Positions 1-64,000 of a DNA stretch of 64,000 nt are shown here, piece by piece. The DNA is from Clostridioides sp. ES-S-0010-02 (GTDB lineage: Bacteria; Bacillota; Clostridia; Peptostreptococcales; Peptostreptococcaceae). Each line of letters opens with the position of its first letter. Position 1 is the stretch's first letter. The stretch lies in the NCBI GenBank assembly GCA_020641055.1, contig CP067345.1, positions 1,915,317-1,979,316 on the forward strand, in the 5' to 3' direction. Under the pieces are notes generated by a model. It saw only the letters and a program-made list of their open reading frames with translations, had not been told where the DNA came from and searched no databases. The position numbers and the translations under genes were made by a program.

Positions 1-8
1 TAAAGAAA

Positions 9-737
9 ATGAATACAATCATTAAAGTTCAAGATTTGGTAAAAGTATTTGATAATCAAGAGGTCATAAAACATTGCAATATAAATGTAGAGAAAGGAAG
101 TATTTATGGATTTTTAGGTGCAAATGGAGCTGGAAAAACTACAGTACTAAAATTGATAGCAGGTTTATTAAAACCAACCACTGGGAATATAATGATTTCT
201 GATATGAATATATCAGAAAATCGTAATAATATTTTAAGAAAAATTGGATGTATTATAGAAACACCAATTTTTTATGAACATTTATCAGCTGAGGAAAATT
301 TAAAGATACATAATGCTTACATGAATTTTTATGATGCAGATATAAATGCTGTTTTGCAAAAAGTAGGACTCGAAAATACTGGAAAGATACAGGTATGTAA
401 GTTTTCTTTGGGTATGAAGCAAAGGTTGGGGATTGCTCGTGCAATGATACATAATCCAGATATTCTTTTACTTGATGAACCTATCAATGGTCTTGACCCT
501 ATGGGAATAAAACAAATGCGTGATTTATTCAGAACACTTGCAAAAGAATATGATATGACACTTATTATTTCAAGTCATATATTAAGTGAAATAGAGTATA
601 TAGCTGATACAATAGGCATTATTTCGAATGGAAGTATTTTAAAAGAAATTCCTATGTCTACAGTAAAACAAGAATTTCCTAATGGCTTGGAAGAGTATTT
701 TTTTGAAATAATGAATGGAGGAAACAACTGTGTATAA
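9..737 (+). CDS. ABC transporter ATP-binding protein, BcrA/lantibiotic-immunity type
   Basis: This is a 242-residue cytoplasmic ATPase that should power the membrane protein encoded immediately downstream. Visible motifs are a Walker A (GANGAGKTT, about residues 37-45), an ABC signature of the FSLGMKQR type (about 133-140) and a Walker B LLLDEPINGLDP (about 154-165), followed by the switch His in SSHIL. The short single-domain layout and the LGMKQR signature fit the BcrA/CcmA-like exporters for bacitracin or lantibiotic self-protection. The ATG lies only nine bases into the window, so its ribosome binding site and any upstream operon genes (often a two-component system in this family) cannot be seen. 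The substrate is inferred only from the family. Confidence 0.9.
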   Translation: MNTIIKVQDLVKVFDNQEVIKHCNINVEKGSIYGFLGANGAGKTTVLKLIAGLLKPTTGNIMISDMNISENRNNILRKIGCIIETPIFYEHLSAEENLKIHNAYMNFYDADINAVLQKVGLENTGKIQVCKFSLGMKQRLGIARAMIHNPDILLLDEPINGLDPMGIKQMRDLFRTLAKEYDMTLIISSHILSEIEYIADTIGIISNGSILKEIPMSTVKQEFPNGLEEYFFEIMNGGNNCV

Positions 738-1434
738 ACTTATAAAATTAGAACTAAAAAAAAATAATATTCGCCCTTATCTTCATGCCATGGGTATCAT
801 TACCTTATGTGTATTAGGATTTTTGTATACATTTGCTATGATTGCTTATACAGGGGGGGATACAGATTCTGCTGAGTTTTCTAATTACCATAATATTTGG
901 GTAATCACTAACGTTCTACAAATGTCAGCTTATGCCATTTTATCAGCTGTATTGTTTTCCACATTTGTTATAAAAGAATATTCTGGAAAAAATGCAATTT
1001 TGATTTTTACTTATCCAATAAATAGAAAGACTTTATTGAACTCAAAGATTGTATTGATAGCTACATTATGTTTGAGTTTTATGTTGCTTGGGACGATTAT
1101 TTCCCTCCTTATATTTATGGTTACAGAAGCTTTTTTTCCTATGATTTCTGATAATTTTACTCTTGGATTGTTTTTTAAGATTATTATTGAAACAATTTTG
1201 TGTGCTGTATTCTCTTTATTTATAGGTGTAATTTCTGCTAGCATTGGATTTCGAAAATATTCCATTCAAACAACGATTATAGTCTCTGTTATTCTTGCTT
1301 CCTGCACTGCTAACATTATAACAACTATGCTTCACACATATATTCCTTTTATTATTGTATGGATAGTAGCAGCAGTATTAGCTGGACTTTCGTATTTATG
1401 GCTTATCTCAAAAGTTGAAGACATAGAAGTATAA
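730..1434 (+). CDS. ABC-2 type permease, partner of the upstream ATPase
   Basis: This integral membrane protein of about 234 residues has roughly six hydrophobic segments (near residues 20-40, 70-90, 105-130, 145-170, 180-200 and 205-225), as in BcrB/ABC-2 exporter permeases. An in-frame ATG at 715 exists, but it lies before the GGAGG at 717-721, which is correctly spaced for the GTG at 730, so I place the start there. The gene then overlaps the ATPase gene by 8 bases, which implies translational coupling. Together the two would form an exporter, plausibly for a peptide antibiotic. The substrate cannot be read from sequence. A hairpin terminator follows. Confidence 0.85.
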   Translation: MYKLIKLELKKNNIRPYLHAMGIITLCVLGFLYTFAMIAYTGGDTDSAEFSNYHNIWVITNVLQMSAYAILSAVLFSTFVIKEYSGKNAILIFTYPINRKTLLNSKIVLIATLCLSFMLLGTIISLLIFMVTEAFFPMISDNFTLGLFFKIIIETILCAVFSLFIGVISASIGFRKYSIQTTIIVSVILASCTANIITTMLHTYIPFIIVWIVAAVLAGLSYLWLISKVEDIEV

Positions 1435-1466
1435 TTGTATACTTAATAAAGGTAGTTCTAATGAAT

Positions 1467-1516
1467 AAAGCAACAGATAATAATGCGTCATACTTTATTT
1501 ATCTGTTGCTTTTTAA
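1467..1516 (+). terminator. Rho-independent terminator after the ABC exporter genes
   Basis: AAAGCAACAGATAA pairs with TTATCTGTTGCTTT and is followed by a T-run. It lies between the convergent exporter genes and the MFS gene and could serve both directions. Confidence 0.8.
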
Positions 1517-1590
1517 CATTTTGTGGATGATTAAAGTATGTTTTCCAATCGGTTTGTACATTTAAAAATAATTTTTAATTATTTTATACT

Positions 1591-2846
1591 TTATGCTTTT
1601 GATTCATTCTTATATAGATACTTAGCAAGAATTGAAATTAATAGCATAATTATGAACATACATACTATAGGTATATAGACTGTGGAACTGAAAATTTCAA
1701 ATAATTTTCCATGCATAATTTGACCAACTGGAGCAACACACTGTGATACAGCGGTAACAGTAGCCATTACTTTACCCAATAATTCATTAGGAGTTTGTTT
1801 TTGAACAATAGTTAAAACGAATATAGTAATAATTGTCATAGACATGGCTATAGGTATAACACAAATAAATAACAATATAAAAGATGGATAATATCCTAGT
1901 CTAAGCATTAAAGGTGAAATAGAAATAGCCATTGGTATCATCAGAATACTAATTAACATTAACCAGCGATACAGTGTATTCATTTTCATTTTTTAGCAAA
2001 CAGACCTATTGAAAGTGCACCTAAAACACTACTAAATTCAATAATTCCTATCCCTATGCCATACATATTATTACTACTATGCATTGTTATACGTAAAATA
2101 TATTGTATTCCTACAAGTAAGAATGGAGTCAAAAATAAATTTAAAGAAGCAGCTAGAATCATGGCTTTACTAATATAAGATTGTTTTATAACATAAGAAA
2201 ATCCTTCTTTCATATCACTGACTATTGTTGATACTATGCTTCCATTAACTTTTCTTTTATTAAAAGGTATATGAATAAACATTTCCATTACTGCGGATAG
2301 AAAAAATGCAATACAACTTACAATAAGAAGCATCTTAATTCCAATAAGACCATATAACAAACCTCCAAGTACAGGAGCAAACATACTTGAAAGAGAGCTT
2401 ATTCCGTTTACAATTCCATTTGCTTGTTCTAAATCTTTTTCATTTGCTATTAAAGGTATGCTTGCTTGTACAGTAGGTTGATACATAGAACTAATAATTG
2501 ATAATAGTACCATAATAACCCCAATTAATATAATAGAATTGTTTAAAGTAGAAAGAAGACAAATAAAAGTAAAAATAATAACTGAACTAATAAAATCAAA
2601 TATAACCATTAAATTTTTACGATTAAATCTATCAGCTATTGCACCACCAATTGGAGAAAATAAAAGAGGTATGCTTGATATTGCGTATAAAGCTGCAAAT
2701 ATGTCTGCACGTCCTGTCGTGTCTAAAATATAAGTGGAAAGTCCAAATCTTAACAACGATGAACCAAGTATAGAGACAATTTGACCAAGTACTATTAAAT
2801 TAAAATTCTTATTAAAACAACTATTCATTTTATTTAAATCTTGCAT
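1591..2846 (-). pseudogene. MFS drug-efflux transporter split by a frameshift
   Basis: Two minus-strand reading frames together make one major facilitator protein. Residues 1-286 (2846 to 1986) hold the first seven or so transmembrane segments, including a DRFNRKN loop typical of MFS motif A. The remaining 132 residues (1989 to 1591) hold the last four or so. The break falls at an A6 run reading GCT AAA AAA TGA. One additional A would give GCT AAA AAA ATG AAA and join the frames into a normal protein of about 418 residues. The second part starts at an ATG overlapping the TGA, so separate translation or slippage is possible, but a loss-of-function indel is the simplest reading. An AGGTG ribosome binding site precedes the start. 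A TetR-type operator lies in the promoter. The closest family role is multidrug or macrolide efflux. Confidence 0.8.
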
Positions 2847-2873
2847 TTCTAGAACACCTCACTTTTTAAGACT

Positions 2874-2920
2874 GACCGTCGGTCTATAAAAATTATAATC
2901 AATCACAAATAAAAAGTCAA
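2874..2920 (-). promoter_or_regulatory. Promoter with TetR-type operator for the MFS gene
   Basis: On the minus strand TTGACT (2920-2915) is separated by 17 bases from a perfect TATAAT (2897-2892). Just downstream, at the expected transcription start, lies GACCGACGGTC (2884-2874), palindromic apart from its central base. This GACCG/CGGTC half-site arrangement is typical of TetR-family operators. No TetR gene lies next to it in this window, so the repressor must be encoded elsewhere. Confidence 0.75.
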
Positions 2921-3104
2921 TAGAAATATTTAATTTATAATTTTAAAATTATATTTTTATTTTAAATAAAAGGTATGATATCTATCAAAAATATATCATA
3001 TCTTATAAATAGCGATATTTATTTCATACAAAATTAAAAATGGTAATTTGAAATAGTTATAATGAATAGTATTAATATATAGATATAGGGAGATTGATGA
3101 AATC

Positions 3105-3602
3105 ATGCATGAAAAAGATAAGGTTATATATAATCTGGAAGAATGTGAGAGTCTAGAAAATACACTCTACTTTTCTCAATTTAATACATATAAAAATTTT
3201 AAGCTAGTTTCTAAAAAATCTGGAGTAAATTTATTAGATACATCTGTTTGTGGAATGAATATCCACGATATAAAATTGATTGATACAATAGAATGTATGT
3301 CGTTAGAGGATGAGCAGATGACTGGTAAAAAGTTAATTTTAGTTGGTGATATAAATACTAACATAAGGTTAGAAAATATAAATAATGCTAAAAGAAATAG
3401 GAATTTTACAAAGAAAAATATACTTGAATTAAAAATACCTTTTAGTACATTTATACAAATGCCTAGAGGAATAAAAAATAACGATAAAATTAATTTAAAG
3501 TATATTATACAAGATATAACATCATCCATTTTAGATGACAATAATTTATTTATAAGTATAACTACAATTATAAGTTATGACAATAATTTTAAAATAAGAT
3601 AA
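3105..3602 (+). CDS. SPOCS/DUF3794-like protein
   Basis: This 165-residue protein has no signal peptide or membrane segment. The stretch KLILVGDINTNIRLE (about residues 75-89) followed by ELKIPFSTFIQMP (about 106-118) resembles the beta-strand pattern of the DUF3794/SPOCS domain found in clostridial sporulation and cell-surface proteins. The match is by eye and weak. A GGGAG lies about 12 bases before the ATG, a rather long spacing. The next gene follows after 27 bases and carries the same domain type, so the two look co-transcribed. I infer a role in the spore or cell envelope. No catalytic motif is visible. Confidence 0.6.
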   Translation: MHEKDKVIYNLEECESLENTLYFSQFNTYKNFKLVSKKSGVNLLDTSVCGMNIHDIKLIDTIECMSLEDEQMTGKKLILVGDINTNIRLENINNAKRNRNFTKKNILELKIPFSTFIQMPRGIKNNDKINLKYIIQDITSSILDDNNLFISITTIISYDNNFKIR

Positions 3603-3629
3603 TATTTAAATTATAGAAAGGTGGGTGCA

Positions 3630-4643
3630 ATGAGAGGTATCAATGAATATGGGGGAGATTTTAGTTATAAGTTATTATCTAGAAGCCCTATAATAACAAA
3701 AACTACTTTTAGTAATATTGTTTCAAATGATATGAGTGGAAATATTTTAGAGGTAGAAAAATATGTTGATAAAGAATGTGCATCTGTATTTGATATTTTA
3801 ACATATACTATTGTTGTTACAAATATGAGTAATCGCAAAACTGGGAATATATTTTTTAAAGATTATATTTCTAAGTACATAAAATTTATAAATAATACTG
3901 TAGAAGTTAATGGTATCAGAAAGGGTGGATTAAATCCACAACAAGGTTTTTACATAGGTAAAATAAATGGAAATTGTAAAAAAATAATATCTTTTAAAAG
4001 CATAGTATTAGCAAATTCAGCATGTAGGGTTATAGAAAACCACGCTAATATATATTATTATTATAAGTATGATATGGAAAAATTTCCAATGAAAATATCA
4101 ATAGAAAGTAATCGTGTTTATACAAGTATTAAAAAAGCTGTATTTAAACAATTAAATATAAGCAATACTTTAAAAGCACCTAAAAATCTAAAAGATATAT
4201 TAAAAGTGAAGACAAATAGCAAAATACTTAGTATAAAACTTATAAAAAATCCTATAAATAAAGACAAAAATCTAAAACTATGCAATTTAATAATTGTTGG
4301 AAGTATAGAGTTTGAAATTAACTATAGTTGTAGAAATTATAGTAGATTTAAATCAGTAAATAAATTAGATAATAGTTATAACATTCAAGAAGATAAGGAC
4401 TATAGAAGTAATATAAAAATGGCTAATGAAAATATAGAAAATTACAAAAATCAAATTAATATTACTCCTAGCAAAGTTAAAAAAGTTACTAAAACCTTTG
4501 GTTTCTCTTGCTTTATTTGTTCACCTGTTGGAATAGTTTATGAAGATGTAAAAAGTATAAATATAAAAACTGAACATATATCAATAAATGAACTGAATAA
4601 TGGTGAATTATTCATAAATACATCGCTTTTATTATACTATTAA
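3630..4643 (+). CDS. DUF11 plus SPOCS/DUF3794 domain protein
   Basis: The 337-residue product has an N-terminal stretch (about residues 30-115) reading VFDILTYTIVVTNMSNRKTGNIFFKDYI, the hallmark of a DUF11 (conserved repeat) domain. A C-terminal stretch (about 170-230) with FKQLNISNTLKAPKNLKDIL and a later LIIVGSIEFEINY resembles a DUF3794/SPOCS unit. I start it at ATG 3630, six bases after AAAGGTG; the in-frame GTG at 3621 lies within that ribosome binding site. It forms an apparent operon with the preceding SPOCS-like gene. DUF11-SPOCS proteins are widespread in spore formers but poorly characterised. A structural or envelope role is inference. Confidence 0.65.
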   Translation: MRGINEYGGDFSYKLLSRSPIITKTTFSNIVSNDMSGNILEVEKYVDKECASVFDILTYTIVVTNMSNRKTGNIFFKDYISKYIKFINNTVEVNGIRKGGLNPQQGFYIGKINGNCKKIISFKSIVLANSACRVIENHANIYYYYKYDMEKFPMKISIESNRVYTSIKKAVFKQLNISNTLKAPKNLKDILKVKTNSKILSIKLIKNPINKDKNLKLCNLIIVGSIEFEINYSCRNYSRFKSVNKLDNSYNIQEDKDYRSNIKMANENIENYKNQINITPSKVKKVTKTFGFSCFICSPVGIVYEDVKSINIKTEHISINELNNGELFINTSLLLYY

Positions 4644-5275
4644 TTGGTTGTACATAAAATTTAAAATTACTAAAACAACTATATGATTTAATGTATACAA
4701 ATATTATTATAGATTAGATATAAGGTGATAATTATTGTTAAAATAGCATCAATTATAAAAAATCAGTTAATCAAGTATTTATGACTTATAAATTGATTAT
4801 AAAGCCTTAACAATAAGCTATTATCAAATAATTTATTATAATATTATAATGACAAGTATATAGTTTAAGAATAAAAGTGTTAGCAAAGTTAGAGATAAGA
4901 AATTTATGATTCTTGAGGAAATTTTAGCTTGCAATATATCTGTAATAAATATAGAAATATAAATTTAATAACCACAGTATTCTTAGGAATACACCAAATA
5001 ATTCAATGTTTGTAACATATACTGTTAGATAATGTGTTGAACTATAATACTTATACTGGATTTACAGTAGTTATTATGAAATAGAGTTAAATAATAATTG
5101 TAATAAATAAAATTAAGCATCTAGATTTATGCTAAAATAAGACAAATATGTTAAAAAAATGATAAGTTATGAGAACTTTTGCCATCTTCAATTAATATAT
5201 TATTACTAGTAATAGCTTTAAAATCATATTACTATTATACAAATTTTAGCTTTAAAAGAAGGTGACAAAAAGTAA
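4644..5275 (+). other. Gene-free intergenic stretch of about 630 bases
   Basis: This very AT-rich stretch separates the SPOCS pair from the amidase gene. All frames are broken by frequent stops. I see no convincing terminator with a T-run, no tRNA and no long repeat. It may hold decayed coding sequence, but I cannot identify any. The promoter of the amidase gene probably lies near its right end. Confidence 0.5.
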
Positions 5276-5818
5276 ATGAAAATATGCATAACAGTAGGTC
5301 ATAGTATACTAAAAGGTGGAAAAAGTACAGGTGTAAATGCAATAGTTGATGAGTATAGTTATAATAAAAAATTAGCTCCTATGTTAGCAGAGATGCTCAT
5401 AAGTCAAGGTAATACAGTAGATGTAATAATTTGTCCAGAAAGACATTTTGTAGCAGAAAAAGAAGAGTTTTTTTATAGAGTTCCAAAAGTAAATAGTGGC
5501 AAATATGATTTACTAGTAGAGCTACATTTAAATAAAAGTGATGGAAAAAGCTTTGGTGCAGAAGTACTTTATTATGGTAATGAAGGATTAGAATATGCTA
5601 AAAGAGTATCTAATAAACTTGGAGAATTATTTGAAAATAGAGGAGCTAAAAAAAGAGAAAATTTATATATCTTGAGAAACACGAATCCAGTTGCAATACA
5701 AATTGAAAGTTTTTTCTGTGATAATGTGGATGATTGCAATAAAGCCAATGAAGCAGGTTATGACTATATAGCACGATTAATTACAGAAGGTATTTTGAAT
5801 AAAGATATAGGTATGTGA
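5276..5818 (+). CDS. N-acetylmuramoyl-L-alanine amidase (Amidase_3), CD27L-like catalytic domain alone
   Basis: The 180-residue zinc amidase should cleave the MurNAc-L-Ala bond of peptidoglycan. The zinc ligands expected for Amidase_3 are present: His9, Glu26 and His84, with the catalytic Glu144. The sequence (ICITVGHSILK, KVNSGKYDLLVELHLN, IQIESFFCDN) closely resembles the catalytic domain of the C. difficile phage endolysin CD27L as I remember it. The protein ends after the catalytic domain and lacks the C-terminal wall-binding domain that endolysins of about 270 residues carry. No signal peptide is visible. There are no holin or other phage genes nearby. It may be a phage-derived gene fixed in the chromosome. 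The start is supported by AAGGTG 10 bases upstream. Confidence 0.9.
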   Translation: MKICITVGHSILKGGKSTGVNAIVDEYSYNKKLAPMLAEMLISQGNTVDVIICPERHFVAEKEEFFYRVPKVNSGKYDLLVELHLNKSDGKSFGAEVLYYGNEGLEYAKRVSNKLGELFENRGAKKRENLYILRNTNPVAIQIESFFCDNVDDCNKANEAGYDYIARLITEGILNKDIGM

Positions 5819-5945
5819 GATTATGGTAATTTAGGTATTGATTAATACCTTTTAATCTTAGATATAAATTGAAAAATTGTCTAGGAATATAAATTAAACC
5901 TAAGAAGTATACTAATTCAGTTTATTTAAATCAATTTAATTATCT

Positions 5946-6003
5946 AAAAAAAATACCCCTTGAAAATATTGACTTATCAATGTTAATAAGGGGTATTTTT
6001 TTA
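5946..6003. terminator. Bidirectional rho-independent terminator
   Basis: AAAAAAAATACCCCTT pairs with AAGGGGTATTTTTTT across a 26-base loop, with an A-run on one side and a T-run on the other. It ends the amidase transcript. Confidence 0.85.
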
Positions 6004-6161
6004 GATTTTATTTTGATTTAAGGACTAGTTCATAATTTTTTCTGCTAAAATCTATATATAATGATAAAAAGTATAAAAATATCGGTGTCTTACATTATAA
6101 TAATATAATGGAGAAAAATATAATTGATAAGATAAAAATAAACATAATAAGGTGGTAATAT

Positions 6162-7655
6162 ATGAAATATACATTCGAAAGTTTTAAATTGGATAAAAAG
6201 ATACTTAAGTCATTAAAAAATTTAGAATATAATGTACCTTCTAAGGTACAAATAGAAGTTATTCCAGAATTGTTAAATAGTAAAAATATAGCAGTAAAAT
6301 CAAAAACAGGAAGTGGGAAAACAGCAAGTTTTGCAATACCGATATGTGAAAATATTGATATAGAATACAATAATATTCAAGCACTTATAGTAGTACCAAC
6401 GAGAGAATTAGCGCTACAGGTAAAAGATGAGATATCAAGTATAGGAAGGTTAAAGAAGGTAAGATGTAGTGCTATATTTGGTAGACAATCTATAAAAGAA
6501 CAAGTAGCTGAGTTAAAGCAAAGGGTTCATGTCGTTGTAGCTACTCCGGGTAGAATAATTGACCATATAAATAGAGGCACTATTAATTTAGAAAAAATAA
6601 AGTATTTAATAATAGATGAAGCTGATAAAATGTTTAATAAAGGTTTTCTTGAACAGATGGAAACAATATTAACAAATATACCTAAAGAGAGAACCTTAGG
6701 TCTTTTTTCAGCTACAATAGGTGAAGAGATAAAATATATATGTGAAAAATATACGCCAGATTACGGCATTATAAATGTAGAAGGAAATGAAAGTAACACT
6801 AATGAAGGATTAAGACAAATAGATGATAAAATAATCAAGTCAAAGGAAAGAAATAAGTATGTAGTTTTAAAAGAATTAATATACAGCGAAAATCCAAGGA
6901 GTGTAATAATATTTTGTAATACTAAAGAAAAAGTATCTAAACTATATAATAAAATGAGTAAGGAAGGTTTTTTGGTAAGAGAGTTACATGCAGATTTATC
7001 ACAAGAAAAAAGAATATTTGTGATTAAGGATTTTAAAAATATAAAGTTTAATGTATTAGTTAGTAGTGATGTAGCATCTAGAGGAATACATATTGATGAT
7101 ATTTCTTTAGTCATAAACTATGATGTGCCACAAGATAAGGAAAACTATATACATAGGATAGGTAGGACTGGTAGAAAAGGAAATAGTGGAAAAGCTATCA
7201 CTATAGTAGATGAAAAAGATGAGAAATATATAGATAATATAGAAACATATGTAGGATATAAAATAAATGAGTTAACTAATATAGAACAAAGTAGTATTAT
7301 TAAGGGTAAAGTTTTGTTTGAAGAATATTCAAAAGAAATTTTGAAAGAAGTATCGAAAAGAAAAAAAATTGCTAAAAATTCAAACAAAAGTAAAGATATA
7401 AAATCAAATCTAGAAAATGAAGTAGTTAAATTGTATTTAAATGCTGGTAAAAAGAAGAAGATAAGGGTCTTAGATATAGTTGGAGCATTTAGTAATATAA
7501 AAGGTATTACTAATGATGATATAGGTGTAATCGAAGTTCAAGATTTATGTTCATATATAGATATATTAAATTACAAGGGAGACTTGATATTGAAAAGATA
7601 TAAAGAGATTCCTATAAAGAAAAAAATGGTTAAGGTAAAAAGAGATATACAATAA
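6162..7655 (+). CDS. dbpA: DEAD-box ATP-dependent RNA helicase, DbpA/YxiN type
   Basis: This 497-residue helicase carries the full DEAD-box set: Q-motif glutamine in PSKVQIEVIP, motif I KTGSGKT with Lys53, PTRELALQV (79-87), TPGRIIDH (128-135), DEAD at 152-155, SAT, then DVASRGI and HRIGRTGR in the second RecA domain. The last 80 residues (VVKLYLNAGKKKKIRVLDIVG onward, ending in an IEVQDLCSYIDI core) fit the DbpA RNA-binding domain, which recognises hairpin 92 of 23S rRNA. The expected role is late 50S ribosome assembly. A GGTGG ribosome binding site precedes the ATG. It stands alone between terminators and spacer. Confidence 0.9.
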   Translation: MKYTFESFKLDKKILKSLKNLEYNVPSKVQIEVIPELLNSKNIAVKSKTGSGKTASFAIPICENIDIEYNNIQALIVVPTRELALQVKDEISSIGRLKKVRCSAIFGRQSIKEQVAELKQRVHVVVATPGRIIDHINRGTINLEKIKYLIIDEADKMFNKGFLEQMETILTNIPKERTLGLFSATIGEEIKYICEKYTPDYGIINVEGNESNTNEGLRQIDDKIIKSKERNKYVVLKELIYSENPRSVIIFCNTKEKVSKLYNKMSKEGFLVRELHADLSQEKRIFVIKDFKNIKFNVLVSSDVASRGIHIDDISLVINYDVPQDKENYIHRIGRTGRKGNSGKAITIVDEKDEKYIDNIETYVGYKINELTNIEQSSIIKGKVLFEEYSKEILKEVSKRKKIAKNSNKSKDIKSNLENEVVKLYLNAGKKKKIRVLDIVGAFSNIKGITNDDIGVIEVQDLCSYIDILNYKGDLILKRYKEIPIKKKMVKVKRDIQ

Positions 7656-7784
7656 TTCAATTATCATTATTAGTTAATTATTATAATAAATTGCATTGGT
7701 TTTGTATTTTCTAAGTATAATGAGATTATAAAGGCTAGATAAAATAAAATTAGAAGAAAAAAGAATTTGATTAAGAGGTACTAT

Positions 7785-8273
7785 ATGAAATATTTTGGAA
7801 ATGGGTTAAGTGAAGTACACAAAGAATTAAATAAAATCATACGTAAAGAAGAAAAAATAGAACAGGTAAAAACACTATTTTTAGAAATTCATTCAAAATT
7901 ACATCTCTCAGAAATATCAAATACAGAAAAAAATGAAGTGGACAAACTTATTAATGACTTAAACAGAAATGAATATGCTATTGTGCCAACAAGTAAAGAC
8001 GAAACTATTGCATGGGTTTTGTGACATATCTCAAGGATTGAAGATTTAACAGTAAATGTACTAGTTGCCCAAAAAGAACAAATTTTTAATGAACAATGGA
8101 AAGAGAGATTGAATATTTTTATTACAGATACAGGAAATGCTCTCTTTGATGATGAAATTATGAATTTAAGTAAAAGTATCAATACTAATGAATTGCTTTG
8201 CTATCGAAATGAAGTTGCAAATGGAAAGAACATTTTCGTACAAAAAAGAAACTTTACAGAAGTTAGATTATAA
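7785..8273 (+). pseudogene. DinB-family protein interrupted by a single in-frame TGA
   Basis: A 162-codon frame starts at ATG 7785 behind GAGG and ends with TAA at 8271. It is interrupted only by a TGA at 8022-8024. The sequence across the break is DETIAWVL-stop-HISRIEDLTVNVLVA. DinB/YfiT-like four-helix proteins usually have Trp-His-Ile-x-Arg-Ile-Glu-Asp here, so the TGA most likely replaces a TGG tryptophan codon. The His next to it would be part of the family's metal site. All other codons read through cleanly on both sides, so the mutation is recent, or the gene is expressed as a 79-residue fragment. The family function (metal-dependent, often thiol-related enzymes) is not known for this member. 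Confidence 0.85.
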
Positions 8274-8418
8274 TAACTTAAGTAAACAACAAATCAACTA
8301 AGGTATTATTGATTTTGGTTATACTCTAAGTTATACTATTTTTAAGTGTTTATGACAATAGTCATTTTAAATGTAAATCATAAACATATATTTATAGAAA
8401 TATTAAAGGGGGAAACAT

Positions 8419-9183
8419 ATGGCATACTTTAAATATAATAACAAACAGTGTTACTATAATGAAATTGGAGATGGTACACCATTACTTTTTTTACATGGAA
8501 ATACAGCCTCATCTAAGATGTTTGATGATATAATCGATTTTTATAAAGATGAATATAAAATAATATTAATTGATTTTGTTGGTCATGGCAAATCTCAAAT
8601 GGTTGATAAGTTTTCTGTCGATTTATGGTTTGATGAGGCTATGCAAGTTATATGTTTTTTAGAAAAGATGAACTATAAAAAAGTAAATATAATTGGCAGT
8701 AGTGGAGGAGCTCTTGTTGCATTAAATGTTGCACTTGAAAGACCCGATTTAGTGAATAAGGTAATTGCAGACAGTTTTGAAGGAGAAGCTCCTCTAGAGT
8801 CATTTGTGCAAAATGTGAAATTAGAGCGTGAAGCATCAAAGCAAGATGATGATGCAAAAGCTTTTTATATTTACAATCAAGGCGAAAATTGGGAGCAAGT
8901 AGTAGATAATGATACAGAAGCTATTTTTGAACATTATAAAACTATAGGTAAATTTTTTCATAAGCCTCTAGAAACTATGCAACCAGATGTACTTTTAACA
9001 GGAAGTAAAGAAGATGAATTTGTATCTTTAGTAGCTCATGATTTCTTTGAAAATACTTTTTCATCACTTCTTGAAAAAATTAAAAATGGAAAAATGCATC
9101 TGTTTAATAAAGGTGGACATCCAGCTATTTTATCAAATGGATTAATTTTTTCAAATGTAGCAAAGAAATTTTTAAAAGAATAA
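8419..9183 (+). CDS. Alpha/beta hydrolase
   Basis: The 254-residue cytoplasmic enzyme has the alpha/beta hydrolase fold landmarks: an oxyanion-hole motif LFLHGNTASS (about 23-32), the nucleophile elbow G93-S94-S95-G96-G97 with Ser95, a late acidic residue in LLTGSKEDEF, and the catalytic His in KGGHPAIL near the C-terminus. The substrate cannot be predicted. GGGGG lies about nine bases before the ATG. A broken copy of a related gene's C-terminus lies downstream at about 9811-9890, after the glyoxalase-like gene, so this locus once held a second hydrolase. Confidence 0.85.
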   Translation: MAYFKYNNKQCYYNEIGDGTPLLFLHGNTASSKMFDDIIDFYKDEYKIILIDFVGHGKSQMVDKFSVDLWFDEAMQVICFLEKMNYKKVNIIGSSGGALVALNVALERPDLVNKVIADSFEGEAPLESFVQNVKLEREASKQDDDAKAFYIYNQGENWEQVVDNDTEAIFEHYKTIGKFFHKPLETMQPDVLLTGSKEDEFVSLVAHDFFENTFSSLLEKIKNGKMHLFNKGGHPAILSNGLIFSNVAKKFLKE

Positions 9184-9265
9184 TTTAATGATATAATTTG
9201 AGCATGGAATAGAGTGTGTTATGGAAATAAAGAATACTTTATATTTTATAAAGGAGTTGGAATAT

Positions 9266-9709
9266 ATGAGATACGTACATACAAATATAATAGCAAGAGA
9301 CTGGGAAAAGCTGTCTGAATTTTATAAAGATGTATTTGAATGCAGAAAAGTACCACCACAAAGAAACCTAAAAGGTGAATGGTTGGATAGATTGACAGGG
9401 ATAAAAGATGCTCATATTGAAGGTGTGCACTTAGCTTTACCTGGATATGATGATTGTTTACCAACATTAGAAATATTTTCATATAATTTATATGGTGAAG
9501 TGCTTCAAAAAAATATAAATAATTATGGTTTTTCACACATCGCATTTGAAATTGAAAATGTTGAAGAAACCCTAAATAAAATAAAAAGTGCAGGTGGAGG
9601 TCAAGTTGGAGAAATTGTTAAAACAAAATATCCTAATGGACAAGTTGCTACATTTGTATATGCAACAGATATAGAGGGAAATATTATTGAATTACAGAGC
9701 TGGGATTAA
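9266..9709 (+). CDS. VOC (glyoxalase/bleomycin-resistance) family protein
   Basis: The 147-residue protein has the two beta-alpha-beta-beta-beta modules of the vicinal oxygen chelate family: RYVHTNIIARDWEKLSEFYKDVF at the start, and SHIAFEIENVEETLNKIKSAGG, ATDIEGNIIELQSW at the end. A His in the N-terminal strand (VHTNI), a His in FSHIAFE and the Glu in IIELQSW are positioned as metal ligands. I start it at ATG 9266, seven bases after AAGGAG; a longer reading from 9221 lacks a ribosome binding site. The reaction is unknown; relatives include lactoylglutathione lyases and dioxygenases. Confidence 0.8.
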   Translation: MRYVHTNIIARDWEKLSEFYKDVFECRKVPPQRNLKGEWLDRLTGIKDAHIEGVHLALPGYDDCLPTLEIFSYNLYGEVLQKNINNYGFSHIAFEIENVEETLNKIKSAGGGQVGEIVKTKYPNGQVATFVYATDIEGNIIELQSWD

Positions 9710-9810
9710 ATAATAACACAAACAAATTTTTATTTATATTACAAAAAATTTAAAAAGGGTGTTATTAAAATATGTAATTAGACATATCTATTATGTATTG
9801 ATAATACTTT

Positions 9811-9890
9811 TTTAATAAATTGGTCATCCTGCAATTTTATCAAATGGTCTTGCTTTCTTAAAAATAGCTAAAGGTTTTCTTAAGAAGTAA
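9811..9890 (+). pseudogene. Fossil C-terminus of a second alpha/beta hydrolase
   Basis: From 9822 to the TAA at 9888-9890 the plus strand reads GHPAILSNGLAFLKIAKGFLKK, nearly the same as the C-terminus of the intact hydrolase encoded by 8419-9183 (GHPAILSNGLIFSNVAKKFLKE). Just upstream, TTTAATAAA matches the codons for Phe-Asn-Lys that precede this motif in the intact gene, but a base is missing before the glycine codon. Nothing earlier in the gene remains. The tail of a paralogous gene has therefore survived a deletion. Confidence 0.8.
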
Positions 9891-9966
9891 TTTAAAAAGT
9901 TTTTGTATATAATAATGAATAACAAACAATGGAAGAGAGACTTATAAAAAATAACAAACATTGTTT

Positions 9967-10013
9967 AAAAAGGATACTTGAGTATCTCATAGAATTTATC
10001 AAGTATCCTTTTA
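9967..10013. terminator. Terminator hairpin between the fossil hydrolase and lysR
   Basis: AAAAAGGATACTTGA pairs with TCAAGTATCCTTTT around a 17-base loop. A-rich and T-rich flanks allow use from both sides. It sits five bases beyond the lysR stop codon. Confidence 0.8.
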
Positions 10014-10017
10014 AATG

Positions 10018-10875
10018 CTAAATTAATTTACATAGTTTTTCTAATGAGGCAGATTTATACTTATTTTTATTTATTACTACAGTAATATCATTAAAAAGTT
10101 TAAAATCAGGAATAAATATCTGTATAAGGTTTCCTTTTTCTATTTCTTGCTCAACTAGAATTTTAGGAAGAATTGAAACACCTAAACTATTTTTAGTAGC
10201 TTCTATTAGGGATTGTGAATCTACACTTTCCCAGCTTGCATGTACTTTGTAACCTTGCAAGGTTACAGCTGATTCAAAAGTTTCACGTACAGCACTTCCT
10301 CTTTCTCGTAATAGTAAATCCATACCCAATAGTTGAGATAAACTTAACTCGGCAGTATTGCAATAGCTTGGTGAAGATACAATGCATAATTCATAAGAAG
10401 AAAATTTTCTGATTTCTAATGCGCCTTGTATGATTTTCCCTTCAATAAAAGCTATATCAACCTTTCCTTGTTTCAATAATTTTAATGCTTTTAATGCACT
10501 ATGAACTTCAACATTAATCTTAGTATTTGGAGATATTTCTTGAAATCTCCTTATTAATTGAGGCAGCCATATTTGAGCAAACGTAATACAAGACGCAATA
10601 TGTATGGGCGTTTCACACTCTAAGTTTTTAATCCTTGATTCAACATTTTCTAAATTTTCAAGTATTGGCAAAATTTCTTGTAAAAGAAGTTCTCCTGTTT
10701 TTGTTAATTTAACACTTTTATGTAATCGCTCAAATAATTTGGTTTCAGCCTCATTCTCAAGCTCTCTTATTGCATGGGAAACTGCTGATTGTGTAATAAA
10801 TAGATTATTTGCAGCTTTAGTGAAATTTTCTACTCTTGCAACTTCTCTAAAAATAATGCAATGTTTAAAATTCAT
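10018..10875 (-). CDS. LysR-family transcriptional regulator of the chromate transporter
   Basis: The 285-residue protein begins with a LysR winged helix-turn-helix (FREVARVENFTKAANNLFITQSAVSHAIRELENE, about residues 8-41). An effector-binding domain follows from about residue 90 (PIHIASCITFAQIWLPQLIRRFQE). It is transcribed divergently from the two-gene CHR-type transporter, the standard arrangement for a LysR regulator and its target. A perfect interrupted palindrome in the divergent promoter region, just upstream of its own ribosome binding site, is a likely operator for autoregulation and control of the transporter. The co-inducer is unknown. Confidence 0.9.
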   Translation of the reverse strand: MNFKHCIIFREVARVENFTKAANNLFITQSAVSHAIRELENEAETKLFERLHKSVKLTKTGELLLQEILPILENLENVESRIKNLECETPIHIASCITFAQIWLPQLIRRFQEISPNTKINVEVHSALKALKLLKQGKVDIAFIEGKIIQGALEIRKFSSYELCIVSSPSYCNTAELSLSQLLGMDLLLRERGSAVRETFESAVTLQGYKVHASWESVDSQSLIEATKNSLGVSILPKILVEQEIEKGNLIQIFIPDFKLFNDITVVINKNKYKSASLEKLCKLI

Positions 10876-10892
10876 AATTAGACTCCTTTACT

Positions 10893-10909
10893 CATGAATT
10901 AAATTCATG
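10893..10909. promoter_or_regulatory. Palindromic LysR-type operator candidate
   Basis: CATGAATT-A-AATTCATG is a perfect 8+1+8 palindrome in the 113-base divergent region between lysR and the first transporter gene. It contains ATTAAAT-type symmetry compatible with the T-N11-A LysR box. It lies about four bases upstream of the lysR ribosome binding site and about 80 bases before the transporter start. Confidence 0.6.
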
Positions 10910-10988
10910 TCTGCAACAATATTTTATCATTTTACAAATAGCAGTACAACATTTATAATATGTCCATGTGCACATAGAAAGGAATATT

Positions 10989-11561
10989 ATGAGAAAAAAT
11001 ATTAAATTGTATTTATGGCTTTGCTATATAAGTTTATTTATAAGTGCCTTTACTTTTGGTGGTGGATACGTTGTTGTTCCTATGATAAAAAAGTACTATG
11101 TTATGGATAAAAAAATATTTAGTGAATCAGAGCTTATGGAAATGGCTACAATTGCTCAATCTTCACCTGGAGCAATTGCAATCAACTTAAGCATTTTAGC
11201 AGGTAAAAGAACAGCTGGATTTATAGGAGTAATTATCAGTTGTATTTGTTCAATTATACCTCCTATAGTAATTTTAGGACTTGTTTCAAGGTGGTATGTT
11301 GCGTTTTCTTCAAATATTTATATAATTGCAATCTTAAAAGGTATGCAGGCATGCGTTGCTGCATTGATTGTAGATTTGACTATAGATATGTATAAAATGA
11401 TTCTTAATGAAAAATCAATGTTATTAAATCTATTAGTACCATTTTCATTTATTGCTTGTACTTTCCTTAAAATTAATGTAATACTCGTATTACTTTTAAG
11501 TTGTTTGATTTGTTTATTTGCTATATATATTCAACTTCGAAAAAAGGGGGAGAGTATATGA
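10989..11561 (+). CDS. CHR-family (chromate) transporter, first half-size subunit
   Basis: The 190-residue membrane protein has the CHR motif FTFGGGYVVVPMI near its N-terminus, followed by SSPGAIAINLSILAGKR, and five to six hydrophobic segments. It is one of the short-chain CHR proteins, which work in pairs because each carries only half of a full ChrA. I start it at ATG 10989 behind AAAGGA. The gene overlaps the next by four bases (ATGA), which indicates coupled translation. CHR proteins export chromate in some bacteria, but in an anaerobe another oxyanion or a metabolite is equally possible. Confidence 0.88.
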   Translation: MRKNIKLYLWLCYISLFISAFTFGGGYVVVPMIKKYYVMDKKIFSESELMEMATIAQSSPGAIAINLSILAGKRTAGFIGVIISCICSIIPPIVILGLVSRWYVAFSSNIYIIAILKGMQACVAALIVDLTIDMYKMILNEKSMLLNLLVPFSFIACTFLKINVILVLLLSCLICLFAIYIQLRKKGESI

Positions 11562-12118
11562 TTATAAATTTATTCTTTACGTTTTTGAAAATAGGAATGT
11601 TTAGTATAGGTGGTGGTTATGCTATTATTCCAATTATACAGGAACAGGTAGTTTTTAAGCAAGGATGGATAACACAAAAGGTTTTTACTGATATTATTAC
11701 AATTTCTCAAATGACTCCAGGTCCATTAGCTGTTAATACTTCTACTTTTGTTGGTATGCAAGTGGCAGGAATTGAGGGTGCTATATCAGCAACAGTTGGT
11801 TGTATAATATCAGGAATAATTATTTCTATGTTTTTATATGGATTTTTTAAAAAATATAAGAGTTCGAAATTTGTTTTTGAAATTTTAAATGGACTGAAAG
11901 CATCCTCTTTAGGATTAATCATCTCAGCAGGATTTACAATTATATTGTTGACATTTTTTGGTTCTTCAAATTATTATACTACCAATATTTTCAAAAATAT
12001 AGATATTATAGCTGTTATTTTATTTTGTTGTTCATTGTATTGTTTACGAAAATATAAGATTGGACCTATACTTATGATGGTGTTATCTGGATTGTTTGGA
12101 TTAATTGTATATTTATAA
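11558..12118 (+). CDS. CHR-family (chromate) transporter, second half-size subunit
   Basis: The 186-residue membrane protein has the same CHR signatures as its neighbour: KIGMFSIGGGYAIIPIIQEQV and SQMTPGPLAVNTSTFVGMQVAG. It has about five transmembrane segments. The ATG at 11558 overlaps the TGA of the first subunit and is preceded by GGGGGAG, so the extended frame beginning at 11501 is not the true start. The paired half-size arrangement suggests a heterodimer. A weak terminator hairpin follows at about 12180. Confidence 0.88.
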   Translation: MIINLFFTFLKIGMFSIGGGYAIIPIIQEQVVFKQGWITQKVFTDIITISQMTPGPLAVNTSTFVGMQVAGIEGAISATVGCIISGIIISMFLYGFFKKYKSSKFVFEILNGLKASSLGLIISAGFTIILLTFFGSSNYYTTNIFKNIDIIAVILFCCSLYCLRKYKIGPILMMVLSGLFGLIVYL

Positions 12119-12179
12119 AGAAGGTTAATATATAAGCAAAGAAAGATTTACATATAATTTGCAAAGCTTAAGATATTAT

Positions 12180-12207
12180 GGAGTCTCCTATATTTTAGGA
12201 AACTCCT
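12180..12207. terminator. Weak terminator hairpin
   Basis: GGAGTCTCCTA pairs with TAGGAAACTCC with one mismatch and a short AT loop. The following T-tract is poor. It lies between the convergent transporter and SNF2 genes. Confidence 0.5.
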
Positions 12208-12266
12208 GTTTATCAATTACAAATAACATAGTAGTATTTTATTTTTACTTACTATATATCTTACCT

Positions 12267-15200
12267 TCAATTAAACAAGTCCATTATCTCACTATCAGAT
12301 AAACTTCTTAATACACCTTCGTTAGAAAGCTCTCCATTTATAAATTGATTTATAAGCTCTTTTTTATTTTCTTGTAATTTTATTATCTTTTCTTCTATAG
12401 TGCCTTTAGCAATTAACTTTATAACTTGTACTACATTTTTTTGACCGAATCTATGAGCTCTGTCACTAGCTTGATTTTCTACTGATGGATTCCACCATGG
12501 GTCAAAGTGAATTACAATATCAGCAGTTGTAAGATTTAATCCTGTACCACCTGCCTTTAAAGATATTAAAAAAACTTTTTTGTCAGTACTATTATTAAAT
12601 TTATCTACAAGTTCAAGCCTTTCTTTAGCATTAGTTTTACCATCTATATAGTGATATGCAATTTTACACTTATCAAGTTCCTTGCCTATATTTTTAAGGA
12701 CAGATGTAAATTGTGAAAATAATAATATCTTGTGATTTTCATTTATACTATCTCTAAGTATTTCTAGACATGTTTCTATTTTTGAACTTTTTTTATTATA
12801 ATCTTTTACCACTATACTTGGGTCTAAACAAAGCTGTCTTAGTTTAGTTAAATAAGAGAAAATAACTATTTTATCTTTCTTAAGATTTTTATCTTTCATT
12901 TTATCTTGTATATCTTTTGCATACACACTATATATTTTTTTCTGTTCCTTATTTAATTCAACAAAAAAGTTTTTCTCAATCTTGTCTGGGAGTTCTTTCA
13001 TTACTTCTTTTTTACTTCTTCTAAGAATAAAAGGCTTTATAAGTCTTTTTAAATTTTCAACATTATCTTCTTTATTTATAAATAACTCTTGAAATTTTCC
13101 TCTACTATATAAATATCCAGGCATTATAAAATCAAATATAGACCATAACTCTACTAAATTGTTTTCCATAGGTGTACCAGTAAGTGCAAATTTATTTTTT
13201 GCATTTATATTTTTTACAGCTTCTGTTACTAAAGCCACTGGATTTTTAATGTTTTGAGCCTCATCTATTACACAATAATCAAAAATTATTTCATTATATT
13301 TTTCTAAGTCATTTCTAAGAGTACCATATGTTGTAAGGACTACATTAAAATCGTTTATTTCTCTAAAGCACTTTTCTCTATCTTTTTTATTTCCATGTAT
13401 CAATAGAACTTTTATATCTGGAGCAAATTTTTCAAATTCATTTTTCCAATTATAAATAAGTGATGTTGGCGTAACAATAATACTTTTTTTATTGAATACA
13501 GATAGTAAAAATGTAATAGTTTGTATTGTTTTTCCAAGACCCATTTCATCAGCTAATATACCACCAAATTTATAAAAATCTAAAACTTTAAACCAATTAA
13601 AACCATTTATTTGGTAGTCACGTAGATTTGCTTTTAAATTACTTGGAATTTCTGAATTTATAACATTAAAATTTCTAAATTTAGCACATGTATTTTCTAA
13701 TTCATTTTTACCAGTTATAAATTTTAAATCTTTACCTTTTATCATTTCATTTATATATAGAGCTTTATTATTATGAATTTTATTATCTTTTGATTTATCA
13801 ATTACATCCAAATTTTCAACCAGTTCAAAAAAATCTTTAGTTTCTTTTTCTGATAAGTCTATAAAACTTCCATCTTTTAGCTTATAAAAAGTACGTTTTT
13901 CTTGGAGAGCTTTTAGAATATCTTTGTACTCTTTTGGATTTATATCAGATATATTAAAATTAAATTCTAGATAATTTTGATTAGTTTGATTAATTGAAGC
14001 TTGAATTGATGAAGAATTATATATTTTCTTCAATTTAAACTTTTCAGAATAATAGATATCTCCAAATTCCTTTAAAGATTCTAACTGTGAATCTAAAAAT
14101 GTAAATAGGTCATAGTCAGTTCCTTTAAATGTATATCTGTTATTTTCTTTTACAAATTGTGAAGAAAGCATTTTATTTTCAATTTTAGCCTCCTTTTGTA
14201 TATTGGGAAGTATAAATTTTTTACCACTTTCATCATCATAGATATACTTTATGTCGCAACATACATTGCCACCAATTATATCAAAGTAAAACTCTGTTTC
14301 AAAATTATTTGCTATATTATTTTTTATGTTTTCATCCAAATAAACTTCTTTGGATATTGACTTTAATTTAGGCACTAATAGCCCTAAAACATCTTTAGAG
14401 TCTTCTTTATCAAATTTTAATTCCTTAGATTTTGATAATACTTGATAGATTTTTGAATAATCTCGAGCCTTTTTATGAGACAATAAGTAGATATTATTCT
14501 CATATAAAAGTACATCACCTTTTCTACTAAGTGGAACAGGTAGTAAGTCTTTGGAGGATAAGACAATTTTATCTTCTATATTTTTAAAATTAAATTTTAT
14601 TGGTAAAATATCACTTGATACTTTTGGATGATATTCTTTCTTAGAAAAAATTAGAGTAAAATCCTTGTCCTTAAGAGCATTCAAAAATTGTTTCAGAGAA
14701 CTCATATTTATTTCCATGAACTTTTTTGAGTATGACGAAGAAAAATTATATGAAAGATTTGTTCCATATTCTTCTATCATATCTATTAACTTCTCATCTT
14801 CATCAGCAAAATAATGGATGTTAGGATTATAAATAAATTTTTTTCCAAACTCCAATTCATATCCATTAAGTTTTGAATATGCAAATTCAGTGATATTTTT
14901 TAAAACATACATTTTATCGATTCCAATTTTAAACTCAGCAATTGCTTTGTTTGAATCAATGTTTAATAATACATCTAAATTGACTCTTTCTTTTTTAGTA
15001 TCATTTAAAAAAGAAAGTAGTTGTTTACTTAAGTCCAAGCCGACTTTAGAATCAGTCTTAGAAAGTTTATCTTTATCATCATCTAATATATCTATTAGAA
15101 CAGGAGGAATGTCATTTTTACTTTTTATTTGCTTTAGGCTTTTTATCACAATAGCAACTAGATGTTTACATATAAAGATGCCTCGATTTGTAATATTTGA

Positions 15201-15464
15201 TTGACAATCAACACAACTACAGTCACTTTCAATTATTTTAAAGTGTTTTATATCTATTGTTATTGAATTAAAATAAAAGCTATAATTATCCTCAGAATTG
15301 ACTCCACCACGAAATGTTAGCAAGTTATTTTGTAAGTCATCAATATCAATGTCTATATAATCAACTAATTGATTACTATAGTATTTTATACCTCTTGACC
15401 ATCTTGATGGTTCTGTATTTCTTTTGATTAATTTATATATCATATCTATTTTCATTTTATTCAC
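12267..15464 (-). CDS. SNF2-family helicase with SWIM zinc finger
   Basis: This 1065-residue DNA-dependent ATPase starts with a SWIM zinc-binding motif (Cys82-x-Cys84 ... Cys99-x-His101) and a long middle region typical of bacterial SNF2 proteins. The C-terminal half is a complete Swi2/Snf2 motor: DEMGLGKTIQTITFLL (motif I), VVLTTYGTLRNDL, DEAQNIKN (motif II, DEAQ), LTGTPMENNLVELWS (III), LRRSKKEV, and in the second lobe ISLKAGGTGLNLTTAD, DPWWNP and QASDRAHRFGQ (V-VI). Bacterial members associate with RNA polymerase or remodel protein-DNA complexes. The exact role is unknown. It is a single gene, convergent with the transporter genes. A GGTGAA element lies just upstream of the ATG. Confidence 0.92.
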   Translation of the reverse strand: MNKMKIDMIYKLIKRNTEPSRWSRGIKYYSNQLVDYIDIDIDDLQNNLLTFRGGVNSEDNYSFYFNSITIDIKHFKIIESDCSCVDCQSNITNRGIFICKHLVAIVIKSLKQIKSKNDIPPVLIDILDDDKDKLSKTDSKVGLDLSKQLLSFLNDTKKERVNLDVLLNIDSNKAIAEFKIGIDKMYVLKNITEFAYSKLNGYELEFGKKFIYNPNIHYFADEDEKLIDMIEEYGTNLSYNFSSSYSKKFMEINMSSLKQFLNALKDKDFTLIFSKKEYHPKVSSDILPIKFNFKNIEDKIVLSSKDLLPVPLSRKGDVLLYENNIYLLSHKKARDYSKIYQVLSKSKELKFDKEDSKDVLGLLVPKLKSISKEVYLDENIKNNIANNFETEFYFDIIGGNVCCDIKYIYDDESGKKFILPNIQKEAKIENKMLSSQFVKENNRYTFKGTDYDLFTFLDSQLESLKEFGDIYYSEKFKLKKIYNSSSIQASINQTNQNYLEFNFNISDINPKEYKDILKALQEKRTFYKLKDGSFIDLSEKETKDFFELVENLDVIDKSKDNKIHNNKALYINEMIKGKDLKFITGKNELENTCAKFRNFNVINSEIPSNLKANLRDYQINGFNWFKVLDFYKFGGILADEMGLGKTIQTITFLLSVFNKKSIIVTPTSLIYNWKNEFEKFAPDIKVLLIHGNKKDREKCFREINDFNVVLTTYGTLRNDLEKYNEIIFDYCVIDEAQNIKNPVALVTEAVKNINAKNKFALTGTPMENNLVELWSIFDFIMPGYLYSRGKFQELFINKEDNVENLKRLIKPFILRRSKKEVMKELPDKIEKNFFVELNKEQKKIYSVYAKDIQDKMKDKNLKKDKIVIFSYLTKLRQLCLDPSIVVKDYNKKSSKIETCLEILRDSINENHKILLFSQFTSVLKNIGKELDKCKIAYHYIDGKTNAKERLELVDKFNNSTDKKVFLISLKAGGTGLNLTTADIVIHFDPWWNPSVENQASDRAHRFGQKNVVQVIKLIAKGTIEEKIIKLQENKKELINQFINGELSNEGVLRSLSDSEIMDLFN

Positions 15465-15768
15465 CTTACCTCACTGTATATATTATAATCTAAATCTATT
15501 CAATTTACACTCTAAATACAGTGTTTAAATTAAAGCATATATAAATAGCTTTTATCTATTGCAAAATATATATAAATAACAATTTGCTATTAGATTTTTA
15601 TTGTAATCTCCTGTAAACTAGGAGTGAAAAATAATGATTTAAGTAGTTTATAAATGTATATAAAATTTAATTATTAAAAACATATTTTAAGTTTATGATA
15701 TTTAAATTAAAAGAATGTATAATAATTATAGTGTTTTATATTTATCATTGGGAAAGGAAGATATTGAT

Positions 15769-17889
15769 ATGGATAGTTATAAATTGATTAAGGCTAAGAT
15801 ACCATGTAAGGAAACAGGAATAGAAATAAAGAAGACTTTATGTGATATTTGTTCTCCAGGAATTCATTGTGGAATTGATGCATATGTCAAAGATGGCAAA
15901 GTAATAAAAATAGAAGGAACAAAAGAGCATCCAATGAACAGAGGGTTGTTGTGTACAAAGGGGCTTTGTAATAGAGAATATATGTATCGAGAAGATAGAA
16001 TAAAAACACCACTGAAGAGGATTGGAAAAAGAGGTGAAGGAAAGTTTAAGCCAATATCATGGGAAGAAGCTTATAGTGAAATAGGGGGAAAATTAAATAA
16101 AATAAAAGACGAATATGGAGCAAAACATGTAGCATTTTTTACAGGGTATGGAAAGTGGTATAGACCGTTTTTACAAAGGTTTGCATCTTCATTTGGTTCT
16201 CCTAATTATGGTACAGAATCAAGCTCCTGTTCAACATCAGCACAGATGGCTGGAAATGTTGCAACTGGGAGAAATTTTACAATGCAGGATATGGAAAATG
16301 CAAATACTTATTTAGGTTGGGGGTTTAATCCATACTACTCTAAATTTTTAAATAGTGTAAATTTAAGTAAACTAAAGGAAAAAGGTTTAAAATTTATAAT
16401 TGTAGACCCTAGGATAACACCAACAACTCAAAAAATATCAGATTTGCACTTGAGAGTTAAGCCTGGTACTGATGGAGCTTTAGCTCTAGGAATGGCTAAT
16501 TTATTTATAGAAAAAGATTTGATAGATAAAGAATACATAGAAAAACATGTACATGGGTTTGATGAATACAAGGAATATGTAAAATTATTTGATTTAGATA
16601 CTGTCAACAAAATTACAGGGGTTTCTAAAGATGATATAGTAAAAGCTGTAGAGATGTTATCGAAAGGTCCATTTTGTATAAATGAAAGTGCTGCTCCAGT
16701 AGTTCATCACCAAAATGGATTTCAAAATTATAGGGCAATGATGTCTCTATCTGCTATAACAGGTAATTATGATAAAATTGGAGGTAACATACCAAAACAA
16801 GATTATTTTGCTGGTAAGGTAGGAGGATTTCAAACATTAGAAAAAGAGTTTGTAAAAGAAGTGCTACCTAAAAATATAAATGAAAGAATTGGTGGGGAAA
16901 GATTTCCTCTTTGGAATGAAATGGTAAATCAATTTCAAGCTATGGATTTAACTCGACAAATAGAAGAAAAGACACCTTATGAAATAAAAGCATTGTTTTG
17001 TCATGGTATAAATGCTAGAATGTTTCCTAATTCAGGTAGGCTTTTTAACGCTCTAAACACTGTAGATTTCTTTGTCAATATAGATTTATTTATGACAGAT
17101 GCATCAAAATATGCAGATATACTTTTACCTGCATGCACATCTTTTGAAAGAGAAGAATGTAAGAGTTATCCAGGTGGATATATTACATATACGAAAAAAG
17201 TAATTGATACATTATATGATTCAAAATCAGATGTAGAAATACTTTCTGACTTAGCAAATGTTATGGACATAGATGATGATTTCTTAAAAGCAGGTTATGA
17301 AGCAAGTATAAGACATATGTTTAAAGGAACTTGTGTAGATGTAGATGAACTTAAAGAAAGTGATTCACCATTGAAATGTAAAGATTTTAAATCATATGAG
17401 GTAGGTTCGTATACAATGGAAGGTTATGATACTAGTACATCTAAGTTTGAATTAAAATCTACAATTATTGAAAAATATAAAGATTTTGGATTAGATACAT
17501 TACCAACATACAAAGAATTTAATGATGATATAGATGAGTATAATTACCTATTAACATCAGGTGCAAGAATTCCAAATGCATTACACTCAAGACTTCATGA
17601 TGTTAAGCTTTCGAGAATATTAAAAAATGAGGCTAGTTGTGACATTTCTAGTTTAGATGCAAAAGACTTAGGTATTAATAATGGAGATTATATAAAAATA
17701 ACTACTAAAATAGGAAGTTTGAATGTCAAGGTCAATGTTACTGATAGAGTTTTATATAAAAACATACATATGTATCATGGATATAGAGAAGCTGATGTAA
17801 ATAGTATCATCTGTGATAATTTTGACCCTTATAGTGGATTCCCTGCATATAGAAGTTGTAAGTGTAAGATTGAAAAAGTGAATAAATAA
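15769..17889 (+). CDS. Molybdopterin (bis-MGD) oxidoreductase catalytic subunit
   Basis: The 706-residue enzyme carries an N-terminal [4Fe-4S] cysteine set (Cys25, Cys28, Cys34, Cys62), a DMSO-reductase-family molybdopterin core (VDPRITPTTQ and VKPGTDGALALGMANLFIEKDLID) and a C-terminal dinucleotide-binding domain ending with GYREADVN. Cys154, in GTESSSCST, sits where the protein ligand to Mo or W is expected, as in formate dehydrogenase or polysulfide reductase-like enzymes. No twin-arginine signal is visible, so it should be cytoplasmic. I start it at ATG 15769 behind GGAAAGGAAG; the in-frame ATG at 15715 lacks a ribosome binding site. It is paired with an Fe-S electron-transfer subunit but no membrane anchor. 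The substrate is not predictable. Confidence 0.88.
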   Translation: MDSYKLIKAKIPCKETGIEIKKTLCDICSPGIHCGIDAYVKDGKVIKIEGTKEHPMNRGLLCTKGLCNREYMYREDRIKTPLKRIGKRGEGKFKPISWEEAYSEIGGKLNKIKDEYGAKHVAFFTGYGKWYRPFLQRFASSFGSPNYGTESSSCSTSAQMAGNVATGRNFTMQDMENANTYLGWGFNPYYSKFLNSVNLSKLKEKGLKFIIVDPRITPTTQKISDLHLRVKPGTDGALALGMANLFIEKDLIDKEYIEKHVHGFDEYKEYVKLFDLDTVNKITGVSKDDIVKAVEMLSKGPFCINESAAPVVHHQNGFQNYRAMMSLSAITGNYDKIGGNIPKQDYFAGKVGGFQTLEKEFVKEVLPKNINERIGGERFPLWNEMVNQFQAMDLTRQIEEKTPYEIKALFCHGINARMFPNSGRLFNALNTVDFFVNIDLFMTDASKYADILLPACTSFEREECKSYPGGYITYTKKVIDTLYDSKSDVEILSDLANVMDIDDDFLKAGYEASIRHMFKGTCVDVDELKESDSPLKCKDFKSYEVGSYTMEGYDTSTSKFELKSTIIEKYKDFGLDTLPTYKEFNDDIDEYNYLLTSGARIPNALHSRLHDVKLSRILKNEASCDISSLDAKDLGINNGDYIKITTKIGSLNVKVNVTDRVLYKNIHMYHGYREADVNSIICDNFDPYSGFPAYRSCKCKIEKVNK

Positions 17890-17902
17890 TTGGGGGGATA
17901 TA

Positions 17903-18334
17903 ATGAAAAGTTTATTTGAATTCAATAAAGAGTTATGTACAGCATGTGGGGCTTGTTTGCTTGCTTGTATAGACCAAAATGATAATGACATAGATAAGGG
18001 TGAATTTTTTAGACATGTATTTACAGTGGAAGAAAAAGAAAAGGTAGAATATTTTTCATTATCATGTGTTCATTGTGATGAAGCAAAATGTGTAGATGTA
18101 TGTCCTAAAGATTGTTTTAAAAAAGAAAATAAATTTGTCATATTAGATAATCAAGATTGTATAGGATGTAAACTTTGTGAAAAAACTTGTGAATATGGAG
18201 CTTTGATTTATGGAAATGATGGTAAAGCAAACAAGTGTAATGGTTGTGTTGAACGAAATGAGTGGGGTATGGATGCACCTTGTGTAATGGTATGTCCTAC
18301 AGGAGCATTAAAGTTTAATATGGAAGTAGATTAA
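17903..18334 (+). CDS. Polyferredoxin electron-transfer subunit (DmsB/HycB type)
   Basis: The 143-residue protein has four cysteine clusters: CTACGACLLAC near the N-terminus, CVHCDEAKCVDVCPKDC, CIGCKLCEKTC, and CNGCVERNEWGMDAPCVMVCP. This is the pattern of the four-cluster DmsB/HycB-type subunits that pass electrons to a molybdopterin catalytic subunit. It starts 13 bases after the molybdoenzyme gene behind GGGGGG, so the two form an operon. The final cluster begins with a C-x2-C-x11-C spacing, usual in this family. A strong terminator follows. Confidence 0.9.
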   Translation: MKSLFEFNKELCTACGACLLACIDQNDNDIDKGEFFRHVFTVEEKEKVEYFSLSCVHCDEAKCVDVCPKDCFKKENKFVILDNQDCIGCKLCEKTCEYGALIYGNDGKANKCNGCVERNEWGMDAPCVMVCPTGALKFNMEVD

Positions 18335-18376
18335 TTATAAATTATAATTTATACTAAGATGTAAAATGAACTTTGT

Positions 18377-18427
18377 AAAAGACTACATTAAATTTGTATT
18401 ATAACTAATTTAATATAGTCTTTTTAT
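18377..18427 (+). terminator. Rho-independent terminator after the molybdoenzyme operon
   Basis: AAAAGACTACATTAAAT pairs with ATTTAATATAGTCTTTTT with one mismatch and ends in a T-run. It can also serve the convergent ATPase gene. Confidence 0.8.
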
Positions 18428-18504
18428 GTATATACTTATAAAATAAAAAATTGAGATAGTTAGAAGTTTAAATTTTTATTTTAAAAAGTTTGTCTTATGG
18501 ATTA

Positions 18505-19257
18505 CTAATCAATTAACATGTTTAAGAATTTTTCTTTATGATTTAAAAAATCTTGAGTAAGTTGATAATTTTCACTATCTTCGCATTTAACTTTATTAAT
18601 GCCATTCTCATTTATTTCATAGATGATTGAATTAGGATAACAAATTAATATGGGTGAGTGTGTTGCTATGATGAATTGGCAATTTTGGGTTACTAATTCG
18701 TGTAATCTTGTTATAAAAGCCATCTGTCTAGCAGGTGAAAGTGCTGCCTCTGGTTCATCTAATATATATATTCCTTCTTTAGAAAATTTATGAATAAATA
18801 ATGAGAAGAATGATTCACCATGAGATTGTTCATGCAATGATACTCCTCCATAATAGTTTATAGTTTTTACTCCTGACGAAAACCTAGAAGCTTTATCTAT
18901 TGCAGTAGCTACATTATAAAAAGATTCAGCTCTCAAGAAAAAATTTTGCTTAGGTTTTTTAGGTCCTTTTGTGATTGTTATATATTTATGAAGTTCAGAG
19001 TGGCTATTATAAGTACTAAAGCCAAAGTTTTTTGTACCACCTTCAGGGTTGAATCCATATTCAATAGCTATTGCTTCTAATAATGTTGATTTTCCACTTC
19101 CATTTTCACCAATTATAAAAGTTACGTTTTTATGAAACTCAAGTTGATATAAGTTTTTTACTATTGGTAGATTAAATGGATATTCATTTATACTATGTAT
19201 ACCTTTTCTGTTTAGTTTAACTGACCTAATATATTGATTTATTTTTTCAGCATTCAA
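18505..19257 (-). CDS. AAA/ABC-type ATPase (COG3910-like)
   Basis: The 250-residue soluble ATPase has a Walker A GENGSGKST (50-58), a signature-like region HEQSHGESFFSLF, Walker B IYILDEPEAALSP and a switch His in IATHSP. It has no transmembrane partner and only a short insert between the Walker motifs, as in stand-alone RecF/SMC-like ATPases of unknown function. Relatives are sometimes components of defence or DNA-repair systems, but no partner gene is adjacent. The start is a TTG at 19257 preceded by GGGAG at proper spacing. The upstream 300 bases contain no gene. Confidence 0.8.
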   Translation of the reverse strand: MNAEKINQYIRSVKLNRKGIHSINEYPFNLPIVKNLYQLEFHKNVTFIIGENGSGKSTLLEAIAIEYGFNPEGGTKNFGFSTYNSHSELHKYITITKGPKKPKQNFFLRAESFYNVATAIDKASRFSSGVKTINYYGGVSLHEQSHGESFFSLFIHKFSKEGIYILDEPEAALSPARQMAFITRLHELVTQNCQFIIATHSPILICYPNSIIYEINENGINKVKCEDSENYQLTQDFLNHKEKFLNMLID

Positions 19258-19584
19258 ATTTAAAACTCCCTTTTATTGATTTTAATATACTTATTATAAC
19301 TTAAAATTAGTGACTATATTTAGGTTTTTATCTAATAAATTTTAATATAGATATTAATAATTTTTAAATTGGAATCTAGATATAGATATTCATAGTGTTA
19401 ATTATCAGAAACCTTACACTAACAACAGATAATTTTAATTACTCTTAAAATATTTACTTAGGAAATTAAAATATTTTATATTTTTAACAATAAAAATATA
19501 TCTTTTATTATAAAAAAATTATTGAAAAACGATATTGTATGATGTAGTATATAATATATAAAATATTTTAAAGGAGTTGATATA
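19258..19584. other. AT-rich divergent intergenic region
   Basis: This 327-base stretch lies between the ATPase gene and the DUF2975 gene. I see no ORF with a ribosome binding site. A weak inverted repeat, TAAAATATTT with AAATATTTTA, occurs near 19447-19475. It should contain the promoters of both flanking genes. Confidence 0.4.
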
Positions 19585-20064
19585 GTGTCTGATAAATTTA
19601 TAAAAAATCTATTAAATGGTATATTACAAATTTTATTTTTTCTTTTAGCATTAGTACTTTCTGTAGGAGGAATTAAAGGCTTTAGTTATATTTGTTTTAG
19701 TGGTGAAGCAACTATACAAAGTTTTATATCTGGTATGTTAAGGTTTTCTTTGGTTGTATCATATTTTATTATAGTAAAGTCATTGTTAGAAATATTAAAT
19801 AGTTCTGAATATAGCTTATTCATAAATGAAAATGCAAAAAGATTTAGACTTATTGGCTATCTTTTACTTTTAAATTCTGTTATAGAATTTAGTTCAACTT
19901 TCGGTACTACTGGAACAGGAATGAGGTTCCTAGATTTAGGATTCGGATTTTACTTCACAGTCCCAACTCTTGTATATTTTGTGGTTGCTCTTATGAGTTT
20001 TGTGATTTCAGACGGATTTAAGAAGGCAATAAAGATAAAAGAAGATAATGATTTAATTATTTAG
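19585..20064 (+). CDS. DUF2975 family membrane protein
   Basis: The 159-residue protein has four hydrophobic helices (about residues 10-30, 45-65, 85-105 and 118-140). The layout and the NAKRFRLIGYLLLLNSVIEF loop match DUF2975 proteins. These are normally encoded directly upstream of a small YozG-like HTH protein, which together act as a membrane-linked regulatory pair. Here that HTH gene has been reduced to 12 codons, so the pair is broken. The start is a GTG at 19585 following AAAGGAG, and the stop is 10 bases before the HTH remnant. Confidence 0.75.
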   Translation: MSDKFIKNLLNGILQILFFLLALVLSVGGIKGFSYICFSGEATIQSFISGMLRFSLVVSYFIIVKSLLEILNSSEYSLFINENAKRFRLIGYLLLLNSVIEFSSTFGTTGTGMRFLDLGFGFYFTVPTLVYFVVALMSFVISDGFKKAIKIKEDNDLII

Positions 20065-20074
20065 GAGGCACACT

Positions 20075-20113
20075 ATGTCAATTATAGTAAATTTAGACAT
20101 GATGTTTCGATAA
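20075..20113 (+). pseudogene. Truncated YozG-like HTH regulator (12 codons left)
   Basis: Behind a good AGGAGG ribosome binding site (20063-20068), the frame reads MSIIVNLDMMFR and stops. MxIIVNLDxMM is the conserved N-terminus of the small Cro/YozG-type HTH protein that follows DUF2975 genes. Everything after residue 11 of the usual 65-75 is gone. This marks the left edge of a decayed or deleted region that continues to about 20,940. Confidence 0.8.
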
Positions 20114-20553
20114 CTCTATATTTATGTTTAGTATATGGTAATAAAATATTTAATATATACTCAGTCTTTATTTTAATATATCCAGTATTCGTTCCATCAC
20201 TACATCCATAATAATTCTTCTGAAGTAAATGATACACGAGATATATTTAATTCTTTACTAAATTTTTTCGTATCTAATTTTTTATTGATTAATATACAGT
20301 CTTCCACGGAGGTTGATTTGCAATAGCAGTAATGATATGTAAATATCTATATTACAACTTTTTCATATGTTTTAATTTTATAAAAACGAGTTAGACAGCC
20401 CAATTATATTAAATAAATTTGATATTAAAAAGGGCTATATAAGTGGGTAAGGAAATAGTTTTTTTCTATTGGAAAAATAAATAAAATTCTATTATAATTT
20501 AATATGTGACAAAAGTTTGCAAAAAACAACATTAAGTGAGGGGGACTTATTTT
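20114..20553. other. Decayed intergenic region, no intact gene
   Basis: About 440 bases without a supportable ORF lie between the HTH remnant and the truncated permease. On the minus strand, codons around 20300-20180 stay open and read KKFSKELNISRVSFTSEELLWM before two stops. This looks like eroded coding sequence, but I cannot name the family. Near the right end is the promoter and ribosome binding site region that once served the permease. Confidence 0.4.
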
Positions 20554-20688
20554 ATGATTTTTAACATGAAATATTTTTTGGAATTATTTCAAATAATAAT
20601 GAAATCATTCAATGTAACTGTGATTTTAGCAATAAGCTCACTGATATTTTCATTAATTATAGGAACGATAGTAGCGTTATTATCTTAG
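20554..20688 (+). pseudogene. N-terminal fragment of an amino-acid ABC transporter permease
   Basis: The 44 codons from ATG 20554, behind GAGGGGG, read MIFNMKYFLELFQIIMKSFNVTVILAISSLIFSLIIGTIVALLS and stop at TAG. That is the first transmembrane segment of a HisM/GlnP-type permease; the remaining 170 or so residues are missing. The frame joins directly to the C-terminal coding region of an M20 amidohydrolase, so a deletion endpoint lies at about 20,680-20,692. The matching ATPase is still present at 21074. Confidence 0.8.
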
Positions 20689-20689
20689 A

Positions 20690-20941
20690 AGAAAAAGTGC
20701 TTTAAAAATACTTGGAGATGAAAATATTGAAATGATTGATTTTTCAGCAATGACAGGTGAAGATTTTGCTATTTATATGAAGGAAAGACCTAGTTTATTT
20801 ATGTATATAGGGGTAGGAAATAAAGAAAAAAATATAAATTACAGACTTCATAATAACAAGTTTAATATAGATGAAAAATGTTTAAGCACAGCATCTTCAT
20901 TATTTGCACAACTTGCAGTAGATTATCTTTGTCAATGTTAG
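20690..20941 (+). pseudogene. C-terminal fragment of an M20-family amidohydrolase
   Basis: From about 20690 the frame reads RKSALKILGDENIEMIDFSAMTGEDFAIYM and continues to LHNNKFNIDEKCLSTASSLFAQLAVDYL, ending at 20941. The SAMTGEDFAIYM segment (family consensus MGGEDFA) and the LHNxxFxIDE segment are the metal-binding Glu and His regions at the end of M20 peptidases/amidohydrolases. About 300 N-terminal residues are absent. No start codon with a ribosome binding site remains, although an ATG at 20732 opens part of the fragment. It is the right side of the same deletion that truncated the permease. Confidence 0.8.
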
Positions 20942-21073
20942 ATTATAATTATAAGAATATATTCTATTTAAAAATAAAATGACTAAGTTATTTTTAGATT
21001 TCAAATTAACATATTAATTTTAGTATCAAATATATGATTAGTCTATTATATTTATTAAAAAAGGTGGATACTG

Positions 21074-21823
21074 ATGATAAAAGTAGAGAATTTACATAAA
21101 AGTTTTAAAGGTACAGAAGTTCTTAAAGGTATAAATTTAGAAATAAATCAAAGTGAAGTAGTAGCTATACTTGGTCCATCTGGAACAGGTAAATCTACGT
21201 TACTTAGATGTTTAAATTATTTAGTTGAGCCTACAAAAGGAAAAATAATGATTGGAGATGTAAAAGTAGATGTAGAAAAAGCAACAAAAAAGGATATAGC
21301 AAATTTAAGAAAACATACATCTATGGTATTCCAAAATTATAACCTATTTAAAAATAAAACAGCATTAGAAAATGTAATGGAAGCATTGATAGCGGTACAT
21401 AAAAAGAGTAAACAAGAAGCTAGAGAAATTTCGATAAAATTAATAGAAAAAGTTGGGATGTTAGATAGAAAAGATTTTTATCCATCAAAGTTATCTGGAG
21501 GTCAGCAACAAAGAATAGGTATAGCTAGAGCGATGGCAGTAAATCCAAATGTAATATTATTTGATGAACCAACATCTGCACTTGACCCAGAACTTGTTGG
21601 AGAAGTTTTAAGTGTTATAAAATCGCTTGCAAAAGATGGAATAACAATGCTTATTGTGACTCACGAAATAAATTTTGCAAAAGAAGTTGCTGATAAAATT
21701 ATATTTATGGATAATGGTGTGATAGCTGAAGAAGGAACTCCTGATGAAATATTTAATAATCCAAAAAATGAAAGAACGGCAAAATTTTTAAATATTATTA
21801 GGAAAGAAGAAGTATTTAATTAA
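21074..21823 (+). CDS. Polar amino-acid ABC transporter ATP-binding protein, GlnQ/HisP type
   Basis: The 249-residue ATPase is complete: Walker A GPSGTGKS (34-41), Q-loop in MVFQNYNLF, signature [15 protein letters not shown], Walker [15 protein letters not shown] and switch His in [13 protein letters not shown]. The polar amino-acid transporter subfamily is clear. Its permease (truncated at 20554) and the amidohydrolase between them have been lost, so it now lacks a local membrane partner. It may serve another transporter or be on the way to decay. GGTGG precedes the ATG. A perfect hairpin terminator follows. Confidence 0.9.
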
Positions 21824-21895
21824 AAACATATAATTGAAGTATGTCTTAAGACATATGAGATACTTTCATAAAAGTAAGCTAATTAACATACAAAA

Positions 21896-21943
21896 TTAAT
21901 AGATATCTTAATTTATATAATTAAGATATCTATTAACTTTTTG
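21896..21943 (+). terminator. Rho-independent terminator after the GlnQ-type ATPase gene
   Basis: TTAATAGATATCTTAATT pairs with AATTAAGATATCTATTAA around a 4-6 base loop and is followed by CTTTTTG. A separate 16-base palindrome, TATGTCTTAAGACATA, lies upstream at about 21840. Confidence 0.8.
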
Positions 21944-22024
21944 AGTAAAAATATAAATTCTAGATTTAGACGTAATGCCTATAATTTGAATTAATTAAAA
22001 TTATGTGTATTGAATCATATAAGT

Positions 22025-22720
22025 TTAAATATCAAACTTATTTTGGAAACAAAAGATTTCAAACTTATTTTTGTTAAAAGATAATAGACCTTCATCTCTC
22101 ATTTTTCCAAGTTCTCTTGACATAGAACTTCTATCAACACATAAAAAGTCAGCCATTTCATTTCTTGAAAAAGGGATTGTAAACTTATAGTTACCTGTTC
22201 TCTCTATTTGATTTGAAAAGTACATGAGCAATTTTTCACGAGTTGTTTTACAAGAAAGCAACTCTATTTTGTTATGAAGTAAAATATTTTTTTCAGCTAT
22301 TAATTGTAACATATTTTCAACAAGTCTATTGTGAAATTCACATGTAGACGAGCAAATACCAGTCACACTTTTAAACTTTATAAATAGAACTTCACATGAA
22401 GATGTTGTCACTACTGTTACAGTACTTTTATGTAGTCTAGTGCAAGCAAACACCTCTCCAAATAAATCACCAGGTAAAAGTTCAGCCACAATATTTCTAT
22501 TACCTTCAATATCTTCTTTTATTATGTGTGCACTTCCCTTAAGCATAATTCCAATAGAAGTCACTTCATTTCCTACAGAAAATATTATGTCATCTTTTGG
22601 ATAAGTCTTATCAGTAACACCCAAACATTCTAACATTGCTTCAAGTTCATCATCTTTAATCCCTTCAAACAGAGAAATCCTTCTTAATAGATTTATATGT
22701 TTTTCTAAAAATTTTTTCAA
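22025..22720 (-). CDS. Crp/Fnr-family regulator, probably HcpR-like
   Basis: The 231-residue protein has an N-terminal cyclic-nucleotide-binding-type beta-roll (PKDDIIFSVGNEVTSIGIMLKGSAHII, LLPGDLFGEVFA) and a C-terminal winged helix with recognition region NEMADFLCVDRSSMSRELGKM. It lies divergent from a ferredoxin gene and hcp. In Clostridia and sulfate reducers HcpR-type Crp/Fnr proteins control hcp, so this is the likely regulator. I place the start at TTG 22720, because AAGGAAG lies 8 bases upstream; the ATG at 22765 has no ribosome binding site. The intervening leader contains a perfect palindrome that could be its own operator. The cofactor (heme in some HcpR) is not evident. Confidence 0.82.
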   Translation of the reverse strand: MKKFLEKHINLLRRISLFEGIKDDELEAMLECLGVTDKTYPKDDIIFSVGNEVTSIGIMLKGSAHIIKEDIEGNRNIVAELLPGDLFGEVFACTRLHKSTVTVVTTSSCEVLFIKFKSVTGICSSTCEFHNRLVENMLQLIAEKNILLHNKIELLSCKTTREKLLMYFSNQIERTGNYKFTIPFSRNEMADFLCVDRSSMSRELGKMRDEGLLSFNKNKFEIFCFQNKFDI

Positions 22721-22734
22721 ATAATCACTTCCTT

Positions 22735-22748
22735 GTTGCATATGCAAC
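22735..22748. promoter_or_regulatory. Perfect 14-base palindrome before the Crp/Fnr gene
   Basis: GTTGCATATGCAAC reads the same on both strands and abuts the ribosome binding site of the regulator when the TTG start is used. Its position in the 5' leader fits autorepression. I do not see the same palindrome in front of the divergent ferredoxin-hcp genes. Confidence 0.45.
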
Positions 22749-22904
22749 CGATAATTTCTTTTCATTGTACTATACTAAATTTATAAAAGCAAGGAGATAT
22801 AAAAATCCTGATACAAAAATCTAAAATAAAAAAGACCTATGTCTTAAAAATAAATATCTAGTAAAGTAGTATTTTAAACAAAAAAATTTTATGAGGTGAT
22901 ATAA

Positions 22905-23633
22905 ATGATTAGAAAAATAATTAAAATTAATGAAGAAAAATGTAATGGTTGTGGATTATGTGTTGAAGCTTGTCATGAAGAAGCTATAGGTATGGTAAAT
23001 GGAAAAGCAAAACTTTTAAGAGACGATTATTGCGATGGTTTAGGAGATTGTTTACCAACTTGTCCAACGAATGCAATTTCATTTGAAAATAGAGAGGCTG
23101 CAGAATATGATGAAGAAGCAGTAAAAGCAAATATGGAAGCAAAGAGAGCACAAAAAGAAAATTTAGCATGTGGATGTCCAGGTTCTCAGTCTAAGTCTAT
23201 AAAAAGACAAGATTTAGATACTATATCTACAAATAACAATATAGTAATGGAGGCACAAGAGTCTCAGCTTAATCAGTGGCCAGTGCAAATAAAACTAGTA
23301 CCTGCTAATGCATCATATTTAAAGAATGCAAGTCTTTTAATAGCAGCAGACTGTACAGCATATGCATATGGAAATTTCCATAATAAATTTATGAAAAATA
23401 AGGTTACATTAATTGGTTGCCCTAAACTTGATGAAGTTGATTATGCTGAAAAACTTACAGAAATTTTAAGATTAAATGATATTAAAAATATAGTGGTAAC
23501 ACGTATGGAGGTACCTTGTTGTGGTGGTATCGTAAATGCAGTTAAAACAGCCCTACAAAATAGTGGAAAGATGATACCATGGCAAGTAATTACTATATCT
23601 GTAGATGGGAAAATAGTAGATGGAGAAATCTAA
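22905..23633 (+). CDS. 4Fe-4S ferredoxin-type protein co-encoded with hcp
   Basis: The 242-residue protein has an N-terminal two-cluster ferredoxin domain: CNGCGLCVEACHEEAI and DGLGDCLPTCPTNAISF. After a linker with a CGCPGS motif comes a domain with AADCTAYAYGNFHN, IGCPKLDEVDYAEKL and VPCCGGIVNA, which adds further cysteines. Proteins of this build commonly sit next to hcp and are thought to donate electrons to the hybrid-cluster protein. It starts behind GAGGTG, with the next gene 63 bases downstream. Co-regulation by the divergent Crp/Fnr protein is inferred from position. Confidence 0.85.
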   Translation: MIRKIIKINEEKCNGCGLCVEACHEEAIGMVNGKAKLLRDDYCDGLGDCLPTCPTNAISFENREAAEYDEEAVKANMEAKRAQKENLACGCPGSQSKSIKRQDLDTISTNNNIVMEAQESQLNQWPVQIKLVPANASYLKNASLLIAADCTAYAYGNFHNKFMKNKVTLIGCPKLDEVDYAEKLTEILRLNDIKNIVVTRMEVPCCGGIVNAVKTALQNSGKMIPWQVITISVDGKIVDGEI

Positions 23634-23696
23634 TTAAGTAAATCGTAAACAATTTAATAAATTTTAATAAATAAAATTAAATGGGAGGAATAAAAG

Positions 23697-25289
23697 ATGG
23701 AGAATATGTTTTGTTTTCAATGTGAACAGACAGTTGGTGGTAAAGGATGTACTATAAATGGAGCTTGTGGTAAAAAAGGGGGAACAGCTAATTTACAAGA
23801 TGAACTTACAGGAGTATTAATTGGACTTTCAAGAGCAACTGTTGGAAATAAAAATAGACCAACAAGAGAAACAGATAAAGTTATGATAGAAGGATTGTTT
23901 ACTACTGTAACAAATGTAAGTTTTGATGATGAAGCTATAAAAAGACAAATTGAAAAAACTGAACTAGCAAAAAGTGAACTTGTACCTAGATGTTCAGATT
24001 GCTCAACAACTTGTAGTAGAAATGATAACTATGATATGAAGAATTTATGGAATGATAATGAAGATATACGTTCATTAAAATCATTAATTTTATTTGGATT
24101 AAGAGGGATGGCTGCTTATGCTTATCATGCAATGGTACTTGGATATACAGATAAAGAAGTGAATGACTTTTTCTACGAAGGGTTAATAGCAGTTGGAGAA
24201 GACTTATCTAGTGATGAACTTTTAGGATTTGTAATGAAAACTGGGGAAATAAACTTAAAATGTATGGAATTACTTGATAGAGCAAATACCGAAACTTATG
24301 GAACACCAGAGCCAACTCAAGTACCTATGAAAATTGAAAAAGGTCCATTTATTGTAGTTACAGGGCATGACCTTTATGATTTACACAAATTGCTAGAGCA
24401 AACAAAAGATAAGGGAATAAACATATACACTCATGGAGAATTATTACCAGCACATGCATATCCAAAATTAAAAGAATATAAGCACTTAAAAGGAAATTTT
24501 GGTACAGCATGGCAAAATCAACAAAAAGAATTTGACAATATACCTGCTCCAATACTATTTACGACAAACTGTTTAATGCCTGTTAAGGATAGTTATAGAG
24601 ATAGAGTATTTACTACAGAAGTGGTTGCTTATCCTGGTATGGTTCATATTGGAGAAGATAAAGATTTTTCTAGTGTAATAGAAAAAGCACTTGAACTTGG
24701 AGGATATAAAGAAGATATGCATATGACTGGAATAAATGGAGGTGATATGCTAACTACTGGTTTTGCAAGAGGAACAGTTTCATCTGTACAAGATACAGTA
24801 GTAGAAGCTGTAAAAAATGGTGCCATAAGACACTTTTTATTAGTTGGTGGTTGTGATGGTGCAAAACCTGGAAGAAATTATTATACTGAATTTGTAAAAC
24901 AAGCTCCTGAAGACACTGTTATATTGACTCTTGCATGTGGAAAATATAGATTTAATGATTTAAATCTTGGAGAAATAGGTGGTTTACCACGTTTAATGGA
25001 TATGGGACAATGTAATGATACTTACAGTGCAATTCAAGTGGCTATTTCATTGGCAAATGCTTTTGAATGTGATGTAAATGAATTACCTCTTAGCATAGTT
25101 CTATCATGGTATGAACAAAAAGCTGTTTGTGTACTTCTTACATTGCTTTACTTAGGTATAAAAAATATCTATATAGGACCTTCTTTACCAGCGTTCTTGT
25201 CTGAAAATGTATTGAATATATTGGTTGAGAAATTTGCTTTAACTCCTATATCTACTCCAGAAGAAGATATGAAAAAAATATTAGGATAA
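23697..25289 (+). CDS. hcp: Hybrid-cluster protein (hydroxylamine/NO reductase)
   Basis: The 530-residue cytoplasmic enzyme starts with the cluster-binding cysteines Cys6, Cys9, Cys18 and Cys24. It carries the hybrid-cluster ligands in VVTGHDLYDL, YTHGELLPAHAY, FTTNCLMPV, VGGCDGAKPGRNYYTEF and TLACGKYRFN (His, Glu and Cys positions of prismane proteins), and finishes with QVAISLANAF and SWYEQKAVCVLLTLLYLGI. Length and all motifs agree with class II Hcp. The accepted role is detoxification of nitric oxide or hydroxylamine under anaerobic nitrosative stress. Its partner ferredoxin is directly upstream, and a GGGAGG ribosome binding site precedes the ATG. Confidence 0.97.
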   Translation: MENMFCFQCEQTVGGKGCTINGACGKKGGTANLQDELTGVLIGLSRATVGNKNRPTRETDKVMIEGLFTTVTNVSFDDEAIKRQIEKTELAKSELVPRCSDCSTTCSRNDNYDMKNLWNDNEDIRSLKSLILFGLRGMAAYAYHAMVLGYTDKEVNDFFYEGLIAVGEDLSSDELLGFVMKTGEINLKCMELLDRANTETYGTPEPTQVPMKIEKGPFIVVTGHDLYDLHKLLEQTKDKGINIYTHGELLPAHAYPKLKEYKHLKGNFGTAWQNQQKEFDNIPAPILFTTNCLMPVKDSYRDRVFTTEVVAYPGMVHIGEDKDFSSVIEKALELGGYKEDMHMTGINGGDMLTTGFARGTVSSVQDTVVEAVKNGAIRHFLLVGGCDGAKPGRNYYTEFVKQAPEDTVILTLACGKYRFNDLNLGEIGGLPRLMDMGQCNDTYSAIQVAISLANAFECDVNELPLSIVLSWYEQKAVCVLLTLLYLGIKNIYIGPSLPAFLSENVLNILVEKFALTPISTPEEDMKKILG

Positions 25290-25359
25290 AGAAAATACGC
25301 TTAGCTGATAAGGTATAAATTTTATAATCAAAGTATTATTAAGATTAATTATAATTAAC

Positions 25360-25408
25360 ATAAATAAGGGGTGGCTTTGTATAAGGTCAACCCTTATTTA
25401 TATTTTTA
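25360..25408 (+). terminator. Rho-independent terminator after hcp
   Basis: ATAAATAAGGGGT pairs with ACCCTTATTTAT (one bulge) around a 20-base loop and is followed by ATTTTT. The remaining 250 bases up to the patatin gene hold no recognisable gene. Confidence 0.8.
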
Positions 25409-25662
25409 TGGTCTATTACTAAAGTATATATTATTTTAATCAATTATTTATAATAAATCATACTTTTAAACTTATAATACTTAAAATATGTGTATAGTAC
25501 AAACAAATAAAAAGTATAGTTTTAATAGTGCAGGATACTGAATTTAATTATAGAAAGAGGAACTTTGTAATATAGAATTTGCATAATATATATATATTAT
25601 AGTGTAATTATTTTAACTAAAATTTAAAATATATAAGGCATTTTATATGGGGGTATGTATAT

Positions 25663-26574
25663 ATGAAAAATTCGAATTTTAATATATTAACATTCGATGG
25701 TGGTGGATTAAAGGGAGCATTAAGTATATCCATACTTGAGAGAATAGTAGAGGAGTATCCAAGTTTGTTAAATAACATAAATATGTTTGGAGGAACATCT
25801 ACAGGAAGTTTGATTGCATTAGGGCTTGCATATGGTGTAAGCCCAAAAGAGATAAAGACTCTCTATTCAATTGAAAATTCAAAGTATATTTTCAACAAAA
25901 GTTATGCAGAAATGCTCAGACCAAAGTATGAAAATAAAAATTTAAAGGAAATTTTACTAAGTATATTTCCAGAAGACTTAGAATTGAAAGATTTAAGTAA
26001 ATTAGTCATGGTACCAAGCTTTTATATAGGTAATGAAGAACATTCATGGAGGCCTGTATTTTATAATAATATGCCAAATTCTCTTAATAAAACTAGTAAA
26101 GTTGTGGATGTAGCAATGGCAAGTAGTGCTGCACCAGTATTCTTTCCAACCTATAATTGTCATGTTGATGGTGGTATAATAGCAACTGACCCAAGTTTAG
26201 CATGTATAGTTTATTCAATTGACAGTGGACTTAAGCTAAATTATAAAAATACAAGACTTTTTTCTATAGGGACTGGATATGTATATAATAGTATAAAGAC
26301 AGATACAACTGAATGGGGAGCTATTGACTGGATAATCAATAAGGAGCCAGACTTACCAATTATATCTGTTACACTAGAAGGGAACTCTCAAATGAGTCAA
26401 CTATTTTCTCAAAAACTTCTTGGAGATAATTACTATAGGTTAAATCCTAAAATGGAGAGAGATGTAGCTATGGATGATTGTGATTCACTAGAATATTTAA
26501 TATCTCTAGGTGAAAACTGTGATATAAAAGATGCATTTGAATGGATAAATAAAAAAGGTTTTTATAAAAATTAG
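25663..26574 (+). CDS. Patatin-like phospholipase
   Basis: The 303-residue lipid acyl hydrolase has the three patatin signatures: oxyanion-hole glycines DGGGLKG (12-18), nucleophile elbow G44-T-S46-T-G48, and the dyad Asp169 in VDGG. No signal peptide or membrane anchor is visible, so it should be cytoplasmic unless secreted by another route. Patatins cleave membrane phospholipids. In bacteria they serve either as toxins or effectors or in lipid turnover. It stands alone, without cGAS-like or toxin-immunity neighbours, which argues against a CBASS-type defence effector here. GGGGG precedes the ATG by nine bases. Confidence 0.88.
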   Translation: MKNSNFNILTFDGGGLKGALSISILERIVEEYPSLLNNINMFGGTSTGSLIALGLAYGVSPKEIKTLYSIENSKYIFNKSYAEMLRPKYENKNLKEILLSIFPEDLELKDLSKLVMVPSFYIGNEEHSWRPVFYNNMPNSLNKTSKVVDVAMASSAAPVFFPTYNCHVDGGIIATDPSLACIVYSIDSGLKLNYKNTRLFSIGTGYVYNSIKTDTTEWGAIDWIINKEPDLPIISVTLEGNSQMSQLFSQKLLGDNYYRLNPKMERDVAMDDCDSLEYLISLGENCDIKDAFEWINKKGFYKN

Positions 26575-26765
26575 GTATAGTTTTTCATTATATTTATAAG
26601 TAGAAAATTTTTATAGTTTATAATTTTGATAAAAGATTTTGCAATTTTAAATACTTTAATATCATATAGTATTTTCTAAATAAAGTAAAAAATAATAAAA
26701 TACAAGATTATTAAGTTACTTCTTAGGGAATAAATAAAATATAATTTTTTTAAGGAGTGATGAAA

Positions 26766-27719
26766 ATGATAAAACTTGCTACTTTTGCAGGTGGGTGTTT
26801 TTGGTGTATGGTAAAACCTTTTGATAAATATGATGGAGTTATAAAAGTAGTTTCTGGATATACATCTGGTCATGTTGAAAATCCTACATATCAAGAAGTA
26901 TGTTCAGGAACAACTGGCCATGTTGAAGCTATTCAAATAACTTATGATGATAATATAATAAGTTATGATGAACTTTTAAATATATTTTGGAAACAAATTA
27001 ATCCTACGGATGATGGTGGACAATTTGGTGATAGAGGAACTCAATATAAAACTGCTATATTTTATCATGATGAAGAGCAAAAAAATACAGCTTTGAAGTC
27101 AAAAGAAAGCTTAGAAAATAGTAAAATATTTGATAGTAAAATAGTTACTGAAATAATTCCAGCAACTAAATTTTACGAAGCAGAAGAAAATCATCAAGAT
27201 TATTATAAAAAAAGACCATTAAATTATAATATGTATTATAAAGGTTCAGGAAGATATAATTTTGTAAAAAGTTATTGGGATGGAAATAATGTAGATAGGG
27301 AAGCGTTAAAAAAGACTTTAACTCCTATTCAATTTGAAGTTACTCAAAATGACATGACAGAAGTACCTTTTGAAAATGAATATTATGATAATAATGAAGA
27401 AGGTATCTATGTGGATATAGTAAGTGGAGAGGTTTTATTTTCTTCAAAGGATAAATTTGATGCAGGATGTGGATGGCCTAGCTTTGCAAAGCCAGTTATA
27501 GATAAGTCTATAATTGAAAGAAGTGATTTTTCACAAGGCATGTATAGGGTTGAAGTAAGAAGTGCTAAAGGAAATTCTCATCTAGGTCATGTTTTTGATG
27601 ATGGGCCAAAGGAACTTGGAGGTTTAAGGTATTGTATAAATTCTGCTTCTCTTAAGTTTATACCTAAAAAAGACATGGAAGAATTAGGATATGGAGAATA
27701 TTTAGAGCTTTTTAAATAA
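26766..27719 (+). CDS. msrAB: Peptide-methionine sulfoxide reductase MsrA-MsrB fusion
   Basis: The 317-residue bifunctional enzyme repairs both stereoisomers of methionine sulfoxide. Residues 1-155 are MsrA, with the catalytic GCFWC (Cys11). About residues 185-317 are MsrB, with [17 protein letters not shown] and the catalytic cysteine in [12 protein letters not shown] choose ATG 26766, eight bases after AAGGAG. The GTG at 26757 overlaps that ribosome binding site. It appears to be monocistronic, with a hairpin terminator just downstream. In an anaerobe this is an oxidative-stress repair function. Confidence 0.95.
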
Positions 27720-27751
27720 TTAAAACTAGTTATATCATATATTCAGATTAG

Positions 27752-27792
27752 AGATGGAAATATAAATTTATGTTTTCATCTTTTGTTTTTTT
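27752..27792 (+). terminator. Rho-independent terminator after msrAB
   Basis: AGATGGAAATATAAA pairs with TTTATGTTTTCATCT, with two mismatches, directly followed by TTTTGTTTTTTT. Confidence 0.75.
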
Positions 27793-27879
27793 GCCAATAA
27801 TATGATAAATTATTAATTGTAATGTTATAATTTATATTTGTATGACTAAAGAATTTAATTTTTGAAAGAGAGAAAACAA

Positions 27880-29010
27880 ATGAATTTAAAAGACTTTAAT
27901 GGAAAAAGATTAAAATCAGCTAGAGTTTTTAGAGCTAAAACTCTAGAGCAGTTATCTAAAGAAACTAAAATAAATAAAAAAGATTTACAAGCTTTTGAAG
28001 AAAATAAGTATGTTCCAAATATTGAAAATGCATTAAAATTATCAAATATATTAAACTTCCCAAAAGAGTATTTTTATAAAAACGAAAGTATAAATGTTAT
28101 TGTGGAAGATAGTCATTTTAATCCTCAATCTAAACTTCCTAGAGTGGAGGAAATTTCTTATAGAGAAAAAATAATAATCATTCATAAAATATACTCGTTT
28201 ATGGAAAGTTATATAAAATTTCCAAAAGAAAACTTACCAAATAGAAAACTAATTAAGGATGTTAATATAAATGATATAGAAAGTCTTGCTAATAAGACTA
28301 GAGAACTTTGGAATTTAAACAACAATCCAATAGTAAATATGGTAAGTTTATTAGAGGCTAATGGGATTATAATATCAGGAATGAATGTAGATAGAAAAGG
28401 AGCAACCGTATTTACTCAAAAACAGAGAATAGGTAAAGAAACTAAATATCTAATATCTCTTGGGAATGATAAAAAATCAGCATCAATTAGAAACTATGAT
28501 TTAGCCTATGAGCTTGGATATATAATATCAAGTCAATTGGGAATACCAAATAAGCAATTCTTAGCAGATGAATATGCCTGTGCATTTTTGCTTCCAAGAG
28601 AGACTTTTTTAGAAGACTTGGTTTATCCAGAAGACCTAGATTATTATGTAGAACTAAAGCAAAAATGGATTGTACCTATATCTGTTATGATTTTTAGAGC
28701 ATACAATTTAGGTGAGATAAGCTATAAAAAGTATAATTATCTTATGAGCGAAATGGATAAACGAGGATGGTTAATAGAAGAACCATTAGATAAAATGAAG
28801 GGTGTAAGTCCAGTATATTTAAAAAAAGCAGTCGAATTACTGATAGAAAACAAAATAATGAACACAGACAATATAGTATCAAATTTAGGAGATATAGGAA
28901 TAAGTCTTTATCCAGAAGACCTAGAATTATTGATGGGATTGAAAAATGGACTCCTATCTCAAAATACAAAGAAAAAAAGTAAAGTTATAAAATTTGATGG
29001 GAAAAGATAA
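27880..29010 (+). CDS. XRE-HTH plus degenerate ImmA/IrrE (M78) protein
   Basis: The 376-residue protein has an N-terminal XRE helix-turn-helix (GKRLKSARVFRAKTLEQLSKETKINKKDLQAFEENKYVPN, about 9-48). A C-terminal ImmA/IrrE-like (M78, DUF955) region follows at about 150-260. The usual zinc motif HExxH, normally in LAHELGH, reads LAYELGY here (residues 208-214): both histidines are tyrosines. The downstream DEYACAFLLP segment, which normally supplies the third ligand region, is conserved. I therefore predict a folded but non-proteolytic M78 domain. I start it at ATG 27880, after AAAGAGAG; a TTG at 27862 is also in frame. Family members are phage-type or stress regulators. The target here is unknown. 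Confidence 0.82.
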   Translation: MNLKDFNGKRLKSARVFRAKTLEQLSKETKINKKDLQAFEENKYVPNIENALKLSNILNFPKEYFYKNESINVIVEDSHFNPQSKLPRVEEISYREKIIIIHKIYSFMESYIKFPKENLPNRKLIKDVNINDIESLANKTRELWNLNNNPIVNMVSLLEANGIIISGMNVDRKGATVFTQKQRIGKETKYLISLGNDKKSASIRNYDLAYELGYIISSQLGIPNKQFLADEYACAFLLPRETFLEDLVYPEDLDYYVELKQKWIVPISVMIFRAYNLGEISYKKYNYLMSEMDKRGWLIEEPLDKMKGVSPVYLKKAVELLIENKIMNTDNIVSNLGDIGISLYPEDLELLMGLKNGLLSQNTKKKSKVIKFDGKR

Positions 29011-29023
29011 ATTAATATTTTAA

Positions 29024-29115
29024 TATTGAAAGATAAAAGCAGGTATTTATGATTTAAATTTAAGGTTTATTAAGATAATTTTTTATCATAAGAAATTTAC
29101 CTGCTTTCAATATTA
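29024..29115. terminator. Long bidirectional terminator
   Basis: AATATTGAAAG...AAGCAGGTA pairs with TACCTGCTTTCAATATT, with a four-base bulge and an AT-rich loop. It separates the convergent XRE-M78 and dehydrogenase genes. Confidence 0.65.
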
Positions 29116-29176
29116 AATTTGAGATACACTTAAAATATGCTATTAACTTAAATATGTATTCTAATATGGTATTAAT

Positions 29177-30130
29177 CTAAATATCCTTAGCAATTTTAAT
29201 GTATTCTTTTAAAATAGTACATGATTTATTGAATTTTTTTTGTTCATCATCAGTTAAATTAATTTCTACTATAGACTCAACTCCATTTATGCCAATTATG
29301 GCAGGAACACCAGCAAACACATCTTTTTGCCCATACTGACCATCTAATAAAGTAGAAACAGGAAGGATTTTTCTTTCATTATGAAAAATTGTCTTTACTA
29401 TTTCTGTTAAAGCAGTACCAATACCAAATTCAGTAGAACCTTTGCCATAAAGTACATCCCAACCAGCTCTAGCTGTTTTTTCAGTTAATTCATCTAAGTT
29501 TAATTTTCCATAAGTGTTAGGATTTTCTTTCATAATATCAAATAATGGTTTACCACCAATTGAAACATGAGACCAAGGAACCATCTGAGAATCTCCATGT
29601 TCACCCATAGAATAAGCTTGTATTGATTGTTGAGGAAGATTTGTTTCCTCAGATAAAAGCCTTCTAAGTCTCGAAGAATCGAGTGCAGTGCCTGTACCCA
29701 AAACTTTATTTTTAGAAAATCCAGAAACTTTCCAAATATAATCAGAAATTATATCAACTGGATTTGAAATTACAATAAATATACCATCAAATCCAGAATC
29801 AACAATAGGTTTTACAATTGTTTTTACAATGTTGACTGTAGACTCAAGAGTATCCAATCTAGTCTGATTTTTTTCAGGTAATGGACCTGCACTTATTACT
29901 ACAATATCAGAATCTTTACAATCATCAAGTGTTCCACTTTTTATTTTTGTAGCATGTTTAAGATAAGAAACTGCATCTGATAAATCTAAAGCTTGAGCCT
30001 TTGCTTTATTTTCATCTATATCAATCATCAGTAGTTCATCACAAACACCTTGAGTTATTAAACTAAATCCACAATGTGAACCGACATGACCAGTTCCTAT
30101 TATTGATACTTTTCTTGGTTTTATTGACAA
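29177..30130 (-). CDS. L-lactate/L-2-hydroxyacid dehydrogenase, paralogue 1
   Basis: The 317-residue NAD-dependent enzyme has a Rossmann GTGHVG motif, IDID after beta-2, VISNPVD, the Arg-rich region TALDSSRLRRLL and the catalytic GEHGDSQ with its His. Its substrate loop reads SAGPLPEKNQTRLD, without the Gln that typifies classical lactate dehydrogenase. It resembles the L-2-hydroxyisocaproate dehydrogenase branch as much as LDH, so leucine-derived 2-ketoacids are possible substrates. I choose TTG 30130: AAGGAG abuts the ATG at 30139, and the TTG start gives MSIKPRK, aligning with the paralogue's MPIKPRK. It lies downstream of paralogue 1's sister gene, separated by 109 bases. Confidence 0.85.
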   Translation of the reverse strand: MSIKPRKVSIIGTGHVGSHCGFSLITQGVCDELLMIDIDENKAKAQALDLSDAVSYLKHATKIKSGTLDDCKDSDIVVISAGPLPEKNQTRLDTLESTVNIVKTIVKPIVDSGFDGIFIVISNPVDIISDYIWKVSGFSKNKVLGTGTALDSSRLRRLLSEETNLPQQSIQAYSMGEHGDSQMVPWSHVSIGGKPLFDIMKENPNTYGKLNLDELTEKTARAGWDVLYGKGSTEFGIGTALTEIVKTIFHNERKILPVSTLLDGQYGQKDVFAGVPAIIGINGVESIVEINLTDDEQKKFNKSCTILKEYIKIAKDI

Positions 30131-30239
30131 ATTTAACATCTCCTTACAATTTGTTTTATGTATACATATGAGAATACTCTATAATAATTATAGAGTATCT
30201 AAATAAGTTAATTAAAGAATAAATCGTATAGATTTAAAA

Positions 30240-31208
30240 CTAAATAGTCTTTGAAAGTGCAATATGGTCTCTTAAAACAGAACAAGATTTACTAAATCCT
30301 TCTTGCTCATCATTAGTTAAATTGATTTCAACAATTCCCTCAATCCCACTTTTTCCTATAATACAAGGAACACCTGCAAATACATTTTCTTCATTGTATT
30401 GACCTTCTAATAATGTAGAGACTGGTAAAATCTTTTTCTCATTATGTAGTATAGCCTTTACAATTTCTACTAAAGCAGTTCCTATTCCAAACTCTGTGCA
30501 ATCTTTGCCATTTATTATGCCTATACCTGTTTTCTTGTTTTTTTCAACTATTGATGGTAAGTCTAATTTGCCATAAGTATCTGGATTATCCTTCATCATA
30601 TCTAAAATTGGTTTGCCACCAATTGAAACATGAGACCAAGGAACTATTTGAGAATCTCCATGTTCACCCATTGAGTAAGCCTGTATTGATTGTTGAGCGA
30701 TTCCAGTTTCTTCAGATAAGAGTCTTCTAAGTCTTGTTGAGTCTAAAGCTGTTCCAGTTCCAATAACTCTGTTTTTAGGGAAACCAGACTTTTCCCAGAT
30801 ATAATTTGTAACTACATCAACTGGATTAGAAATAACGATAAATATACCATCAAATCCAGAATCAATTATAGGTTTTACTATAGATTTTATCATCCCAATA
30901 GTTGGTTTTAGTAAGTCTAACCTAGTTGTGTTTTGTCTGCGTAAAGGACCTTCTGAAGAATCTGCAACACTTATCACTACAATATCAGAATCCTTACAAT
31001 CATTAAAAGTTCCTTTTTCTATATGTACTTTATGTGGAAGATAGGAAACCGCATCAGCTAAATCTAAAGCTTGAGCCTTTGCTTTAGCTTCATCAATATC
31101 AATCATAAAGAGTTCATCACAAACTCCTTGAGTTATCAAACTAAATCCACAGTGTGAACCAACATGACCTGAACCTACAATAGATATTTTTCTTGGTTTT
31201 ATTGGCAT
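30240..31208 (-). CDS. L-lactate/L-2-hydroxyacid dehydrogenase, paralogue 2
   Basis: The 322-residue enzyme is highly similar to its downstream neighbour: GSGHVG Rossmann motif, VISNPVDVVTNYIW, TALDSTRLRRLLSEETG and the catalytic GEHGDSQIVPW. Its substrate loop reads SVADSSEGPLRRQNTTRLD and is five residues longer than that of the neighbour. That is the only length difference between the two once the neighbour starts at its TTG. The pair therefore arose by tandem duplication and may have diverged in substrate range. GGGGGAG lies nine bases before the ATG. It is probably the first gene of the transcription unit. Confidence 0.88.
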   Translation of the reverse strand: MPIKPRKISIVGSGHVGSHCGFSLITQGVCDELFMIDIDEAKAKAQALDLADAVSYLPHKVHIEKGTFNDCKDSDIVVISVADSSEGPLRRQNTTRLDLLKPTIGMIKSIVKPIIDSGFDGIFIVISNPVDVVTNYIWEKSGFPKNRVIGTGTALDSTRLRRLLSEETGIAQQSIQAYSMGEHGDSQIVPWSHVSIGGKPILDMMKDNPDTYGKLDLPSIVEKNKKTGIGIINGKDCTEFGIGTALVEIVKAILHNEKKILPVSTLLEGQYNEENVFAGVPCIIGKSGIEGIVEINLTNDEQEGFSKSCSVLRDHIALSKTI

Positions 31209-31567
31209 TTTAAATCACTCCCCCTACAAAATAAAACGATATATTTATAATACAATGCTATATGTTATTAAATATGTTTTTTATAGATTGCAATATTCTA
31301 TCATTTCAGAAAATTTATTTAATATGATTTTATACTAAAGTTTTTAAAAAAGCAATGTTAATATACTTTATATTATTGAATATTTAAAATAATATATAAT
31401 TATAAATTTGTTAACATTAATATCTATATGTTAAAATATAGTAGAAGATTACTATTAAAAAATAGGTTAAGCTCTATCTGGTGTAATTACTTTAAACTTA
31501 ACCTAAAATATGTGTATATTTAAACAATAAGGCAGTTTAGAATAAAGGAAATGGAGATAAAATCATA
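31209..31567. other. Divergent intergenic region with an inverted repeat
   Basis: This 359-base region contains no ORF. TAGGTTAAG (31463-31471) is repeated inverted as CTTAACCTA (31497-31505) around a 25-base spacer, about 60 bases before the AlaX-type gene. It could form an RNA hairpin in that gene's leader or act as an operator. No T-box consensus is visible to me. Confidence 0.45.
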
Positions 31568-32767
31568 ATGGAAAAGTTATACTATACAAATCAGTATATA
31601 AGAGATTTTACAGCAGAAATAATTGAGATAAGAGAAATAGAAAATAAGTTTCATGTTTTGTTGGATAAAACAGCGTTTTTCCCTGGTGGAGGAGGACAAT
31701 TTGGAGATTTAGGAAAAATAGATAATTATGAAGTAATAAGTGTATATGAAGAAGATAAAAAAGTATATCATATATTAGATAAAAAACCAATAAAGATACA
31801 TAAGGTAAAGTGTAGTATTGATTGGGATAGAAGAGAAGATGGTATGCATCAACATTTTGGACAACATGTACTCTCAGGATGTTTTTTTAAGACTTTTAAT
31901 GCAAATACAACGGGTTTTCATTTAGGTAATGAGTACAGCACAGTGGATATAGAGGGTAATTTAGATGAAGAAAAAATTAGAGAGATAGAGTTGCTTGCCA
32001 ATGAAATTATTCATCAGAATATACAAGTAGAAACATTACTTCCAACTAAAAGAGAATTAAAAAAAATTTGGTTAAGACGTGCTTTACCAAACACAAATGA
32101 AGAAATAAGGGTAGTAAAAATAGGTGACTTAGATACAAATGCGTGTTGTGGAGTACATCCAACATCAACAAGTGAGCTTAGAATGATAAAAATAAAGAAA
32201 TGGGAGAAGCATAAGTCTAGTACAAGAATAGAGTTTTTGGCTGGTAAAAGAGCTGTAGATGAAGTATTAAAAAGGGATATATATTTAACTAAAATCTGTA
32301 GATATTTAAGTTGTAGTGAAGAAGATGCTATAAATGGAATTGTAAATTTAAATGAGAAAGTGGAAGATTCTCTAAGTAAAAAAAGAAAACTTGAAGAAAT
32401 AGTAGCTAAGTATCAAGTTAAAGAAATGGTTGAAAATGCAAATAAGATTGGAAATATTTCAGTTGTTAAAAAAATTTATGATGAAGAAGATTTAAAATAT
32501 GTAAATAAAATTGCAAATAAAATTACAGAAGATGAAAATAAAATTGCATTATTAGCTGTTAGATTTGAAGAAAAAATAAACTTGATTTTTGCATGTTCTA
32601 AAAATTTGAAGGCTGTTAATATGGGAAGTTTATTGAAGGATGCAATAAGTCTTATAGATGGTAAAGGTGGAGGAAGTCAGGTTTTAGCTCAAGGTGGGGG
32701 AAAAAATAATGGTAACTTAGAATCTACCTTCGATTATGCATTTATGAAACTAGAAAAATTTTTATAA
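31568..32767 (+). CDS. Alanyl-tRNA editing protein, AlaX-L type with DHHA1 domain
   Basis: The 399-residue protein hydrolyses mischarged tRNA-Ala in trans. It has an N-terminal AlaRS-like barrel (TAFFPGGGGQFGDLG, 35-49) and the editing zinc site His96-x3-His100 and Cys193-x3-His197. A DHHA1 domain ends the protein (GKGGGSQVLAQGGGKN, followed by the terminal helix). The aminoacylation domain of AlaRS is absent, as expected for the long AlaX form. GGAG lies about 12 bases before the ATG. It appears to be followed by a GNAT gene 55 bases downstream. Confidence 0.9.
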   Translation: MEKLYYTNQYIRDFTAEIIEIREIENKFHVLLDKTAFFPGGGGQFGDLGKIDNYEVISVYEEDKKVYHILDKKPIKIHKVKCSIDWDRREDGMHQHFGQHVLSGCFFKTFNANTTGFHLGNEYSTVDIEGNLDEEKIREIELLANEIIHQNIQVETLLPTKRELKKIWLRRALPNTNEEIRVVKIGDLDTNACCGVHPTSTSELRMIKIKKWEKHKSSTRIEFLAGKRAVDEVLKRDIYLTKICRYLSCSEEDAINGIVNLNEKVEDSLSKKRKLEEIVAKYQVKEMVENANKIGNISVVKKIYDEEDLKYVNKIANKITEDENKIALLAVRFEEKINLIFACSKNLKAVNMGSLLKDAISLIDGKGGGSQVLAQGGGKNNGNLESTFDYAFMKLEKFL

Positions 32768-32822
32768 TGTATTATTACAAAGAGATTAATGTAATACGTA
32801 AAATAGATATGGGGGAATAAGT

Positions 32823-33323
32823 ATGGAACAAAAGGACTATATAGAATTATATGAAAATGAAGAACTGATAGAGATAAGAGAAGCCCGTTTAGATGATTTG
32901 GATATAATAGCGAGATTTAATTATAATTTAGCTAAAGAAACAGAAGGAAAAGAACTTGACATGGATGTTTTAACTAAAGGTGTAAGGGCGCTGTTATTAG
33001 ATGAAAGAAAAGGAAAATACTATGTATATACAGTATTTGATAAGGTTGTTGCACAGATTATGTATACATATGAGTGGAGTGATTGGAGAAATGGAAACTT
33101 TCTTTGGATTCAGAGTGTATATGTAGAGAAAGAGTATAGAAGAAAGAACATCTTTAATTATTTATTTAATCATATAAAAAATATGTGTGATAGAGATGAA
33201 AATATTGTTGGCATGAGATTATATGTAGAAAAAGAAAACATAAATGCAAAAGCAACATATGAGTCTTTAAATATGTATGAATGTGATTATAATATGTATG
33301 AATATGAAGTAATAAACCAGTAA
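32823..33323 (+). CDS. GNAT-family N-acetyltransferase
   Basis: The 166-residue protein has the GNAT fold: an N-terminal IREARLDDLDIIARFNYNLA, the acetyl-CoA-binding motif A region LWIQSVYVEKEYRRKNIFNYLFNHI (about 98-122, R-R-K-N instead of the classical RGxGxG/A loop), and a final MRLYVEKENINAKATYESLNM motif B. The acceptor is unknown. GGGGG lies eight bases before the ATG. It may be co-transcribed with the AlaX-type gene. Confidence 0.82.
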   Translation: MEQKDYIELYENEELIEIREARLDDLDIIARFNYNLAKETEGKELDMDVLTKGVRALLLDERKGKYYVYTVFDKVVAQIMYTYEWSDWRNGNFLWIQSVYVEKEYRRKNIFNYLFNHIKNMCDRDENIVGMRLYVEKENINAKATYESLNMYECDYNMYEYEVINQ

Positions 33324-33461
33324 TGTAAATATAAGATGTAATAAACCAATAATATAAACTTATACTATTATTATATTAAGATTATAAGTTTATATTGGGT
33401 ATATTGAGAATTGTATGAAATAAAGCAGATATTATAATTAAATTTTTTAGGGGGTATAAGT

Positions 33462-33776
33462 ATGGGCGTTTTAAAAGTCATGTTTTATGTATTTTTGTTT
33501 TTAGATTTAGTATCAATATTCTGTTTCTTTTTTAATAAAGGCAAGATAGCATCTAACACAATTGTATTTAATGCAATAGGTGTATATACATTTGTACTTT
33601 GTTTCATGTATTTTAGTTCTTATCCAAGTAATAATATTCTTGGTAAATTTATTGCATCTCTCTTTTTTATACTTGGAGTTGCAGGAGTTATGCTTAAAGA
33701 AAAAAATTTTTTATATGCTAGATTACTTTTAACTTTGGTTATTGTTTGTTCTACACTTAAATTGTTTGTCATTTAA
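33462..33776 (+). CDS. Small membrane protein, four predicted helices
   Basis: The 104-residue hydrophobic protein has segments at about residues 4-24, 32-52, 60-80 and 85-103, with few charged loops. I do not recognise a family. GGGGG lies 9 bases before the ATG, and a strong terminator follows, so it is a genuine single-gene unit. The function is unknown. Confidence 0.6.
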   Translation: MGVLKVMFYVFLFLDLVSIFCFFFNKGKIASNTIVFNAIGVYTFVLCFMYFSSYPSNNILGKFIASLFFILGVAGVMLKEKNFLYARLLLTLVIVCSTLKLFVI

Positions 33777-33803
33777 TAAAATGTATCTATAATGAAATTT
33801 ATG

Positions 33804-33835
33804 AAGGTCTATATTTTAAAGTATAGACCTTTTTA
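33804..33835 (+). terminator. Rho-independent terminator
   Basis: AAGGTCTATA pairs with TATAGACCTT around a 10-base AT loop, followed by TTT. Confidence 0.8.
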
Positions 33836-33938
33836 ATATGTTTTAATTTAACACTTAAGGAAAATTTAAGAAAATTTTAAAGGCATCTTAAACACTTGTT
33901 GGCATTATTAAAATATTAGAAGAGAGAAGGTGTTATTA

Positions 33939-34904
33939 TTGAAAAAAGACATGTGTAGAACTTCAGAAAAATTATTATTATCAATTATATACATAATATT
34001 TTTTGTATATGTTCTAATAACTATAAGGATAATTTTATTTAAAGATGTACCAATTTATGCCATTTTCAAGGGTGGATTTAGGTCTGTCAACTTAATTCCA
34101 TTCTATACAGTATGGGAATTTATGACAGATAGTAACATTAGTCTTATAAGAGCTATTGCAAATATCATAGGTAATATTGGTATATTTATTCCAATGGGAA
34201 TTTTTCTTCCTGTAGTATTAAAAAAATTAGATAAAAAAACTATAATTATAATAATTTCTCTTATTAGTTTAGGATTTGAATTAATACAATATATTTTGGC
34301 TATTGGAAGCAGTGACATAGATGATGTGCTTCTAAATTCATTAGGTGGGATACTTGGTATTATTATTTATACAAAGGTGACCAAATTATTTCCTAATAAC
34401 ATTAAAAAATTCCAAGCCATAATAAGTACAAGCATAGTTTTGGGAGTAATAGGATTAGGTGTCATTGTTACAAATTACCAAAGCTTGTTAACTTTTAAAC
34501 TCAAGCCAGATAAACAAGTTTCAAGAATATTAGTTGAAGAAAATAAGGAAATAATTAAAGATATAGATAAAAATGAGGGAGATATAATTGGCTCATTTGA
34601 AAGCTTTAAAAATGGTGTATTAACTATTAAGGCAGCTTGTAATAATAATATAAAGAGTCCAGATAATTTAATGGATAAGAATGGTAATATAAAAGTTTAT
34701 CTAAGTAAAAATACAAAACTAATATCCTTTGTAATCACTGAAGGAGAGAATAAAGATATAATTAGATATGAAGAATTTGATGCTAAAAATTTGCCTCTGT
34801 TAAAGAAATCTGATACATTTGAGATTTGGATTGATAAGTATAATCGACCAAAAGATGAACATGGAATTACAGCTGCTAGATTATTAATCGGATTAGATGA
34901 ATAG
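33939..34904 (+). CDS. VanZ-family membrane protein with extracytoplasmic tail
   Basis: The 321-residue protein begins with a VanZ domain of four to five helices: RSVNLIPFYTVWEF, IGNIGIFIPMGIFLP and the conserved ELIQYILAIGSSDIDDVLLNSLGG (about 110-135), then a further helix near 160-180. A C-terminal soluble portion of about 140 residues follows. VanZ proteins are linked to low-level teicoplanin and lipoglycopeptide tolerance, but the mechanism is not established. I prefer the TTG at 33939, nine bases after AAGG, over the GTG at 33930 that overlaps the ribosome binding site. No resistance operon surrounds it. Confidence 0.8.
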   Translation: MKKDMCRTSEKLLLSIIYIIFFVYVLITIRIILFKDVPIYAIFKGGFRSVNLIPFYTVWEFMTDSNISLIRAIANIIGNIGIFIPMGIFLPVVLKKLDKKTIIIIISLISLGFELIQYILAIGSSDIDDVLLNSLGGILGIIIYTKVTKLFPNNIKKFQAIISTSIVLGVIGLGVIVTNYQSLLTFKLKPDKQVSRILVEENKEIIKDIDKNEGDIIGSFESFKNGVLTIKAACNNNIKSPDNLMDKNGNIKVYLSKNTKLISFVITEGENKDIIRYEEFDAKNLPLLKKSDTFEIWIDKYNRPKDEHGITAARLLIGLDE

Positions 34905-35015
34905 AATATCCAACAAAAAAGAATAACAACAGTAAAAAACGAAAAAACTATTTCTATAATTATTTTTACATTATGCACAAAAATATATCAACTATTGAAG
35001 GAGTAGAGATAAATT

Positions 35016-35804
35016 ATGGAGATAATAAAATATATTTTGTATTTTTTTATATATTCATTTCTAGGATGGGTAGTAGAAAGTGCAGGATGTTCTATAGCAA
35101 GCAAAAGGATAATCAATAGAGGTTTTTTAAATGGCCCAATATGTCCTGTTTATGGTTTTGGAGCAGTACTTGTGATATCAATATTAGGCAGGTTTGACAA
35201 TATAATTATTTTATTTTTGATAGGAATGATTTTGACTACAATACTAGAATATTTTACAGGATTTATTTTAGAAACATTATTCCATGCTAAATGGTGGGAT
35301 TATTCTGACCAAAAATTTAATGTAAAGGGAAGAGTCTGTTTAAAAAATGCAATATATTTTGGAATAATGTCTGTTGTAATAATAAAATTTATACATCCCT
35401 ATATAGAATACATTGTGAGTACTATTCCGTATAATATATTAATTTCAATAGTGGTAATTACGACTTTATGGACAATTGTGGATTTAATTGTTACTATCAT
35501 ATCACTTAAAAAATTAGACATGAAGCTCAATTTATTAGATGAAATAATTACAGACCTAAATGGTATAAACATGAAATTAGATAAGTTTGATAGAAGAGAG
35601 ATACAAGCTTTATTTAAAACAATAAATAGTGAAGAGTTAGAAGCCAGAGAAAAATTAAACAGAATAAACAGTAAATTAGACCGTATAGAATCTAATATTA
35701 TCTTACAAAAAAGAATTATCAAGGCTTTCCCAGATATAAAACATAAAAAACAACAAGAACAATTACAATATTTTAAAGAAATCATTAATGATAATAAAAG
35801 ATGA
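35016..35804 (+). CDS. Putative ABC-transporter type IV membrane protein (PF06541-like)
   Basis: The 262-residue protein opens with YILYFFIYSFLGWVVESAGCSIASKRIINRGFLNGPICPVYGFGA, the hallmark of PF06541/COG4905 proteins. It has five hydrophobic helices up to about residue 165. The last 95 residues are charged and probably coiled coil (LDEIITDLNGINMKLDKFDRREIQALFKTIN onward). The family's function is unknown despite its ABC name, and no ATPase is adjacent. GGAG lies ten bases before the ATG. A strong terminator follows. Confidence 0.75.
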   Translation: MEIIKYILYFFIYSFLGWVVESAGCSIASKRIINRGFLNGPICPVYGFGAVLVISILGRFDNIIILFLIGMILTTILEYFTGFILETLFHAKWWDYSDQKFNVKGRVCLKNAIYFGIMSVVIIKFIHPYIEYIVSTIPYNILISIVVITTLWTIVDLIVTIISLKKLDMKLNLLDEIITDLNGINMKLDKFDRREIQALFKTINSEELEAREKLNRINSKLDRIESNIILQKRIIKAFPDIKHKKQQEQLQYFKEIINDNKR

Positions 35805-35858
35805 TAAGATGATTTAATTAAAAATAAACGGAAAAATAGTATTTATAAGATAATTTGC

Positions 35859-35897
35859 AAAGAACTCTATTATAATAGAATAGAGTTCTTTATTTTT
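35859..35897 (+). terminator. Rho-independent terminator
   Basis: AAAGAACTCTAT pairs perfectly with ATAGAGTTCTTT around an 9-base loop and is followed by ATTTTTT. Confidence 0.85.
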
Positions 35898-36092
35898 TGG
35901 AGAAATAGAGTTGATTTGCTGAAAATAAAATATATTATCTCTGAATAACAAATATTTTGAAAATTATAAAAACATATATTGACAATTTGTGTCAAAAATA
36001 CTAACATTAGTATATAAAGAATTTTATATAAAAATATCTTTATAAATTGCAATAATTCTAAAAATATAAATTTACTTAAAGAGGGGAATGAT

Positions 36093-37418
36093 TTGCCAAT
36101 GAGCGAGATAACTAGTCAAATGATAAGTACAGAAGAAAAAAAATATGTTGCTAAAACTCAAAAAATACCTTATTATCCAGTAGCATTTAAATCAGGTGAA
36201 GGTGCAATGCTATATGATTATGAAGGTAATGAGTATGTAGACTTTTTAGCAAGTGCAGGCTCTGCAAATGTAGGTCATGGAAATAAGGAAATCTCACAAG
36301 CAGTTAAAGAACAAATGGATGATATCACACAATATACACTTGCATATTTCCATAGTGATCCTCCTGTAAAGTTAGCTGAAAAGCTTGTGGAAATAGCCCC
36401 TGGAGATAATGATAAGAAAGTATTATACAGCGCAACAGGCTCTGCTTGTATAGATGCTGCTATAAAATTAGCAAGAGGATATACTGGAAGAACAAAAATA
36501 ATATCTATGTGTGAATCATATCATGGAAGTACTTATGGAGCTATATCTATATCTGCATTAAGTACAAATATGAGAAGAAAAATGGGTCCATTATTACCAG
36601 AAGTTTATCACTTCCATTATCCAGATAAAAATAGAACTGCCAAAGAATGTTTAGATGAAATGGAATATGCTTTTGCACACTACTTACCAGTAGAAGAAGT
36701 AGCTGCAATATTTATAGAACCAATTGCAGGAGATGCAGGAATAATAGTGCCTCCAGTAGAATGGATTCAAGGATTAAGTAAAATATGTAAAGAAAATGGA
36801 ATACTACTTATAAGTGATGAAATACAGCAAGGTATGGGAAGAACAGGTAAATGGTTTGGTATAGAAAATTTTGGTGTTGAAGCAGACCTTATAGTTCTTG
36901 GAAAATCTGTTGGTGGAGGATTACCTTTAGGAGCAGTTGTTGGAAGAACAGAAATAATGCAAAGTCTTGATGCACCAGCACATCTATTTACTTTAGCTGG
37001 AAATACAACAGTATGTGTAGCTGCTTTAAAATCTATAGAAATAATTGAAAGAGAAAATCTACTTCAAAAGAGTATAGAAATGGGAGATTATATTAAAGCA
37101 GGATTTGAAAAACTAAAAGAAAAATACGATATAATTGGAGAAATAAGAGGCTTAGGTTTATCTATAGGAGTTGATATAGTTAAAGGAAAAGGTTCTACTG
37201 AAAAACATCCAGATGCTACAGCTAAGATATGCTACAGATGTATACAAACTGGTTTGATAATGATATTCTTAGGACAATCCACTTTAAGAGTACAACCACC
37301 TTTAGTAATAACTAAGGAGCAAGTAGATAAAGCAATGAGTATTATAGATTCTGCAATAGATGATTATTTAAATGGTAGAATTGGTGACGAAGTTTATGAA
37401 GTAACTCAAGGTTGGTAA
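36093..37418 (+). CDS. Class III PLP-dependent aminotransferase
   Basis: The 441-residue enzyme has the class III aminotransferase pattern: YDYEGNEYVDFLASAGSANVGHGN early, the cofactor phosphate region ATGSACIDAAIKLAR, the ring-stacking YHGSTYGA, the conserved Asp in LLISDEIQQGMGRTGKWF, and the Schiff-base lysine in VLGKSVGGGLPLGAVVG. Close families include 4-aminobutyrate aminotransferase and dialkylglycine or diaminobutyrate enzymes. The exact amino donor cannot be set. It starts at TTG 36093 or ATG 36099; GAGGGGA is better spaced for the TTG. It is a single gene ended by a strong terminator. Confidence 0.88.
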   Translation: MPMSEITSQMISTEEKKYVAKTQKIPYYPVAFKSGEGAMLYDYEGNEYVDFLASAGSANVGHGNKEISQAVKEQMDDITQYTLAYFHSDPPVKLAEKLVEIAPGDNDKKVLYSATGSACIDAAIKLARGYTGRTKIISMCESYHGSTYGAISISALSTNMRRKMGPLLPEVYHFHYPDKNRTAKECLDEMEYAFAHYLPVEEVAAIFIEPIAGDAGIIVPPVEWIQGLSKICKENGILLISDEIQQGMGRTGKWFGIENFGVEADLIVLGKSVGGGLPLGAVVGRTEIMQSLDAPAHLFTLAGNTTVCVAALKSIEIIERENLLQKSIEMGDYIKAGFEKLKEKYDIIGEIRGLGLSIGVDIVKGKGSTEKHPDATAKICYRCIQTGLIMIFLGQSTLRVQPPLVITKEQVDKAMSIIDSAIDDYLNGRIGDEVYEVTQGW

Positions 37419-37434
37419 AATAGATATTAAATAA

Positions 37435-37488
37435 AAAAGAGTTATCTCAATTTTAGAAAATAATTTCTGAAATGAGATAACTCTTTTA
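37435..37488. terminator. Bidirectional rho-independent terminator
   Basis: AAAAGAGTTATCTCA pairs with TGAGATAACTCTTTT, flanked by A- and T-runs. It separates the aminotransferase gene from the convergent hyd-side genes. Confidence 0.85.
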
Positions 37489-37490
37489 AG

Positions 37491-37925
37491 TTACCCACAA
37501 GTAAGAAGATTAGTCGATTCATTAAAGGTTATGTTTTGGGTATTACTTTTGTGAGTATTAGAAACAGTATTACGAGAGTAGTTGCTCTTACTCGAACTAT
37601 CTGTCAATTTTGTTATAATCAAAATTGCTAAAAGAATAAAAATTACTGTGTATAAAGCAATAACATATGGTTTTCTTTTATATTTGTATTTGTTATTAAA
37701 AAAAGAATGTCCATAATTATCTTTATTGACCTTATGTTTATTTATATTTGTATTCTTTTTTTTGTTATTCTTCTTTTTATCATCCTTTTTTCTATTTTTA
37801 GGGTAAGGAATGACTTTGTGTGTATCATCAAGTTTGACATTTTTATTTTTTTGAATATTGTTTTCTAGGTTAGCTTTTTTTTCTCCAAATTGAATAGTTT
37901 TATTGGTATTGTTGTTATCTTTCAA
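37491..37925 (-). CDS. Lys/Asn-rich single-pass membrane protein of unknown function
   Basis: The 144-residue protein has a low-complexity, very basic N-terminal half (many Lys/Asn; KKDDKKKNNKKKNTN around residues 46-60), one transmembrane helix (YVIALYTVIFILLAILIITKL, about 88-108) and a Ser/Thr/Asn-rich 36-residue tail ending in Cys-Gly. The charge pattern predicts a cytoplasmic N-terminus and an external tail. It starts at TTG 37925 behind GGGAGGGAG, a strong ribosome binding site. It lies 89 bases downstream of hydG on the same strand. I recognise no family. A link to hydrogenase maturation is only positional. Confidence 0.65.
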   Translation of the reverse strand: MKDNNNTNKTIQFGEKKANLENNIQKNKNVKLDDTHKVIPYPKNRKKDDKKKNNKKKNTNINKHKVNKDNYGHSFFNNKYKYKRKPYVIALYTVIFILLAILIITKLTDSSSKSNYSRNTVSNTHKSNTQNITFNESTNLLTCG

Positions 37926-38014
37926 TGTTAATCTCCCTCCCTTAAACTTTCCCTTTAGATAATATTACTACTAACCTATAGAATATACAATAATAATATA
38001 CAACGAATAAAATT

Positions 38015-39391
38015 TTATAAGTATAAATCTCTTTCCCCACGTTCTAAGGCAGTCATATTGTTAGATACGATGTTTCTTATGTCTTCTCTTTCTATCTTAG
38101 ATATTTCTTCAGTAATAAGTTTTTTACCCATAGATTTAAGTTCTTCGTCACCATAATCAATTAAAAATTCATTCAATGTAGTAAGTGCATTTGGTGTGCA
38201 GACATTGTGAATTTGACGACTCTTAGCCAAACTCATAAATCTATCTCCAGTTCTACCTTTTCGATAACAGGCTGTACAGTAACTAGGGATATATCCATCA
38301 GTGATTAATTCCTTAAGGACTTCTACAGGGCTTCTGTGGTCTCCAACCTCAAATTGCTCTGTATTGTCACCATCTTCATATGCTTTATATCCACCAACAC
38401 CTGTTAGAGAACCTGCACTAACTTGTGATACACCATATTTTAGTAATTCGTTTCTCATTTCAGCAGTTTCCCTAGTAGACATTATAATTCCAGTAAAAGG
38501 AACTGCCAATCTAGTTATAGCTACAATTTTTTTGAACATATCATCAGAAACTAAATGAGGGAAATTTTCTAAACTCATACCCTCAGCCTTTTTTAATCTA
38601 GGGAAAGATATAGTATGGAATCCTACACCAAATTTTTCTTCTAGGTGTTCATTATGCATCATAAGTCCTAAAACTTCAAATTTAGGGTCAGCGAGACCAA
38701 ACAAAACTCCTGCACCAACATCATCAACTCCAGCTTCCATGGCTCTATCAAAAGCTGTTAAATGGTAGTAGTAGTCATTTTTTATAGACTGACCATGCAT
38801 CTTTATAAATGTTGGTTTATGGTAAGTTTCTTGAAATAGTATATAAGTTCCTATTCCCTTTTCTTTTAGTAGTTTATATTCTTCTACACTAGTAGCTGCT
38901 ATGTTAACGTTTACCCTTCTTATGTTTCCATTTTCATTATATGTTGAATAAATTGCATCTAAGCAGTCTAGTATATAATTTATATCACAATTTTTAGGGT
39001 CTTCACCAGCTTCTAAAGCAAGTCTTTTATGACCCATTTTTTCAAGTATTTTAACTTCTTCTCTTATTTCGTCCATAGTAAGTTTTTTTCTTTTAAATTT
39101 ATTACATGTATTGAAACCACAGTAAACACATTCATTTACACAGTAGTTTGATACATAAAGAGGGGCAAATAAAACCACTCTATTACCATATATTTCATTT
39201 TTTATTTGCCCAGCTATACTAAATAATCTATCAAGTTGTTTTTTATCTTCTACTTCAAGAAGTGTAGCTATATCTTTATAACTAAGTTTTTCTCTTCTAT
39301 CAGCCTTATCAAGTACTTTTTCAATATCATCAGAAGTTGAATTTTTTGCATCCTCTAACAAAGAATTAATAAGTTCATGTTTTATGAACAT
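38015..39391 (-). CDS. hydG: [FeFe]-hydrogenase maturase HydG (radical SAM tyrosine lyase)
   Basis: The 458-residue enzyme splits tyrosine to make the CO and CN ligands of the hydrogenase H-cluster. The radical-SAM cysteines appear in CVNECVYCGFN (Cys-x3-Cys-x2-Cys). The C-terminal auxiliary cluster that handles the CO/CN-bound iron is present as CTACYRKGRTGDRFMSLAKSRQIHNVC. Length and motifs match HydG rather than the related ThiH. Its GGAGG ribosome binding site lies within the last codons of hydE, and the ATG directly follows the hydE stop. This is the last of four maturation genes. No hydrogenase structural gene lies in the window. Confidence 0.96.
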   Translation of the reverse strand: MFIKHELINSLLEDAKNSTSDDIEKVLDKADRREKLSYKDIATLLEVEDKKQLDRLFSIAGQIKNEIYGNRVVLFAPLYVSNYCVNECVYCGFNTCNKFKRKKLTMDEIREEVKILEKMGHKRLALEAGEDPKNCDINYILDCLDAIYSTYNENGNIRRVNVNIAATSVEEYKLLKEKGIGTYILFQETYHKPTFIKMHGQSIKNDYYYHLTAFDRAMEAGVDDVGAGVLFGLADPKFEVLGLMMHNEHLEEKFGVGFHTISFPRLKKAEGMSLENFPHLVSDDMFKKIVAITRLAVPFTGIIMSTRETAEMRNELLKYGVSQVSAGSLTGVGGYKAYEDGDNTEQFEVGDHRSPVEVLKELITDGYIPSYCTACYRKGRTGDRFMSLAKSRQIHNVCTPNALTTLNEFLIDYGDEELKSMGKKLITEEISKIEREDIRNIVSNNMTALERGERDLYL

Positions 39392-40477
39392 TTACAAACG
39401 CCTCCATTCAATATTATCACCACGAGAGTAGTCAACTTTAAGTCCTAGTGACTTGATATTTTCCTCTAAACTCTGGTGATATTCACAAGCTTCTTGACCA
39501 GTAAAGGCTTTGTTATCATAAAGAGAATATTGTTTTCTAAATTCTTGAGGAGAAAGGTTTGGCATAATTACATTACAACCAGCTAAAAGACCTGCATTTC
39601 TACCACTAGGGTTTATAGATGCAAGAGCTGTTGTAGCAGGTAATAAGACTTTTGGAAGTAGAAGTCTTGTAATTGAAAGCATAAGTAGTGTTTTTTCTAA
39701 ATCACCATGTTTATAATCTTTAAAGATTGTATCATGATGTGGGATAAAAGGTCCTATACCAACCATATGAGGATTTAACTCTTTTAGGTATAATAAGTCA
39801 CGAACAAGGTCCTCATTGCTTTGGAATGGTGACTCAACCATAAATCCAGCACCTACTTGATAACCAATTTCCTTGAGGTTTTTAAGGCATTCTTTTCTAG
39901 TTCTAAGTTCAATGTTTGGCGGATGTAATTTTTTGTAATGGCTGTCTGTAGCAGTTTCATGTCTTAAAAGATATCTATCTGCACCACTTAAAAAGTATTT
40001 TTTATAGGAGTCATAGCTTTTTTCTCCTAATGATAATGTTATAGCACAATCCTCATATTTATTTTTGATACTTGAAACAATCTCACATATCTTATCATCA
40101 GTAAAATATGTGTCTTCACCACCTTGTAAAACAAAAGTTCTGTATCCTATCTTATAACCTATATCACAACATTCAAGTATTTCATCCGTTGAAAGTCGAT
40201 ATCTTGTAATATTTTTATTAGAAGATTGTATACCACAGTAGTAACAATTGTTTTTGCAGTAGTTTGTAAGTTCTATAAGCCCTCTTAAGTAGACCCTATT
40301 TCCATAGTGTTTATTTCTCATATCGCTAGCTTGCTTGTAAAGATAGTTTCTCAAATTTTGTTCAAAGTTATATTCTTCATTGTCGATATTCTCTATTAAG
40401 TATAGTAGTTCATCAAAGCTTAGTGAATTAATGCTGTAAAGTTTATCTATAAAGTATTTAATCTTATTTTTAGTCAT
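39392..40477 (-). CDS. hydE: [FeFe]-hydrogenase maturase HydE (radical SAM)
   Basis: The 361-residue radical-SAM enzyme works on the organometallic precursor passed from HydG toward the dithiomethylamine-bridged diiron subcluster. It has the SAM cluster motif CKNNCYYCG and the family region FVLQGGEDTYFTD. The later sections VGIGPFIPHHDTIF and LLPATTALASINPSGRNAGLLAGCNVIMPNLSP are diagnostic of HydE. It starts 35 bases after hydF on the minus strand. I see no clear ribosome binding site before the ATG at 40477, so translation may depend on coupling. Confidence 0.96.
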   Translation of the reverse strand: MTKNKIKYFIDKLYSINSLSFDELLYLIENIDNEEYNFEQNLRNYLYKQASDMRNKHYGNRVYLRGLIELTNYCKNNCYYCGIQSSNKNITRYRLSTDEILECCDIGYKIGYRTFVLQGGEDTYFTDDKICEIVSSIKNKYEDCAITLSLGEKSYDSYKKYFLSGADRYLLRHETATDSHYKKLHPPNIELRTRKECLKNLKEIGYQVGAGFMVESPFQSNEDLVRDLLYLKELNPHMVGIGPFIPHHDTIFKDYKHGDLEKTLLMLSITRLLLPKVLLPATTALASINPSGRNAGLLAGCNVIMPNLSPQEFRKQYSLYDNKAFTGQEACEYHQSLEENIKSLGLKVDYSRGDNIEWRRL

Positions 40478-40512
40478 ATCTAAGTATGTATTTATTAAAT
40501 ATATTTAAATTT

Positions 40513-41721
40513 TTAGTAATTGAAAAGTTCAAGGGATCTTTCCAAAATACCTTTTGTATATGCTATTAAAATACCATAGTTTACGATAGGTACATTGAAA
40601 GATTTTGCCTTTTCTATTCTAGATAACATTCCAGCTCTATTCATCATACAAGCTCCACAGTGAACTACAAGTGCATATTTAGTTATATCTTCAGTGAAAG
40701 ATACTCCAGAACTAAATTCAAAAGTAATATTTTTACCAGTTTTCTTTCTAATCATATTAGGGATTTTAACTGTTCCAATATCATCAGTTTGTCTGTGATG
40801 AGTGCAACCTTCAGCCATCAAGACCTTGTCACCATCTTTTAAATTTTCTAAAGCATAGGCACCATCAATTAATTCTTTAAGGTCTCCTTTTTGTCTAGCG
40901 AACAATATAGAAAAAGATGTAAGAGGAATATCTTTTGGAGTATCTTTATCCACTTGTGGAAATACTTGAGAGTCAGTAATAACAAGCTTAGGTTTTTTAC
41001 CTAAATTAGATAGAGTTTCTTTTAAGCTATCTTCTTTTGTAACTATAGAAATTGCTCCAATATCCAAAATATCTCTTATAACTTGCTGTTGAGGAAGTAT
41101 AAGCCTACCTTTTGGAGCTGCCTTATCTATTGGAACAACTAAGACAACTAAATCATTTGGCTCAATTAAATCTGATACCAATTTAAACTCATTACTGTCT
41201 TTAGGCAAAACCTTTATTATTTCATTTTTTAAATCTTCAATTCCAATTTTATCTGTTGATGAGACAGAAACAACTGGACATTTAACTTTATTTTTAGTTA
41301 AGTTTAAAATTTCAGATTGATTTTTAATTGTATCAATCTTGTTAAGTACTAAAATGTGAGGTATATTTTTATCATTAAACTTTTCAATTAGTGATAAATC
41401 TTCTTTTGACACACCAATTTGGCAATCCACTACTAGTAAAGCTATGTCTGTCTTTTCTAAAATATCTAATGATTTGCTTATTCTAAGCTCACCAAGTTCA
41501 CCAACATCGTCAAGACCAGCAGTATCTATAAGAACACAAGGTCCTATAGGAAGGATTTCCATTGGTCTAAATACTGGGTCTGTAGTAGTTCCAGCAATAT
41601 CTGATACTATTGCAGTACTTTGATTTGTTATAGCGTTTATTACGCTAGATTTACCTGCATTTCTTTTACCAAAGAGACCTATATGTACTCTTATTGATTG
41701 TGGAGTAGAATTTAGACTCAT
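40513..41721 (-). CDS. hydF: [FeFe]-hydrogenase maturation GTPase HydF
   Basis: The 402-residue scaffold protein receives the diiron precursor and delivers it to apo-hydrogenase. The N-terminal Era-like GTPase domain has a P-loop GKRNAGKS (18-25), DTAGLDD and NKID. The C-terminal cluster-binding domain has CTHHRQTDDIG and the HCGACMMNR motif, whose cysteines bind a [4Fe-4S] cluster. It follows the TM1266-like gene after 14 bases. A GGTGG ribosome binding site precedes the ATG. Confidence 0.96.
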   Translation of the reverse strand: MSLNSTPQSIRVHIGLFGKRNAGKSSVINAITNQSTAIVSDIAGTTTDPVFRPMEILPIGPCVLIDTAGLDDVGELGELRISKSLDILEKTDIALLVVDCQIGVSKEDLSLIEKFNDKNIPHILVLNKIDTIKNQSEILNLTKNKVKCPVVSVSSTDKIGIEDLKNEIIKVLPKDSNEFKLVSDLIEPNDLVVLVVPIDKAAPKGRLILPQQQVIRDILDIGAISIVTKEDSLKETLSNLGKKPKLVITDSQVFPQVDKDTPKDIPLTSFSILFARQKGDLKELIDGAYALENLKDGDKVLMAEGCTHHRQTDDIGTVKIPNMIRKKTGKNITFEFSSGVSFTEDITKYALVVHCGACMMNRAGMLSRIEKAKSFNVPIVNYGILIAYTKGILERSLELFNY

Positions 41722-41735
41722 TTGTACTCACCACC

Positions 41736-41987
41736 TTAAATTTCTTTTTTTGATATACTAGTTTTTACAGATACATGAGGTATATTTCCCAATTTACCAG
41801 TCAAACTATTGATAATATCCATTTCGCCAACAACTGCTATACATACAATTGAGACACCTTCTTCTTCACAAGGAATTCCCATTCTACCTTTAATAATACC
41901 TTTAAAAGTTGATACAACTTCATTAAATTTAAGCTGACATTCTTTTGGTTCTTCCAAAATAGCACTTATAACCGCAACCTTTTTCAT
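41736..41987 (-). CDS. TM1266-family iron-only hydrogenase system regulator
   Basis: The 83-residue ACT-like protein (KKVAVISAILEEPKECQLKFNEVVSTFKGIIKGRMGIP, and a second half ending GNIPHVSVKTSISKK) matches the TM1266 family that is regularly encoded with hydEFG and is predicted to sense or regulate the hydrogenase system. Here it is the first gene of the maturation operon, in tight order before hydF, hydE and hydG. AGGAGG precedes the ATG. Its ligand has not been established. The leader upstream holds an attenuator-like hairpin. Confidence 0.88.
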   Translation of the reverse strand: MKKVAVISAILEEPKECQLKFNEVVSTFKGIIKGRMGIPCEEEGVSIVCIAVVGEMDIINSLTGKLGNIPHVSVKTSISKKEI

Positions 41988-42035
41988 AAATATCCTCCTA
42001 ACTCAGAAAATATGTTCTTAAACAAATCCAAAATC

Positions 42036-42080
42036 AAAAAACTTTTCTTTTTAAAGAAAAGTTTCTACAAAAGAAAAGTT
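42036..42080 (-). promoter_or_regulatory. Attenuator-like hairpin in the leader of the hyd maturation operon
   Basis: Read on the minus strand, AACTTTTCTTTT (42080-42069) is followed by AAACTTTTCTTT and then AAGAAAAGTTTTTT. The third segment can pair with either of the first two, and the closer pairing forms a hairpin with a T-run about 50 bases upstream of the first gene. This could be a transcription attenuator, or simply a terminator of an upstream short transcript. No known riboswitch fold is recognised. Confidence 0.45.
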
Positions 42081-42289
42081 ATTAATTACACAATTATAAT
42101 GTGCTATATTAAACTATTTCCTTACAGATTAGATAACTCTTTTCTGGTAGGGTTAGCTTGTAAAATTTATTTTAACAACAATTAGCTAAAGAAAATTTTT
42201 ATACAATTTGTGTGAATCATATAAAAATTAACTAAAGAAAATTGAAGTTACTTATATAATAGTAGTAAATCGAGATTAAGTCTATAGAA

Positions 42290-42328
42290 AAACCAATTTT
42301 TGTATAAAAATAAAAATAAAAATTGGTT
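42290..42328 (-). terminator. Terminator after the M42 peptidase gene
   Basis: AACCAATTTTT and AAAAATTGGTT pair around an AT-rich loop, about 40 bases beyond the stop codon of the minus-strand peptidase gene. Confidence 0.75.
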
Positions 42329-42366
42329 ATTTACAAAGAAATGACTTTAATAAAATATATAGTTAA

Positions 42367-43407
42367 TTATTTTTTTAGCATGTAGTTTATAAGAAGTTTT
42401 AGAGTATTTTCAATTGCTTCTATATGAGTTCTTTCGTAGTGGTGGCTATTATTTGTTCCAGGGCCAACACAAGCTATTTGAACATCTTCTCCCCAACGAA
42501 TAGCCTCTGAAGCATCTGAACCATAAAAAGTAAATACATCGACAGCATAATCTAAATTATTATCTTCTGCAACATCTACAAGTTTATTTCTTAAACTAAA
42601 ATCATATAGAGATAAGTTATCTTTTGCAACTATAGTTACACCATGTTCACTAGATGTTTGACTTGGTCCAGTAGGTGCTATATCTATTGCTACAAATTCT
42701 CTAGTTTTTTCAGGTAAAGCTTTAGAGACACCATGTCCAATTTCCTCATAATTACTTATATAAAAGTTAGTAGTATGCTTAGGTATTAAGTTGTTTTCCT
42801 TAAAGTATCTAGCTATTTCAAGAACCATTGCTACAGCTGCTTTGTTATCTATATATCTAGATTTTATAAAACCAGATTCTGTAGTTTCAAAACGATGGTC
42901 TAGACATACAAAATCTCCAACATTTATTCCCAAATCCAAAATATCCTGTTTATTAAATACTTTTTCATCAAGTCTAATAATCATTGTTTCTTCATTTCTT
43001 TCAGATGCAGCTTTTGTCTGTCCATATATATGAGTAGAAGCGTATTTAAACACAACACTTCCTCTAATTTTTTTACCTTTTCTAGTTATAACAGTGCAAT
43101 TTTCACCTTCTATAGCGGCCCAACAACCACCACCGACTTTATGGTATTTAAGAGTACCATCTGGTGATATTTCTTTTACCATAGCACCAAGTGTATCCAT
43201 GTGTGCAGATATTGTTATTTGATTTGAATCATCTTCACCAGGAAGAGTAGCTATAAGAGCACCTTTTTTTGTAAGAGTAGTATTAAGACCTAAAGTTTCA
43301 AAATCCTTTTTGCTTTCTAAAACTGCATTTTCAGTATATCCAGCTGGACTTGGTATATCAAGATACTTCTTCATCAAATTTATAGTATTAGTTAAATTTA
43401 AATTCAT
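42367..43407 (-). CDS. M42-family aminopeptidase
   Basis: The 346-residue enzyme is a two-metal, self-compartmentalising aminopeptidase of the glutamyl/deblocking type. The metal and catalytic residues are visible as His and Asp in SAHMDTLGAMV, Asp in YIDNKAAVAMV, the Glu pair in NYEEIGHGV, Asp in VAIDIAPTG and the final His in NSHHYERTHIEA. I start it at ATG 43407, after AGGAGG; the in-frame ATG at 43437 is not preceded by a ribosome binding site. It is divergent from a DUF819 membrane protein, and the pair could handle a small peptide or peptide-derived substrate. Confidence 0.9.
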   Translation of the reverse strand: MNLNLTNTINLMKKYLDIPSPAGYTENAVLESKKDFETLGLNTTLTKKGALIATLPGEDDSNQITISAHMDTLGAMVKEISPDGTLKYHKVGGGCWAAIEGENCTVITRKGKKIRGSVVFKYASTHIYGQTKAASERNEETMIIRLDEKVFNKQDILDLGINVGDFVCLDHRFETTESGFIKSRYIDNKAAVAMVLEIARYFKENNLIPKHTTNFYISNYEEIGHGVSKALPEKTREFVAIDIAPTGPSQTSSEHGVTIVAKDNLSLYDFSLRNKLVDVAEDNNLDYAVDVFTFYGSDASEAIRWGEDVQIACVGPGTNNSHHYERTHIEAIENTLKLLINYMLKK

Positions 43408-43887
43408 ATTATTTCCTCCTAAAAAATGTATATTCATACAAATTATAACATAAATACGAATGTTCTGAAAACTGTATTTGAAAGAAAAATTTCTAAATCT
43501 ATTAAAAAAAATAATATATAAGGTAAAATTAATTTATATTATATGGGTTTAAGTTGAAAATAGTTTTATTGTATAAATAATAAAAATAAATAAAAAACAA
43601 ATAAACAAATAAAAACAAATAAATAAAATATTTAGTTTAATTCTCTTTACAAATAAAGATTTTAGTAATAAAATAATTTTTGAAAAAGATTTTAAATTCA
43701 GACTATTCGTTTTTAAAGTAATTAATCTGTAAACCTTTATTAATATGTGTAAATAGTTGGTTATATATGTATTTAATTAGCTAAATATAAAAAAAAGTTT
43801 ATTTTAATTATTTTCATTATTTGGAAAAAATTTATTAGGAATTATAAAAAATCTGGATTACTTAGAAAAAGAGAGGGTGTGTATAAT
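43408..43887. other. Divergent promoter region with AAATAAA-rich tract
   Basis: This 480-base region separates the M42 and DUF819 genes and contains both promoters. At about 43576-43630 it has a low-complexity run of AATAAA/AACAAA units, which may be bent DNA. No ORF with a ribosome binding site is seen. Confidence 0.5.
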
Positions 43888-45048
43888 GTGATTGAAAACG
43901 GATTCGTATTTTGTAGTTTTTTAGTTGTATTTGTAGGTGGCATTTTTTACATGGTTGATAAATTAAAATGGAAGATATTCGATGTTATTAATCCAATGCT
44001 TTTAATCTATTTAGGAGCTGCTATACTTGCATCATTTGGTTTATTTGCACAAAATGAAGAAGTTGGTATCTATCAGAATATAATAACCGTAAATTTTCTA
44101 CCATTAATGTTAGTATTCTTATTAATTCAATGTGATTTAAGAAAAATATTAAAAATGGGCCCTAAAATGTTATTATCATTTTTCTGTGCTACATTGACAT
44201 TTATGTTTGGGTTTGTTATAGCCTTTATAATTTTTAAAGGTTCAATGGGTGCAGATTCATGGAAAGTTCTTGGTGCAGCATCTGGGTCATGGATAGGTGG
44301 TTCATCAAATATGATTGCAGCAGCTAATGCTTTAGGTGTTGCAGAAGAAGGGCTTAGTTATGCAATACTTATGGGTTCTATAGGATATACAGTATGGATG
44401 TCTGTTTGTCTAATGTCTGTAAAATTTGGACCTAAATTTAACAAATGGACAAAATGTGATACAAGTTTTATAGATGAGGTTACAGCAAAGCTTGAGAAAG
44501 AAAATAAAGATAATACAGCACCTACGTTTGTGGAACTTATGACTTTATTATCTGTTGGATTTGGAGTTGCAGCATTTGCACAGATTGTATCTAAGATACT
44601 TCCAACTTCAGGCATACTTAATGAGACTATGTGGGTAGTGCTTGTTGCCTCTACAGTATCAATACTGTTAGGTATGACTAAGATATCAAAACTTAAAGGA
44701 AGTACATTAGTAGGAAATGTGTTTATGTACTTGCTTCTTGCAGCAACAGGAAGTAAAGCAAATTTCTTTGGACTATCAGAGGCTCCTGTTTACATAATGT
44801 TTGGATTAGTAGTAGTTCTTGTACATGCCATTTCATTTATAGGACTTGCAAAACTATTTAAATTAGACTTATTTACTTGTGAGGTAGGAAGTATAGCTAA
44901 TATAGGTGGTGTAACTACAGCACCAATGATTGCTGGGGTTCATAATCCAGTATTAATTCCAGTAGGTGTACTTATGGGGCTTTTAGGAAATGTTATAGGA
45001 ACTTATTGTGCTCTTATAGTTACTCAAATATTACATATGTTAGCTTAA
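43888..45048 (+). CDS. DUF819 (YjcL-type) membrane protein
   Basis: The 386-residue protein has about ten to eleven transmembrane helices and the DUF819 hallmarks GAASGSWIGGSSNMIAAANALG (about 130-151) and, in the second half, GSIANIGGVTTAPMIAGVHNP. The inverted-repeat layout is that of a secondary carrier. The substrate is unknown. I choose GTG 43888, nine bases after AGAGGGTG; the GTG at 43879 overlaps the ribosome binding site. It is divergent from the M42 peptidase gene, an arrangement that suggests uptake of, or exit for, a peptide-derived compound. Confidence 0.85.
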   Translation: MIENGFVFCSFLVVFVGGIFYMVDKLKWKIFDVINPMLLIYLGAAILASFGLFAQNEEVGIYQNIITVNFLPLMLVFLLIQCDLRKILKMGPKMLLSFFCATLTFMFGFVIAFIIFKGSMGADSWKVLGAASGSWIGGSSNMIAAANALGVAEEGLSYAILMGSIGYTVWMSVCLMSVKFGPKFNKWTKCDTSFIDEVTAKLEKENKDNTAPTFVELMTLLSVGFGVAAFAQIVSKILPTSGILNETMWVVLVASTVSILLGMTKISKLKGSTLVGNVFMYLLLAATGSKANFFGLSEAPVYIMFGLVVVLVHAISFIGLAKLFKLDLFTCEVGSIANIGGVTTAPMIAGVHNPVLIPVGVLMGLLGNVIGTYCALIVTQILHMLA

Positions 45049-45081
45049 TGAAACTATAGTATAAAGCTAAATAATTCATAT

Positions 45082-45136
45082 CAAAAAAGTTATTTCAATT
45101 TAAGCATAAGCTTTTATCGAAATAACTTTTTTTATT
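45082..45136 (+). terminator. Rho-independent terminator after the DUF819 gene
   Basis: AAAAAAGTTATTTC pairs with GAAATAACTTTTTT around a 24-base loop, which itself contains an AAGCATAAGCTT element, and ends in a T-run. Confidence 0.85.
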
Positions 45137-45229
45137 TGGCAAAATAAGTCGTTTTAAAAAGTTGTTTTGACATATTTAGTGAATAATATTGTAAAAATTA
45201 CCAATAACGATATATATTTAATTTTTATA

Positions 45230-45294
45230 TTGAATCGAACGTTTGTATGATGTATAATAAATATATAGAACGAATGTTTGCAGAACGAATGTTT
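45230..45294 (+). promoter_or_regulatory. Sigma-A type promoter with two LexA (SOS) boxes
   Basis: TTGAAT (45230-45235) and TATAAT (45253-45258) are separated by 17 bases. Two copies of GAACGAATGTTT lie at 45268-45279 and 45283-45294, just after the expected start site; each matches the Gram-positive LexA consensus GAAC-N4-GTTY. A partial site, CGAACGTTTG, lies between -35 and -10 (45236-45245). LexA binding here should block transcription until DNA damage. The downstream transcript is a 53-codon ORF with its own terminator. Confidence 0.82.
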
Positions 45295-45390
45295 TTTGAA
45301 ATTATTTTAATAATTTATGAATATATATCACAATGCATAAATATATTTAAATATAAAGATAAAAAGAATTTAAAGGAGTGTTGATAACTT

Positions 45391-45552
45391 ATGATAATTC
45401 CATCAAGAAAAATACAGGATATAACATTAACAAATTTAAAAAATGGTGAAGTGACTTTAATTGAATTAGATGAAATATATAAAAAGATGGGATTTTTATT
45501 TGTTGTAAGTGAAGGCAAATTGAAAAAAATAAAAAAGGAGAATCATCATTAA
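45391..45552 (+). CDS. 53-residue small protein under predicted SOS control
   Basis: An ATG behind TAAAGGAG opens a 53-codon frame that reads MIIPSRKIQDITLTNLKNG at the start and FLFVVSEGKLKKIKKENHH at the end. It has no transmembrane helix or signal peptide. It is mixed hydrophobic and basic, with a Lys-rich C-terminus, compatible with binding nucleic acid or a partner protein. It lies about 130 bases after a promoter carrying two LexA boxes and directly before a strong terminator, so it is the sole product of that transcript. I recognise no family. By analogy with other short SOS proteins it could modulate cell division or repair, but nothing in the sequence proves this. Confidence 0.75.
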   Translation: MIIPSRKIQDITLTNLKNGEVTLIELDEIYKKMGFLFVVSEGKLKKIKKENHH

Positions 45553-45584
45553 AAATGCATAAAATAAATACTATAAAATTTTGT

Positions 45585-45629
45585 AAAACCTAACTTATGT
45601 AGAATATAAATACTTAAGTTAGGTTTTTT
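45585..45629 (+). terminator. Rho-independent terminator of the small SOS gene
   Basis: AAACCTAACTTA pairs perfectly with TAAGTTAGGTTT around an AT-rich loop and is followed by TTT. Confidence 0.85.
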
Positions 45630-45741
45630 GTGATAAAATCTGTGATTACTTGAGTTTTAGAAAGCAGTACAGTGTTTTATAAACTAAAAAATAAATGAGT
45701 TTAAATCTCAAGGGCATAATACTGCATAAGAGGTGATATTA

Positions 45742-46371
45742 ATGAAAATAGTAACCTACAATATTCATAAAGGTATGGATTCAAATAATAAATTGACATT
45801 ATCTAAAATGGGAATATATTTAAAGAACTTAAATTGTGATGTAGTTTGTTTGCAGGAAGTACTATACCCTCAATTTTTAGCTTTAAAGGCTGTTTTAAAT
45901 ATGGATGGTGTATTTGCTACAAATGTAAAAAAGGTAAATATGCTATATGGAATTTGTACATTTACAAAATTAAAAATATTAAACAATAATCATTTTTTTT
46001 TAACTAGTAAAAAAGAACAGCGAGGAGCACTTTGTATAACTGTAGATGATTATGGAAGAATTATAAATATTATAAATGTTCACTTAGGTTTAGATAGAGA
46101 AGAGAGAGCAAAGCAACTGGATGAAATAATAGACTATAGAAATAGATTAGTAGGAGCTGTTGTTTTATGTGGTGATTTCAATGAAAAAAATATCTCTTTA
46201 GATATGTTTAGTGATATGGCTGTTTGTCTAAATAAATCTCAGTTTGCAACCTTTGAAAAGTCAAATTCTAGGATAGATTATATTTTTGTTGATAGAAAAA
46301 CTGAACTAAAAGGATATATAGTAGAGAAGATTTATTTATCAGACCATTATCCAGTAATAGGATATATTTGA
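45742..46371 (+). CDS. Endonuclease/exonuclease/phosphatase-family protein
   Basis: The 209-residue cytoplasmic enzyme has the EEP-fold signatures in order: VTYNIHKGMD (Asn), VVCLQEVL (metal-binding Glu), NVHLGLDREERAKQ, LCGDFNEKNI (Asp/Asn) and the terminal SDHYPVIGYI with the catalytic Asp-His. Such enzymes cut DNA, RNA or phosphoester-containing small molecules, and the substrate cannot be told. I start it at ATG 45742, after AGAGGTG. It is separated by a terminator from the small SOS gene upstream, so I do not assign it to that regulon. Confidence 0.85.
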   Translation: MKIVTYNIHKGMDSNNKLTLSKMGIYLKNLNCDVVCLQEVLYPQFLALKAVLNMDGVFATNVKKVNMLYGICTFTKLKILNNNHFFLTSKKEQRGALCITVDDYGRIINIINVHLGLDREERAKQLDEIIDYRNRLVGAVVLCGDFNEKNISLDMFSDMAVCLNKSQFATFEKSNSRIDYIFVDRKTELKGYIVEKIYLSDHYPVIGYI

Positions 46372-46622
46372 TTTTTAATGTAACTTAATCAATATTCGTA
46401 AATAAAGAGTAAATTTTTTATTAAGGTATAATTAAAAAAATATAATTAAAAAGTGTCAAAAAGAAATCTAATTATAAGACATAAATTTACAATAAAGTTA
46501 CATTTGCTTAAATGCCTTGTTTAAAAAAAGCTATTCAAATATAATCTAAAGTAGTTTTGAAAGGGAAACTTTAATAAGCAAAATTAAGATAAATTAAGTT
46601 AGTGTTAAAATGAGGTGAATTT

Positions 46623-47882
46623 ATGAGCAGAAGTACAACAAGGGTTTCAAAATTAGGAAAAGAAAAAAAACGAAATTTTATAATAGTGTTAGCAGTTTTA
46701 GCTGTAGCGATTGGTGTGTCTACTTATTTTTTTAACAACAAATTTCTATATAATGGGAAAATAGCTAAAAATGTATATATAGAAGATATAAATGTATCCG
46801 ATATGAGCAAAGAAGAAGCATTAAAAGCTGTAACAGATAAGTATACTCCAGAAGACCTGAATCTTACTTATGATGGAAAAGATTATAAAATATCTCCAAA
46901 TGATATTGATTTAAAATATAACACAGAAGAAGTTGTAAAAAATGCTTATGAGAGTACAAAAAAAGGTTCTTACTTTCAAAACTTAAAGAAGTATATTGAT
47001 ATAAGAATAAATAAGCTATCCCTGAAAATAGAATCTGGATATGATGAGGCAAAACTTAGTGCTCAAGTATCTTCAGTAGCAGATAGCATCAACGTTAAAA
47101 TGAAAAATGCTTCAGTTAGTGTTGGAAGTGGTGGATTAAATTACACAGAGTCTGTTATAGGTAGAGAATTTGACTTGGCATCAAATAAAGAATCTATATA
47201 CAACATGATAAAAAATAAAGAGCATAAGCCTTTAGAACTAAAAGTAAACCTTCAAAAACCAGATATAACGACAGAACAAGTAAAATCTGTGAATTCTGTT
47301 ATAGGTCAATATTCAACAACATATTCTCAATCTGTATCAGGTAGAGCATATAATGTGGCATTGTCAGCAAGAAAAACTAGTGATGTTTTACTAATGCCAG
47401 GTGAAGAATTTTCATATAATAAGCTTACAGGGCCTAGCAATAAAGCTAATGGTTACAAAGATGCACCAGTTATAGTTTATGGAAAATTAGAGCAATCAGC
47501 AGGTGGAGGTGTTTGTCAAACATCTTCAACAGTTTATAATGCAGCTCTTCTTTCAGGTATGGAAATAACACAAGTTACAAACCACTCATCTGCATCTACT
47601 TATGTACCAAGAGGTAGAGATGCTACGGTAAGTGATGGAGGATTAAATTTAAAATTTAAAAATCCATATAACCATCCTGTATATATTAAAAATTATGCAG
47701 GTGGAGGAAGTGTATCATCTATAGTATATGGCAATTCTGGTGATAAACCAAATATATCTATAGAAGTAAAAAACACTGGAAAAGATAAATATTCTACATA
47801 TAGGGTGTATAAAGACTCAAATGGAAAAGTCATAAAAAGAGAACATATATCAAATAGTTCTTATAAAGAATTGAAAAAATAG
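46623..47882 (+). CDS. VanW-family exported protein (YoaR-like)
   Basis: The 419-residue protein has a short basic N-terminus and one signal-anchor helix (IIVLAVLAVAIGVSTYFF, about 20-37). An extracellular part follows with a PG-binding_4/YoaR-like repeat (IAKNVYIEDINVSDMSKEEALKAV, then DLNLTYDGKDYKISPNDIDLKYN). The VanW domain comes next (SVSGRAYNVALSARKTSDVLLMPGEEFSYNKLTG, GGGVCQTSSTVYNAALLSGM, and NPYNHPVYI). VanW occurs in some glycopeptide-resistance operons, but chromosomal copies like this are common in Firmicutes and have an unknown envelope role. GAGGTG precedes the ATG. Confidence 0.88.
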   Translation: MSRSTTRVSKLGKEKKRNFIIVLAVLAVAIGVSTYFFNNKFLYNGKIAKNVYIEDINVSDMSKEEALKAVTDKYTPEDLNLTYDGKDYKISPNDIDLKYNTEEVVKNAYESTKKGSYFQNLKKYIDIRINKLSLKIESGYDEAKLSAQVSSVADSINVKMKNASVSVGSGGLNYTESVIGREFDLASNKESIYNMIKNKEHKPLELKVNLQKPDITTEQVKSVNSVIGQYSTTYSQSVSGRAYNVALSARKTSDVLLMPGEEFSYNKLTGPSNKANGYKDAPVIVYGKLEQSAGGGVCQTSSTVYNAALLSGMEITQVTNHSSASTYVPRGRDATVSDGGLNLKFKNPYNHPVYIKNYAGGGSVSSIVYGNSGDKPNISIEVKNTGKDKYSTYRVYKDSNGKVIKREHISNSSYKELKK

Positions 47883-47910
47883 ATTATTTTTTAGCTTAAT
47901 ATTGAATTGA

Positions 47911-47952
47911 TACAAAAAACAAGAGAGTTGATAACTCTCTTGTTTTTTGTAT
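47911..47952 (+). terminator. Rho-independent terminator after the VanW gene
   Basis: ACAAAAAACAAGAGAGTT pairs with AACTCTCTTGTTTTTTGT around a four-base loop, one of the strongest hairpins in the window. Confidence 0.9.
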
Positions 47953-48074
47953 AAGAGTAGACTTACTAATTGTCGTTTTGATATTAGAATCATTAATATA
48001 TAGAAAATATTCCTATATATTGGTATAATTATAAATAGATTTAGTTATATAAAATGTATGAGGAGGTGACAGGG

Positions 48075-49043
48075 TTGAATTTTATAGGCAATAGGTATGA
48101 GGTAGTAAATTCTGATGACGTTTTAGAAATTAACAAAATCTATAAAGCTAGGGATGTTTTTTACAGAAAAAATGTGTTAATAAAAGTTATAAAACACAAT
48201 AACTATATTTGTGAAGATTTTGTATCAAATTTAATTGATGAAAGTACTGCTTTAGATGAAATAAACTCTCCTTACATACTAAAAATAATTGATGTTGGGA
48301 TTCATTGCACAGAAGAAACAACATTATATTATATTGTAAGTGAAGACTTTGATGGTATTGGCCTAGATGAATTAATTCTAGGTAATTATCTTCATCTAGA
48401 AGCAATTATAAATATAATGATACAAGTTTTAAAAGCTTTAGAAATGATACATAGAAATTATTCATATCATGGCAGTTTAAAGTCAAGTAGTATAATGGTG
48501 AATACAGAATATAATATTAAAATTTGTGATTTTGGAATTACAAAAGCAAATAATGGGGTTAATACAAGAAGCTATGGAAATAGAAGATATTTATGTCCAC
48601 ATCAACTATGTATAAACTATACTGATAGAGAGAGTGATTTTTTCGCAACAGGTCTTATTTTATTTGAGTCTATATTTAAGAAATTACCTTTTGGAGAAGC
48701 AAATTCAGAAGAAAAAATGTTACAATTGATTGATAAAGGGCTAGATTGGAATAGTATAAGAGCAATTAATGGCAACATAGAACTTATAAATGTTATAAAA
48801 AGACTGCTTGGTAGAAATAATAAATATACTAGAGCTAATGATATTATTGTTGACCTTAGTAAGGTAATGTATGAAAAAGCATATATAGAGGTTGAAGATA
48901 AATTAGAAGAAGAACCAAAAAAAATTGTTCAGGTTAGAAAAGAAGATAAAAGTAAAGTGAGAAGAAAATTACATAAAAAAATTGTTGTTGCTGGCTTAGC
49001 TATAGTTATGATTTCAATGATTATTATAGGTTCTATAATATAA
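48075..49043 (+). CDS. Membrane-anchored Hanks-type (Ser/Thr) pseudokinase
   Basis: The 322-residue protein has a kinase-like domain (about 1-270) and one C-terminal transmembrane helix (VVAGLAIVMISMIIIGSII). The ATP lysine (Lys37 in VLIKVIK), the helix-C Glu (Glu56) and DFG (Asp152) remain. The catalytic loop HRDLKPxN, however, reads HGSLKSSS: the base Asp is Ser134 and the metal-binding Asn is Ser139. It should bind nucleotide poorly or without phosphotransfer. I prefer TTG 48075, behind GAGGAGGTGACAGGG, over ATG 48054, which precedes that site. From memory, C. difficile encodes a second Hanks kinase besides PrkC; this may be it. Confidence 0.8.
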   Translation: MNFIGNRYEVVNSDDVLEINKIYKARDVFYRKNVLIKVIKHNNYICEDFVSNLIDESTALDEINSPYILKIIDVGIHCTEETTLYYIVSEDFDGIGLDELILGNYLHLEAIINIMIQVLKALEMIHRNYSYHGSLKSSSIMVNTEYNIKICDFGITKANNGVNTRSYGNRRYLCPHQLCINYTDRESDFFATGLILFESIFKKLPFGEANSEEKMLQLIDKGLDWNSIRAINGNIELINVIKRLLGRNNKYTRANDIIVDLSKVMYEKAYIEVEDKLEEEPKKIVQVRKEDKSKVRRKLHKKIVVAGLAIVMISMIIIGSII

Positions 49044-49132
49044 AAATTATATATTGTACATTTTAAAATAAATGTCTATAAATAATATACATATAGATTA
49101 AAATTTTAGTATTGTTTTAATTATGAGAGGAA

Positions 49133-49270
49133 GTGGTTATTATGTTAGCAAAAAATAATGAGGTGTTAAACGTTTAAGAGTATTTTAACAAATAGCCACC
49201 TGCTTTTGTAGTTTAAAATAAAAAAGCTGTGGCTAAAAGTCACAGCTTTTTGCTACTTTTTAAAGGCAGG
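49133..49270 (+). promoter_or_regulatory. Candidate transcription attenuator in the RtcB-type gene leader
   Basis: An 11-base-pair terminator hairpin (AAAAAGCTGTG 49221-49231, CACAGCTTTTT 49241-49251) precedes the gene. TAGCCAC (49193-49199) is exactly complementary to GTGGCTA (49229-49235), which overlaps the terminator's left arm, so the two structures exclude each other. GTGGTTA (49133-49139), in the ribosome binding site region of the short ORF, can pair with TAGCCAC using one G-U pair. CCTGCTTTTGTAG (49199-49211) can also pair with segments at 49253-49270 around the terminator. The hairpin may instead simply terminate the kinase transcript. Confidence 0.5.
49142..49177 (+). CDS. Candidate 11-residue leader peptide before the RtcB-type gene
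   Basis: Behind GAGAGGAAG, an ATG opens MLAKNNEVLNV followed by TAA. On length alone it could be chance. It has a proper ribosome binding site, lies upstream of an intrinsic terminator and the rtcB2-type gene, and overlaps a segment able to pair within the leader. That makes it a candidate attenuation peptide. Confidence 0.4.
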   Translation: MLAKNNEVLNV

Positions 49271-49293
49271 AGTATATTAAAAAGGAGCAAAGT

Positions 49294-50361
49294 ATGAGTG
49301 AAATAAAAATAATAGCAAGTAACAAGTGTTGGATTGAAGATATAGCAAAGAAACAACTTGAAGATATTTTAAAATTGAATGGAGTTTTAAGAATAGTAGG
49401 ATTGCCTGATTTACATGCAGGTAAAATACCTGTGGGCCTAGCAGTTGAAACCAAAGATATTATCTATCCACATATAATTGGAAATGATATAGGTTGTGGC
49501 ATGACTTTATTTAAAACTGGAATTTCCAAAAAGAAATTTAAAAAAGATAGATGGATTAAACGTCTTTATGAAATTAAAGATTTATCTGATATAAAAATAA
49601 TAAATCCATATGAAGAGGAATGCCCAATATCAAATTTGGGGACTATTGGAAGTGGAAATCATTTTATAGAATTTCAATGTGTAAATAAAATTCACAATAA
49701 AGAAAAATTTGAACTATTAAGATTTTCATCTGATGACATAATGATGTTAGTTCATTGTGGGTCAAGAAATTACGGAGAAACCATACTTAAAAAATTTTAT
49801 AATAAAAATGGTATTGAAGTTGGAAGTGAAAAAGAAAGAGATTATATGATAAATCATGATAAAGCTTTAATCTGGTCAGAGCGTAATCGTGAAATTGTTA
49901 GTAAAAAAATCATGCAATCAATAGGTATATCTAGAGATATTGAAAAAATATTGTCTATAAATCATAATTTTATAGAAAAAAGGGAAGATAAATTCATACA
50001 TAGAAAAGGTGCTGTTTCAAGTGAAAGAGGAGCTGTAATTATACCTGGTTCAAGAGGAAGTCTATCATATATAGTTATGCCTACTGAAAATACAGAACTG
50101 TCTTTATATTCTCTATCACATGGAGCTGGTAGAAAATGGTCTCGTTCAATTTGTAAATCTCGTCTTAAAAACAAGTATAATAAAGATACTATAAAACAAA
50201 CAAAATTTAAAAGTCATATTCTATGTAATGATATAAACTTGTTATTTCAAGAGGCTCCAGAAGCATATAAAAATATAGAACAAATTATTGAAAGTTTGAT
50301 AGAATATAAGCTTATTCAAGTAGTGGCAACTATGAAACCACTAATTACTTATAAAGGGTAA
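49294..50361 (+). CDS. RtcB2-type RNA ligase
   Basis: The 355-residue protein should join RNA 2',3'-cyclic phosphate ends to 5'-OH ends using GTP and Mn. The metal site appears as His41 (LPDLHAGK), Asp65 and Cys68 (GNDIGCGM), His123 (GNHFIEF) and His154 (VHCGSR). The guanylated His is His276 in SLSHGAGRKWSR. The shorter length and the C-terminal EAPEAYKNI ... VVATMKPLITYKG mark the RtcB2 branch rather than canonical RtcB. RtcB2 is usually encoded with the release-factor-like PrfH and repairs cut ribosomes, but no prfH lies here. AAAGGAG precedes the ATG. The leader may attenuate transcription. Confidence 0.88.
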   Translation: MSEIKIIASNKCWIEDIAKKQLEDILKLNGVLRIVGLPDLHAGKIPVGLAVETKDIIYPHIIGNDIGCGMTLFKTGISKKKFKKDRWIKRLYEIKDLSDIKIINPYEEECPISNLGTIGSGNHFIEFQCVNKIHNKEKFELLRFSSDDIMMLVHCGSRNYGETILKKFYNKNGIEVGSEKERDYMINHDKALIWSERNREIVSKKIMQSIGISRDIEKILSINHNFIEKREDKFIHRKGAVSSERGAVIIPGSRGSLSYIVMPTENTELSLYSLSHGAGRKWSRSICKSRLKNKYNKDTIKQTKFKSHILCNDINLLFQEAPEAYKNIEQIIESLIEYKLIQVVATMKPLITYKG

Positions 50362-50383
50362 TTTTAAAAATTATATTAAATTA

Positions 50384-50445
50384 TAAATAACTGATTTTAT
50401 TAAAGCATATTAAGAATGCTTTGATACTATCAGTTATTTTTTTGT
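50384..50445 (+). terminator. Rho-independent terminator after the RtcB-type gene
   Basis: AAATAACTGAT pairs with ATCAGTTATTT, and an inner AAAGCAT/ATGCTTT helix extends it. A long T-run follows. It makes the next gene a separate transcript. Confidence 0.85.
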
Positions 50446-50617
50446 TTTTTGTTAGGGTTAATAATTTAAAAAGCTTAACTTCATAATATGTAATTTTTAT
50501 AAAATTACATTCTGTAAGAAATGTTGGGTATAAATGAAAGAATAAACATTATTTTTATTTTAATAGTGAGTATTATAGGTGTTTTATTATGTTAAAAGAT
50601 AAATAAATTTATTTATA

Positions 50618-50647
50618 TTGACACTAGGATATAATTTATGAAATAAT
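50618..50647 (+). promoter_or_regulatory. Likely promoter of the leader-MutS2-like unit
   Basis: TTGACA at 50618-50623 is followed 18 bases later by AATAAT at 50642-50647. It lies about 50 bases before the 17-residue leader ORF and after the upstream terminator. A closer TATAAT at 50629 is too near the -35 to serve with it. Confidence 0.6.
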
Positions 50648-50697
50648 GTTAAAGTGACTAAAATAGTTAAGTAAAAATAGAAAAGGAGCAGTGTTTT

Positions 50698-50751
50698 ATG
50701 AAAAAGAATACTAACATTAGTGAGTCCGGGGTTAGACTTCTTAATAAATAA
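50698..50751 (+). CDS. 17-residue leader peptide of the MutS2-like gene
   Basis: ATG 50698, ten bases after AAAAGGAG, opens MKKNTNISESGVRLLNK and stops at TAA 50749-50751. The stop codon lies inside the left arm (50740-50754) of a perfect 15-base inverted repeat. Stalled or terminating ribosomes on this ORF would therefore decide which RNA pairing forms downstream. Small size prevents any similarity-based proof. The evidence is the ribosome binding site, the placement and the coupled RNA structure. Confidence 0.65.
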   Translation: MKKNTNISESGVRLLNK

Positions 50752-50856
50752 GGAGTTTAATGAACAATAATTCCTTATTTATTAAGTCGATTACAAATAA
50801 TTATTATAAAAATAAGTGAAATAGTTATTTAAAATTCATGACTTATAAATAAAGGA
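50740..50856 (+). promoter_or_regulatory. erm-like translational attenuator controlling the MutS2-like gene
   Basis: Segment 2, CTTAATAAATAAGGA (50740-50754), overlaps the leader stop. Segment 3, TCCTTATTTATTAAG (50772-50786), is its exact complement. Segment 4, CTTATAAATAAAGGA (50842-50856), contains the ribosome binding site of the MutS2-like gene and is complementary to segment 3 except for one bulge on each strand; the pairing extends by two more bases (GA with TC). Pairing 3:4 hides the ribosome binding site, and pairing 2:3 frees it. A ribosome finishing the leader covers segment 2 and favours 3:4 (off); one stalled earlier leaves 2:3 (on). No T-run follows 2:3, so control is more likely translational than by termination. 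Confidence 0.7.
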
Positions 50857-50868
50857 GAAAGTAAAATA

Positions 50869-52785
50869 ATGAATAGTAATACAATTGAAAGACTACAACT
50901 AAATGAGGTTAAAGAATTAATAAAAATACATTGTGTAAGTTCACTTGGAAGAAATTTAATAGACAAATTAACTCCTAGTGGTAATATTGAAGTAGTAAGA
51001 AGGAAATTAAAAGAAAATAAAGAAGCTAGAAAAATAATTGAAAATAGTAATCATATACCACTTGAAGGGTTGTTTAATGCAGGTTCTACAATAGATAAAA
51101 TTGAAAAAGGAATGATAATAGAACCTATTGAACTTGTAAATATAGAGGATTTTTTAAGAGGTTGTAGGAAGATGAAAGCTTTTATGTTAGACAAAGAATT
51201 TTATTCGCCTACATTAAGTTCTTATGCTTTAAATATAACAGAATGCAAAAACATAGAGGAAGAGATAAACTACTGCATAAAATCAAATAAAGTTGATTCT
51301 AATGCCAGTAAAGAATTAAAAAAGGTAAGAAGAAATATAGAAGTTACAGAAGGAAAAATAAAAGATAGATTAAATAAGTTTATAACATCAAGTATAAACA
51401 AAAAGTATATACAAGAGTTTATAATAAGTAAAAGAAATGATAGATATGTAATACCAATTAAATCTTCTTATAAAAATGAAGTTGATGGTACTATATTAGA
51501 TACTTCATCAAAAGGAAATACTGTATTCGTTGAACCAATAAGTGTGTCAAATTTAAGTACAGAATTGACTATGTTAAAAGCTGACGAGACTATTGAAGAA
51601 TATAAGATATTATCTTATTTAACAGAGCTTATATTTGATAAAATAACTCAGATAAAGTTAAATATAGAAATACTTTCTGAATATGATATGGTATTTGCAA
51701 AAGCTAAATATAGTCAAAAAATAAATGGTATTACTCCAAGAATAAACAACAATGGATATATAAAAATAATCAAAGGTAAGCACCCACTTTTAACAGGAGA
51801 TGTGGTACCTTTAGATTTTGAAATAGGTAAAAGTTATAGAAGTCTTGTAATAACAGGACCTAATGCAGGTGGAAAAACTGTAACTCTTAAGACTGTTGGT
51901 CTATTAACTTTGATGGTTCAATGTGGTTTTGATATTTCTGCTAAAGAAGACAGCGAACTAAGTGTATTTGAAAAAGTGTTTGTAGATATAGGAGATAATC
52001 AAAGTATTGAAAATGCTCTAAGTACTTTTTCATCACACATAAAAAATATTGCAGAAATTATGGACTCATCAAATAATTCTACACTTGTTCTATTTGATGA
52101 GATAGGTAGTGGAACTGAACCCAATGAAGGAGCAGGACTAGCAATATCATTGCTAGAAGAGTTTTATAGTATGGGATGTATAACAATAGCATCAACTCAT
52201 TATGGCGAAATAAAAAAGTTTGCTAATTTGCATCCAGAATTTGAAAATGCAGGTATGATGTTTGATAAAGAAACTTTAGAACCATTATATAAATTAACAA
52301 TAGGAAAATCTGAAGATAGTAATGCTCTTTTTATTTCTAAAAAGATGGGAATAAAAAATAAGGTATTAAGTAGAGCTAAAGAATATATAACTGATAGAAA
52401 CTACAATTTAGATTTAGTTAAGAGAAGTAAATTAAAATCCCATACTGAAAATAAAGATAATGTTGAATTTATTTCCAATTATACAGAGTATAATACAGGT
52501 GATAAAGTAAAATTATTGGATGAAAATGACTTTGGAGTTGTGTATAAACCTAGAGACAAATTTAATAATGTAGAAATATTATTTAAAGACAATTTTGTTT
52601 TAGTAAATATAAAAAGATTAGAACTTAGTATAAAAGCAGAAGAGTTATATCCAGAAGGATATGATTTAAATTCATTGTTTACTAGTTTTAAAGATAGAAA
52701 ATTAGAAAAAGACATTCATAGAGGTTCAAAAAAAGCTCTTAAACAGATTCAAAGAGAAATTAGAGAAAATAGAAAACAAATGTAA
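50869..52785 (+). CDS. MutS2-like ATPase lacking the Smr nuclease domain
   Basis: The 638-residue protein has a MutS2-type core: N-terminal NTIERLQLNEVKELIKIHCVSSLGR, a helical lever and clamp, and a MutS-family ATPase with Walker A GPNAGGKT (330-337), TFSSHIKNI, Walker B LVLFDEIGSGTEPNEG and STHYGEIK. A KOW-like segment follows at about 545-600 (GDKVKLLDENDFGVVY). It then ends at about residue 638 with a basic tail, where normal MutS2 (around 780 residues) has an Smr endonuclease domain. B. subtilis MutS2 splits collided ribosomes, and the Smr-less form keeps the parts expected for ribosome binding. The preceding leader peptide and RNA switch support a translation-related function. Confidence 0.85.
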   Translation: MNSNTIERLQLNEVKELIKIHCVSSLGRNLIDKLTPSGNIEVVRRKLKENKEARKIIENSNHIPLEGLFNAGSTIDKIEKGMIIEPIELVNIEDFLRGCRKMKAFMLDKEFYSPTLSSYALNITECKNIEEEINYCIKSNKVDSNASKELKKVRRNIEVTEGKIKDRLNKFITSSINKKYIQEFIISKRNDRYVIPIKSSYKNEVDGTILDTSSKGNTVFVEPISVSNLSTELTMLKADETIEEYKILSYLTELIFDKITQIKLNIEILSEYDMVFAKAKYSQKINGITPRINNNGYIKIIKGKHPLLTGDVVPLDFEIGKSYRSLVITGPNAGGKTVTLKTVGLLTLMVQCGFDISAKEDSELSVFEKVFVDIGDNQSIENALSTFSSHIKNIAEIMDSSNNSTLVLFDEIGSGTEPNEGAGLAISLLEEFYSMGCITIASTHYGEIKKFANLHPEFENAGMMFDKETLEPLYKLTIGKSEDSNALFISKKMGIKNKVLSRAKEYITDRNYNLDLVKRSKLKSHTENKDNVEFISNYTEYNTGDKVKLLDENDFGVVYKPRDKFNNVEILFKDNFVLVNIKRLELSIKAEELYPEGYDLNSLFTSFKDRKLEKDIHRGSKKALKQIQREIRENRKQM

Positions 52786-52825
52786 AAAACATAAATGACT
52801 ATTTAAAATGTAAATAATTATTTTA

Positions 52826-52880
52826 CAAAACATGAGTAATAAATGCGATTATTTTTGCGTATTTTACTCATGTTTTTTTG
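52826..52880 (+). terminator. Rho-independent terminator after the MutS2-like gene
   Basis: AAAACATGAGTAA pairs with TTACTCATGTTTT, with an inner ATGCG/CGTAT helix, and is followed by a T-run. Confidence 0.85.
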
Positions 52881-52936
52881 TGTGTAAAAATTTATACTTT
52901 AAACATAGATGAAATAATATTAAAGGAGGTATAAAT

Positions 52937-53686
52937 ATGGATGTTCTATTATCTGTAAAAGATGTAACAAAGACTTACAGTAAAAATAAAAAACCAAGTT
53001 TGAATCATGTTTCATTCGAGGTAAATTCTGGTGAATTTGTTGGAATTATGGGAGCATCAGGTTCTGGAAAAACAACTTTACTAAATGTATTATCTACAAT
53101 AGATAGTGTAAATAGTGGTGAGATAATAATTAATGGTGTAAATTTAAAAGAATTAAATAATAACTCTACTGCGGATTTTATAAAGGATAATATTGGATTT
53201 ATATTTCAAGAATACTTTTTGATTGATAGTTTGAATGTTTTTGAAAATATAGCTGTACCACTTACTTTAAAACATATGCAAGCAAGTGAAATCGAAGATT
53301 CTATCAAGTTATTGACAAAACGTTTTGGAATAGATTCAACTTTGTATAAGTATCCAAATGAGTTATCTGGTGGTCAATGTCAAAGGGTTGCTGCAGCAAG
53401 AGCTATTATAAAAAAACCATCTATAATACTTGCAGATGAGCCAACTGGAGCACTTGACTCAGTATCAGCAAATGAGTTACTAAAAACACTAAGTGATGTA
53501 AATCGAGAATTAAAAACTACTATATTGATGGTAACACATGATGCTTATGTAGCTAGTTTTTGTAGTAGAATTTTGATTTTTAGGGATGGTCAAATTATAG
53601 ATGAACTTCAAAAAAATGAAAAAAATCATAAAGATTTCTTTGAAGCTATAGTTAGCAAGACCAGTAAACTAGAAGAAATATATTAG
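52937..53686 (+). CDS. BceA-type ABC transporter ATP-binding protein
   Basis: The 249-residue ATPase has Walker A GASGSGKTT, the signature LSGGQCQRVAAARA, Walker B IILADEPTGALDS and switch His in MVTHDAYVA, all typical of the MacB/BceA group. It is followed after 25 bases by a BceB-like permease, so together they form an antimicrobial-peptide sensing and resistance module. AAAGGAGG precedes the ATG. Expression is probably governed by the two-component system encoded directly downstream. Confidence 0.9.
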   Translation: MDVLLSVKDVTKTYSKNKKPSLNHVSFEVNSGEFVGIMGASGSGKTTLLNVLSTIDSVNSGEIIINGVNLKELNNNSTADFIKDNIGFIFQEYFLIDSLNVFENIAVPLTLKHMQASEIEDSIKLLTKRFGIDSTLYKYPNELSGGQCQRVAAARAIIKKPSIILADEPTGALDSVSANELLKTLSDVNRELKTTILMVTHDAYVASFCSRILIFRDGQIIDELQKNEKNHKDFFEAIVSKTSKLEEIY

Positions 53687-53711
53687 TATACATTAAAAGG
53701 AGATAGTAAAA

Positions 53712-55691
53712 ATGAATATATATAACATTGCTAAAAAGAATCTCAAGAAAAACTTTTCGTTTTATTCATTATATTTGTTTTCTGTAGCTTTTATACTCAT
53801 GATATTTTTTAGTTTTGTATCTTTTTCTGTGAATGATATTATAATGAATAAAATTTCATCAGATGGAAGAGTAGAAACTATGACAAAAACTATTTCAATT
53901 TTTATAATTTCATTTGTATTATTCTATATGCTTTACTCAAATAGATTTTTTATAAGACGTAGAATGAGAGAGCTTGGCATATACACCTTGATGGGATATA
54001 GAAAATCAAGTATATTAAAATTAGTTATGATTGAAAATATATTTATTTGCATGATTGCTTTTATTATAGGTGTTTTAGCTGGTTCATTATTACATAAGTT
54101 TATTATACATGTAATTGTGCATTCATTAAATTTAAATGTAGATAGTTCAAAGATACCTTTTTTCAATGTAAATGCTGTTATTTCTAGTATATTATTTTTA
54201 ATTGTTATATTACTTGTACTATATTTTTCAAATTGGAAATTGATTCGAAGAAATTCTCTTCTTAATTTAGTCAAAATAGAACGAAACGAAGAAAAACAGA
54301 TTATAATAAGACCTTTGATAGCTTTTATAGGTATTTTTATGCTTGTATTAGGATATGTACTAGCTTTTGATATGACTAGAGGAAAGGATTCTGTTTGGTA
54401 TAGTATTGGTTTTTCTCCAATTGCTATATTGACCTTACTTTGCGTAGTTGTTGGAACTGTTTTTTTTATAAATTCATTTTTACCTTATATTATTAGAATA
54501 TTAAAAACTAAAAAAAATCATTTTTATAGAGAAATACAGATTATTACAATTCCTAAGTTTATTTACTCCATACGTTCTAATGCAAAAACATTAATTTTAT
54601 TAACTTTGTTGTCAGCAGGAACATTATGTATATTTGCGTCAACTGTTTTATCAATTTATTATCCTGTAGTAGCAGTTTCTCGTATAGTACCTTCTGCTAT
54701 TGAGTTTAAGTTAGAAGAAAAAAGTAATGTTGATAAAATTATTAATGCTGTAAGAGATTATGAATTAATAGAAAACCTTAAATACAGAGAAACAAATATT
54801 ATAAAAGTAAATTCTTCATCAAAAAATTTACCGATTGAGTATTCTATTGGCAAAGACAAAGGAAGAATCTCTGGATTTGACTGTATATCAGAGTCTGATT
54901 ATATAGAATTAATTAAACAACAAGGGAAAAAATTTGATTTAAAACCTCTGAATTATAATGAAAGTGTATTAGTAAAATATAGACCAAGTGAAGAGAATGT
55001 GGATAAAGGGAAAATCCTTAACTTAGATTTATATTCAGATAAAAAGGTAGATGTGGTTATAAAGGATACTACATTAGATAATCCAATTAGTTTTTCAAAT
55101 AGTATTGGAACATTAATAGTGTCGGATAAACTATATAATGAAATATCTAGATACAATAATCTATCAAGAAATTCTATTATAAGTATTGATGGAAAAGATA
55201 TGAGAGATAATAAAGAAATTTATGAAAAACTTAAAAATTTATTAAAGAATAATCCATATTTTATAAGTGCTTATCAAAGAAAATTTGAAATTGTGCATGA
55301 GAGTAGTTCAACTTTTTTATTGATTAGCTTTCTTTCTGTTATATTTTTTATTGCTACAGGAAGTATGCTGTATTTTCACAGTATTTCTAATGCCATTTAT
55401 GATAGAAATAGTTTTAATATATTGAGTAAAATAGGATATAGTCAAAAAAATATAAAGAAAATAATTAAGAATCAGATTTTAGTGTTTTTTTCGATACCAT
55501 ATGTATTAGGAATGGCACATAGTATATTTGGATTAATTGCTTACAAATCTGCTTTAATAGATAACATATTAGGAAATAATACACCTATAATAATTCCAAT
55601 AGTATTTGCAAGTGTCATATTTACACTAGTATATATAGGATATTACATTTTAACAAAGTATTCATGTTATAAAATAGTGCTTAAAAAATAG
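53712..55691 (+). CDS. BceB-type ABC transporter permease (FtsX family)
   Basis: The 659-residue permease has the Bce layout: about ten transmembrane helices and a large extracellular domain of roughly 190 residues (about 330-530) before the last three helices. The N-terminus, NIYNIAKKNLKKNFSFYSLYLFSVAF, and the early RRRMRELGIYTLMGYRKSSILKLVMIENIF are typical FtsX-like coupling segments. BceAB transporters free lipid II cycle intermediates from bacitracin-like or lantibiotic peptides and signal to a histidine kinase. It lies just after its ATPase. AAAGGAG precedes the ATG. Confidence 0.9.
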   Translation: MNIYNIAKKNLKKNFSFYSLYLFSVAFILMIFFSFVSFSVNDIIMNKISSDGRVETMTKTISIFIISFVLFYMLYSNRFFIRRRMRELGIYTLMGYRKSSILKLVMIENIFICMIAFIIGVLAGSLLHKFIIHVIVHSLNLNVDSSKIPFFNVNAVISSILFLIVILLVLYFSNWKLIRRNSLLNLVKIERNEEKQIIIRPLIAFIGIFMLVLGYVLAFDMTRGKDSVWYSIGFSPIAILTLLCVVVGTVFFINSFLPYIIRILKTKKNHFYREIQIITIPKFIYSIRSNAKTLILLTLLSAGTLCIFASTVLSIYYPVVAVSRIVPSAIEFKLEEKSNVDKIINAVRDYELIENLKYRETNIIKVNSSSKNLPIEYSIGKDKGRISGFDCISESDYIELIKQQGKKFDLKPLNYNESVLVKYRPSEENVDKGKILNLDLYSDKKVDVVIKDTTLDNPISFSNSIGTLIVSDKLYNEISRYNNLSRNSIISIDGKDMRDNKEIYEKLKNLLKNNPYFISAYQRKFEIVHESSSTFLLISFLSVIFFIATGSMLYFHSISNAIYDRNSFNILSKIGYSQKNIKKIIKNQILVFFSIPYVLGMAHSIFGLIAYKSALIDNILGNNTPIIIPIVFASVIFTLVYIGYYILTKYSCYKIVLKK

Positions 55692-55803
55692 CATTAAAAA
55701 TTTTATAAAATATTTGGAAAATAGAAGATAAGCATCTTGTATATAAATTAATTTACAAGTTATGTAATGTTATCATATAATTAATTATCAGAAAGGAGTT
55801 AAT

Positions 55804-57390
55804 ATGTTCAAAGTCAGTTATAATAAAAGAAAGATTTTCATATTAATAAATCAATTATTGATAATATTATTTCTAATTTATGAATTTTTTAATAATAAAA
55901 ATATTAAAAGTATTTCCATTTTCACTCTCTTACTTGTATCTATTATAGTTGTTGATATAATGTACATTGAATTAATTAACTTGAAACAAAATAGAGTGCT
56001 CGTACAATTTACAAACTTGCTTGTTTTGCTTTCTTGGTATTTTTTATTTTTATTTGATAATAGTAAAACATCTTCTGAATTAATTTTTTTCCTAAGTCCA
56101 ATTATTGTTTTTGAAAGTGTAAGATTTTTATTTGTATTTTTCTTTCAAGATTACAAATACAACTACCAGAAAGGCTTAGAATTTATATTGAAACTTATGT
56201 GTGCTTTGACAGTCGTTTCAAAATTTATTGATAATCATCTGTTTGCACTACTTTATTTATTACAAATAATTATAAGTTTGATAAGCTTTATATTCTTAAT
56301 AGTCTTATATAAAAAAACTGTGATACTTGTTTTAAAGTGTGAGAAAAGAAATTTTATATATTCAGCTATTTTATTGTTTATATTCCTTGTATATGCTATA
56401 GTTTTTTCTAAAAAACAGGAATATGTTGAGAATCTAGGAATGTATTTAATTATATCATTAGCCATATTTAGTATCCATAATATTGCTATAAAAGATAAAG
56501 GTTATATAAAACAAAATACTATGCTAAATGGTAAGAAAAGATTGATTTTTATTTCTTTAATAAGTGTATTTTTCGTTGGAATTGGAAAACTATTAGACCT
56601 TAATATAATTACGTATTTTATAATAATACATTGTATATTTTGGTTTACTCTACTTTACTTTATTTTAATTTACACAAACATTGATGATATCATATATAAT
56701 AAAAATTCAGTAAAAAAATTTAGTGTGCAAGAAAGCAACTTAATAAATAATCTAATGCAGATATATAAAGAGGAAGAGCTTAAAAAGGATTTTTCTAATT
56801 ATCTACATGATGAAGTATTACAAGATTTACTGTCAATTAAAAATATGATGAAAAAATCTGAAAATCCAGATGTAAAATATATAATCGTAAGTACATTAGA
56901 AAAATTAAATCTATCTATTCGCAATCAAATGCAGGATTATCATCCAATATTGTTAAAAACACTTACATTAAAAGAAAATATAGAAAATATGTTTGTTATG
57001 GTTAGAGGTAATTATTTATCTAAAAATATAGAAATTTGTTTTACATGTGAAGATAATATATTTTTGGCTGAACCATATAATTTTATTATATACCGTATAT
57101 TAAAAGAGCTAGTAACAAATGCTTTTAAACATTCAAATTGCTCTAAAATCGAAATTTCACTAATTCAAAAAAATAAAGATATAATTCTTTCAGTATTAGA
57201 TAACGGAGTGGGAGTGGAAAGTGAATATGATTTAATAAGATATCAAAATAATGGGCTATCTTCTATTCAAGAACAATTACACAGATTAAATGGTGTTTTT
57301 AATATTGATAAGACAGCTTCTGGGTTTAGTATTGTTGTAAAAATTCCTATGGAAGGAGAGAATTATTATAAATATTTTATTAATAGATGA
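55804..57390 (+). CDS. NarL-type sensor histidine kinase
   Basis: The 528-residue kinase has eight to nine N-terminal membrane helices up to about residue 290 with almost no extracellular domain. A HisKA_3 dimerisation helix follows with the phospho-acceptor His335 in YLHDEVLQDLLS, then an ATP-binding domain with ELVTNAFKHSN (N-box), LDNGVGV and NNGLSSIQEQLHRLNG. Bce-type transporters normally work with short two-helix BceS kinases of the HPK3 class. A multi-helix HisKA_3 kinase is unusual. It may receive the signal through the transporter or sense the membrane itself. The gene overlaps the likely start of the response regulator by 26 bases. Confidence 0.88.
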   Translation: MFKVSYNKRKIFILINQLLIILFLIYEFFNNKNIKSISIFTLLLVSIIVVDIMYIELINLKQNRVLVQFTNLLVLLSWYFLFLFDNSKTSSELIFFLSPIIVFESVRFLFVFFFQDYKYNYQKGLEFILKLMCALTVVSKFIDNHLFALLYLLQIIISLISFIFLIVLYKKTVILVLKCEKRNFIYSAILLFIFLVYAIVFSKKQEYVENLGMYLIISLAIFSIHNIAIKDKGYIKQNTMLNGKKRLIFISLISVFFVGIGKLLDLNIITYFIIIHCIFWFTLLYFILIYTNIDDIIYNKNSVKKFSVQESNLINNLMQIYKEEELKKDFSNYLHDEVLQDLLSIKNMMKKSENPDVKYIIVSTLEKLNLSIRNQMQDYHPILLKTLTLKENIENMFVMVRGNYLSKNIEICFTCEDNIFLAEPYNFIIYRILKELVTNAFKHSNCSKIEISLIQKNKDIILSVLDNGVGVESEYDLIRYQNNGLSSIQEQLHRLNGVFNIDKTASGFSIVVKIPMEGENYYKYFINR

Positions 57391-57973
57391 CCATGTGTTA
57401 TTTGCAAAAAGCTTAGAAATTGCATTAGAAGATTATACTGAAATAGAAAAATTTATTTATATTAAAGATATTTCCCAGGTAATTTCAATAATTAAAAATG
57501 AAAAACCAGATATAATTCTTATTGATATTAATTTAGGAAAAATTGATAATGATGGGTTGTCTCTAGCAAAAGACATTATAAGAATAATACCTAAAGTAAA
57601 AATAGTCATGTTAACGGGTTATGATTTGCCTGTATATAAGTATGAAGCTCAAAAAATGGGTGCAAAAGGCTTTATAAATAAAAATATTGAGCCAGATAAA
57701 TTTATTGAAATATTAAATCAGATTCAAAATGGATATAATTATTTTCCCAATGAAATAAAATATATTGAAGAGCTAACACATAGAGAAAAATTAATATTGC
57801 AATTTCTATATAATGGAGTTAAGAGAAAAGATATAGCAACTCAATTATACTTAAGTGAGCGAACAGTATCTAATCATATCCAAAACATTTTTGATAAACT
57901 AAATGTATCTTCTTCATTAGAAGCTGTCACAAAGGGAGTTCAGCTTGGATATATTAAACTCAATATGCAATAA
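57365..57973 (+). CDS. NarL/LuxR-type response regulator with probable AUU start
   Basis: The product has a receiver domain and a LuxR HTH (EELTHREKLILQFLYNGVKRKDIATQLYLSERTVSNHIQNIFDKLNV). The acid pair of the receiver, IDDH, lies upstream of the first conventional start codon (GTG 57395). Between the preceding in-frame stop (57338) and that GTG there is no ATG, GTG or TTG. An AGGAG (57354-57358) sits six bases before ATT 57365, which would give a normal INILLIDDHVLFAKSLE start. ATT 57362 and ATA 57368 are alternatives. The phospho-acceptor is the Asp in IILIDINLG. The GTG form would lack the acid pocket. It is likely cognate to the kinase upstream. Confidence 0.82.
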   Translation: MINILLIDDHVLFAKSLEIALEDYTEIEKFIYIKDISQVISIIKNEKPDIILIDINLGKIDNDGLSLAKDIIRIIPKVKIVMLTGYDLPVYKYEAQKMGAKGFINKNIEPDKFIEILNQIQNGYNYFPNEIKYIEELTHREKLILQFLYNGVKRKDIATQLYLSERTVSNHIQNIFDKLNVSSSLEAVTKGVQLGYIKLNMQ

Positions 57974-58070
57974 GAGAAGTTTGTAGTTCAGTAAATGTAT
58001 TTGATTGTAAATTTTCATCTAATATAATAATTAAATTTAAGTAGAAATTTTTATCATTTAAAATATATAT

Positions 58071-58110
58071 AAAAAGGCTATCTAAAATAAAATTTTAAGA
58101 TAGCCTTTTT
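58071..58110. terminator. Bidirectional rho-independent terminator
   Basis: AAAAAGGCTATCT pairs perfectly with AGATAGCCTTTTT around an AT-rich loop. It closes both the two-component operon and the convergent ytaF gene. Confidence 0.9.
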
Positions 58111-58111
58111 G

Positions 58112-58735
58112 TTAACATATTTTCATAAATCCAATAATTAGTAAAATCAAACCGCTTAACCAAGATAAATTTAGATTTATATTTTTAACAAATACATTTC
58201 CTAGTAAACAACCAAATGATACTGCTAATATATTTGAAATTAGAGAAAATAAGATAACTTGTATATAATTTACACCTACAAGACCACTTCCAAATCCAAT
58301 AGCCAATCCATCTAAGCTTAAAGCAAGTGCAAGTGTAAATGCTTCAGCAGATTTAAGGATTTTAGATTTATTTGTATCTAAAGTGTCAGGTTCAACACTA
58401 ACATTAAAATTTAACTTAAGGTCTAGCATATTAAAATTATAATCTTTTGAATGTATGGATTTTTTCTTGAAATAAGATTTAAAGAAACTCTCAACTAATC
58501 GAGAACTTCCTAATAAAAATAAAATTAAAAAGCATATCAACATTGTTATATTTTGAGGTAAGAAGTCTCTAGCTATTGTACCTGCAAAAAGTGATATTGC
58601 CAAAATTGCTGAAGAAACCACACTAATAATCATATTTGAATATAAAGGAACTTTAACTTTATTTACGCCATATCCAAAACTTGTTACAAAGGCATCTATA
58701 CAAAGAGAAGTTACTAATAAAATTGATTCAATCAC
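58112..58735 (-). CDS. ytaF: Sporulation membrane protein YtaF (MntP-like fold)
   Basis: The 207-residue protein has six transmembrane helices in two similar halves. Each half has an Asp-containing motif, CIDAFVTSFGYGVN near the N-terminus and LSLDGLAIGFGSGLVG in the second half, as in YtaF and the manganese exporter MntP. A charged 45-residue loop separates the halves. YtaF was named for sporulation genes, but its biochemical function is unsettled; the MntP resemblance suggests cation transport. It starts at GTG 58735. AAAGGATG lies about 10 bases upstream. Confidence 0.85.
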   Translation of the reverse strand: MIESILLVTSLCIDAFVTSFGYGVNKVKVPLYSNMIISVVSSAILAISLFAGTIARDFLPQNITMLICFLILFLLGSSRLVESFFKSYFKKKSIHSKDYNFNMLDLKLNFNVSVEPDTLDTNKSKILKSAEAFTLALALSLDGLAIGFGSGLVGVNYIQVILFSLISNILAVSFGCLLGNVFVKNINLNLSWLSGLILLIIGFMKIC

Positions 58736-58918
58736 AGTAGATTAACATCCTTTCTCTTAAATTTTATACTTATATAGTTATAGTATTGTAAAAAGAGATA
58801 AATTGTTACAGATAAACCAATAGAGTGTTGATAGAATTTCAACATTTTGTAACACCTAAAAAACAAAAAATTCATATTATATAATATAAAATCAAACCTA
58901 ATAAAGCAGGTGAAAATA

Positions 58919-59566
58919 ATGGAGCAACATATTGAGGTTGAGAGTTTTGGTAATCTATTGAAGGCATTATTAAAAGAAAAATCAATATCAATGGGAGCGT
59001 TGAGTAAAAAAAGCGGAATTGATAAATCTACTATATCTCGCATAGCAAATAATAAACAAAAACCGAATATAAATCACCTAGAAAAGATTGCAATACACTT
59101 AAATGTAAATTTAGAAGAGTTATTAAAAGCATCAGGATATGAGTTTAAAAACAGTAATAATAAACAAATTTTTAATATAGATAGCGATTTTAGTAACTTT
59201 GATGATGTACTTGGATTTGCAAATTTAATTAATGATAAAAATTTCAACGGAAATATTGAGAAAGAGTTAAGTAAATGTGAATTATATGTTCAAACAGATG
59301 AAGGGAAAAAATTACTTTTTGATAGTTTTAGTAAAAAAATAGATTCTATAGAAAAACAAGGACAATTTACAGATAGACTGAGGGACATGTATGCTGAATT
59401 TTGTACAGGAAAATTAGGAATAAAAAAATATTTATTGACTGGAAGTATGCTGCTTTACTTTGTTATATCAACGGATGTTATTCCAGACTTTGTATTTCCA
59501 ATAGGATTTATGGATGACTTAGTAGCATTAAATATGATTACAAAACTACTTAGAAAAGATAAGTAG
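58919..59566 (+). CDS. XRE-HTH protein with C-terminal DUF1232 (YkvA-like) domain
   Basis: The 215-residue protein has an N-terminal XRE helix-turn-helix (LLKEKSISMGALSKKSGIDKSTISRIANNKQKPNINHLEKIAIHLNV). After a helical middle comes a C-terminal hydrophobic DUF1232 segment (LLTGSMLLYFVISTDVIPDFVFPIGFMDDLVALNMITKLL, about 170-210). DUF1232 is a short membrane-associated hairpin with the ISTDVIPDF motif. The fusion suggests a DNA-binding protein tethered to, or sensing, the membrane. I start it at ATG 58919 behind AGGTG; a GTG at 58910 overlaps that site. Target genes are unknown. Confidence 0.82.
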   Translation: MEQHIEVESFGNLLKALLKEKSISMGALSKKSGIDKSTISRIANNKQKPNINHLEKIAIHLNVNLEELLKASGYEFKNSNNKQIFNIDSDFSNFDDVLGFANLINDKNFNGNIEKELSKCELYVQTDEGKKLLFDSFSKKIDSIEKQGQFTDRLRDMYAEFCTGKLGIKKYLLTGSMLLYFVISTDVIPDFVFPIGFMDDLVALNMITKLLRKDK

Positions 59567-59769
59567 TTTTGTAATTGTACTACTCTATGGAGATGACAAG
59601 CAAAGATACTGAGTATAGATAAATTTTAATGTTTATCTAAGGAGAAATAACTTGAAAATTTTAAAATAAACAATTTAATATATATTTTGTATGTATTTAA
59701 GTATATAAAATAAAATAATATCCAAACTAATACAAAATAGTGATAATTTTTTTGTACTGGAGGATATTT

Positions 59770-60828
59770 ATGAATTGCAAATGGATATCTAAAATAGATG
59801 AAAGAAAAAAATGTCATAGAGAAGCAGATTCTTCTGGATATTGTATTTTTCACAAAGAGAATAAGTCTAGTGAAGATATAAAACTGATGATGGATAATAT
59901 ATATAAAGAAGAAATAAATGAATTTAATGGATTTATATTTGAAAATGAATTTAATGCAGAAGAAATATTAACTTATGACTATAAATTATTAAATTTTTCT
60001 GAAACGATATTTAAAAAAGAAGCAAATTTTAGAAAATATCTTTTTAAAAAAAATGTTATTTTTAACTATACAGATTTCAGGGGTCAAGTATCTTTTAATG
60101 CTTGTGTATTTTTAGAAAATTGTGATTTTAATAAAACAAAGTTCAATAAGGTATATATAAATGATAAGATATTTGAAAAAGTAAAATTTAAAGGGCCTGA
60201 TTTAGTAGTTAATAAAGTAGAAAATTTTCCAAGAATGGATGGAATAATTTTTAGTATGTGTACAAAATTTATACTTAAAAATGTGGAGTATGGAAAAAGT
60301 GAATGCAAGCATGGAAAAATAAATTATAGAATAGCTAGAAATCAAGCTACAAAAATTGGAGATTATGAGATGATAGGTCCTTACTATTATAAGGAAAGAA
60401 TTTATAGTAGCAAAATGATAAAACGTTCTGACTATCCAACTCTCAGCAGTTATTTAGTTGAAAAGTTTTTTGACCAAATAGCGCACTATACTACAGGTTA
60501 TGGAGAAAAACCATGGAATATATTATTTGTGATTATAGCTATAATAAGTAGTTTTGCCTTATTATATCTATTCGTAGGTATAGAAAGTTCAAACAGTACA
60601 CTTATAACTTTAAATATAAATAACTTAGGTAATTATTCAGCAAGTGAGATTTTTAAAACATATATAGATTTATGGTATTTTAGTATGGCTACATTTAGTA
60701 CAGTAGGATACGGAGATATGGTTGCTACAAGTTTGATTGGTAAAGCTTTAGCAGGTATAGAAGTATTTTTAGGAGTTACAATAGGAGCAATTTGGGCATC
60801 TGTGATTATTAAGAGAATGATAAGATAA
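59770..60828 (+). CDS. Two-helix potassium channel with pentapeptide-repeat-like N-terminus
   Basis: The 352-residue protein starts with a Cys/His cluster (CKWISKIDERKKCHREADSSGYCIFH, about 3-28), a possible zinc knuckle. A stretch with pentapeptide-repeat character follows (NFSETIFKKEANFRKYLFKKNVIFNYTDFRGQVSFNACVF, about 78-117). The C-terminal third is an ion-channel module: helix NILFVIIAIISSFALLYLFVGI, pore with selectivity filter TVGYGD, and helix ALAGIEVFLGVTIGAIWASVI. It should be a K+ channel. ATG 59770 follows GGAGG. The combination of soluble N-terminal domain and channel suggests gating by a cytoplasmic signal. Confidence 0.85.
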   Translation: MNCKWISKIDERKKCHREADSSGYCIFHKENKSSEDIKLMMDNIYKEEINEFNGFIFENEFNAEEILTYDYKLLNFSETIFKKEANFRKYLFKKNVIFNYTDFRGQVSFNACVFLENCDFNKTKFNKVYINDKIFEKVKFKGPDLVVNKVENFPRMDGIIFSMCTKFILKNVEYGKSECKHGKINYRIARNQATKIGDYEMIGPYYYKERIYSSKMIKRSDYPTLSSYLVEKFFDQIAHYTTGYGEKPWNILFVIIAIISSFALLYLFVGIESSNSTLITLNINNLGNYSASEIFKTYIDLWYFSMATFSTVGYGDMVATSLIGKALAGIEVFLGVTIGAIWASVIIKRMIR

Positions 60829-60931
60829 TATCTGTGTAAATATGGATAGGTATTAATTACTAGATATAAATTGGACTAAAGAGGGAAAATTTAAATATAA
60901 ATATACTTAATAATCCAAGAAGGTGAAAAAA

Positions 60932-62116
60932 TTGAAAAACGGAATAAAAAAAATTTTAACATTAACTCTAATTCTAGCATTTATAATACCAAATTATTCA
61001 TATGCTGATGAAAAATCCGTAGACAAATACTCAAAAACATCTATACTTATAGACCAAGAAACAGGTAGAGTCTTGTATGGTAAAGAGCCTGATATGAAGG
61101 TACCTTTAGCAAGTTTAAGTAAGATGATGACTTTTTTACTTGCAATAGAGGCTATTGAAAATAAAGAAGTAAAAGAAACTGACACAATAAAGATAGACAA
61201 GTCTATTGCTTCAGTGAAAGGTTCAAGCTATAAACTAAAAGTTGGTGAAGAAGTACCACTTATAGAACTTATGAGAGGTCTTATGATTGTATCAGGAAAT
61301 GATGCAGCAATTGCTATAGCAAAACATATTTGCAAATCTAAAGAGGCATTTGTAGATAGGATGAACAAAAAAGCAAAAGAAATAGGAATGACTAATACTC
61401 ATTTTTTAAATCCAAATGGTCTTCCAATATATGATTTAAGTAATCCCAAAAAACCAGCAAAAGAAAATATATCTACTGCAAGAGATATATCTATTCTTGG
61501 AAAATACATGTTTGACCATTATGAAAAGCAAGTAACAGCTATAACTGATATGGAAACCTATACGAACTCAGATAGAAGCTTTGAAAAAAGCAATACAAAT
61601 GCATTATTGAGAATTATACCTGAAGTTGATGGTATAAAAACAGGGTACACTGGGAATGCTGGCTATTGTTTATCATTTTCTATGATTGTTAATAAGAATG
61701 AGAAAAATGAGAAAAAACGTAGAGTAATAGGCGTTGTATTAGGTGCTAATCATAAAGATAAAAGAATATCCTCTTCTTTGGCTATGTTAAAATATGGAAA
61801 AGAGAATTTTAATATGAAAAAAGTAATTGATAAAGATAGCTTTATTGGTAAGAAATATATAAAAGGAATGAAAGAACTAGAGGTTACTTTAAAAGCCAAA
61901 AATGAACTTTATACAATATTAAAAAATGATGAAAATATAAAATCTGAAGTAAAAATTAAAAATATGGAGTATCCTGTTAAAAAAGGTGATACTATGGGTA
62001 CTATAAAATATTACACTAGTTCAGGTGATTTACTTGGAAGTGTAGATATAGTCAGTGATAATAGTGTTGATAATGTACCACTAAAAATAAAATTAAAAAT
62101 GAAATTTGCAAATTAA
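60932..62116 (+). CDS. D-alanyl-D-alanine carboxypeptidase, DacF/PBP5 type
   Basis: The 394-residue low-molecular-weight penicillin-binding protein removes the terminal D-Ala of peptidoglycan stem peptides. A signal peptide (KKILTLTLILAFIIPNYSYA) precedes the peptidase domain. Active-site motifs are Ser61-x-x-Lys64 in LASLSKMM, Ser121-Gly-Asn123 and KTG in VDGIKTGYTG. The C-terminal domain (about 280-394) is beta-rich, as in PBP5. I prefer TTG 60932 over GTG 60923, because AAGGTG is spaced for the TTG. Sporulation (DacF-like) or vegetative wall trimming are both possible. Confidence 0.9.
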   Translation: MKNGIKKILTLTLILAFIIPNYSYADEKSVDKYSKTSILIDQETGRVLYGKEPDMKVPLASLSKMMTFLLAIEAIENKEVKETDTIKIDKSIASVKGSSYKLKVGEEVPLIELMRGLMIVSGNDAAIAIAKHICKSKEAFVDRMNKKAKEIGMTNTHFLNPNGLPIYDLSNPKKPAKENISTARDISILGKYMFDHYEKQVTAITDMETYTNSDRSFEKSNTNALLRIIPEVDGIKTGYTGNAGYCLSFSMIVNKNEKNEKKRRVIGVVLGANHKDKRISSSLAMLKYGKENFNMKKVIDKDSFIGKKYIKGMKELEVTLKAKNELYTILKNDENIKSEVKIKNMEYPVKKGDTMGTIKYYTSSGDLLGSVDIVSDNSVDNVPLKIKLKMKFAN

Positions 62117-62177
62117 ATTCAAAAAAATGGTATAAAATATACAAAAAAATATAAAAATAGAAAATATGGAAAAAATA

Positions 62178-62223
62178 TTGTTATTTTTTCACCTCTATGA
62201 TATACTACTAGAGGTGAAAAAAT
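62178..62223 (+). promoter_or_regulatory. rpsB promoter inside a perfect inverted repeat
   Basis: TTGTTA (62178-62183) and TATACT (62201-62206) are spaced by 17 bases, about 117 bases before rpsB. ATTTTTTCACCTCTA (62183-62197) is repeated inverted, without a mismatch, as TAGAGGTGAAAAAAT (62209-62223). The repeat centres on the -10 element. It could be an operator. As a terminator for the upstream gene it would lack a T-run. The 100-base leader between it and rpsB may also hold an autoregulatory S2-binding structure, which I cannot confirm. Confidence 0.6.
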
Positions 62224-62322
62224 AAAATAAATCACACACAGCATTGGGATCCTTAAAAGGTGCCTATTACATGGTTTTTTAGGGAGAAGATCAAGCTGGA
62301 GGTATAAAACCAGGAGGTAAAT

Positions 62323-63036
62323 ATGTCAGTAATATCAATGAAACAATTATTAGAAGCAGGTGTTCACTTCGGTCACCAAACAAGAAGATGGAACCCTAAA
62401 ATGGCTAAGTATATATTCACAGAAAGAAATGGAATATATATAATCGACTTACAAAAAACAGTTAAAAAAGTTGAAGAAGCTTACAAGTTCACTAAAGAAG
62501 TAGCTGAAACAGGAAAGCCAATTTTATTCGTAGGAACTAAGAAACAAGCTCAAGATGCGATAAAAGATGAAGCTGAAAGATGTGGAATGTACTTTGTTAA
62601 TGAAAGATGGTTAGGTGGAATGTTAACAAACCACAAAACTATAAAAACTAGAATAAATAAATTAAGAGAATTAGAAAAAATGGAAGAAGAAGGCGTATTT
62701 AACGTTCTTCCTAAAAAAGAAGTTATAAAATTAAGAGCTGAAAAAGAAAAACTAGAAAAGTACTTAGGTGGAATAAAAGACATGCCTGAATTACCAGGTG
62801 CAATGTTCGTAGTTGACCCAAGAAAAGAAAACATAGCTATTCAAGAAGCTCACAGATTAGGTATACCAGTAGTTGGTATAGTTGATACAAACTGTGACCC
62901 AGAACAATTAGACTTTGCTATACCAGGAAATGATGATGCAATAAGAGCCGTAAAATTAATAACTGGTGCTATGGCAACAGCTGTAATTGAAGGTAGACAA
63001 GGTGCTGAAGAAGAAGTAGCTGAAGACCAAGAATAA
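62323..63036 (+). CDS. rpsB: 30S ribosomal protein S2
   Basis: The 237-residue protein is a complete S2: [26 protein letters not shown] at the start, then [17 protein letters not shown], the [10 protein letters not shown] motif, [11 protein letters not shown] and [32 protein letters not shown]. It binds the 30S head-body junction and bridges to S1-like functions. GGAGG precedes the ATG. Codon use is clearly that of a highly expressed gene. It is followed by tsf as in nearly all bacteria, with a hairpin between. Confidence 0.98.
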
Positions 63037-63048
63037 TAATTTGACAAT

Positions 63049-63077
63049 TAAATGGTAAGGGTCGCCCTTACCATTTA
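63049..63077 (+). promoter_or_regulatory. Hairpin between rpsB and tsf
   Basis: TAAATGGTAAGGG pairs perfectly with CCCTTACCATTTA around a three-base loop. No T-run follows, so it is more likely a processing or stability element, or a leaky attenuator setting the S2:EF-Ts ratio, than a full terminator. Confidence 0.65.
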
Positions 63078-63114
63078 TAATATGGAATAGAATAAGTAGG
63101 AGGAAACTTAAAAA

Positions 63115-64000
63115 ATGGCTAATATAACTGCTCAAATGGTAAAAGAGTTAAGAGAAAGTACAGGCGCAGGAATGATGGACTGTAAGAAAGCTTTACAAGA
63201 AGCTGAAGGAAATATGGAAAAAGCAGTAGATTTATTAAGAGAAAAAGGATTATCAAAAGCTGCTAAAAAAGCTGGTAGAGTTGCTGCTGAAGGTCTAGTT
63301 GCAATAGAAATGAACGATGATAATACAGTTGCTTCTATGGTAGAAGTTAACTCAGAAACAGATTTCGTTGCTAAAAATGAAGACTTCAAAGTGTTCGTTA
63401 AAGATGCTGCTTGTATGGCATTAGCTACTGATAAAGAAGATATCGCTTCTTTATTAGGTGAAACTCATAGAGAAGGAATAACTTTACAAGAAGTTTTAAA
63501 TAATAGAGTTGCAAAAATAGGTGAAAAATTAGACTTTAGAAGATTTGCTAAAGTTGTAACTAATGGACAAGTTGCTGGATATATCCACGGTGGTGGAAAA
63601 ATAGGTGTTCTTGTTGAAATGGAAACAGAAGCTAGAGATGCCAAAGTTTTAGAATTAGGTAAAGATGTAGCTATGCAAGTTGCTGCTATGAATCCTAAAT
63701 ACGTTTCAAGAGATGAAGTAGATGCTGAATACATAGCACATGAAACAGAAGTATTAACTCAACAAGCATTAAATGAAGGAAAGCCAGCTAATATAGTTGA
63801 AAAAATGGTTAAAGGAAGATTAGAAAAAGAATTAAAAGAGGTTTGTTTATTAGAGCAAACTTTCGTTAAAAATCCAGATATAACTGTTAAACAATTAGTT
63901 GCTGATGTTGCTAAAGCAGTAGGTTCTGATATAAAAGTTGTTAAAGTTGTGAGATTCGAAGTTGGTGAAGGTATACAAAAGAGAGAAGAAAACTTTGCAG
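63115..64000 (+). CDS. tsf: Translation elongation factor Ts (3' end beyond window)
   Basis: The open frame from ATG 63115 runs to the window edge (295 codons seen). It begins with the EF-Ts N-terminal UBA-like domain MANITAQMVKELRESTGAGMMDCKKALQEAEGNMEKAVDLLREKG. The core TDFVAKNEDF motif, which inserts into EF-Tu to release GDP, and the AAMNPKYVSRDEVDAE segment follow. Family length near 300 residues implies that only a few codons lie beyond position 64000. AGGAGG precedes the ATG. Confidence 0.97.
   Translation, partial: MANITAQMVKELRESTGAGMMDCKKALQEAEGNMEKAVDLLREKGLSKAAKKAGRVAAEGLVAIEMNDDNTVASMVEVNSETDFVAKNEDFKVFVKDAACMALATDKEDIASLLGETHREGITLQEVLNNRVAKIGEKLDFRRFAKVVTNGQVAGYIHGGGKIGVLVEMETEARDAKVLELGKDVAMQVAAMNPKYVSRDEVDAEYIAHETEVLTQQALNEGKPANIVEKMVKGRLEKELKEVCLLEQTFVKNPDITVKQLVADVAKAVGSDIKVVKVVRFEVGEGIQKREENFA

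What the first reader, a model, noticed from the sequence alone, without database searches (positions are those of the whole stretch)
50698..52785. erm-like leader peptide and RNA switch controlling a Smr-less MutS2-like ATPase
A 17-codon ORF with its own ribosome binding site ends inside segment 2 of a three-segment RNA. Segment 3 (50772-50786) pairs perfectly with segment 2 (50740-50754) or almost perfectly with the ribosome-binding region of the large gene (50842-50856). This is the logic of drug-inducible translational attenuation, known for erm genes. The gene resembles MutS2, whose B. subtilis member splits collided ribosomes, but ends before the Smr nuclease domain. Sequence shows the ORF, complementarities and domain loss. 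The inference is a ribosome-stress or antibiotic-induced ribosome-splitting factor.
Basis: partly seen in the sequence, partly recalled or inferred. Interest (0 to 1): 0.88.

Follow-up and report, generated by a model that had tools for sequence, protein, structure and literature searches.

The report
Leader-peptide switch on short MutS2 paralog
A tiny leader gene and an RNA switch sit in front of a cut-down relative of a ribosome-rescue ATPase in a gut bacterium; the pairing recurs in many related bacteria, which points to a ribosome-stress or antibiotic response that we did not find described.

Summary
The leader ORF (50698-50751) heads a four-segment, not three-segment, RNA: segment 1, in the last leader codons, pairs with 2; 2 with 3; 3 with the ribosome-binding region of the 638-aa gene. 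In 34 distinct loci (the window's included) the pairings are kept, with compensatory changes clear in 1:2 and 2:3 but little in 3:4. Folding behind a moving ribosome predicts an open gene start when it halts about six codons before the leader's last codon, and a closed one when it finishes. The gene belongs to a Smr-less MutS2 clade (80 short versus 22 full-length proteins). 78 of 86 clade loci have a tiny leader, 0 of 22 full-length mutS2 loci do (patterns written after seeing the data). Most distant members carry short, mostly Val-containing leaders before terminators: transcription attenuation. Leader-coupled control is well supported; drug induction and ribosome splitting are inferred from MutS2 and HflXr. 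Nine paper searches listed nothing on it. New variant of a known kind.

The parts
50618..50647 (+). promoter-like site TTGACA-18-AATAAT with TG before the second hexamer
   Evidence: 11 of 12 matches; the scan as a whole found no more sites than shuffles (22 vs 21.2), so support is the match quality and similar sites seen by eye upstream of relatives' leaders
50684..50688 (+). Shine-Dalgarno of the leader ORF (AGGAG)
   Evidence: sequence; similar site in relatives
50698..50751 (+). leader ORF, 17 codons, MKKNTNISESGVRLLNK*
   Evidence: leaders of this type in 50 of 52 loci of at least 60% identity, window's own locus included, 34 distinct regions; one of the 34 (L029) has a broken frame
50731..50743 (+). 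segment 1 (leader codons VRLL), pairs with 50749-50761
   Evidence: (centroid)
50740..50754 (+). segment 2 as partner of segment 3 (holds the leader stop codon)
50749..50761 (+). segment 2 as partner of segment 1
50772..50786 (+). segment 3, pairs with segment 2 (perfect) or segment 4 (near perfect)
50842..50857 (+). segment 4, ribosome-binding region of the gene (AGGAG at 50853-50857)
50869..52785 (+). Smr-less MutS2-like ATPase, 638 aa
   Evidence: PF00488; TIGR01069 over residues 2-519 only
51856..51879 (+). Walker A GPNAGGKT (aa 330-337)
   Evidence: G, N, GG, K and T kept in 87 of 87 short proteins (P in 86; A or T at the fourth place)
52486..52608 (+). possible KOW-like region (about aa 540-580)
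   Evidence: aligned with the full-length KOW region; hhalign E 0.00045 but probability 33%; best-scored part of an otherwise poor model
52633..52782 (+). conserved C-terminal tail (LYPxxYDLDxLF...RK...) in place of linker and Smr
52827..52878 (+). hairpin followed by a T run after the gene, perhaps a terminator
   Evidence: by eye; not reported by the scan

Best explanation
This is a leader-peptide-controlled (ribosome-mediated) attenuator that keeps a second, Smr-less MutS2 ATPase silent until ribosomes are in trouble. Ribosomes that translate the leader to its stop codon cover segment 2, so segment 3 pairs with segment 4 and hides the gene's ribosome-binding site. A ribosome halted near codons 10-11 covers segment 1 but leaves segment 2 free; 2 pairs with 3, segment 4 is released and the gene is translated. 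The product, which keeps the MutS2 core and ATPase and perhaps a KOW-like region but has no Smr, most likely acts on stalled or collided ribosomes and splits them, as B. subtilis MutS2 does, so the system is an inducible reserve splitting factor comparable to HflXr in Listeria. Shown here by computation: anatomy, alternative pairings, conservation, clade structure, association of leaders with the clade. Inferred: that the switch works as folded, that the halt is caused by ribosome-targeting drugs, and that the protein splits ribosomes.
For: Leader in 50 of 52 loci of at least 60% identity, window included, 34 distinct regions. 2:3 pairing in 97.2% of cells, slid controls 33-56%, 3 pairs and 10 cells changed on both sides (12/500 and 0/500 shuffles reach these); 1:2 pairing 89.8%, slides 40-67%, 4 pairs and 12 cells (11/500 and 0/500); 3:4 pairing 92.1%, slides 35-55%. 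Predicted openness of the gene's SD: median 0.91 with the P site 6 codons before the last sense codon, 0.13-0.14 at the last four; 27 of 34 loci at least 0.50 at the former, all 34 at most 0.45 on the last sense codon. Leader patterns in 78 of 86 short-clade loci, 3.6 expected in shuffled upstreams, 0 of 22 full-length mutS2 loci; small-ORF-plus-duplex test 67 of 86 versus 0 of 22. Leader RNA patterns found almost only at this gene. A second control mode on the same gene: 29 of 30 hand-listed class I/II loci have a terminator-like hairpin within 330 nt, 2 of 22 full-length loci do. ATPase motifs kept. PMC10897456, passages: Walker A or B mutations abolish disome splitting, and the Walker B mutant is erythromycin-sensitive like the knockout, whereas KOW and SMR mutants are only very modestly so. 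PMC6310831, abstract and passages: Listeria HflXr is an attenuator-controlled homolog of a splitting factor that gives drug resistance.
Against: No expression or binding data. 3:4 shows little covariation: one pair changed on both sides (389/500 shuffles reach that), score reached by 63/500, and slid versions reach 3 such pairs and 11 cells against 1 and 9. Seven of 34 loci stay below 0.50 openness at the best average position (L012, L026, L046, L049, L051, L052, L053), and L015-L017 only reach 0.50-0.57. Naked RNA leans open in 29 of 34 loci, median ON-OFF -6.1 kcal/mol, with the 3:4 register imposed from L001. Codon-position changes in the leader's 5' part are only weakly biased to third positions (131/254/297), so peptide-level selection there is not proven. 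One Clostridioides leader has a broken frame (L029). KOW assignment weak, structure model poor. PMC10897456 also says SMR and KOW promote MutS2 binding to collided ribosomes and that their mutants have an intermediate phenotype, so a Smr-less protein may bind differently. Eight of 86 clade loci gave no leader by the pattern, and the best small ORF is not the leader in several loci. The full-length controls are mostly from one family (20 fetched there, plus L002 and L096), narrower than the short set.
Confidence: 0.6

Rival explanations
1. General translation-deficit sensor: loss of leader translation for any reason (start inhibition, ribosome shortage, starvation) opens the gene; no drug-specific stall is involved.
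For: Naked RNA leans open in 29 of 34 loci (balanced, +0.8 kcal/mol, in the window); free RNA is already about half open (median 0.62); leader peptides vary a lot.
Against: Median openness is highest with the ribosome at -7 and -6 (0.89, 0.91) and lower, 0.44-0.75, at the positions -14 to -8; Val recurs across the three leader classes and an LN-type end in two of them, which hints at a peptide-level signal.
Confidence: 0.25
2. Amino-acid starvation attenuator: ribosomes waiting at Val or Leu codons of the leader switch the gene on.
For: Val in 49 of 51 hand-listed leaders (the other two have Ile there), Leu after the first residue in 44 of 51.
Against: Few Val codons and no long runs; the gene is not biosynthetic; some leaders are just MSV; the last codons are also fixed by base pairing.
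Confidence: 0.1
3. The protein acts on DNA (recombination or repair, the older MutS2 view) and the leader ties it to growth rate.
For: Older MutS2 work is on recombination (listings); annotators call relatives DNA mismatch repair protein MutS or endonuclease MutS2.
Against: No Smr and PF00488 as the only Pfam hit; leader control at this gene and not at the full-length mutS2 loci examined; full-length MutS2 splits stalled ribosomes (PMC10897456, passages).
Confidence: 0.13
4. The conserved hairpins act only on mRNA stability, or the likeness is mere ancestry without function.
For: A+T-rich short segments; weak 3:4 covariation.
Against: Compensatory changes in two mutually exclusive helices, shuffle controls, and a different RNA architecture with a leader and terminator on distant clade members.
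Confidence: 0.03

Closest known systems
HflXr (lmo0762) of Listeria monocytogenes (PMC6310831, abstract and passages)
   Same: second copy of a ribosome-splitting factor, kept silent by a small-ORF attenuator; the other copy stays in the same genome
   Different: different protein family (HflX vs MutS2); the window uses translational, not transcriptional, attenuation; no conserved RLR motif in the leaders
ermC-type translational attenuator (general mechanism recalled; a passage on ermC in PMC10219788)
   Same: four RNA segments, leader with its own SD, gene SD hidden in 3:4 and freed by 2:3 when the leader ribosome halts
   Different: gene is not an rRNA methyltransferase; the leader stop lies inside segment 2; naked RNA is balanced or leans open; inducer unknown
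Bacillus subtilis MutS2 (PMC10897456, passages; PDB 7qv3, 8qpp)
   Same: alignable over residues 4-522; Walker motifs; possibly the KOW region
   Different: no Smr, no approx. 100-aa linker, own C-terminal tail; separate clade from the full-length proteins sampled; attenuator control
cplR and other ARE-ABCF uORF attenuators (PMC10201436, passages)
   Same: very short uORFs (MRI in C. difficile cplR) and terminators controlling a ribosome-protecting ATPase, like the MSV-type leaders of class I
   Different: ABC-F family, not MutS2; the window's leader is longer and no terminator was found between it and the gene

Membership tests
erm-type translational attenuator (mechanism) | translatable leader ORF with its own SD upstream of the gene | tested here: met
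   sequence features only:
erm-type translational attenuator (mechanism) | mutually exclusive helices 1:2/3:4 versus 2:3, with gene SD in 3:4 | tested here: met
   3:4 is supported by pairing and energy, hardly by covariation
erm-type translational attenuator (mechanism) | closed state favoured without a stalled ribosome | tested here: inconclusive
   closed when a ribosome has reached the leader end; naked RNA balanced or open
erm-type translational attenuator (mechanism) | induction by a ribosome-targeting drug | not testable with these tools
   needs reporter or expression data
erm gene family | gene encodes a 23S rRNA methyltransferase | tested here: not met
   PF00488 MutS_V only
MutS2 (TIGR01069) | MutS2-type N-terminal and ATPase regions | tested here: met
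   594 bits, cut-off 400, over 1-524 of 790 model positions
MutS2 (TIGR01069) | C-terminal Smr domain | tested here: not met
   a simple Smr-type motif in 21 of 22 full-length and 1 of 106 short proteins before de-duplication
MutS2 (TIGR01069) | KOW domain | tested here: inconclusive
   hhalign E 0.00045 at 33% probability; strands at 546-580 with block pLDDT 71-81 in a poor model
HflXr-like inducible splitting paralogs (analogy) | paralog of a splitting factor that stays in the genome | tested here: met
   full-length MutS2-type protein in the same genome at 41% identity
HflXr-like inducible splitting paralogs (analogy) | drug-induced and protective | not testable with these tools
   needs growth and expression tests
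ARE-ABCF | ABC-F protein | tested here: not met
   no ABC-transporter hit for this protein in Pfam

The most novel reading that the evidence does not exclude
A clade of nuclease-free MutS2 paralogs spread over the Bacillota is a dedicated, leader-peptide-gated ribosome-splitting response to ribosome-targeting antibiotics. It would be the MutS2 counterpart of HflXr and of ARE-ABCFs, with at least three leader designs (MSV-type, VLN-type, ELGVVLLNK-type) that kept a valine-containing sensing core while the RNA half of the switch was rebuilt between transcription and translation attenuation.
Probability: 0.45. Interest if true: 0.85.

Novelty: new variant of a known kind. Interest (0 to 1): 0.74.

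Why it matters
If true, ribosome splitting by MutS2 is not only housekeeping rescue but also an inducible stress or drug response in many Clostridia and some Bacilli, including the C. difficile group. It would explain why such genomes hold a second MutS2 without a nuclease, and it gives a directly testable case (one leader, one gene) for whether Smr is dispensable for splitting. Annotated records call such proteins endonuclease MutS2 or DNA mismatch repair protein MutS, which is probably misleading.

Tried and rejected
Rfam: no family in the window at gathering scores. Other genes with the same switch: in the own genome the only other exact copy of the 16-base seed lies at the end of a gene in an rnf-type operon and looks like chance. 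In 71 family genomes the two-part pattern occurs in 27; by position 25 have it at the short-mutS2 locus, and the remaining hits (G049, G064 C37, G065, G066 C259) are near-palindromes that I take for terminators. The VLN pattern hit 4 of 148 order genomes, all four beside short mutS2 genes by position. Mobile origin: 15 plasmid records matched, all under 60% identity, several of them chromosome-sized. Structure: AlphaFold model poor (mean pLDDT 45.8), so no fold search was made. Third-position bias of the leader: weak. KamC (NF052383) considered: 220.8 bits, under its cut-off of 300. RLR motif: not conserved. Transcription terminator between leader and gene in the window: none found by the scan. 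A more lenient scan flagged 9 of 21 hand-listed class III loci within 330 nt, the window among them; that stretch reaches upstream of the leader, and I did not resolve these flags one by one.

Rows dropped: L014 and L020 from the class III alignment (other leader type); L021 from the protein alignment (frame disruption) and it is not among the proteins. In some searches: 87 distinct complete short proteins, of which L132 had under 150 nt upstream (86 counted); L094, L117, L124, L135 and L136 were not counted (cut off or under 600 aa). Loci L161-L172 came later and are in none of these counts. Seven near-identical short proteins were left out of the tree (80 kept). The leader patterns, the -15 kcal/mol limit and the leader list were set after looking at the upstreams, so only the full-length and shuffled controls make them informative. 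One search used an L029 leader read from an upstream in-frame start, as its own frame is broken.

Full report
What the window shows. The window lies in an unnamed single-contig genome of 4.26 Mb. The nearest named relatives of the protein are Clostridioides difficile records at 91-92% identity, so it is a Clostridioides genome, probably C. difficile itself. A fourth element was missed: 50731-50743, inside the leader's last sense codons, pairs with 50749-50761 (centroid). This gives the four-segment layout known from erm attenuators (recalled).

The gene. The 638-aa product hits Pfam MutS_V and NCBIfam mutS2 above its cut-off, but only over 524 of 790 model positions. Solved relatives are B. 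subtilis MutS2 entries (7qv3, 8qpp), aligned over residues 4-522. The same genome has a full-length MutS2 at 41% identity and two more distant MutS relatives. Of 71 family genomes, all have a match at E <= 1e-60 and 42 list a second one; in three of the 42 (G030, G034, G047) it is fragmentary or decayed (counted by hand from its table). A tree of 80 short and 22 full-length proteins puts the two types on opposite sides of one branch (SH-aLRT 100; a quick search with several long branches flagged; no outgroup, so which type is derived is not shown). At E <= 1e-130 the query matched in 62 of 198 order, 18 of 391 class and 11 of 299 phylum genomes, the own genome included each time; a few of these matches lie in full-length or partial frames. 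Key ATPase positions are invariant in 87 of 87 short proteins. Linker and Smr are missing and a conserved tail (LYPxxYDLDxLF...RK) is found instead. A KOW-like region may be kept (hhalign E 0.00045, probability only 33%; strands with the best confidence in a poor model).

Conservation of the switch. Of 52 loci at 60% identity or more, the window's included, 50 have the long leader type, in 34 distinct regions; some loci are the same genome taken from two collections. In nine of the 34 the leader precedes a small helix-turn-helix gene (Mor family PF08765 in the two tested) and the MutS2-like gene follows it. On the alignment the 2:3 helix is paired in 97.2% of cells against 33-56% when slid, with three pairs changed on both sides; the 1:2 helix in 89.8% against 40-67%, with four; the 3:4 helix in 92.1% against 35-55%, with one such pair, fewer than some slid versions and no covariation beyond shuffles worth the name. 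Duplex energies are below the shuffle mean in all 34 loci (median z -8.5 for 2:3 and -4.9 for 3:4; weakest 3:4 value -1.6, L021).

How it would work. I folded only the RNA downstream of a ribosome placed at each leader codon. The gene's SD is open (median 0.89 and 0.91) with the P site 7 or 6 codons before the last sense codon, i.e. Ser10/Gly11 here, and closed (0.13-0.14) on the last four codons. 27 of 34 loci are at least 0.50 open at -6; L012, L026, L046, L049, L051, L052 and L053 are not, and L015-L017 reach only 0.50-0.57. Enforced energies in the window RNA are -36.3 (closed) and -35.5 (open); the open form is favoured in 29 of 34 loci, median 6.1 kcal/mol, although the closed form was given the register of L001 and is undervalued elsewhere. 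So repression probably depends on leader ribosomes reaching the stop codon, unlike the textbook erm case (recalled).

The wider family. More distant short genes carry other leaders: MSV, MSVVSI, MSGVFSK and the like, or M(S/L/I)xxVLN(K), mostly followed by terminators, including one on a Cytobacillus plasmid record (MLGVVLN). By an automatic test for a small ORF whose end can pair strongly downstream, 67 of 86 short loci pass and 0 of 22 full-length loci do (in several passing loci the best ORF is not the leader). By leader patterns, 78 of 86 pass (40 long, 27 VLN-like, 11 MS-type), 3.6 expected in shuffles, 0 of 22 full-length (patterns post hoc; full-length controls mostly from one family). 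Terminator-like hairpins lie within 330 nt upstream in 29 of 30 hand-listed short-leader loci and 2 of 22 full-length ones. Val occurs in 49 of 51 hand-listed leaders. L014 (Clostridium aestuarii), which the tree places beside long-leader relatives inside a long-leader group, has a VLN-type leader with a terminator, so the RNA half of the switch seems to have been exchanged while the gene stayed.

Function. B. subtilis MutS2 splits collided ribosomes; Walker mutations abolish this, while SMR and KOW mutants bind collisions less well, have an intermediate reporter phenotype and are only very modestly erythromycin-sensitive (PMC10897456, passages). A Smr-less form that kept its ATPase could therefore still split ribosomes; this is inference. 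PMC11633108 (passages) argues that further splitting factors exist in B. subtilis. The nearest precedent for the whole arrangement is HflXr (PMC6310831, abstract and passages). C. difficile cplR shows that a uORF attenuator in this species answers retapamulin and lincomycin (PMC10201436, passages). Which drug, if any, stops the present leader cannot be read from sequence.

Novelty. Searches of the paper library (listings seen, most papers not opened) showed no work on a leader-controlled or Smr-less bacterial MutS2; the library lacks most subscription papers. The mechanism class and the protein superfamily are known; the combination and its breadth appear new.

Noticed in passing
L009, L011, L019, L022-L025, L044, L047 (and by eye L077, L078, L079, L099, L111), upstream of the MutS2-like gene: A small helix-turn-helix gene (Mor family PF08765 in the two tested) lies between the leader and the MutS2-like gene; it is absent at this place in the window.
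   Followed up: partly
L029 upstream of the gene: The leader reading frame is broken by a small length difference in one Clostridioides genome while the RNA segments look intact; sister genomes have intact leaders.
   Followed up: no
L105, L110, L118, L121, L130 upstream of the gene: By eye, several distant loci have a second terminator and a second tiny ORF between the first attenuator and the gene, as if two attenuators were stacked.
   Followed up: no
window 49294-50361: RtcB-type RNA ligase gene (PF01139) directly upstream of the leader region.
   Followed up: no
window 52937-57973: ABC transporter ATPase, FtsX-type permease, histidine kinase and LuxR-type response regulator downstream; looks like a peptide-antibiotic sensing and export module (recalled resemblance).
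   Followed up: no
G047:C1:1433167-1434102: A decayed or partial short MutS2-like gene (60% identity, a stop inside the match) in one family member.
   Followed up: no
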